A stretch of 27,254 nt of DNA from a virus. The stretch's first letter is position 1. Each line of letters starts with the position of its first letter. The stretch lies in IMG/VR virus record IMGVR_UViG_3300017708_000028, positions 1 through 27,254 of that record; one strand, given 5' to 3'. The translations under genes and the position numbers were made by a program. Shown one piece after another: positions 1-27,254 of the stretch. Below the pieces are notes generated by a model that was not told the DNA's origin, did not search any database, and was given only the letters and a program-made list of their open reading frames with translations.

Positions 1-1
1 A

Positions 2-310
2 ATCACACAAACTCAAACTCATACTTTGTTAAAAATAGATGAAAAAACAGGTGAAGTATCAGAAATACCTTTCTTGTTTGATTGTGCTTCTTCAAAGCTT
101 AGAGTATCTAGAGAATGGAATACTCAAATTATGAAGTTAGGTGGCGATAGATTTGCTTCTCTTTGGAAGCTTGCTTCGGTATCAACTGCTAACAAAGCTG
201 GACAGAAGTTCATGAACATATCTGTTTCTAATGTGGGTTGGCTAAAAGAAAGTGCTTACGAAGTTGCAAAAAGTTTTTATGAAAAGACTTTTGCTACTAA
301 AACTAAGTAA
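2..310 (+). CDS. C-terminal part of an unknown phage protein (5' end outside window)
   Basis: The reading frame is open from the first bases of the window: the codons at 2-25 are sense codons, ahead of a TTG at 26. The gene therefore very probably begins upstream, and the TTG is not its start. The visible part is about 100 residues, soluble, mixed charged and hydrophobic, with no signal peptide or membrane segment. It ends in a helical stretch (KESAYEVAKSFYEKTF) with a basic tail. I do not recognise the family. It lies upstream, on the same strand, of a PD-(D/E)XK nuclease and a DUF3310 protein. That suggests the early or DNA-metabolism part of the genome, but this is context only. Confidence 0.6.
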   Translation: MTQTQTHTLLKIDEKTGEVSEIPFLFDCASSKLRVSREWNTQIMKLGGDRFASLWKLASVSTANKAGQKFMNISVSNVGWLKESAYEVAKSFYEKTFATKTK

Positions 311-318
311 TTACTTTT

Positions 319-355
319 CGTACGGGTGCGACATATACTGTCGCATCCAAGTACG
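319..355 (+). other. Long intergenic hairpin, no U-tract
   Basis: Inverted repeat: CGTAC, then GGGTGCGACA, loop TATAC, then TGTCGCATCC, AA, GTACG. The inner arms pair over ten positions with one G-T type mismatch, and the outer five-base arms pair perfectly after a two-base bulge. No T-run follows on either strand, so this is not a standard rho-independent terminator. It sits in the only gap between the first and second + strand genes. It may be an RNA-processing or mRNA-stability element. Confidence 0.55.
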
Positions 356-372
356 TATGTTATACTCCTTGA

Positions 373-771
373 GTGAAAGAAAAGGAGTTCATAAACAAAG
401 TGCATAAACACTTATCTAAAGAAGTTTATCATTGGAAGATTAATGATCCTTACCATGGGGGTGTGCCAGACACTTATTATTCAGGACCTAACGGTAATTG
501 TTGGATCGAATATAAGTATAAAGAAAACTTGCCTATAAAATTTAACTCTAAAATAAAAATTAACTTATCAGAACAACAACGCATTTGGTTAACACGCCAA
601 AAAGAACATAATATATTTACGTACGCAGTATTTGCATCTGGAGATCTTGTGTACGTAATAGAAGATTTTACAATTAAAGAAATTACTTTAAAAGAATTTA
701 ATAAAAAAGCAGTGCCTTTTAAAAATTTTATAAAAGCACTTACAAAACATTGTTTAGGAGACACAAAATGA
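373..771 (+). CDS. PD-(D/E)XK nuclease, VRR-NUC-like
   Basis: Predicted DNA endonuclease of about 132 residues, likely a junction-resolving or DNA-processing nuclease. An N-terminal helix (KEKEFINKVHKHL) precedes the catalytic core GVPD (Asp33) and WIEYKYK (Glu46, Lys48), which is the D...ExK signature of PD-(D/E)XK enzymes. A following LSEQQRIWL segment with conserved Gln (68-69) is also typical of VRR-NUC and Holliday-resolvase-like members. The start is uncertain. GTG at 373 keeps the N-terminal Glu helix but has no clear ribosome binding site. GTG at 400 lies 12 bases after AAAGGAG but would remove part of the helix. The stop overlaps the next start as ATGA. The exact substrate cannot be told. 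Confidence 0.7.
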   Translation: MKEKEFINKVHKHLSKEVYHWKINDPYHGGVPDTYYSGPNGNCWIEYKYKENLPIKFNSKIKINLSEQQRIWLTRQKEHNIFTYAVFASGDLVYVIEDFTIKEITLKEFNKKAVPFKNFIKALTKHCLGDTK

Positions 772-995
772 CAGACATGGTCAACTCACCACCCCATTAC
801 AACATGGGCGGTATAGAATGCATAGATGCAATAGAAGCTAGTATGACACCAGAAGCCTTTAAAGGTTATTTAAAAGGTAACATACAAAAATATATGTGGC
901 GATATGAGGCTAAAAAAGGCGTAGAAGATCTTAAAAAAGCAGAATGGTACCTAAACAGACTACTTAAAACCTTAAAAAAGACCAAAGTAGTGTAA
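768..995 (+). CDS. DUF3310 family protein (T7 gp1.7-like nucleotide metabolism)
   Basis: A short protein of about 75 residues with the DUF3310 pattern: VNSPPHYN near the start, then GIECIDAIEA, a Y-K-GN-KY-WR segment, and DLKKAEWYLNRLL near the end. The family is widespread in phages and includes T7 gp1.7, a nucleotide-kinase-like protein, so a role in nucleotide metabolism is plausible but inferred. I chose ATG 768 because AGGAG lies just upstream and its ATGA overlaps the stop of the nuclease gene. A longer frame beginning at 750 adds only a short basic leader. The gene is the last of the + strand cluster and is followed by a terminator. Confidence 0.8.
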   Translation: MTDMVNSPPHYNMGGIECIDAIEASMTPEAFKGYLKGNIQKYMWRYEAKKGVEDLKKAEWYLNRLLKTLKKTKVV

Positions 996-1018
996 AAGCC
1001 ACGGAGACGCTCTCTATT

Positions 1019-1068
1019 GCATTTTAAGTATTTTTGATATCAGCACAAGGACCATGTGCTTAAAACGC
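1019..1068. other. Nested inverted repeats in the convergent intergenic region
   Basis: The 94-base gap between the converging gene clusters contains AGCACA-aggacca-TGTGCT (1042-1060). Around it are outer arms GCATTTTAAG (1019-1028) and CTTAAAACGC (1059-1068), complementary except for one G-T position. The inner and outer stems share two bases, so the two folds compete. No T-tract follows on either strand, so it is not an obvious terminator. It could be a weak terminator or processing structure for the leftward late transcript. Confidence 0.45.
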
Positions 1069-1086
1069 ATTACAATAAATACTGTG

Positions 1087-1117
1087 AGGTCATTTTCTTG
1101 GAAATGACCTATTTTTT
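1087..1117 (+). terminator. Rho-independent terminator for the + strand cluster
   Basis: A perfect 9-bp stem, AGGTCATTT / AAATGACCT, with a six-base loop (TCTTGG), followed by A and six T residues on the + strand. It lies 91 bases after the DUF3310 stop, where the two transcription units converge. It overlaps the last codons and stop of the leftward HNH gene. The arm bases on the other strand are not followed by a T-run, so it should act mainly on rightward transcription. Confidence 0.75.
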
Positions 1118-1317
1118 GATCTATGTTGTAAAACTACATTACTTCGTGAATTATTAGCAGGATTTCCGTCTACATGATGAATATCAATATGACTTCCTTT
1201 TCTAACCCTACCTTCTCTTAACATTTGCCTACGTATTTTATTACGTTGAGCACGTCTTTTTTTCTGTGCAGTACTACCTTGGTAGTTATCGTATTCTTTT
1301 CTATAATTTCTAGCCAT
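1090..1317 (-). CDS. Small HNH-type nuclease-like protein
   Basis: A basic protein of 75 residues. An Arg/Lys-rich N-terminal half (RKEYDNYQGS, then KKRRAQRNKIRR) is followed by an HNH-like core: IDIHHVDGNP, then NNSRSNVVL and a closing SKNRS. The paired His, DGNP and later Asn match the minimal HNH layout seen in small phage proteins. Such genes are common in marine and T7-like phages and may nick DNA or act as free-standing homing-type nucleases. It is the last gene of the late operon, starting directly after the stop of the adenylate cyclase gene, at the outer edge of the curli cassette. The activity is inferred from the motif only. Confidence 0.75.
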   Translation of the reverse strand: MARNYRKEYDNYQGSTAQKKRRAQRNKIRRQMLREGRVRKGSHIDIHHVDGNPANNSRSNVVLQHRSKNRSFPRK

Positions 1318-3066
1318 TTATATAGTATACACCTTCAAAGCTTTTGCTTTACCTTTTACTTTAATAGTATCGTGTAAGACTGCAGTTGGTATTTTTTTTG
1401 CTGTACGTTCTCCAATTAATATATCTACACCTGCTTCTTTAGTTGCACTCTCTAATCGTGCCGCTGTATTCACAGCATCTCCTATTGCTGAATAGTCAAA
1501 TCTTGTATTACTCCCCATATTACCAATTACTGCTTCTCCAGTATTTATACCAATACCAATTGCTATAGGTTCGGGTAATTCTTTTTGCAGCGCTTTTATT
1601 GCCGTACGCATATCTTGGCCACAGGCGACAGCACGTTTTTCATGTTCATCAATCATTAGGGGGGAATTGAATATGGCCATGCATGCGTCGCCTATGAACT
1701 TATCTACCATACCGCCGTGTGCCTGGATGCATGTAACTTGCGCGGTAAGTACTTTATTCATTATTTCAGTCACTTGTTCTGGTTCTAACTTTTCAGATAA
1801 ATTTGTAAAACCTCTAACGTCAGTAAATAAAAACGTGCAAGTCCTACGTTCTCCTCCTAACTTAAGTAAACTAGGATCTTTTTGCAATCGTGCAACTTGC
1901 CTGGGGTCCAGGTAGTGCTCGAATTGTTTTTTAATTAACTGTCGTAGTTTAAACTGTTCATTAAACCTTAAATAAAATTCTTGCACAGATATAAGCACTA
2001 TTGATACTAAACTGTAACTAACATCTATAAGTATATTAGATGTAATTAAATACCAACCACCGACCGCGGTCATAGATCCAAGGCCCACGATTCCTACAAC
2101 AGTACCAACTAAACCAAATACACGTACTATAACTATAGCTAATATAAGTACTGTTACTAATATAAGTAATTCATATAATAGCGCAATGCCTGGTATTGCT
2201 GGCACATCTACCGTCATGCTTTCAGCTAACGCGGCTTGTATATGGTGGGGGTACAACAACCCAACTGGCGTAGCTATTTGGGGCATTACACCTTTTGCAC
2301 TCACACCTACAAACACAAACTTATCACGTACATTCATTTCATCCAAAGTAGTGCTCGGAGTATCTATCCAAGATACCCAACGCCTGCCTATTTCATCTAC
2401 TGGTATTTCTGCATAATCTGGCACAGTAAGTTCTTCAATCTGCCCTTGCTGCCCTTTGATAATGTACGTATCCGCACCTGCAATCATTTTAATAACTTGT
2501 ATACCAAAAGACGGAGTCCAACCATCTGGTGTCTGAAGTAGTAAAGGTAAACGTCTGACTAAATTATCTACATCGGTACGTGCAACTGCCAGCCCCTGGT
2601 AAGTTGAGTTTGCTAGCACGGACACATTCCCTATTACTCCTTGTGAGTCAATACCTTGTATAGGTATACCATCTCCTAATATAACTGTGCCTGTAGTTGG
2701 TGCGTAAGAACTGCCTCCTTCAAACGTAGCAATAACACTCGGACCTTGTAATAAAGCATCTGCAAATGCCTCATCTCCACCGAATCTATCTGCTTGTGGA
2801 AACGCAACAACCCAACCTACACCCAAAGCTCCTGCATTTAACAAGTCTAATTGTATTCGTGCAAGGTCTTGTCGCGGGTAAGGCCATCCGCCCGCAAGTG
2901 CTACATCTTCTTCTGTTATATCTAAAGTTACGAACCAGCCAGATGGATCTGGTGTTTGTACGAATGCGTCAAATGTTTTTAATTTAAGGATTTCTAATGC
3001 TTGCCAGTTAAACAACAACGGCATGCATAGTATTGGTATACTAAGTAACGAAATCCATTTCTTCAT
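1318..3066 (-). CDS. CHASE2-domain class III adenylate cyclase
   Basis: Membrane-bound sensor cyclase, 582 residues. Order: N-terminal membrane helix (about 4-20), extracytoplasmic CHASE2 sensor domain (about 25-285), three membrane helices (about 289-365), short linker, and a C-terminal cyclase domain (about 405-582). The catalytic set is complete: metal-binding Asp416 (TDVRGF) and Asp460 (DKFIGD), ATP-selecting Lys456 and Asp524 (FDYSAIGD), and transition-state Asn533 and Arg537 (VNTAARLE). Lys plus Asp in the specificity sites indicate ATP to cAMP rather than GTP to cGMP. The start ATG overlaps the FecR stop as ATGA, with a GGGGT-type ribosome site. CHASE2 ligands are unknown. The neighbouring periplasmic FecR protein is the obvious candidate partner. 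I regard the enzyme as intact; what cAMP would do in the host is not visible here. Confidence 0.92.
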   Translation of the reverse strand: MKKWISLLSIPILCMPLLFNWQALEILKLKTFDAFVQTPDPSGWFVTLDITEEDVALAGGWPYPRQDLARIQLDLLNAGALGVGWVVAFPQADRFGGDEAFADALLQGPSVIATFEGGSSYAPTTGTVILGDGIPIQGIDSQGVIGNVSVLANSTYQGLAVARTDVDNLVRRLPLLLQTPDGWTPSFGIQVIKMIAGADTYIIKGQQGQIEELTVPDYAEIPVDEIGRRWVSWIDTPSTTLDEMNVRDKFVFVGVSAKGVMPQIATPVGLLYPHHIQAALAESMTVDVPAIPGIALLYELLILVTVLILAIVIVRVFGLVGTVVGIVGLGSMTAVGGWYLITSNILIDVSYSLVSIVLISVQEFYLRFNEQFKLRQLIKKQFEHYLDPRQVARLQKDPSLLKLGGERRTCTFLFTDVRGFTNLSEKLEPEQVTEIMNKVLTAQVTCIQAHGGMVDKFIGDACMAIFNSPLMIDEHEKRAVACGQDMRTAIKALQKELPEPIAIGIGINTGEAVIGNMGSNTRFDYSAIGDAVNTAARLESATKEAGVDILIGERTAKKIPTAVLHDTIKVKGKAKALKVYTI

Positions 3067-4172
3067 CCTGACCCCTGTGTAATCCTTATGGTAGAGTCCC
3101 CCCCACCGTTTATTAACACTTGTTGTGTTTTACCATCCTGTAATAATATTATAGTATAGCCTTGCGATATGTTTAGGGTCAACTTAGTAGATTGTGTTAC
3201 TGCTCTTTCTAAAATAATACTTTCATCTTGTTTAAAAGTTGTAATCTGAGTAACTAAATCTTGTCCAAAGTTTGTGCCTTGTAACAATGTACCTGTAGTT
3301 AATGCTTGATCTCCTAAAGTATCTAGCTCTTCTATAACTTCTAATAAATCTTCAAAAAAATTAACATCTAAATAATTTATATCAAGCTCACTAAATTCAA
3401 GCGAGTCTTCTGCTAGATAATCAAACTCTAAATCCTCAAACTCTAAATAGTCTATGTCTAAAATTGCTCCAGTATTTCCGGACGTTGTGGATGACTCTGT
3501 GGATAACTTTGATTCGTCCGGGGGGCTAACAATCAACATATTGTCTATAATGTCTAACGTTAAATCTAATATAACAGGCTTGCTTGGAGCATTTTCAAAT
3601 ACATTAACAGTCGTAGCTTCATAAGGTCTGTTTAAAGTAACCGTACCTGCAGCAGTTGTAACAAGTATTTCGCCACTAGATAAACCATTAGCATCAGGCA
3701 ATAGGATAATAAGTGAACGTCCAAGTTCGTCCACAGTACACGTAAAATCAGTCCCACGGATTGCAATGTCAGCTGTAGGTGTAGAAAGTTTTATGTTTCT
3801 TTTATCAATCTTGCCTAATTTACTGCTTACAAATCTAGCCGTACCGCTAGCAAATGTCATAGCCATTTTACCTTTTGAAGGATCAGGATCGTAAATGTAT
3901 TCAGTTATGACAAGTTTAGAATGTTCCGTTAGACGTACGATAGAATCGTCCAGGAATGTTATGCCCACACGTCCGTTAGTTGTACGAACGTCATCCATTT
4001 GTTGGATGTCAAAATCTAATTCAGCGCCGTAAGGTTGGTCTCTTAAGACGCTAGCAGTCCCTTTTAGTTCAGAAATATCTCCAATATTAACAGCTTGTGC
4101 TTGTGCCTTGGTCGTTTTGAATGACGCAAACAGTACCACTATTACCGTTAGATATAATTTTAAGCCAGTCAT
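3063..4172 (-). CDS. Exported FecR-domain protein with acidic repeat and beta-rich tail
   Basis: 369 residues. A signal peptide (about 1-26, ending KAQAQA) predicts export. Residues about 55-185 form a FecR domain: DDVRTTNGRVGI, then the hallmark TPTADIAIRGTDF (131-143). The second half is unusual. About 237-285 is a run of Asp/Glu-Leu-Phe/Tyr motifs (such as DYLEFEDLEFDYL), and the final 40 residues are Gln/Gly-rich beta-like sequence ending ITQGSG. FecR in iron signalling is a membrane-anchored anti-sigma regulator. Here there is no sigma factor and no cytoplasmic anti-sigma part, only the periplasmic domain. The start lies 83 bases inside the end of the curlin gene, in another frame, with no clear ribosome binding site, so translational coupling is likely. 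A later start would lose the signal peptide. A link with the downstream CHASE2 cyclase is likely. Confidence 0.85.
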   Translation of the reverse strand: MTGLKLYLTVIVVLFASFKTTKAQAQAVNIGDISELKGTASVLRDQPYGAELDFDIQQMDDVRTTNGRVGITFLDDSIVRLTEHSKLVITEYIYDPDPSKGKMAMTFASGTARFVSSKLGKIDKRNIKLSTPTADIAIRGTDFTCTVDELGRSLIILLPDANGLSSGEILVTTAAGTVTLNRPYEATTVNVFENAPSKPVILDLTLDIIDNMLIVSPPDESKLSTESSTTSGNTGAILDIDYLEFEDLEFDYLAEDSLEFSELDINYLDVNFFEDLLEVIEELDTLGDQALTTGTLLQGTNFGQDLVTQITTFKQDESIILERAVTQSTKLTLNISQGYTIILLQDGKTQQVLINGGGDSTIRITQGSG

Positions 4173-4797
4173 TGTCTTGGGTACTCAGTTGTTTAATATT
4201 AAAAGTTCTGCTGTTACCTGTTTGGTCAAGGTAAAAATATCCGCCTGCATAGCCTGAACCATCAAATGTAACATTGTTAGAATCACCATCTACATCTACA
4301 TAAGATGTAGCACCATCGTAGTTAATATCAAAATCAAATGTATTACTAGAACCATTTATAATCCAATCTAAGTCTAAATTACCAGTTAAAGCTGCCGTAC
4401 CTACGTTTAACGTAAAATCATTGCTGTCTCCTGTAGCATCTATATTAAGATTACTACCGTCAGCTCCATAGGTATTAGTAGGGTCTACTTGAATTGTAAA
4501 GTCATTACTGTCTCCATCAAACTCAAAAAAACCTGTAAAATTGTCAGCTAAAATATCCCCTAAAAACGTATTAGAACTACCTATTTGATTTATGTCTAAA
4601 GTCATAGTAGCGCCATCAAGGTCAAGAGCAGTCATACTACCAGCAGCAGCGTTAAGCCCGCCTATGATATTACCAGAACCAAGTTGTTCTAAGTCTAGGT
4701 TTAAAGTAGCACCAGCTTGATCTACGTATATTTCGTTATCAGCCGCGTACAGAGGCGACACAATCAGCATCGCAATCAATAGTTTTGTATTTTTCAT
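4087..4797 (-). CDS. csgA: Curlin-like amyloid subunit (CsgA/CsgB-type repeats)
   Basis: Predicted secreted curli-type fibre subunit of 236 residues. A Sec signal peptide (about 1-18, ending SPLYA) is followed by about seven curlin-like repeats, each centred on Gly-Ser/Asp/Asn-Ser/Gly-Asn/Arg. The Asn positions are 43, 76, 98, 126, 152 and 174, with Arg at 197, so spacing is 22-33 residues. Gln precedes the motif in three repeats (QLGSGN, QIGSSN, QTGNS), as in canonical curlin, and is replaced by Asp, Thr or Asn in the others. The mature protein is very Asp/Asn/Gly-rich. Cys224 and Cys236 lie at the extreme C terminus. A good ribosome site (GGAG six bases before ATG) supports the start, although it lies inside the end of csgG. 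The csgA symbol is by analogy: it could serve both CsgA and CsgB roles. Export through the neighbouring CsgG pore is inferred from context. Confidence 0.82.
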   Translation of the reverse strand: MKNTKLLIAMLIVSPLYAADNEIYVDQAGATLNLDLEQLGSGNIIGGLNAAAGSMTALDLDGATMTLDINQIGSSNTFLGDILADNFTGFFEFDGDSNDFTIQVDPTNTYGADGSNLNIDATGDSNDFTLNVGTAALTGNLDLDWIINGSSNTFDFDINYDGATSYVDVDGDSNNVTFDGSGYAGGYFYLDQTGNSRTFNIKQLSTQDNDWLKIISNGNSGTVCVIQNDQGTSTSC

Positions 4798-5599
4798 GTA
4801 TACTCCAATAGCCTGCTTCTGTACCCTCCTTAATTATTTGCAGGACTGCTGTTTCTATGGCGGCCCTTAAAGCCAATCCTCCGGACTCGTTTCTTACAAC
4901 ACCACTTTCTATCTCGACTAATTCTGTATTATCAGAAATAAATCGAAAAACATCGTTACTTAATGAGGCACTTAGTATCGTTTTAGTTACCAGTGTCTCT
5001 AGTAAAACTTTTCCCGTTGTAACAGATACCAACCTAAGCTGCACTGTTACTGAATCTCTTCTATACGCTTTGGTTGCACCTAAGCCTAAATAACGTGCTC
5101 CAGCACCGCCAGACGTAACGTTACTTTCATATCCTATCACACCTCCCTCTATAATTAAACCTGCGAACAAGAGGGCCCCTAGTTCCTTAGCATCATCTTC
5201 TTTTTCTCTAGTGCTTCTTATAATTTGGCGTTCTTTAGTTAAGTTATCTAAACCTACCCTTTCAACTACAGTAAAAAACCCCCCGTGTTCAGAACCTGCT
5301 TTATGTAAAGCTCTTATTAAATAAGCACTTGGTAATTGGGTTATTGCAGTAGAGAAAGAAGCGTAGCTTGAATTGCTTAATCTTTGGCCTGTTTGGTCTG
5401 TAAAACTTGTAGGATAAACTGCAACTACTGGTTTACGTGTTGGCACCCCAATAGAAGAAAGATTAGATACTGCGAGTGTTTCTACCTCTGCTTTTTCTAT
5501 TTTTTTTATCGGGCCTATATTATTTTCTATGGGGTCAAATACTAAGGACGCACAACTAGAAAGTAAAACTACCGATAGGAATTTGAATAATTGTTTCAT
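4739..5599 (-). CDS. csgG: CsgG curli secretion pore lipoprotein
   Basis: Outer-membrane curli export channel, 286 residues (E. coli CsgG precursor about 277). A lipoprotein signal with lipobox LSSC (Cys16) is followed by the CsgG domain. Diagnostic blocks match E. coli CsgG: SFSTAITQ (81-88), ERVGLDNLTKERQIIR, then GYESNVTSGGAGARYLGLG, TVQLRLVSVTTGKVL and TKTILS, with VFRFI near the end. In the constriction region the conserved Phe is kept (Phe82, equivalent to Phe56), but the positions I align with Tyr51 and Asn55 are both Ser (77 and 81). The family forms a nine-fold pore that secretes curlin subunits with CsgE and CsgF. It overlaps csgF by 44 bases and the curlin gene by 59. No CsgE is present. 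The identity is secure from the sequence pattern. Confidence 0.95.
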   Translation of the reverse strand: MKQLFKFLSVVLLSSCASLVFDPIENNIGPIKKIEKAEVETLAVSNLSSIGVPTRKPVVAVYPTSFTDQTGQRLSNSSYASFSTAITQLPSAYLIRALHKAGSEHGGFFTVVERVGLDNLTKERQIIRSTREKEDDAKELGALLFAGLIIEGGVIGYESNVTSGGAGARYLGLGATKAYRRDSVTVQLRLVSVTTGKVLLETLVTKTILSASLSNDVFRFISDNTELVEIESGVVRNESGGLALRAAIETAVLQIIKEGTEAGYWSIHEKYKTIDCDADCVASVRG

Positions 5600-6068
5600 T
5601 GCCGTCCGAGTCCACCACAGTTAGCGTTATTATACCGTCTACTACACTATAGGTAATTGTATTACCTTCTAACTCAATTGTACCATTATCGCTTGGAGTC
5701 TCGCCAAACAAAGCTTCTACAAGTTGTCTAGACAACTGTGCATAAATCCTAGACTCTAAATTACGGACAAATCTAGCAAGGGTTGTGTTCTCTTTGTCTC
5801 TTTCTATTTGGTCTTGCAAAGCTTTTAATTCTGCCTTTATAGACATTTTTCTAGTGTGTTCAACATTATCTATTGTTAAATAATGGCTAGAAGTATTCTC
5901 TCCACTAAAAGAAGGAGACTTAAATTTATGAGTCATTTGATCTGCTTTTACATTTATAACAAAAATGCCTACAGCTAAAATAGCTCCTATAAACATTATT
6001 ATTTTTAACATAAGTACTTTGTCTGCTTCTTCTTTTTGCAGTTGTTTTTTAGTCTTTCCTTTGGTCAT
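5556..6068 (-). CDS. csgF: CsgF curli assembly factor
   Basis: 170 residues from the ATG at 6068. Residues 45-56 (MTHKFKSPSFSG) correspond to the N-terminal CsgG-binding strand of E. coli CsgF (MTFQFRNPNFGG). The middle (about 97-122) matches the helical part, and the C terminus ending in GSF matches the beta-rich part. In E. coli, CsgF inserts its N terminus in the CsgG pore and holds the nucleator at the cell surface. A hydrophobic segment (21-41, ending VKA-DQ) is the export signal, but a charged 20-residue leader precedes it. ATG at 6011, which would give a normal signal peptide, is an alternative start without a clear ribosome site. A still longer frame starts with TTG at 6086. It overlaps the preceding gene by 20 bases and csgG by 44. 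Confidence 0.9.
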   Translation of the reverse strand: MTKGKTKKQLQKEEADKVLMLKIIMFIGAILAVGIFVINVKADQMTHKFKSPSFSGENTSSHYLTIDNVEHTRKMSIKAELKALQDQIERDKENTTLARFVRNLESRIYAQLSRQLVEALFGETPSDNGTIELEGNTITYSVVDGIITLTVVDSDGNETIIQIPIGSFTF

Positions 6069-6399
6069 CTCTATCCGCCTTAGCAATTTTATTGCTATCT
6101 ATAAGTTGAGGTACGCCAAGAATAGTTTTAATCAAAGTGTCTTGTCTTATGATTTCATTATCTAAACTACGTATTCTGTCTATTAATGCTACTAAAATAC
6201 CGTGTTGAGAGTCAAGTTTCGTGCCAAGTCTCTCTTCAATTGCTTGTATTTGTCCGGCTACCTTTTCGTCAACTACATCTAGTTTTTGTTCCATACCGTC
6301 AACAATACGCATAATTAATTTATAAATAAACCACCCTAGGCCTAGGGCAGCTGCTATAGGAAAACCAACCTCTTGTATTACGGTAACTGCTGATTCCAT
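6049..6399 (-). CDS. Small membrane/coiled-coil protein, possible lysis accessory
   Basis: 116 residues. One N-terminal membrane helix (about 11-31) is followed by a long amphipathic coiled coil (about 35-92) and a charged C-terminal tail. The layout resembles the single-span membrane proteins encoded beside phage holins, but I do not recognise a named family. The start codon overlaps the stop of the holin gene as TGATG, so the two are translationally coupled. It lies between the holin and csgF. A role in lysis or in envelope anchoring is an inference from position and topology. Confidence 0.65.
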   Translation of the reverse strand: MESAVTVIQEVGFPIAAALGLGWFIYKLIMRIVDGMEQKLDVVDEKVAGQIQAIEERLGTKLDSQHGILVALIDRIRSLDNEIIRQDTLIKTILGVPQLIDSNKIAKADRDDQRKD

Positions 6400-6869
6400 C
6401 AGTCTTGTTTATTGGAGGCCCCAAAATAAAATGATATTACTGCAGATGCTAGGCCACCGAGATAGCCTAAGACCAAATTAATTAGGGCCTCACTGTTCTG
6501 TTCTGGTGGTTGGAGAGTTACGAGGAAGATATAACCAAGGAAACCACCAACCATAGCTACACCAATTATTCTAGCAGTCCAGTCTTTACTAAAAGTTTTT
6601 CGTGCATCTTGTTTTTCTTGTGTTTCTAGTTTGTACAGATCAACGTCAAGCTCTTTCATCTTTGCTTCAAAGTCTTTTTCTGCTTTCTTTATTTCTAGGA
6701 GTTGCTCAGGTGTAGCAGTCGCAATAGCTTTTTCTAATGATGCAGGGTTATTATCTACCCCTAAAATTTTTGATATAACATCTCCTGCCATACCACCTAA
6801 TGGCCCGCCTAATGCAGTTCCTAATGTTGGAGCAACGCTTCCTATTATATTACCCAGTAACTTCTTCAT
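6399..6869 (-). CDS. Holin, GTA_holin_3TM-like
   Basis: 156 residues from the ATG at 6869. A TTG nine bases further upstream is less likely. A Gly/Ala-rich hydrophobic N terminus (SVAPTLGTALGGPLGG) is followed by a helical, charged centre (about 40-95) and two membrane helices (about 100-120 and 128-150). The N-terminal GGPLGG segment with two downstream helices is the pattern of the three-TM holin family named after gene transfer agents. Holins permeabilise the inner membrane so that endolysin can act. A GGGAA/GGAG stretch precedes the start. The lysozyme gene is about 5 kb upstream in the same operon rather than adjacent. Confidence 0.72.
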   Translation of the reverse strand: MKKLLGNIIGSVAPTLGTALGGPLGGMAGDVISKILGVDNNPASLEKAIATATPEQLLEIKKAEKDFEAKMKELDVDLYKLETQEKQDARKTFSKDWTARIIGVAMVGGFLGYIFLVTLQPPEQNSEALINLVLGYLGGLASAVISFYFGASNKQD

Positions 6870-7272
6870 ATTTCCCAAGCTCCAATAGTTTTTGTTTATT
6901 TGCTAAATGTTCTGATTCTATGTCGTCTTTGCTTTGTCCTGTGTAGGCAACAGCAAGATAATTGTCAATCATTGCTTGGTTTAGATCTACGTCATCTGCA
7001 ACGATAACGCCTAGAACTCTACCGAACTTCCCTTTCTTGTCTAGTTTTGTTTGTATTTTTAAATCATCAGCGTGCAAAATAGCATCTGATAAAAACTTTC
7101 CTGCTAGTTTACCTCTAGCTTTTTCGTCGAGGTCACGTGTTCGTGATTCTGGTGTATCTATGCCATAGAGTCTGACACGGGACTTATAAACTATATCAAA
7201 CCCTAAGTCTATTTCGGCATCTACAGTATCTCCGTCTACTACCCGGGTTATTTCACACCTATATTCGTACAT
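6850..7272 (-). CDS. Staphylococcal-nuclease-like (thermonuclease) protein
   Basis: 140 residues covering a full SNase domain. Catalytic and metal residues are in place: Asp13 and Asp15 (VVDGDTVD), Arg34-Asp39-Thr40-Glu42 (RLYGIDTPE) and Arg85 (GKFGRV), equivalent to Arg35, Asp40, Thr41, Glu43 and Arg87 of the classic enzyme. It has no signal peptide, so it should act in the cytoplasm, for example by degrading host DNA or RNA, or be packaged. It starts with a TAATG overlap on the stop of the basic protein gene and overlaps the holin gene by 20 bases. SNase genes are known from many marine phages. Confidence 0.88.
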   Translation of the reverse strand: MYEYRCEITRVVDGDTVDAEIDLGFDIVYKSRVRLYGIDTPESRTRDLDEKARGKLAGKFLSDAILHADDLKIQTKLDKKGKFGRVLGVIVADDVDLNQAMIDNYLAVAYTGQSKDDIESEHLANKQKLLELGKYEEVTG

Positions 7273-7499
7273 TACTTACCAACTGCTTTTTGAGCTTTCT
7301 TATGAGCAGCAGTAAATGTGCTACCTTTCATCATAAGATTCTTCATGTACTTCATATGTTTAGCAGTGTGGTGTTTTGAATGTCGCTTCATAGTAGCCTC
7401 TTGCCTTTTTGTAAGAGCTTTTTTCTTCATAGGTTTTTTAGCCATTTTTTTCTTTGGCCTACCTACTTTGCTCCCATATGTTCCTTTACCTCTTGGCAT
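7272..7499 (-). CDS. Small Lys/His-rich basic protein
   Basis: 75 residues, very basic. An N-terminal PRGKGTYGSKVGRPKKK tract is followed by alternating Lys, His and Met (KRHSKHHTAKHMKYM) and an Ala/Lys C terminus. It lacks a membrane segment. AAGGAGA lies just ahead of the ATG. Similar short basic proteins starting PRGKGTYG occur among late genes of marine phages. Nucleic-acid binding or association with packaged DNA is plausible from charge, but I know no proven function. It is coupled to the SNase gene by a TAATG overlap. Confidence 0.75.
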   Translation of the reverse strand: MPRGKGTYGSKVGRPKKKMAKKPMKKKALTKRQEATMKRHSKHHTAKHMKYMKNLMMKGSTFTAAHKKAQKAVGK

Positions 7500-7535
7500 A
7501 ATTTGTCTCCTTAATATTTGACATAGTTTATATTA

Positions 7536-7889
7536 TCATGTTCCGTCATTATCTGGAACACCATACAATAAGTTTGTAAATGCCACATCTAAATTATTAT
7601 TACTTGCAAAAAAAGCAGTAATCCAACCTTTTGCTATATCATTTGTTACATCTGCTATGTCTACAAATTCACTATCTGATGTATCTACAGTAGAAGGGTT
7701 AAAAGCAATCATTTCATCTTCTAGAGTGTAAGTGTTACCACTGCCGTCAGTGTCTGTTCCTACTACTTTAAAATGTACATTGTATACAATACTTTTACCG
7801 CCTTCTGTTATTTGTCTGTGATAAATGTTTTTAACCGTTATCTCAGTAGTAAAGGTATGTATGTCTGATACTGTACTATTCCAAGCCAT
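7536..7889 (-). CDS. Conserved phage protein of unknown function
   Basis: 117 residues, acidic and beta-rich, with Trp/Tyr-containing strands (IVYNVHFKVVGTDTDG). It has an aromatic C terminus and no signal peptide or membrane segment. It resembles small uncharacterised late proteins of marine phages. It lies between the FN3/DUF1983 tail protein and the basic protein. A virion or tail accessory role is inferred only from its place in the structural operon. Confidence 0.7.
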   Translation of the reverse strand: MAWNSTVSDIHTFTTEITVKNIYHRQITEGGKSIVYNVHFKVVGTDTDGSGNTYTLEDEMIAFNPSTVDTSDSEFVDIADVTNDIAKGWITAFFASNNNLDVAFTNLLYGVPDNDGT

Positions 7890-7900
7890 TTGTTATTCTC

Positions 7901-9844
7901 CTATGAACTAAATTTAATAAACCTAGCATCTGCTCCTCCCATTAATTGAAAATTGCTGTCGCCTTGTGCATATATAAAAATATTAAGAGTTCCTGAGCCT
8001 GTGTATCTAAAAGCTAAAGGTATGTTTGAACTATCTTTGCCTGTAGTTAACCTACTATTAGAAATCCATGTCCCTGTTAGATATACAAGCTCGGGTGTAA
8101 CTAAAATAGCATGAGAAGCACTTTCAGTTATTTTAGTTATATCAGTAAACGTTACACTAGTATCAACATCGTTAGAACTACTTGCACCAAATGTTCCATC
8201 AGATATTAAAAAACTAATAGTTTTGATTTGCCCAGCAAAAGATCCTTTGAACACTCTTATGTATCCTGTGTAAAACCCAGCCCCAGAACCTATTTCAGCT
8301 ACGTGCCTGTAGTTAAGATCATTCTCGTGCCAGTAACCTAACGTGGTGCCCGTTTTTTCTCCGCCATTTGTAGGCAACGTCAAATCAGTTGTGTTTATCT
8401 TTGCTGCTGTAATAGTATTAGCACCAATCCTGTCAGCAGATATTGTGCCAGCATTTATCTTGTCAGCACTCAAATCATTTATTTTTGCATTTGTAATTTG
8501 GGCGTCTCCAATTTTAGCGGTGGTAATATTTGCATTTGCAATTTTAGCCGTTGTAACTTGTAGATCACCTATCTTGGCTTCTGTAATTTGGGCGTCTCCA
8601 ATTTTAGCACTTTGAATTGTTCCATCTAAAATACGTGCATTTGTTATAGCCCCATCTTGAATACGTGCGCTGTCTATAAATACTGTACCCCCACTAACTA
8701 TAAAAGGTGCTACATTAGCGTTAGTTCCATTCCAAATTGCAAACTTATCTGCTTGAAATTGCACAAAAGATTGTGCTCCTGAGCCATTACTGGCGTTAGA
8801 ACCTATGACCATACCAGCTACTGATTTACTATTGTTAGACTCTGTAGCTACTTGCAATACAAACATTGCATTAAGATCGCCTGTATGACTAGCTGTAGTA
8901 GTATTCAGTGTATTAATCGAACTAGTGTTGCCATTAACAGTAGAAGTTAAACTAGTTACAGAAGATGCAGTAGAACTTTGTGCATTTGTAACAGTAACAA
9001 TGTCAGACTGAGCAGTAGCCATAGCAGCACTTAAAGTGCTGCCTGTAAAACTAGTGCTACCAAAAAGGTTAACTAATGTAGCATCACGCCCCGCTACCCA
9101 AGCATTGTTAGCAGCATTTCTTGTGTATACTTGGCCATCATCAGTATCAAACCAGATATCAAAAGCTCCTATAGACGAACCATCTGCTCTCGTGCTAGGT
9201 TGGCTAGAAGATTTTATTACGTTAGCAGCTGCTGCTGTTGTAGTAATTAAATTAAACCCGGGCAAATTAGATAATTCTTCTGATAGCTGTTGCATTACAG
9301 CCCCTATATTTTCTATTGTTGTGGCTTTTGTACCATTTGTTTGGTTAAATGGCCCCCTTACATTACTAGTGCTTACAAACCTAACCCAATAAAAATAAGT
9401 TTGGTCATAGCCTACGGGATCAGTAATAATAAAAGAAGCAGTAGTTGTTATAAGAGTTGCAGTACCTACTTCATCATCTCTTGAACGCCATACCTCTGTA
9501 AAAGCATGGTTGCTATATTGAGCAGGGTTCCAATTAACTATTATTTCGGTAAAAGCACCAGAAGCCTCTAACCCTGTAGGAGCAGGGGGTATAGTTAAAT
9601 CACCAACAGTATCATCGTTAGGTATAAAATCTATAAGACCATTTGGGTCAAACGGTCTTTTGCTTAAACGTTTTGCTAAACCGCTATCTACAAGTTCTCT
9701 AAGAGTAATAGCTCTATCTAAAGGATCTCCACGTCTGCCTAGTCGTATTTCTTGTGCTTCTTTCATAGAATTAAGAGTATCTTTTAACTCTCTATCTATT
9801 TTGTTAGGGATGTTTTTTAGTGCAGGGACTTTAGTTTTAGACAT
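7901..9844 (-). CDS. Tail-tip/host-specificity-like protein with FN3 and DUF1983
   Basis: 647 residues. Order: a conserved N-terminal segment (KVPALKNIP, later RLGRRGDPLDRAITLRELVDSGLA), one fibronectin type III domain (about 85-165, PPAPTGLEAS to VRFVS), a Ser/Thr coiled region (about 260-325) and a DUF1983-like segment (about 325-395, including FVQFQADKFAIW). Then come ten-residue AKI repeats (about 393-485) and a C-terminal beta-rich domain that may bind the cell surface. DUF1983 occurs in lambda gpJ-type host-specificity proteins. The stop overlaps no downstream gene; the start overlaps the nozzle-like gene stop at base 9844. It is a likely adhesion or tail-tip component, with the exact place in the virion unknown. 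Confidence 0.8.
   Translation of the reverse strand: MSKTKVPALKNIPNKIDRELKDTLNSMKEAQEIRLGRRGDPLDRAITLRELVDSGLAKRLSKRPFDPNGLIDFIPNDDTVGDLTIPPAPTGLEASGAFTEIIVNWNPAQYSNHAFTEVWRSRDDEVGTATLITTTASFIITDPVGYDQTYFYWVRFVSTSNVRGPFNQTNGTKATTIENIGAVMQQLSEELSNLPGFNLITTTAAAANVIKSSSQPSTRADGSSIGAFDIWFDTDDGQVYTRNAANNAWVAGRDATLVNLFGSTSFTGSTLSAAMATAQSDIVTVTNAQSSTASSVTSLTSTVNGNTSSINTLNTTTASHTGDLNAMFVLQVATESNNSKSVAGMVIGSNASNGSGAQSFVQFQADKFAIWNGTNANVAPFIVSGGTVFIDSARIQDGAITNARILDGTIQSAKIGDAQITEAKIGDLQVTTAKIANANITTAKIGDAQITNAKINDLSADKINAGTISADRIGANTITAAKINTTDLTLPTNGGEKTGTTLGYWHENDLNYRHVAEIGSGAGFYTGYIRVFKGSFAGQIKTISFLISDGTFGASSSNDVDTSVTFTDITKITESASHAILVTPELVYLTGTWISNSRLTTGKDSSNIPLAFRYTGSGTLNIFIYAQGDSNFQLMGGADARFIKFSS
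8390..8668 (-). repeat. Ten-residue AKI/GDAQIT tandem repeats
   Basis: Within the tail-tip protein, residues about 393-485 repeat every ten residues on the pattern A-K-I-x-(D/N)-x-x-I/V-T-x. Examples are AKIGDAQITE, AKIGDLQVTT and AKIGDAQITN. This gives about nine units of 30 bases. Such repeats are thought to form a triple-stranded stalk in tail fibres. Confidence 0.8.
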
Positions 9845-11835
9845 TAGACAGTCCTCAATTCATCCATTGAATCTCCTACACATATTTCATTAACAATAGT
9901 AGCTCCTTCTACTTCTACTGCATATGTTTTATGGACGCTGGCCGGTAAACGTACAACAGGTTCTGTTATAGCCGTTGAACTAAAACTAGGCGTAGTGCCT
10001 GTTACAGTAAAAGCATTACCAGAAGAAGCTATAACAGCATTATATATAACACTGCCGTCTCCGTATACTTTTACCCTAACTGGATAAGTTTCTGCATCTA
10101 CCTTTGCAAAACCCATACTAAGAGGTCTAGGCATAACATATTCTTTTGATTTCCAATTAAATGTTAAATTAGTATTACTACCTTGAAATTTTTTAATCGT
10201 GTTGCTTATAATTAAATATAACTGACTGTCGTCCGGATCTGTATGGCCACCACGTATAAGACCACTAGCATCTAAATCTACAAAACTTGTACCATCCGAT
10301 ACTCTTGGGTCAAATATAAACCCCCCATACCCACTACCTGTAGAGTAAAAACCAACATATCTTTCTTCCCACATAAAACCAGTTATAGTTGCGGGATAAT
10401 AGTTAGCTTGCCACTGGCTAGGAGTTATTATACCTTCTGTTATATTTCTTACCGTTGTACCTTCGGCTGCTATTAAACCATCTGGACTAGCGTATATAAC
10501 ATAAGGCCCCATATCTACCATAGATCTTTTATTTAAGTTTGCATGCGAACTTTCTATACGTATTGCAGTCATTGACTCAGGGCCCGAGCCAGTAATTAAA
10601 TAGGGCACTCCTTTTGTAGTAGCTAAAATACCATTAGACACTACTTTTATATTTACTATTTCTTCTTCTATTACAAGTCTGTAGTTAGCAGGCCAAGCGT
10701 GAGGCAAAAAAGGTTCACTAAAACATATACGTTTACCTGTAAAACCTGCAAATACGCCCCCTGGTAACGCACATAGGCCTTTCATAGGCCCATCTGGGTA
10801 CAAAGAAGTGTCATCATCTGGTGGTGCAATCCAAGTAGTAGAAGGGATAACTTCAGCTAATTCGTTGTTGTTTGAAGTATCTGCGTATGTAGTTGTAGCA
10901 AGAGTTACCTCTGCAACAAACTGAAATGCGGTAGTATTTGAACCAGTGTTAGATCTATAAATACGTTTTTTGGACAAGTTAGTATTTGATTTTGCGCTGC
11001 TTGTTTCTAAACTGCTTAAGTTTACAGTTTGGTTATCATCTGTTGTTACTACAGTAGAAGCAGGAGAGGGAGGCCCTTCTTCACCATAAGCAGTTACAAA
11101 GGTGTAAACATAAGATGTTTCAAAATCTATATTAGCGTCTGACGGCCCACCAAAGGCTGCACCGTTCGTAACAGACCCTGAAGCCCCACTACTAGTAGCA
11201 GAACCACTGGTTTCAACTGTTAATGTAGTAGTGCTTGGCACAGTCACTATTTTAAAATCGCCATTAATCTCATCTGCAGTCAGGCCATTTGTAGCACCAA
11301 AACCTGCGAGCGTAACAAATTGACCTACAGCTGTATTATGTACACTAGCTGTTGTTACAGTTATAGTACCAGAACCGCTAGCAGTGGTTACAGTTGCATT
11401 TATTTGAGTTGGAGCAGCTACAGCTACGGTTGGAGCAGCTGTTGGAGCTGGTACGCCTAATCTATAAAAAGCATCTGGGTAAGGCGCACTACCTAAAATA
11501 ATGTCACTTCTACCCATTCTTGGAAAAGATTGCCCTGACCAATAAATCGTGTCGTTAGTGTCCCCGGCAATTGGTCCACGTACGACGTCTACATCTTCAT
11601 CAAACTGCAACCAACGTTCTGGGCTATCTGTGTATTTAAAAATAGTTTGTTTAGTTGTGTTAGCTAAAGTAGACACACCATTAGAGGGGTCTGTTGTGGA
11701 ATTGTCTGTTACGGGTACTAAACGACCTGTTTCTAGGTTTACATCCGTTGCAGTTTGAGCAAGGTTATCTGCTAATAACCTAGGAGATATCCTAGGCGCT
11801 TTGCCTCCGAATGTATTAAGTTTAAAGTACGCCAT
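9844..11835 (-). CDS. Tail nozzle-like structural protein
   Basis: 663 residues, beta-rich. The N terminus (APRISPRLLADNLAQTA, later LETGRLVPV) and the central aromatic strands suggest a propeller-like tail protein. The C-terminal part (FNWKSKEYVMPRPLSMGFA, later VRLPA and VEGATIVNEICV) resembles the nozzle/stabilisation proteins of short-tailed phages (P22 gp10 or T7 gp12 type). An Ala/Gly/Ser/Thr-rich insertion (about 130-225) looks like an added beta domain. This similarity is from pattern memory, so the family name is tentative, but a structural tail role is well supported by the flanking lysozyme, fibre and FN3 genes. Confidence 0.65.
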   Translation of the reverse strand: MAYFKLNTFGGKAPRISPRLLADNLAQTATDVNLETGRLVPVTDNSTTDPSNGVSTLANTTKQTIFKYTDSPERWLQFDEDVDVVRGPIAGDTNDTIYWSGQSFPRMGRSDIILGSAPYPDAFYRLGVPAPTAAPTVAVAAPTQINATVTTASGSGTITVTTASVHNTAVGQFVTLAGFGATNGLTADEINGDFKIVTVPSTTTLTVETSGSATSSGASGSVTNGAAFGGPSDANIDFETSYVYTFVTAYGEEGPPSPASTVVTTDDNQTVNLSSLETSSAKSNTNLSKKRIYRSNTGSNTTAFQFVAEVTLATTTYADTSNNNELAEVIPSTTWIAPPDDDTSLYPDGPMKGLCALPGGVFAGFTGKRICFSEPFLPHAWPANYRLVIEEEIVNIKVVSNGILATTKGVPYLITGSGPESMTAIRIESSHANLNKRSMVDMGPYVIYASPDGLIAAEGTTVRNITEGIITPSQWQANYYPATITGFMWEERYVGFYSTGSGYGGFIFDPRVSDGTSFVDLDASGLIRGGHTDPDDSQLYLIISNTIKKFQGSNTNLTFNWKSKEYVMPRPLSMGFAKVDAETYPVRVKVYGDGSVIYNAVIASSGNAFTVTGTTPSFSSTAITEPVVRLPASVHKTYAVEVEGATIVNEICVGDSMDELRTV

Positions 11836-11839
11836 AGTT

Positions 11840-12295
11840 TCATTTTCCAGTATCTAGAACAGAGGCTTGTAGTTCTTTACTCCTTCTTCCTACTTGTGAA
11901 TACCACCTGCTGTTCTCCATTTCAGCGGCCATTTGTTCCCAATTATGTGATCTACAAGCACTTAACATATTTTTAAAATTAGAAAGTCTCGTGCCACCTA
12001 AATTAAAACACATGTTTACTAACACATGTTGAATATTCTCAGGAAGGTTATAAAAAGCTTCTTCAGTGCCAAATATATGTATAGCTTCTGCTAAATGCTT
12101 ATCAAAGTCATCTTCATAGTACATATCTACTACTTCTTGTGATACTTTTGTACCTACTTCCCAATCATACTCTGGGTCTCCTGGTTGGCATAAATGCCCT
12201 ACACCAAGAGTTTTAAAACCTAAACTATCTTCGTATATCTTTAAAACTTCGCCTTCATGGCGTTTAATTTCAGCTTTACACTTTTCAATATCCAT
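11840..12295 (-). CDS. T4-type lysozyme (endolysin, GH24)
   Basis: 151 residues. The catalytic triad of the family is visible: Glu14 (KRHEGE), Asp23 (IYEDSLG) and Thr29 (FKTLGVGHL), matching Glu11, Asp20 and Thr26 of T4 lysozyme. The C-terminal lobe (NMCFNLGG, then SRWYSQVGRRSKEL) is also typical. It cleaves the glycan strands of host peptidoglycan at lysis. There is no signal peptide, so it needs a holin for access. It lies one base after the stop of a DUF6447-like gene and just before the nozzle-like gene. Confidence 0.92.
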   Translation of the reverse strand: MDIEKCKAEIKRHEGEVLKIYEDSLGFKTLGVGHLCQPGDPEYDWEVGTKVSQEVVDMYYEDDFDKHLAEAIHIFGTEEAFYNLPENIQHVLVNMCFNLGGTRLSNFKNMLSACRSHNWEQMAAEMENSRWYSQVGRRSKELQASVLDTGK

Positions 12296-12296
12296 T

Positions 12297-12536
12297 CTAT
12301 TCTTTTTCTATTTTGACATTAGGCTTTATTTTGTCTTCTTTTAATACAGCTTGTAGGTCTTCGGTTAGCTTTGCATTTGCAGCTTGGGCTAATTTAACAT
12401 CCATCGCTAAGCTATTAAGATTTTGTTGCCCTTTAAATAACACATTAAGACACTCTATTGCTCTAGGCGTTAGATCTGCTATGTCGTATTCTTCTCCGTC
12501 AAAATTAATAGTTTTTAGTTCATTCCCATTTTCCAT
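12297..12536 (-). CDS. Small DUF6447-like protein
   Basis: 79 residues. The N-terminal INFDGEEYDIADLTPRAIE pattern is followed by a coiled-coil-like helix and a Lys-rich end. The FDGxEY...DL motif followed by a helix is what I associate with DUF6447, common beside phage tail and lysis genes and without known function. AAGGAG lies upstream of the ATG. It is the gene immediately before lysozyme. Confidence 0.65.
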   Translation of the reverse strand: MENGNELKTINFDGEEYDIADLTPRAIECLNVLFKGQQNLNSLAMDVKLAQAANAKLTEDLQAVLKEDKIKPNVKIEKE

Positions 12537-12576
12537 ATAATACTCCTTATTAAGTTATGGTTTGTTTAGTATATCC

Positions 12577-12753
12577 TTAAGAAAAAAGCCTGTCTACGCC
12601 GCTCATACCTATGATAAGTATGTAAAGGCCCATTATGTACCTAGTGTACTTAGAATCCATAGCATCAAACTTAGCGTCGCCCTTATCAAGTCTTTTTTCT
12701 ATATTGTCTACTTGGGTCTCTACTTTTGCTAATGATTCTTTAGTTGTTGTCAT
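12577..12753 (-). CDS. Short XhlA-like membrane protein (possible holin partner)
   Basis: 58 residues. ATG at 12753 reads to TAA at 12577. The start overlaps the stop of the upstream gene as TAATG, good evidence that it is translated. An N-terminal amphipathic coiled coil (about 5-32, including KVETQVDNIEKRLDKGD) is followed by one C-terminal membrane helix (about 39-53, YIMGLYILIIGM). This coil-then-TM layout is that of the haemolysin XhlA family, which assists lysis. It sits two genes before the lysozyme. Confidence 0.75.
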   Translation of the reverse strand: MTTTKESLAKVETQVDNIEKRLDKGDAKFDAMDSKYTRYIMGLYILIIGMSGVDRLFS

Positions 12754-13043
12754 TATGAACCTGCTGCTTCGTTAGCTGCTTTTTTTGCATTTTTAATAGT
12801 TGTAGTCCAAACAGTTGAAGCTATACCTTGAACGTCTGTGGACTCTCCAGATACATCTGTATCTGTATGCGTCCAAGAACTACCATCATAAGATGATGTT
12901 ACGCATTCAAGAACTTTTCTATGTAAAGATTTTGATATTTCTACACCATCTTCTTTGATAACTGTAGCTGTTCTTACTTGTATATTTTTATGTTCTCCAA
13001 CAATTTCTATTTTGTCTTCAATCACTTCTTTTGTTATTGCCAT
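12753..13043 (-). CDS. Conserved phage protein of unknown function
   Basis: 96 residues. The MAITKEVIEDKIEIVGE start and a VRTATVIKEDGVEIS strand are familiar from many short phage proteins encoded next to tail-fibre genes. The C terminus (IASTVWTTTIKNAKKAANEA) is helical. It has no membrane segment. It overlaps the XhlA-like start as TAATG. It may be a fibre accessory or chaperone, but I know of no proven function. Confidence 0.72.
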   Translation of the reverse strand: MAITKEVIEDKIEIVGEHKNIQVRTATVIKEDGVEISKSLHRKVLECVTSSYDGSSWTHTDTDVSGESTDVQGIASTVWTTTIKNAKKAANEAAGS

Positions 13044-13055
13044 TTTTTTCTCCTA

Positions 13056-14021
13056 TTAAACACTATATGTCATTGTGCCTATTATAGCTATTGAGTTATT
13101 ATGTGATGCTTCTAATTCACCAACAAGCGTAAAATCAAAATCTTGTTCATTTATATTAAGAAACCTAATTACTGTTGCTGAACCTTGCATAATAGTAGTT
13201 GGTGAAGAATCGTTTAAAGTATAAAATCTTATATATACTGGACCTGCTCCAACATTATTACTAGCTGAAGTAAATGGTAGTCCTCCTATTTGCATTTGTG
13301 AACCCCCTGAAGGCAATCCGCCAGTAGTTACTATATGGTAACGAACAGTAACAGTATTACCTATTTTTTGATAAATACCAACAGCAGTAGTCAAAGTGCC
13401 AAATGTAGGAGTCCAAGTACCTTCTTCATAGTCATCTAATCCATTACTTGTGTTTCCACCTAAATGTATCTGTGTCCCAACAAATATATCTCTAAACCTA
13501 TGTGAAACTCTACCTAAATCAATGGCATTATCTATTTTTGCACCATTTCTGCAAGGCGATATAAAATTATTACTTGGGTGCATTAGAAGTCCTGATCCAC
13601 TAGCTGCTCCACCTTGTATAAATAGTGCGTCTCCGCCTTCAGAACCAATACTTCCAACTACTGTGCCATCTTTGTTAATTTCAATAAGATTACCATCATT
13701 GGTTGTTCTATTAACTCTCAAAACTCGGTTAGAGTCTGTTGTTATTTCAACAGCAGCACCTTTCTCATACACAAAGCCTTCTGCACTAAATGAGGTAGAA
13801 TTTTTACCCATTATAACGTTTTCACTAGAATCGATAGTTATAGCTGTTGCATCAGCACTTGAAGATATTCCATCTACTCCACCACCGGCTGTTGCAAATG
13901 ATAAAGTACCACTACCATCAGTTTTTAAGAATTGGCCATTACTACCGTCAGATACGTTAAGTTGTGTTATACCTACAGCGTTGTCTGCTATTAATTCACT
14001 TGGTATTGTTGTTCTTGCCAT
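13056..14021 (-). CDS. Tail-fibre-like protein 3 with EGTWTP receptor-binding-type domain
   Basis: 321 residues. The N terminus has the fibre module IPSELIADNAVGITQLN and a GQFLKTDGSG segment, followed by DGISSSADATAITIDSSE, nearly the same as in the next fibre gene upstream. The C-terminal about 130 residues start with LDDYEEGTWTPTFG, then IYQKIGNTVTVRY, a module common at the tips of marine phage fibres. It starts with TAATG overlap on the stop of the 598-residue fibre gene. It is probably a distal adhesin or an alternative tip; the receptor is unknown. Confidence 0.75.
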   Translation of the reverse strand: MARTTIPSELIADNAVGITQLNVSDGSNGQFLKTDGSGTLSFATAGGGVDGISSSADATAITIDSSENVIMGKNSTSFSAEGFVYEKGAAVEITTDSNRVLRVNRTTNDGNLIEINKDGTVVGSIGSEGGDALFIQGGAASGSGLLMHPSNNFISPCRNGAKIDNAIDLGRVSHRFRDIFVGTQIHLGGNTSNGLDDYEEGTWTPTFGTLTTAVGIYQKIGNTVTVRYHIVTTGGLPSGGSQMQIGGLPFTSASNNVGAGPVYIRFYTLNDSSPTTIMQGSATVIRFLNINEQDFDFTLVGELEASHNNSIAIIGTMTYSV

Positions 14022-15817
14022 TATTCAGTCTCCTTTAGTGACTCTACTATTACCTTGCCGTTTTCATCTGTCCAATTAGCGTCTATCATGTGTTGGTCTT
14101 GTCTTTCGCCTATTACCAACCAAGAAACTGTTGCAGTTGAGCTATTGTTTTGACAAGTTATTGTTAGAATATTTCCTACTACACTTCCCTTTACATTATC
14201 CCAATCTGTTTCATTAGATGTAAATACTTGCACATCTGTATTTAAAGCTACAAAAGTTCCTTCAGACATACCTGCTACAGTATCAATATTAACTGTTGCA
14301 GAACCTCCTACTAAATTTACTTTTCCTCTGTAAATTAAATCAGCTTGTGGTCCTTCTATAAATGAATGAACTAGATGATGTGTGTCTTTTTTAGAGTCTA
14401 ATGGGTGACTAATTTTAAATGAACCTGAAGCTTTAGATAAAGCACCCCCTACTTCTAAATCTCCATTATCTACTATTCTGATTCCCTTATCACCTGATGC
14501 ATGGTGTGCAATAACAATACCACCTGCACTCTCAGCAAGTATACATACATCGTTTGTGTGTGTTAAACTAGAGAAACCACCAGTAGCAGCATAAGGCACA
14601 AACTTAATAACATTACCACCTATACCTGTAAAAGATGCAGCTTGTGTATTTGTTGATCCTGCCTGTACATTTAGAGTAGCATTCATTGTTGTAGTATTGA
14701 TTCCTACCTTTCCTGAATTATCAATACGCATCCTTTCTGGGATAGAACCTCCTGAACCAGTATAAAAAAGTAAACCACCTTCTGCGTTTGATGCACTACT
14801 TGCAATATTTATAACTTGCATACCACCAAGCAAAGCAAAACCAGCAGTACCAACAGTACTTCCAAAAAAAGATGCTGCTCCAGCATTTACTGAGGTAGAT
14901 GTTGTCTGACCATTAAAGACACCATAACCTGAACCACCCTGTACCCCTAAATATTTAAAAGTACCTCCAAATCCTGTTGTACTTGGTGTTGCTCCAATTC
15001 CAACATGACCTGAACTATCAATAAACATTCTGTCGCCAACACCTTCTTGAGTAAATCTCATACCATCAGTTGAAGCGTTAGGTCTTAAAGTAAAGTTATT
15101 GGTCTGACTTGGTCTACGCATAGCAATACCATCATTTCCTTCTACTTGTAACATTGAACCAGTAGAAGAAGATGGAGTTCTACCTATACCAACCAAGCCT
15201 GAAGTATCAATACGCATTCTTTCTGTATTGTTAGTTATAAATGCTGTTGCATGATTACTTTCTGTACCAAAATAACCAACAGTATCAGTTGCAGTTATTT
15301 CAATATTTAATGTATTTGTAGTATCTGTAATTCTTATAGCTGGATTTGATGCATTAGATAAATGTAATAAAGTTGATGGACTAGTCGTACCAATACCAAC
15401 TCGTTCACTACTATCAATAGTTATGGCTGTTGCATCAGCACTTGAGCTAATACCTGCAACACCACCTGCTGCATCTTCCCATGCAACACCACTTCCTGTT
15501 GAGGTTAAGACTTGACCATCAGAGCCTTGTCCGCCATTAACTTTAAAATTTTGTCCATCTACTAATGGACTTGTAACTGAAGTAGCAATTGTTACAGCAT
15601 TTTCTATCTTTGCGCCCGTAACGGCATCATCTACTATAGAAGCAGTTACAACTGCACTAGAAGCTAACTGGTCTGCCCCAACCGCGTCATCTGCTATAAG
15701 AGCCGAAGTTATTGCGTCATCTGCTATAAGAGCAGAAGTTATTGCATCATCAGCAATTTTTGCAGAAGTAATTGCATCGTCTGCTATTACGTTAGTTGTG
15801 ATCTTAGTGTTAGCCAT
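14021..15817 (-). CDS. Tail-fibre-like protein 2
   Basis: 598 residues. Ten-residue IADDAITSA repeats (about 3-74) lead into a GQVLTSTGSGVAWEDA module. Next come GISSSADATAITIDSS and several beta modules closing with ERMRIDNSGKVGI-like strands, typical of long phage fibres. The C-terminal domain (HPLDSKKDTHHLVHSFIEG, then ADLIYRGKVNL and VIGERQDQHMIDANWTDENG) is a module I recall from many marine tail-fibre-like proteins. Start and stop are coupled to the neighbours by TAATG-type overlaps. It is likely a trimeric host-binding fibre. Confidence 0.78.
   Translation of the reverse strand: MANTKITTNVIADDAITSAKIADDAITSALIADDAITSALIADDAVGADQLASSAVVTASIVDDAVTGAKIENAVTIATSVTSPLVDGQNFKVNGGQGSDGQVLTSTGSGVAWEDAAGGVAGISSSADATAITIDSSERVGIGTTSPSTLLHLSNASNPAIRITDTTNTLNIEITATDTVGYFGTESNHATAFITNNTERMRIDTSGLVGIGRTPSSSTGSMLQVEGNDGIAMRRPSQTNNFTLRPNASTDGMRFTQEGVGDRMFIDSSGHVGIGATPSTTGFGGTFKYLGVQGGSGYGVFNGQTTSTSVNAGAASFFGSTVGTAGFALLGGMQVINIASSASNAEGGLLFYTGSGGSIPERMRIDNSGKVGINTTTMNATLNVQAGSTNTQAASFTGIGGNVIKFVPYAATGGFSSLTHTNDVCILAESAGGIVIAHHASGDKGIRIVDNGDLEVGGALSKASGSFKISHPLDSKKDTHHLVHSFIEGPQADLIYRGKVNLVGGSATVNIDTVAGMSEGTFVALNTDVQVFTSNETDWDNVKGSVVGNILTITCQNNSSTATVSWLVIGERQDQHMIDANWTDENGKVIVESLKETE
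15596..15811 (-). repeat. Ten-residue IADDAITSA tandem repeats
   Basis: At the N terminus of fibre 2, units such as IADDAITSAK and IADDAITSAL follow each other every ten residues (30 bases). They become degenerate towards residue 74. The middle units are nearly identical in DNA, indicating recent expansion. Confidence 0.8.
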
Positions 15818-18800
15818 TACTCACTCTCCAATTTTGCTTTGAGTTCTTCTACTTGTGCAGATAGTTCTTTTACTGCGTTAATAAGTGGGTAAATAAACAT
15901 AGCTTGTGCTAATTGTTGTGAGCCATCTTTTTCTTCTGACCAACCTCCAAAGTTTTTATGTCCTACCTTATCTAATGCCTTTTCTACATCTTGTGCAATC
16001 ATTCCGTACAGATTTGTTTCTGTGTCCATAGTGTTTTCTGTTTCAGAATAATCTATGTAATGTTTAGGAAACTCAGTATTTGGTTTCCAATTAAATGTTA
16101 CAGGTCTTAATTCATTTATAAAACTTAATCCTAGATCTGTATCTTCTATATTAGTTTTTTTATGTAAATCTGAACTTCTAGTAAAAGTAGCATTTGATGT
16201 AAATACATTACTAACACGATTTCCTGATTTACCAAAACTAAAGCTGTTTGATTGTGGTGCTGTTAGATTATCTCCAATAACAATACAGTTTGCTGTTGCT
16301 TCACCTGATGTATTTGTAGCATCACCTATACAAACATTTTGACTACCTTGTGTGATATTGTTTCCTGCATCTATACCAACACATACATTATTTGCACCTG
16401 ATGTAATATTATCACCTGCTGTTTTTCCGACACAAGTGTTTCCTGATCCACCAACACAACGAGTTAAGGCATCAAATCCTACACAAGTATTATTGCCACC
16501 TGTGGTTATTTGATTTCCTGCTTTAGAACCACAAGCAGTATTATTAGTAGCTGTTGTGTTTGCTCCAAGTGCATCAAAACCTATAGCACATAAATTATCC
16601 CCTGTGGTATTTGCATCTAAACAAGAGTTACCAACTGCTGTGTTTTGTGACGCTGTTGTATTATTAGTTAAAGCTTGAAAACCTATTGCAACATTTGAAT
16701 GACCTGAACTATTTGAGTAAAGAGCATTATTACCAATAGCTACAGTATCGTAACCACTACTACTATTCATCAATGCTCGGTAACCTATTGCAACTACTCC
16801 TGTTGTATCTGTGTTTTGTGCAGCTGAAAAACCTACTGCAACATTTCCTAAACGATTAACAGCAGAAGTTAATGCATTATCACCTATTGCAACTATTCCA
16901 TTTGCAGTCTGATTCGCATCTAGTGCATTTCTTCCTATAGCTATGTTTTCACTACCTGTTGTATTTGCTGCCATAGCCGAGGTACCGATAGCAACATTTC
17001 TATCTCCAGTTGTATTACTTGTTAAAGAACTTTCTCCAACTGCTGTATTACTATGCCCATCAGTATTTGCATCAAGTGAGTTTCTTCCAATACCCACATT
17101 GTCATAGCCAGTCGTGTTTGCTGTCATGGCGTTGTTACCTACCGCTGTGTTGTTATCGGCAGTGGTATTCGCATCTAATGCTGCATAACCCACAGCTACG
17201 TTTCTATCGCCTGTTGTATTTGCATACATTGAGTCACGACCAATGGAAACATTTTCTGTACCAGTTGTGTTTGTGTTTAATGCTCTATACCCAAAAGCGT
17301 CATTGTTTGAAGCGGTGGTATTACTTGTTAAAGCAAGTTTACCAAATGCTGTATTATTATCTCCTGTCGTATTAGCATCTAAAGTACCATGTCCCATAGC
17401 TGTGTTAGAGCCACCTGTAGTATTTGCACCTAAAGCGTTTCTACCAAAAGCGTTATTATCTCCACCAGTAGTATTTGCATCTAAAGCACCAGAACCGAAT
17501 GCATTATTGTCAGCACCTGTGGTGTTTTGTAATAAAGCAGCATTACCAACGGCCGTGTTGTTATCTGCTGTAGTATTGTTTTCTAACGAATTAGAACCTA
17601 CAGATACATTACCTGTGCCTGTTGTGTTTGTTCTAAGAGAATCTTTACCAATAGCAACATTATTATTACCAGTTGTAAGGTCTTCTAAAGCTAAATAACC
17701 AACTGCTGTGTTACTATCTCCTGTAGTTAATGCTGTAAAAATATCAACACCTAAACCTGTATTATAATTAGCTGCATCTATTGTGCCTGTGGCATTATCT
17801 CCAACCATAATTGAAGAAGTACCAAATGTTTTAAATGTTGGTCCACTAGCTGGTGCGTCTTCCCAAGCAACTCCACTACCGGTTGAAGTTAATAATTGCC
17901 CATCTGAACCTTGAGCTCCACCTACTGTTAAGTTATTTAATTCTACTGTTCCGTTTACATCTAATGTTTGTGTTGGGCTTGAAGTATTTATACCAACTTT
18001 ATTAGTACTAGAGTTTACAACTAAAGTGTTCGTATCAACTGTTAAGTTGGCTGACATTTTTACATCGCCCACAATATCTACGGGCACGGATGGTGAAGCA
18101 GTTCCTAGGCCTACACGAGAGTTAGAGTTGTCTACTACAAAAGTAGGAGAATCAAACGCAACGTCGTGAGATCCTACGGTTAGCGTGCCTGGAGTAGTTA
18201 TGTTGCCCGAAAGCTTTGCGCTTGTTACGGTGCCATCGCTTGGTGTACCTATGTTTACTGGATTTATTACATAAACAGTAACAGTTCTACCTGATACAAC
18301 GCCCGTGTCTAATGTAAGAGTGTTGTTGCTGATTGTGTACGCAGCTTGGTTTTGAAACACACCATTTATAAATACTATAAGGTTGCTTTCTGCTGCTGGA
18401 GAGTCGGATAAAGTAAAAGCTGTTTGGTTAGAAGTAGCTGTAAAAGTGTCTACGGTAAGGTTAGAAGATTGTAGATTAATAAGGTTATCTACAATCACCT
18501 CTATCTTCGTGCCGTTTACTGGAGCTGCATCAAAAGTTAGTGTGCTACCACTAAAGCTAAATGTATCGTGGTGTTGCATAACACCATCAAGGAATACCAT
18601 AGCATTAGCTTCTACGCCTGGGTTTATACCTACATCATATGCAGTTGCGCTAGAAGCCGCTGTAGCGTTGTAAACAGTTTGGTTGGCTGATTTAGATGCA
18701 ATGTTCTCTTGTATGTCCGTGAGAAGCGCTGCAGTTGTTCTAAGCTGTACTGTAGAGCCATTAGCAAAGGTTCTTGCTGTTGTATTGTCTGATGCACGAA

Positions 18801-19002
18801 CTACGGTCCATGTGGTGCCTGAAACAGCAGTAATCTTAACAATTTCAAGATTAGTGCCGTCAGATATCGTGGCGTAGAAATATTCTCCTGCGCCTACGGT
18901 AGGAAAGGTGCTACTGCTAGTAACGGATATGCTGGTAGCACTTGTACTAGTTATAGCCGCTGCTAGAGTAGTTTCGGCATTGTTTGTAAAAACTACGCCC
19001 AT
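15817..19002 (-). CDS. Large tail fibre with YadA-head repeats and S74 chaperone
   Basis: 1061 residues. Order: a conserved virion-attachment N terminus (FTNNAETTLAAAI, then EIVKITAVSGTTWTVVRAS, about 1-100), two similar beta domains (about 105-175 and 180-250, each with an IVFI/MVFLNGV-like strand), and beta modules with GIGT/GINTSSP strands. A long array of 17-residue YadA-head-like repeats follows (about 430-915), then a C-terminal peptidase S74 chaperone domain (about 943-1050) and a short coiled coil. In S74, Ser944 (SSDLHKK) and Lys949 fit the self-cleaving Ser-Lys arrangement. S74 domains guide trimer folding and are then released. It is a host-adhesion fibre; the mature tip may be the end of the repeat array. 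Confidence 0.87.
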   Translation of the reverse strand: MGVVFTNNAETTLAAAITSTSATSISVTSSSTFPTVGAGEYFYATISDGTNLEIVKITAVSGTTWTVVRASDNTTARTFANGSTVQLRTTAALLTDIQENIASKSANQTVYNATAASSATAYDVGINPGVEANAMVFLDGVMQHHDTFSFSGSTLTFDAAPVNGTKIEVIVDNLINLQSSNLTVDTFTATSNQTAFTLSDSPAAESNLIVFINGVFQNQAAYTISNNTLTLDTGVVSGRTVTVYVINPVNIGTPSDGTVTSAKLSGNITTPGTLTVGSHDVAFDSPTFVVDNSNSRVGLGTASPSVPVDIVGDVKMSANLTVDTNTLVVNSSTNKVGINTSSPTQTLDVNGTVELNNLTVGGAQGSDGQLLTSTGSGVAWEDAPASGPTFKTFGTSSIMVGDNATGTIDAANYNTGLGVDIFTALTTGDSNTAVGYLALEDLTTGNNNVAIGKDSLRTNTTGTGNVSVGSNSLENNTTADNNTAVGNAALLQNTTGADNNAFGSGALDANTTGGDNNAFGRNALGANTTGGSNTAMGHGTLDANTTGDNNTAFGKLALTSNTTASNNDAFGYRALNTNTTGTENVSIGRDSMYANTTGDRNVAVGYAALDANTTADNNTAVGNNAMTANTTGYDNVGIGRNSLDANTDGHSNTAVGESSLTSNTTGDRNVAIGTSAMAANTTGSENIAIGRNALDANQTANGIVAIGDNALTSAVNRLGNVAVGFSAAQNTDTTGVVAIGYRALMNSSSGYDTVAIGNNALYSNSSGHSNVAIGFQALTNNTTASQNTAVGNSCLDANTTGDNLCAIGFDALGANTTATNNTACGSKAGNQITTGGNNTCVGFDALTRCVGGSGNTCVGKTAGDNITSGANNVCVGIDAGNNITQGSQNVCIGDATNTSGEATANCIVIGDNLTAPQSNSFSFGKSGNRVSNVFTSNATFTRSSDLHKKTNIEDTDLGLSFINELRPVTFNWKPNTEFPKHYIDYSETENTMDTETNLYGMIAQDVEKALDKVGHKNFGGWSEEKDGSQQLAQAMFIYPLINAVKELSAQVEELKAKLESE
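16260..17715 (-). repeat. About 28 tandem 17-residue YadA-head repeats (51-base period)
   Basis: Units follow N-x-(A/S)-(V/I/F)-G-x-x-(A/S)-(L/M)-x-x-N-T-(T/D)-(G/A)-x-x, for example NVAVGYAALDANTTADN. The Gly and hydrophobic positions are constant and the loops vary. The pattern matches the head repeats of trimeric autotransporter adhesins (YadA, Hep/Hag). Boundaries are approximate. The last units become Cys-containing and diverge. Confidence 0.85.
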
Positions 19003-19016
19003 AAATTACTCCTATT

Positions 19017-19445
19017 TTAACTTACTGTTACAGTCCAAGTGATGGTCATTGAGTCAGCTGAACCCTTATTAACAACTGAGAATACTGTTCTACAAAGCAT
19101 AGTTCCACCAGAAGAAGCTGTAAGTATACCTGCTTCTGTAACTGCACCTGTACCAGTACCTGCTGCAAAAGTAGCTACGTAAGTAACAACATTACTAGAA
19201 ACAGTAGTACTTGTTAGAGAAACTCTACCAAGTTCTGTACCTAATGCTGTATTACCAGCAGCTGCCGCTGTCGTACCACTACCAACAGCCATGTGAGACA
19301 TGGTGCTAGAGTTGTTCTTCATACGGTCTGCTACGTAGGCTTTACCTGCAGTAACCACTAAGTTGTCAATGTCACGTACAACTTCGCCATTTAGGCTAAC
19401 TTGCAAACGACCTTTCATTTTTAGGTTGTCTTGTATTTTAGACAT
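19017..19445 (-). CDS. Small phage structural protein
   Basis: 142 residues. The NLVVTAGKAYVADRM segment, a MAVGSGTT motif, an EAGILTA strand and a closing SMTITWTVTVS strand form a pattern familiar from small virion proteins encoded next to fibres in short-tailed phages. It is all-beta, with no signal peptide. I cannot assign a precise role; a connector between tail and fibre is plausible from position. Confidence 0.72.
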   Translation of the reverse strand: MSKIQDNLKMKGRLQVSLNGEVVRDIDNLVVTAGKAYVADRMKNNSSTMSHMAVGSGTTAAAAGNTALGTELGRVSLTSTTVSSNVVTYVATFAAGTGTGAVTEAGILTASSGGTMLCRTVFSVVNKGSADSMTITWTVTVS

Positions 19446-19457
19446 AATTACCTCGCT

Positions 19458-20462
19458 TTAAGCGTTTAACATACTATTATTAAGAGCCGAGACATTAATA
19501 GGCCCGCCTCCTCTTATCAATTCTACATCAATTGATTCAGTTATTGTAGCAGTATCTGCAAAAACTGGTGAAAAGGCAAATGCCGTACTTTCACTAATTG
19601 TTGCTGTTTCCGCTATAGTTCCCATAGCAAAACTAGCCGCATAGGCCTCTGCTACGGACACTCCTTCTGCAATGTCACCCGGCACGAACGAACTAGCGTA
19701 AGATTCGGACACGGAGATCCCTTCTGCGATATCACCCGGAGTGAACGCAAATGCAGAGGATTCTGACATTGTAACAATGTTTGTTTTGTTTAAATTACTT
19801 TCTGTAGCTAAGTCATCACTAGCAGCAGCTGTATCATCTAAGCCATAAGCATCCGCAAAATCACGTGAATAAACTACTGTTCTAGCTAAAGATTCGTCTA
19901 CACTAAAGGAATCTTCTAATAAATTAGACATTTCTAAAACTTGAGAATCACTAAAAGAGTAGCTATCAGCTAATACTGTGCTGACATCAAAAACCTGTGA
20001 TTCGCTAATAGTTACAGAATCAGATGGGTTTTTACCAAAAGCGTACGTATGGGACTCTGACACGCTAGTAGAATCCGCAAAATCTCTAAGATAAGTAACT
20101 ACTTTACTAAAATCTTCACTTACAGAAACAGACTCTGTTAGAGCTTTTTGCATAGCATTAGCTAGCTGTTCTGTTATTGTTGGTGTGTCACCTAGTCCTT
20201 TATTAAAACTAAACACGTCCGAATCAGTAAAGCTAAAAGATTCTGCGTTGGGAGAGTTGTATTGAGCGCTAAAGTAAAGGTTTTTGGTGTCTGCATCTAA
20301 AAAGACATCTGCAGCAGTAAGTTGTTGAAATGCAACGATTTGTTGCATGTCTATGAATTGTACTGTAGTTTTTAAATGCTCAAATAAGCTTACAGCTTCT
20401 GTAGAATCTGTCTGTATTACCAGCTTTATCTGCTGGTAGTCTACTGTAAACTTGAATGCCAT
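19458..20462 (-). CDS. Ser/Glu-rich repeat structural protein
   Basis: 334 residues. A short N-terminal domain (about 1-65) is followed by a long acidic Ser-rich stretch (about 70-312). In it, SxSxSES motifs alternate with small hydrophobic and aromatic residues (AFAF, YAFG, ADSYSFSDS). Towards the C terminus the repeat becomes regular, at 19 residues. A short tail ends in NNSMLNA. I do not recognise a named family. The stop/start overlap with the BppU-like gene and the neighbouring fibre genes point to a virion or fibre-associated role. The repeats could form a beta stalk. Confidence 0.7.
   Translation of the reverse strand: MAFKFTVDYQQIKLVIQTDSTEAVSLFEHLKTTVQFIDMQQIVAFQQLTAADVFLDADTKNLYFSAQYNSPNAESFSFTDSDVFSFNKGLGDTPTITEQLANAMQKALTESVSVSEDFSKVVTYLRDFADSTSVSESHTYAFGKNPSDSVTISESQVFDVSTVLADSYSFSDSQVLEMSNLLEDSFSVDESLARTVVYSRDFADAYGLDDTAAASDDLATESNLNKTNIVTMSESSAFAFTPGDIAEGISVSESYASSFVPGDIAEGVSVAEAYAASFAMGTIAETATISESTAFAFSPVFADTATITESIDVELIRGGGPINVSALNNSMLNA
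19533..19775 (-). repeat. Nineteen-residue tandem repeats in the Ser-rich protein
   Basis: Units at residues 244-262, 263-281 and 282-300 share the pattern (D/T)IAE-x-x-(S/T)-(V/I)-(S/A)-E-(S/A)-x-A-x-x-F, with partial units on both sides. The first two units are close in DNA as well (57-base period). Confidence 0.75.
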
Positions 20463-20836
20463 TAATCAAAGTCGTCACGTACTTTAAACTTTATCAAATC
20501 TTGCACTGTTTGGATGTTTCCATCTGACTTTGTAAACTCAAGTTCTCCCTCAAAAGTACCTGCGGTTGACCATGTTCCCGATGGGAAAGCTAAGATACAA
20601 GTGCCTGAACTAGGGGCAGAAAGTGTAGCTGTAATAGTAGATAACACTGTAGTTTTACCTACTTCTCTTATTCTTAACTTTACAGCACCTCCTGTTAAAT
20701 TTACAGGAGCCCAAGTCGTACTATCTTCTATATCTAAAGTAGCACCAGAGGCAGCAGTATTGCTGTCTTTCAAGTTAAAAGTAAGTTCAGGGAGTGTATC
20801 TCCTACTACTAATTTTATTGTGTCTGAATACGCCAT
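20462..20836 (-). CDS. BppU N-terminal-like domain protein
   Basis: 124 residues, immunoglobulin-like beta pattern: VGDTLPELTFNLKDS at the start, VNLTGGAVKLRIRE in the middle, and GTFEGELEFTKSDGNIQT near the end. This matches the small domain at the N terminus of BppU-type baseplate proteins, which also occurs as a free-standing protein in many phages. It likely attaches fibres or receptor-binding proteins. Start and stop are tightly packed with the large virion gene and the Ser-rich protein. Confidence 0.75.
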   Translation of the reverse strand: MAYSDTIKLVVGDTLPELTFNLKDSNTAASGATLDIEDSTTWAPVNLTGGAVKLRIREVGKTTVLSTITATLSAPSSGTCILAFPSGTWSTAGTFEGELEFTKSDGNIQTVQDLIKFKVRDDFD

Positions 20837-20848
20837 AACTAATTATAC

Positions 20849-23800
20849 CTATAATGGAGAATAAAAGGGAGTTATGTCTTTTACCCTTAAATTTCCTGTT
20901 ACTAAATCATACCCTTTTTCTACGGTGGGTCCAAGTGGACCTACCCACATAGGATCTCCATATCTTTTATCTTCCATAAACAAAGGAAGTGCTAAAGTAA
21001 AAGGCCCAAGCACCCCAGATCTATCTATAATCTCTGTACTATACTCACCCCAATCCATGCTTCGTGATCTTCTGTAGTTTTTATCTTCTGGGCTTACACC
21101 TGGTAAAACCCAAGCTAATCCAACTTTAAATCTTTCACGTAAATCAAACCCTAACATAGTTAATGGTAGTAAAGTTGCAGCACCTAAGAACAAAGGCACA
21201 GATGCACCTTTTAGTCCTGCTTCTGTATACCTAGCCTGCATTTCATTTATAGAACCGCCTACGACAGTTTTACCGTAAGCGTAGAAGAAAGATTTAAGTT
21301 GCCACACTAAAGCAAATCTAGGATCAGAAGCCAAAAGAGGTCTTTCTGCAGCATTTGGTCTTACTATAGACTCATCTACAAACCTAGCTAGAGCTAATTT
21401 TATTTTTTCATTACCTGCTTCATTAATATTACCGCCGCTCCAAGCCATAACATCATCTGCTGTTACACCTAATTCTTTTAAATATCTTATAGCTCTTTTG
21501 TCACCTGTTTTTGCTTTTTTAGCATTGTCTAATAAAAATGCTTTACCCATACCTGCTGCAAATACTCTAGTAAACTTAGTAAACTGTTCTAATCCTATAG
21601 CTCTAAAAAACTTATTGGTAAACTTTTTAGTGTTTTCACTTGTATATTCTAACTCGCCAGCACCCACAAACGTTTCCATCATTGCATCAATCCCAACAAC
21701 TCCTATATCTTTAGCTAATGTTGCTGCTTCATTTGGGTCTTTTATCATATTAAAAATAGTACTGGCTGCAGTTCGTAAGGCTCCAAAGTCTTTAGAACGC
21801 AGTATTGGTCCTGCTAAATCTGGGAAAGAAGCAAAAGTAGCAAAAGTTAAAAGTGTAACTACGTTAAAAGCTAATCCTATTTGATTAGCGCCCCTAAACA
21901 TTCCACTAGAGATTGGAGTTATTTTACCTAACATAGCCATAACCGCTTGCTCAGCTAGTTCTCTTTGCTTAGGGTTTTCTATTTGACTAAGCAACTCAGC
22001 AATTCTTTCTGGTCCACCTCTTTTATTTAATTCTGTTCTTTTTACTGTATTATCAATATATTTTTGCAACGCTCTGTGTGGGTCTTCTAATATCTCTGCA
22101 TCTCTTAAACGTTTAGTAGGTACATTTTTATAAAGAGCTGCTCTAGATTTTATTAAACCTATATTATATTTAGCACCATCACTATCTATTTCTATTTCAT
22201 TAGATATATCTGCAATTGTAGCCTCTACTGCTTCATTAGCTTCTTGTTCGCTTAAATCAGTCTCTCTAGTTGTACCGTCTGCGTTTTTATCTCCTTTTTT
22301 GTTAAACTCCATGAGTAAGTTTACTAGTTCTTGTTTCTTTTCAGGGTTACCTGCTACTTCTTCTATAAGTAAAGAACGTGGGAAGAAGTTAGAAAGTTTA
22401 CCTATACCTATTTTTTCTAAACCTAATGAATCGTAATGTTCTGTTAGCCACTCTCTAATTCTTGCAGCTTGTGGTCCTAGTTGTTCTGTAGGTATAGTAT
22501 TATCCTCAGCTTGTAAAAGAATATCCATTTTTTCTTGGGTCATTTCACCACTCTTACGCACTCCTAGAATATCTTGTATTTGAGTCATTTTAGCTCTAGC
22601 TATAGTAGTCGTTGCAGTAAGTAGTCCTATTGCTTCTGTAGTTTGTGGCTGTCCTCTAAACATTTGAGCTAATGCTTTACCACCTTTTCCATAGCCTCTA
22701 AGTAAATCATCTTTAGCAAGTAAAACCATTTTTATAAACTCGCCCACACCAAGGGCTGCTCCTGTTTCTCCTGTTTCTTTTAGTTTATTTACTGTTTGTT
22801 GTATTTTTTGTGGAGCTTTAGGATCGCCTAACGGTATCTCTTTGCCTATCTTTTCTACCGTTTGTTGTATCTCTGCACTTGCTAAATACTTTGTCATAAA
22901 ATGACCCTCGTCATTATTTATTCTTTGTAACTCTACTACATAATCAGCAAAAGCAGGACTTACTCCATATCTTCTAGTAGCAAAACTGCTAAACTCTTTT
23001 ACAAAAGCTTCTATCTTACCCGCTAAACGTTTGAAGAAAGAGTCTGTTTGATTTTGTGCTTTTTTTGTTTGATCAAGCAAATAAGAAGCTACTTGGTCTG
23101 ACATCCATTCTATAAACCCCTGTTCATCATTTGTATATTGAGCAGTGTCGTTACCTTCCCTGTCTTTATTAAATGCATTAAGCAGACTTTGTCTTAACTT
23201 AGGTATATTTAAAGTTTTTTCTAACTGTTCTCTTACAAAAGAGTGGCCTATTTCGTGGGCTACAACAAATGCCCTAGCTCCTTGTTCCGCTTTATTTAAA
23301 CCTTCTCGGGTTTGTACAAGAATAACATCAAAGTTTGCGCCTTGAATGTTTAAGCCTCTAGTAGATTCTCCGCTATCTGGAGCTAATCTTCTTAAACCAT
23401 TTTGAACCCTGTTTAGTAAATCTGCATCTCCTTCTAAAGACTCTAAAGTAATATCTTCCGTGGTACTAAACACTCTATAAGCTTTCTTTAAACCTAGTTT
23501 AGTATTAGCAATACGTTGAAAGTCTTTAAGAAAAGTAGCGCCTAAGTGTTGCTCAACTACACTAGTAAAAGAAACACCGGGTTTAGGGCCGCCTGTTCTT
23601 GTAGAAGACCCTTTAGCATATGGGTTTTTAAAAAGTCTTCTGTTAAATTCGTTTTCTAACCTTTCGTCTGGTGTAGGTTCTTTCCCACCTTCTTTCTCTT
23701 CTGCTACTTGTTCTATATCTTGTCTAGGATCAGCCCCAACCTGATTTACTGTATCTTTAACATTAACACTAGATGCTCTACCCCTTTGTAAATCATTTAA

Positions 23801-26272
23801 AGTAAACCTCTCTTTACCTTTATTTTTTGTGTAAACGATAGCCCCTGGGTCATTAAAAGCTGCGTCATCTATAAGTTTGCCGTCATAAAATAACGCATAG
23901 TTACCTTCTAAAGAACCTAAAATAAAAGCAAGTCCATCTACAGCGCTACCAAACTCATCTGGAGAAAAACTTTCTCCAAAACGCCTTGCAAGAATCCTGC
24001 CTTGATTAACAAGAGTTGGCATATCTATCCCTACAGGCTTACTCATCTCAGGTGTTTCTATTGTAAACCTACTATTTCTTGCTCTTCTTTTTGCTAAGTT
24101 AACTGATTTAGTTATGTCTGCAGGACTAGGTTTAGTTATCCCTGAGGTATAACCCATGTTGTATTTAATTAAATTAAATCCGCCCCTATCAGTATTTTCG
24201 TTAATTTTATAAAAAGCACCAGATGGGTCGTTTACATTTTCTTTTATAAAAGCTTTTAGTAAACTTTCTGAATATCTTTTTTTATTTACGTTTTCTTCAA
24301 ACTCTCTCTCAAACTCTGTTGGAACTAAAGACTTGGCTTCTTCTACTAAAGCTTGGTCGTAAGTGATATCAGTAGAAGGTATAGCCCAAACTTGTGTACC
24401 TTTTTGTCTAGGGGTTATAGGGTCAAGAAAAGAACCTCTACCCTCTTCTACAGCAGTAGGCTCGCTAACATCAAATATATTTCCTAATTCTTCTTCCTCT
24501 GTTTGAAAAGACTCTTGCTGTTCATTTTCATCTAACCCCTCATCCTGCATAGCGTCCATACGTTCTTCTACAACACTATCTAAATCTCTAGTTTTTACTT
24601 CAAAACCTGGGGTATTATTTATTACAGCTTCTGCAGCTTTTAAAGCATCTGCTTCTCCCTCTTTTGTAACAGACTGTTCCCAAATAACATTACCATTAGG
24701 ACTTACTACACTAACTGCAATACTATCTCCTGGAGCTCTTTTTCTTGTATACCCGTTATTATTTGCTAACCACTCATCTAAAAGATCTCTACTAAGAGCA
24801 TTTGTAGACATATAATTAGCAAAAGACTCCGCTTTTTGAGGATTAATAGTGTACAAAATTCCTACTTTATTTATATCTACCGCTTGCACGTTTGGGTATT
24901 TTTTTTGTAATTCAGCTTCTAGTCCACCTTCCATAGTTTTTCTGTTAGCTTCAACTACCCAAACGAAATCTTTATTTATGGTTGAGTTATCCATTGCTTC
25001 AAATTGATCTCTAAGAGAAGCTTCGCTTTCTGGTAAAACTTCACCTGTAACTTTATCGAATTCTTCTTGTGCAGCAATAGCATAGCCCTGTTTCATCATA
25101 TCGTAGCTTTTACCGGCTAAAGCCGAGGGAGTACCAATAGCAGTACCTACACCTACGCCACCAAAGAACCCAGCAAATAAAGCATTAGCCCTATCTAAGT
25201 TAGCCATAGCTTGCGTGTAATCTTCGTCTATTCTAAATTTTTGTTGCACGGAAAGTTCTTCTTGTCCTGCTTCTGCTAGTCCTTCAGCCACCGCAGTAGT
25301 GCCTGTAACTTGAGCAAGTCTACTTCTTCTACTTTGTATAGAAGCATCTTGTAAAGTATTAATACCTTTTGGTGTTTTTTTATTAATTACACTTGCTACA
25401 GATTTTGCTACAGCAACTTCACTACCTAAACCAATTGCAGCAAATGCACCACCTTGTGCGAAAGAAGCAATAGCATCATCTGCTGTAGTCATTCCTTGTT
25501 CTGCGTAATCTCCAAAAGCTATACCAGTACCCATTACTTGTTCTTGAGACCCAGCACCTGCTAACGCTCCTACTTTAGCGCTAGTGCCACGTCTTTTACT
25601 TCGTATAAAAGCATAAAGATTATTAATCATTGTTTCTTCGTCTGGGGTAAGAGGATCAAGTTTAGTAGGTCTTTTTTTAGCTTTATTTGCTTCTATAGCT
25701 ATATATTTATTTACAACTTTTTGTACAGTTTTACGATCTCCTGCTTCTTTTGCTATGCTAGTTGGTAATACAGATTTAGAAGCTGCTTTTGTAAGCGCTT
25801 TAGTCCCTACGGTTCTACCCACAGCAGCAGTCGCCCCTACTCCTAAACCAGCACCTGTCATAGCTAAACCTATACTAGCTACAGCAGAGGGTACGAATTG
25901 ACCAGTTGCTTGTATTGCTTGGTTTATAAAACCCCCAAAAGTAGGTTCATCTAAAAACTCTTCAAAAGTATCCATATTTGCAAGATAATAAGAAGAAGAT
26001 TCTGTAACTCTATTAGCAGAATCTAATTTGTTTTGCATCTTATCTTCTTGCCCCATAAGAGCATTTAAGGCTGCGCCAAAGTTAACAGTTTGTGCAGCAG
26101 TATTTTGCACACCTGTATCTATTGCGGCTCTAAATAATTGAAAAGGGTCATCTATAACTTCGCCTTGGGGGGCAGCAGTACGAGAAGCAGAAGCGCCTAT
26201 TAGGTCTGTTTCGTTCCCCCTTGGCTCAGTGGAAGTGGCGGAGACACCTATTAAGTCTGTCTCAGTAACCAT
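20849..26272 (-). CDS. Giant internal-virion-type protein with zinc metallopeptidase motif
   Basis: 1807 residues. A short N-terminal ETDLIG motif occurs twice (about 4 and 21). A Gly/Ala-rich hydrophobic region (about 120-155) may insert in membranes. At 1006-1010 there is HEIGH (VVAHEIGHSFV), followed by EWMSDQ with Glu1055 and Asp1059, the HExxH...ExxxD layout of gluzincin-type zinc peptidases. The C-terminal third is largely helical with further hydrophobic stretches (about 1460-1500 and 1665-1695). Size, membrane-active segments and position ahead of the tail genes suit an internal core or DNA-ejection protein of a short-tailed phage (functional analogue of T7 gp15/gp16). The peptidase could process virion or host envelope proteins. 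I do not recognise a closer family. Confidence 0.72.
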   Translation of the reverse strand: MVTETDLIGVSATSTEPRGNETDLIGASASRTAAPQGEVIDDPFQLFRAAIDTGVQNTAAQTVNFGAALNALMGQEDKMQNKLDSANRVTESSSYYLANMDTFEEFLDEPTFGGFINQAIQATGQFVPSAVASIGLAMTGAGLGVGATAAVGRTVGTKALTKAASKSVLPTSIAKEAGDRKTVQKVVNKYIAIEANKAKKRPTKLDPLTPDEETMINNLYAFIRSKRRGTSAKVGALAGAGSQEQVMGTGIAFGDYAEQGMTTADDAIASFAQGGAFAAIGLGSEVAVAKSVASVINKKTPKGINTLQDASIQSRRSRLAQVTGTTAVAEGLAEAGQEELSVQQKFRIDEDYTQAMANLDRANALFAGFFGGVGVGTAIGTPSALAGKSYDMMKQGYAIAAQEEFDKVTGEVLPESEASLRDQFEAMDNSTINKDFVWVVEANRKTMEGGLEAELQKKYPNVQAVDINKVGILYTINPQKAESFANYMSTNALSRDLLDEWLANNNGYTRKRAPGDSIAVSVVSPNGNVIWEQSVTKEGEADALKAAEAVINNTPGFEVKTRDLDSVVEERMDAMQDEGLDENEQQESFQTEEEELGNIFDVSEPTAVEEGRGSFLDPITPRQKGTQVWAIPSTDITYDQALVEEAKSLVPTEFEREFEENVNKKRYSESLLKAFIKENVNDPSGAFYKINENTDRGGFNLIKYNMGYTSGITKPSPADITKSVNLAKRRARNSRFTIETPEMSKPVGIDMPTLVNQGRILARRFGESFSPDEFGSAVDGLAFILGSLEGNYALFYDGKLIDDAAFNDPGAIVYTKNKGKERFTLNDLQRGRASSVNVKDTVNQVGADPRQDIEQVAEEKEGGKEPTPDERLENEFNRRLFKNPYAKGSSTRTGGPKPGVSFTSVVEQHLGATFLKDFQRIANTKLGLKKAYRVFSTTEDITLESLEGDADLLNRVQNGLRRLAPDSGESTRGLNIQGANFDVILVQTREGLNKAEQGARAFVVAHEIGHSFVREQLEKTLNIPKLRQSLLNAFNKDREGNDTAQYTNDEQGFIEWMSDQVASYLLDQTKKAQNQTDSFFKRLAGKIEAFVKEFSSFATRRYGVSPAFADYVVELQRINNDEGHFMTKYLASAEIQQTVEKIGKEIPLGDPKAPQKIQQTVNKLKETGETGAALGVGEFIKMVLLAKDDLLRGYGKGGKALAQMFRGQPQTTEAIGLLTATTTIARAKMTQIQDILGVRKSGEMTQEKMDILLQAEDNTIPTEQLGPQAARIREWLTEHYDSLGLEKIGIGKLSNFFPRSLLIEEVAGNPEKKQELVNLLMEFNKKGDKNADGTTRETDLSEQEANEAVEATIADISNEIEIDSDGAKYNIGLIKSRAALYKNVPTKRLRDAEILEDPHRALQKYIDNTVKRTELNKRGGPERIAELLSQIENPKQRELAEQAVMAMLGKITPISSGMFRGANQIGLAFNVVTLLTFATFASFPDLAGPILRSKDFGALRTAASTIFNMIKDPNEAATLAKDIGVVGIDAMMETFVGAGELEYTSENTKKFTNKFFRAIGLEQFTKFTRVFAAGMGKAFLLDNAKKAKTGDKRAIRYLKELGVTADDVMAWSGGNINEAGNEKIKLALARFVDESIVRPNAAERPLLASDPRFALVWQLKSFFYAYGKTVVGGSINEMQARYTEAGLKGASVPLFLGAATLLPLTMLGFDLRERFKVGLAWVLPGVSPEDKNYRRSRSMDWGEYSTEIIDRSGVLGPFTLALPLFMEDKRYGDPMWVGPLGPTVEKGYDLVTGNLRVKDITPFYSPL

Positions 26273-27253
26273 TTATTTTCCTCTATTGTCTTTAGGTATA
26301 GATTGTATAAAAGTAGCCCTAAAGTCTGAATCAAGCCCGCCGTAAAAAGCAGCTAACTCTGGAGCTTTTATACTTTGCTCAGCTTCGGTGCCTGAACCGG
26401 GTTGAATTAAAAATATTTCATTTATAACCTCTCGACCATTTACTGTTTTAGTGTTTATACGAACTCTTTGTAAAACTTCGGAAGGGCTGCTTGCGGCATT
26501 TGCATACTGTAACCAATCTGACCACCAATCAGGTAAATCTACAGAACCTATGTTGTTTGCTAAAGCTAAGAAATATTCACCATGTAATAGTTTAGTTGCT
26601 GCTTCATCTTGGCTAGTTGCGTACCTAACTTTACCATTAGGTTGAATTGTAAAACCATTATTGTTTTTTATAGTTGCAAAAGCGTTTCTAACTTGAGAAG
26701 TTAATTGAACGTCTTTTTTAGGGTCTTTATACTTACTTCGTATAACATTATCATCTTTATCTTTTTTAGTAACAAAAAACTCTATATCAGTAATATAGTT
26801 ATATTTATCTTGAAAGTCTGGATATAATTCAGCCAGTCTAGATTTTCTAATAGCCTCATAATTTTTAAGTATACTAGCGTCTGTAGCTGCTGCTGTATAC
26901 CTATCTTGCCCAGGGGTTCCTACATCAAATAAATTATAATTTTCTTTAAAAGAATCTTCAAAACTACCGCCTGCTAATCTAGCGTTTTCTGCAATAGCAA
27001 TAGCTACTAAAGCTTTACTTACATTTACATCTCTATCCACTACAGGTGCTGCTTGAAAAGAAGCTGCGTCTGTAACATTGTGTTTTTGCACATATGTTTG
27101 TGCTCTTTGTATTACGTCTGGATCTGCTCCAAGTTCTTGGTATTGTTTAGCATATTGTGTTATGTGTGCATTAAAACCTGCAGGATCTGTTTTAGGGTCA
27201 GGTATTTCAGGTATTCCTTTATTTTTTACAGTTGCATCTAATCCATCGTCTCC
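26273..27253 (-). CDS. Partial internal-virion-type protein (5' end outside window)
   Basis: The frame is open from the right edge of the window down to a stop at 26273, giving about 326 visible residues. A GTG at 27091 is internal, because the codons upstream of it (encoding, for example, DPDVIQRAQTYVQKHN) are coding-like and have no stop. The protein is soluble and helical, with Trp-rich DLPDWWSDWLQYA and a C terminus ending SIPKDNRGK. It is followed directly by the giant virion protein. The pairing of two consecutive large late genes suggests two internal or ejection proteins. No named domain is recognised. Confidence 0.65.
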   Translation of the reverse strand, partial: GDDGLDATVKNKGIPEIPDPKTDPAGFNAHITQYAKQYQELGADPDVIQRAQTYVQKHNVTDAASFQAAPVVDRDVNVSKALVAIAIAENARLAGGSFEDSFKENYNLFDVGTPGQDRYTAAATDASILKNYEAIRKSRLAELYPDFQDKYNYITDIEFFVTKKDKDDNVIRSKYKDPKKDVQLTSQVRNAFATIKNNNGFTIQPNGKVRYATSQDEAATKLLHGEYFLALANNIGSVDLPDWWSDWLQYANAASSPSEVLQRVRINTKTVNGREVINEIFLIQPGSGTEAEQSIKAPELAAFYGGLDSDFRATFIQSIPKDNRGK

Positions 27254-27254
27254 G

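Follow-up and report, generated by a model that had tools for sequence, protein, structure and literature searches.

Results

The window, that is, the whole stretch analysed here, comprises 27,254 nucleotides of the IMG/VR record IMGVR_UViG_3300017708_000028. Profile searches identified a minus-strand block at 3063-6068 that encodes CsgF, CsgG, a curlin-repeat protein and a FecR-domain protein, flanked downstream by a CHASE2-adenylate cyclase and upstream by the small membrane protein p116. The features are as follows.

1318-3066, minus strand: CHASE2-adenylate cyclase (Pfam CHASE2, E 2e-27; cyclase, E 3.9e-21; matches to PDB cyclases)
3050-5900, no strand: tract with 89-99% identity to the relative G531 per 150-nt step (stepwise identity; dS)
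3063-4172, minus strand: FecR-domain protein (PF04773, E 1.3e-10)
4087-4797, minus strand: single curlin-repeat protein of 236 aa with a C-terminal C-x11-C tail (family profile against PDB)
4739-5599, minus strand: CsgG-like outer-membrane pore lipoprotein (PF03783, E 1.7e-48; PDB CsgG, E 5.2e-42)
5556-6068, minus strand: CsgF-like accessory protein (Pfam PF10614, E 7.4e-18)
6049-6399, minus strand: p116, small membrane/coiled-coil protein (phrog_18771, E 5e-16)
6399-6866, minus strand: p155, weakly similar to a 3-TM GTA holin (phrog_1544 of unknown function, E 1e-26; GTA_holin_3TM, E 0.14, below cut-off)

From 27253 to 1090 we placed 25 genes, every one on the minus strand, the biggest intergenic gap being 40 bases, and virion families lie within this same run. 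Both the profile matches and the same-strand run thus agree with the original prediction, which had placed a signal-peptide curlin-repeat protein together with CsgF and CsgG in one block of a phage late operon and had named FecR and an adenylate cyclase as their companions. The cyclase gene lies outside the interval marked at that stage. The first 86 bases of the FecR gene overlap the 3' end of the curlin gene, and no ORF separates the FecR and cyclase genes in the window. The set at 3063-6068 is a phage type VIII secretion cassette already printed in 2020-2022; the original prediction had mentioned earlier reports, and the available parts of PMC9599517, PMC7029224 and PMC9004378 bear this out. 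Furthermore, the gene set and order p116-CsgF-CsgG-curlin-FecR-cyclase match the marine-phage cassette described in the accessible portion of PMC9599517.

Predicted pore, accessory protein and substrate

The CsgG and CsgF profiles proposed as a check, which we ran with Pfam, both matched. In CsgG, the lipobox Cys16 is invariant in 12 of 12 rows of alignment A1 and the constriction-loop Phe is retained in 61 of 63 sequences. The mature part of CsgF carries a conserved N-terminal motif, MTHKFKSPSFSG, whose core residues have been preserved in 58 of the 59 distinct sequences; this segment is presumably the part that enters the CsgG barrel. CsgF alone, as the query of a PDB sequence search, returned no CsgF among its matches. 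Of what a type VIII (curli) system requires, the pore lipoprotein is therefore present, as is CsgF by PF10614 together with its motif. On the other hand, the Pfam scan of 10 proteins around the cassette turned up no CsgE, CsgC or CsgD, so that the locus, with its one curlin, departs from the canonical E. coli csgBAC/csgDEFG makeup.

The curlin-repeat substrate, whose signal peptide was read by eye, was recognised through its family. No Pfam model exceeded the cut-off in a single-sequence scan of the 236-aa protein, and the sole NCBIfam match was CsgB at E 0.008, below cut-off. In contrast, when a profile of 24 phage relatives was compared with the PDB, a curlin-repeat protein of solved structure, 8c50, ranked first at E 3.1e-6, ahead of a next row at 0.11. 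The suggested curlin-repeat check consequently held for the family profile and failed for the single sequence.

The AlphaFold2 model of the curlin is all-beta beyond the signal peptide (pLDDT 83.6) and aligns with the E. coli CsgA fibril (Z 11.6, 109 of 111 residues, rmsd 8.7); a Foldseek search against the PDB gave no match at E up to 0.001. The top structural matches of the model are SufB/SufD-type beta-helices, with Z up to 16.3, exceeding that of the fibril. The C-terminal cysteine tail is seen in relatives and is missing in the HTVC008M and Melnitz curlins. The higher beta-helix scores of this predicted structure, along with the tail, would suit a non-amyloid surface beta-solenoid, acting as an adhesin or receptor mask and not as a fibre. 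We consider this unlikely, given that the best PDB match by sequence profile is a curlin-repeat fibre protein and that the loci we looked at have the protein together with CsgG and CsgF.

Conservation across related phages and the neighbouring genes

Disruption of these reading frames in related genomes had been named as one observation that would speak against the cassette. Across 80 related viral loci the frames proved largely intact, a gene being scored as such when its length was at least the threshold and it was clear of contig ends. CsgG was intact in 79 loci and cut in 1; CsgF was intact in 74, split in 1 (L010), cut in 4 and not found in 1; curlin was intact in 73 and cut in 7; FecR was intact in 72, cut in 1 and not found in 7; and the cyclase was intact in 55, cut in 13 and not found in 12. 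Where the contig left room, curlin was present in 73/73 loci, FecR in 70/70 and the cyclase in 49/51, pointing to co-conservation. Compared with four relatives, the dN/dS of the cassette genes ranged from 0.03 to 0.17, except for CsgF against L005 (0.32), with overlapping gene stretches kept in and two values not computable. These ratios indicate purifying selection on the cassette genes compared.

The p116 family lies within ~1.2 kb upstream of CsgF in all 63 loci with room. Judging from its position and its one or two copies, p116 is probably the "histidine kinase" (HK) of PMC9599517, as far as the available part of that paper describes it. We rejected the identity of sensor histidine kinase for p116 itself: searches of 15 family members, 86-116 aa in length, listed no HisKA or HATPase domain up to E 1, and the weak matches obtained were to coiled-coil and other models.

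Among the p116 relatives, one has a match to a holin PHROG (E 0.002), and lysis-type genes precede the cassette in the run, namely an endolysin gene at 11840-12295 and p155 with its faint holin resemblance. One could therefore imagine a CsgG/CsgF pore repurposed for lysis timing as a gated outer-membrane pore, the curlin being incidental; this pinholin idea is in print for Melnitz in the accessible text of PMC9004378. However, curlin accompanies the pore in every locus with room and is about as constrained as CsgG. Moreover, the premise that Melnitz has no fibre genes clashes with its record, where two genes are annotated as coding for curlin-repeat proteins, one of them matching the window curlin. 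Such a role hence appears improbable to us.

The FecR-domain protein and the cyclase

At E up to 1, PF04773 was the only Pfam family listed for the FecR protein. Its N-terminal stretch is a signal peptide by eye, and a simple scan found no strong TM segment (no 19-residue window >1.6). The structural model is confident for ~residues 30-190 and not at the C-terminus, most of the C-terminal part having pLDDT <50. A curlin-like nucleator at this end, at most a lead, was considered; the match to the curlin profile was weak (score 18.05, E 0.023, 12 columns), with 1 of 100 column shuffles scoring higher. FecI/FecR regulators place an N-terminal anti-sigma domain and a TM segment before the FecR domain; finding PF04773 alone, an N-terminal signal peptide and no such TM window, we rejected the identity of FecI/FecR iron regulator.

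This unlikeness also weighs against the view that an open pore brings in nutrients (cobalamin, siderophore iron, larger molecules) during infection while FecR signals iron, a view that leaves the constant CsgF and curlin unexplained as well. We deem it very unlikely, even though the absence of a CsgE gate from the 10 proteins scanned would suit it and it has been put forward in PMC9599517 and PMC7029224, in the portions available.

The cyclase carries the residue set that a class III adenylate cyclase requires (D416, K456, D460, D524, N533, R537), 91-100% conserved over 66 relatives. We take these to be the two metal Asp, the Lys/Asp base selectors and the Asn/Arg transition-state pair. Among 99 genomes of a SAR11-like family, a cyclase domain was found in 2 and a cAMP-binding domain in 4, with RecA in 90; GAF domains, the alternative receptor candidates, occurred in 9 of the 99. 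As for a phage-encoded cAMP receptor, the 7 related viral records scanned, 35-63 kb long and some of them perhaps incomplete, contained no cNMP-binding domain. In the class of genome G003, a FecR ORF was detected within ~1.5 kb flanks of CHASE2-cyclase loci in 3 of 30 cases, one being same-strand and directly upstream, and was not detected there in the other 27.

Phage lineage, probable exchange and host

The original prediction mentioned HTVC023P-type pelagiphages and pelagimyoviruses as earlier carriers of such genes; for the window, the comparison did not support an HTVC023P-type pelagiphage setting. The nearest long relatives of the window, G531 and G532, are phiA008/KPP25-like: G531 has 15 and G532 16 proteins in common with Aeromonas phage phiA008, against 1-3, at 20-36% identity, for HTVC027P or HTVC023P (ORFs of at least 100 aa, E up to 1e-8, ~51 of the 60.9 kb of HTVC023P used). 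On the strength of this protein sharing we rejected an HTVC023P-type origin for the lineage. The test was made on relatives, the window fragment being without most core genes (terminase, capsid, PolA, helicase, GroES); the fragment itself gave 0 matches to HTVC027P, 1 short tail-repeat match to HTVC023P and 7 to phiA008. Megablast of bases 1-25000 against 50,697 phage records returned no match.

The same cassette was found in an HTVC023P-like contig and hence moves between unrelated phages. Relative to G531, the steps flanking the ~3050-5900 tract are 40-93% identical, mostly 67-88%, and the tract is a probable product of recent exchange; p155 is a neighbour gene that does not belong to the exchanged block. 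Its occurrence beside unrelated virion genes suggests that the cassette travels as a unit worth keeping.

As for the hosts, SAR11 bacteria with curli of their own were considered and dismissed: CsgG occurred in 2 of 147 genomes, both times on phage contigs, one with endolysin, terminase large subunit and portal genes (L125), the other with terminase small subunit and polynucleotide kinase genes (L124). The MAG assignments of L092-L097 (Neomarinimicrobiota, Maricaulis, Synechococcus, Flavobacteriaceae, Rhodobacteraceae) contradict one another, p116 lying beside the cassette in each locus, and were discarded as a guide to the host.

Discussion

Considering the above results, we favour, as the probable reading, that the CsgG/CsgF pore exports the curlin, forming an amyloid-like coat on the infected cell. 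Judging from gene position, the cassette would be expressed along with the late genes. By homology, CsgG would be a Sec-exported lipoprotein that assembles in the outer membrane of the host into a ring-shaped pore, which CsgF may narrow or cap, and through which the single curlin-repeat protein would pass to build the coat or fibres. The exported FecR protein and the membrane CHASE2-adenylate cyclase may act as a sensor pair, with the cell envelope as input and cAMP as output. The likely benefit would be an altered infected-cell surface, which could make nearby hosts adhere or aggregate, or could keep other phages out. If so, very abundant marine bacteria would, while infected by such phages, differ in their surface and stickiness.

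Speaking for secretion are the CsgG and CsgF families with their kept motif residues, curlin-repeat membership, the all-beta curlin model, a substrate kept with its pore, purifying selection on the genes compared, the virion-gene run and the FecR-CHASE2-cyclase clusters known elsewhere. Against it stand the single curlin gene, the lack of CsgE, CsgC and CsgD in the proteins scanned, the curlin missed by the single-sequence Pfam scan, the 27 cyclase loci without a detected FecR, and Melnitz, which carries a related cassette and showed no clumping in culture according to the available part of PMC9004378.

A more specific proposal is that FecR senses secreted curlin or the pore state in the periplasm and that the CHASE2-cyclase answers with cAMP, making a phage-owned second-messenger circuit, mobile between unrelated phages, in hosts (SAR11 at least) almost without cyclases or cAMP-binding proteins. 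We regard this as rather doubtful. It would imply an unfamiliar cAMP receptor in the hosts or an odd use of cAMP, such as draining ATP or leaving the cell by way of the CsgG pore. The cyclase raises a testable question, namely the role of cAMP in cells seemingly without receivers.

Comparison with known systems

In the class of G003, 7 of 385 genomes have CsgF, at 10 places in all, and 6 of these genomes are over the cut-off. We compared five chromosomal curli loci (L115-L118, L123), leaving out four places in G003 itself, which are phage-type with the p116 pair, and a single G183 place that fell short of the cut-off. As in the window, CsgF adjoins CsgG in these loci; within ~20 kb around each, the phage HMMs for p116, FecR and the CHASE2-cyclase found no match, and in the CsgG tree the five rows separate from 18 phage-type rows with support 100/99. 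In Campylobacterota, the available part of PMC9239204 describes a FecR-domain protein clustered with a CHASE2-cyclase; these clusters additionally hold a phosphodiesterase and a TPR protein, unlike the window, and curli genes are not mentioned in that part.

The pelagimyophage HTVC008M and the methylophage Melnitz, different phages from ours (Kyanoviridae in their records), carry a p116 pair, CsgF, CsgG, curlin, FecR and cyclase in the window's order. Between FecR and cyclase, both have one more gene, which the Melnitz record calls a curlin repeat and the HTVC008M record a hypothetical protein. The window CsgG is 43% identical to that of HTVC008M and 40% to that of Melnitz. The uncultivated HTVC023P-type podoviruses, as described in the accessible part of PMC9599517, share the order (one or two short genes)-CsgF-CsgG-CsgA/B-FecR-(CsgA/B)-adenylate cyclase and, like the window, have no CsgC/D/E. 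The window differs from them in its phiA008/KPP25-like lineage, its one curlin and an upstream gene without a kinase domain. The gene set itself is therefore not new in ocean phages, whereas its carrier here is a different, unrelated kind of phage.

Composition of the cassette

In this virus record of 27,254 bases, we placed 25 genes from 27253 down to 1090, all on the minus strand and with gaps of no more than 40 bases. The type VIII secretion cassette occupies the downstream end of this run, after families that include virion, tail-fibre and endolysin genes. A 1,061-aa protein of the same late run (15817-19002) carries, by eye, numerous NNTAxG-like repeats.

Genes at the downstream end of the window, with the basis of assignment
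6049-6399, minus: p116, small membrane/coiled-coil protein
5556-6068, minus: CsgF (Pfam)
4739-5599, minus: CsgG (Pfam)
4087-4797, minus: curlin-repeat protein (profile of relatives)
3063-4172, minus: FecR-domain protein (Pfam)
1318-3066, minus: CHASE2-adenylate cyclase (Pfam)
1090-1317, minus: HNH-type ORF
2-995, plus: ORFs convergent with the cassette run

The CsgF and CsgG calls of the original prediction held in profile searches, both proteins matching Pfam far above the cut-off and CsgG matching the solved structure in the PDB with an E-value of 5.2e-42. In the alignment to the latter, the E. coli constriction residues, which we take to be Tyr51, Asn55 and Phe56, lie opposite Ser77, Ser81 and Phe82. 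This Phe is conserved in 61 of 63 distinct phage-type CsgG sequences, and all 63 have an aromatic residue three positions ahead of it. The cyclase retains its catalytic residues.

The curlin is the least secure of the family calls. A single-sequence scan found nothing above the Pfam cut-off, and the NCBIfam match was CsgB at E 0.008, below its cut-off. When a family profile of 24 relatives was compared with the PDB, a single entry reached significance: 8c50, a curlin-repeat protein (E 3.1e-6). The AlphaFold2 model (pLDDT 83.6) is all-beta beyond the signal peptide, and its structural neighbours are beta-solenoids in general: it scores lower against the E. coli CsgA fibril (Z 11.6) than against SufB/SufD-type chains (Z 15-16), and Foldseek returned no match at E up to 0.001.

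Conservation and putative function

Viral contigs yielded 328 related stretches, from which we kept the best 80 loci; presence was counted only where the contig extended far enough. p116 sits upstream of CsgF, no more than about 1.2 kb away, in 63/63 loci (46 with one copy, 17 with two), the curlin is present in 73/73, FecR in 70/70 and the cyclase in 49/51 (missing from loci L062 and L081). The original prediction had named disrupted ORFs in relatives as evidence against it; we found instead that ORF lengths are intact in the 80 loci, save for contig ends, genes absent or not reached, and one split CsgF (L010). With overlapping stretches included, dN/dS against loci L005, L011, L021 and L071 is 0.03-0.17 (two L071 values were not computable), with CsgF against L005 an outlier at 0.32. 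Because the trio of CsgG, CsgF and curlin is constant, these sequences argue that curlin export, rather than the pore alone, would be the selected function.

The final 86 bases of the curlin gene (4087-4172) also encode, in a second frame, the signal peptide of FecR. The FecR frame overlaps the curlin in 73/73 loci counted; the in-frame codon at this position is ATG or GTG in 43, CTG in 15, ACG in 14 and CCG in one, and near-cognate or upstream starts may be in use. The gap between FecR and cyclase exceeds 100 bases in 4/49 loci, and L137 (8947-9327, genome G532) has a cytidylyltransferase-like ORF, named by eye, between them.

Bacteria, too, place FecR beside a CHASE2-cyclase, independently of phages: PMC9239204 reports this in Campylobacterota, and PMC5192318 describes FecR plus a CHASE2-kinase in a Burkholderia biofilm operon. 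In the class of genome G003, FecR accompanies 3 of 30 CHASE2-cyclase loci, but lies on the opposite strand in two of them. Since such pairs exist in bacteria, the phage pair may be read as a putative envelope sensor. The FecR protein has no anti-sigma domain match in Pfam, and an iron-regulator reading is therefore unsupported.

Probable recent exchange and viral backgrounds

Compared with its long relative G531 (58.4 kb, CsgG 98% identical), the window shows 89-99% identity per 150 bases from about 5,900 to 3,050, from the C-terminal part of CsgF to the end of FecR, against 40-93% (mostly 67-88%) in the flanks. CsgG, curlin and FecR have dS values of 0.12-0.27, compared with 0.8-1.3 for p116, its neighbour p155, SNase and the cyclase. 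The high identity and low dS thus suggest recent transfer of this block by recombination. The tract nearly matches the block first called as curli (3063-6068).

An HTVC023P-type setting, one of those that the original prediction cites for such genes, did not hold for the window's lineage. With Aeromonas phage phiA008, G531 has 15 proteins in common and a second long relative, G532 (62.9 kb, CsgG 88%), has 16; identities are 51% for the terminase, 45-47% for the major head protein and 33-34% for the portal, as these are named in G531. The counts are 10 and 12 with Pseudomonas phage KPP25 (49.9 of its 64.1 kb used), and 1-3 with pelagiphages HTVC027P or HTVC023P. Window matches numbered 20 in G531, 19 in G532, 7 in phiA008, 2 in KPP25, none in HTVC027P and one, short and in a tail repeat, in HTVC023P. 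G535, bearing the same cassette with a 62% identical CsgG, is by contrast HTVC023P-like: it shares 17 and 15 proteins, with identities of 57% for the terminase, 58% for the capsid and 45-50% for GroES. Two HTVC027P/HTVC023P proteins were matched for G533, G534 and G536, and G537 matched none of the four phages. Judging from these varied sets of shared proteins, the cassette is hosted by at least three virion backgrounds, myophages apart. A CsgG tree of 23 rows separates the 18 phage-type sequences from the five chromosomal ones (support 100/99).

cAMP-related domains in SAR11-like genomes

Among 99 genomes of the family of G004 (titled Candidatus Pelagibacter), which we infer to be SAR11 and whose completeness is not stated, a class III cyclase domain exceeded the cut-off in two, each time on a phage contig (G004:C1, G430:C11); G449 gave a further weak match that fell below it. 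cNMP-binding domains occurred in 4/99, GAF domains in 9/99 and the RecA control in 90/99. Given this scarcity of cyclase and cNMP-binding domains, a cAMP receptor is not evident, at the level of domain matches, for SAR11 phages bearing the cassette. This puzzle may be irrelevant to the window's phage. The 1.2 Mb genome G102, a member of the SAR11-like sample, encodes a CHASE2 protein (G102:C1:324111-325130; 683-aa open frame) with no cyclase-domain match.

Relation to known cassettes

Within 50,697 phage records, p116 and curlin each retrieved the same six (two of pelagimyophage HTVC008M, four of methylophage Melnitz), and CsgG retrieved these plus one short Salmonella phage record; HTVC023P and HTVC027P, both in the set, matched none of the three proteins. 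The Salmonella-labelled record, OR851715.1 (1,499 bases, CsgG 40% identical), may be host DNA. Titles in the open-licence literature searched named no phiA008- or KPP25-like carrier, which is weak evidence; some clades of PMC9599517 may belong to the window's lineage.

PMC9599517 places a histidine kinase, at times two, ahead of CsgF. The family that we find there is p116, in one or two copies of about 83-127 aa, and none of 15 members scanned has a kinase domain; from position and copy number, we infer that the published kinase is p116. Melnitz is described as lacking fibre genes in PMC9004378; contrary to this, its record annotates two curlin-repeat proteins.

As the original prediction stated, the cassette is already in print (2020 and 2022), and csgGF is present in temperate viruses of sediments according to PMC9636769. 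Curlins of podovirus-type loci have a conserved C-terminal cysteine tail (C-x11-C in the window, 4087-4150), whereas those of HTVC008M and Melnitz do not. The window cassette belongs to a kind already known.
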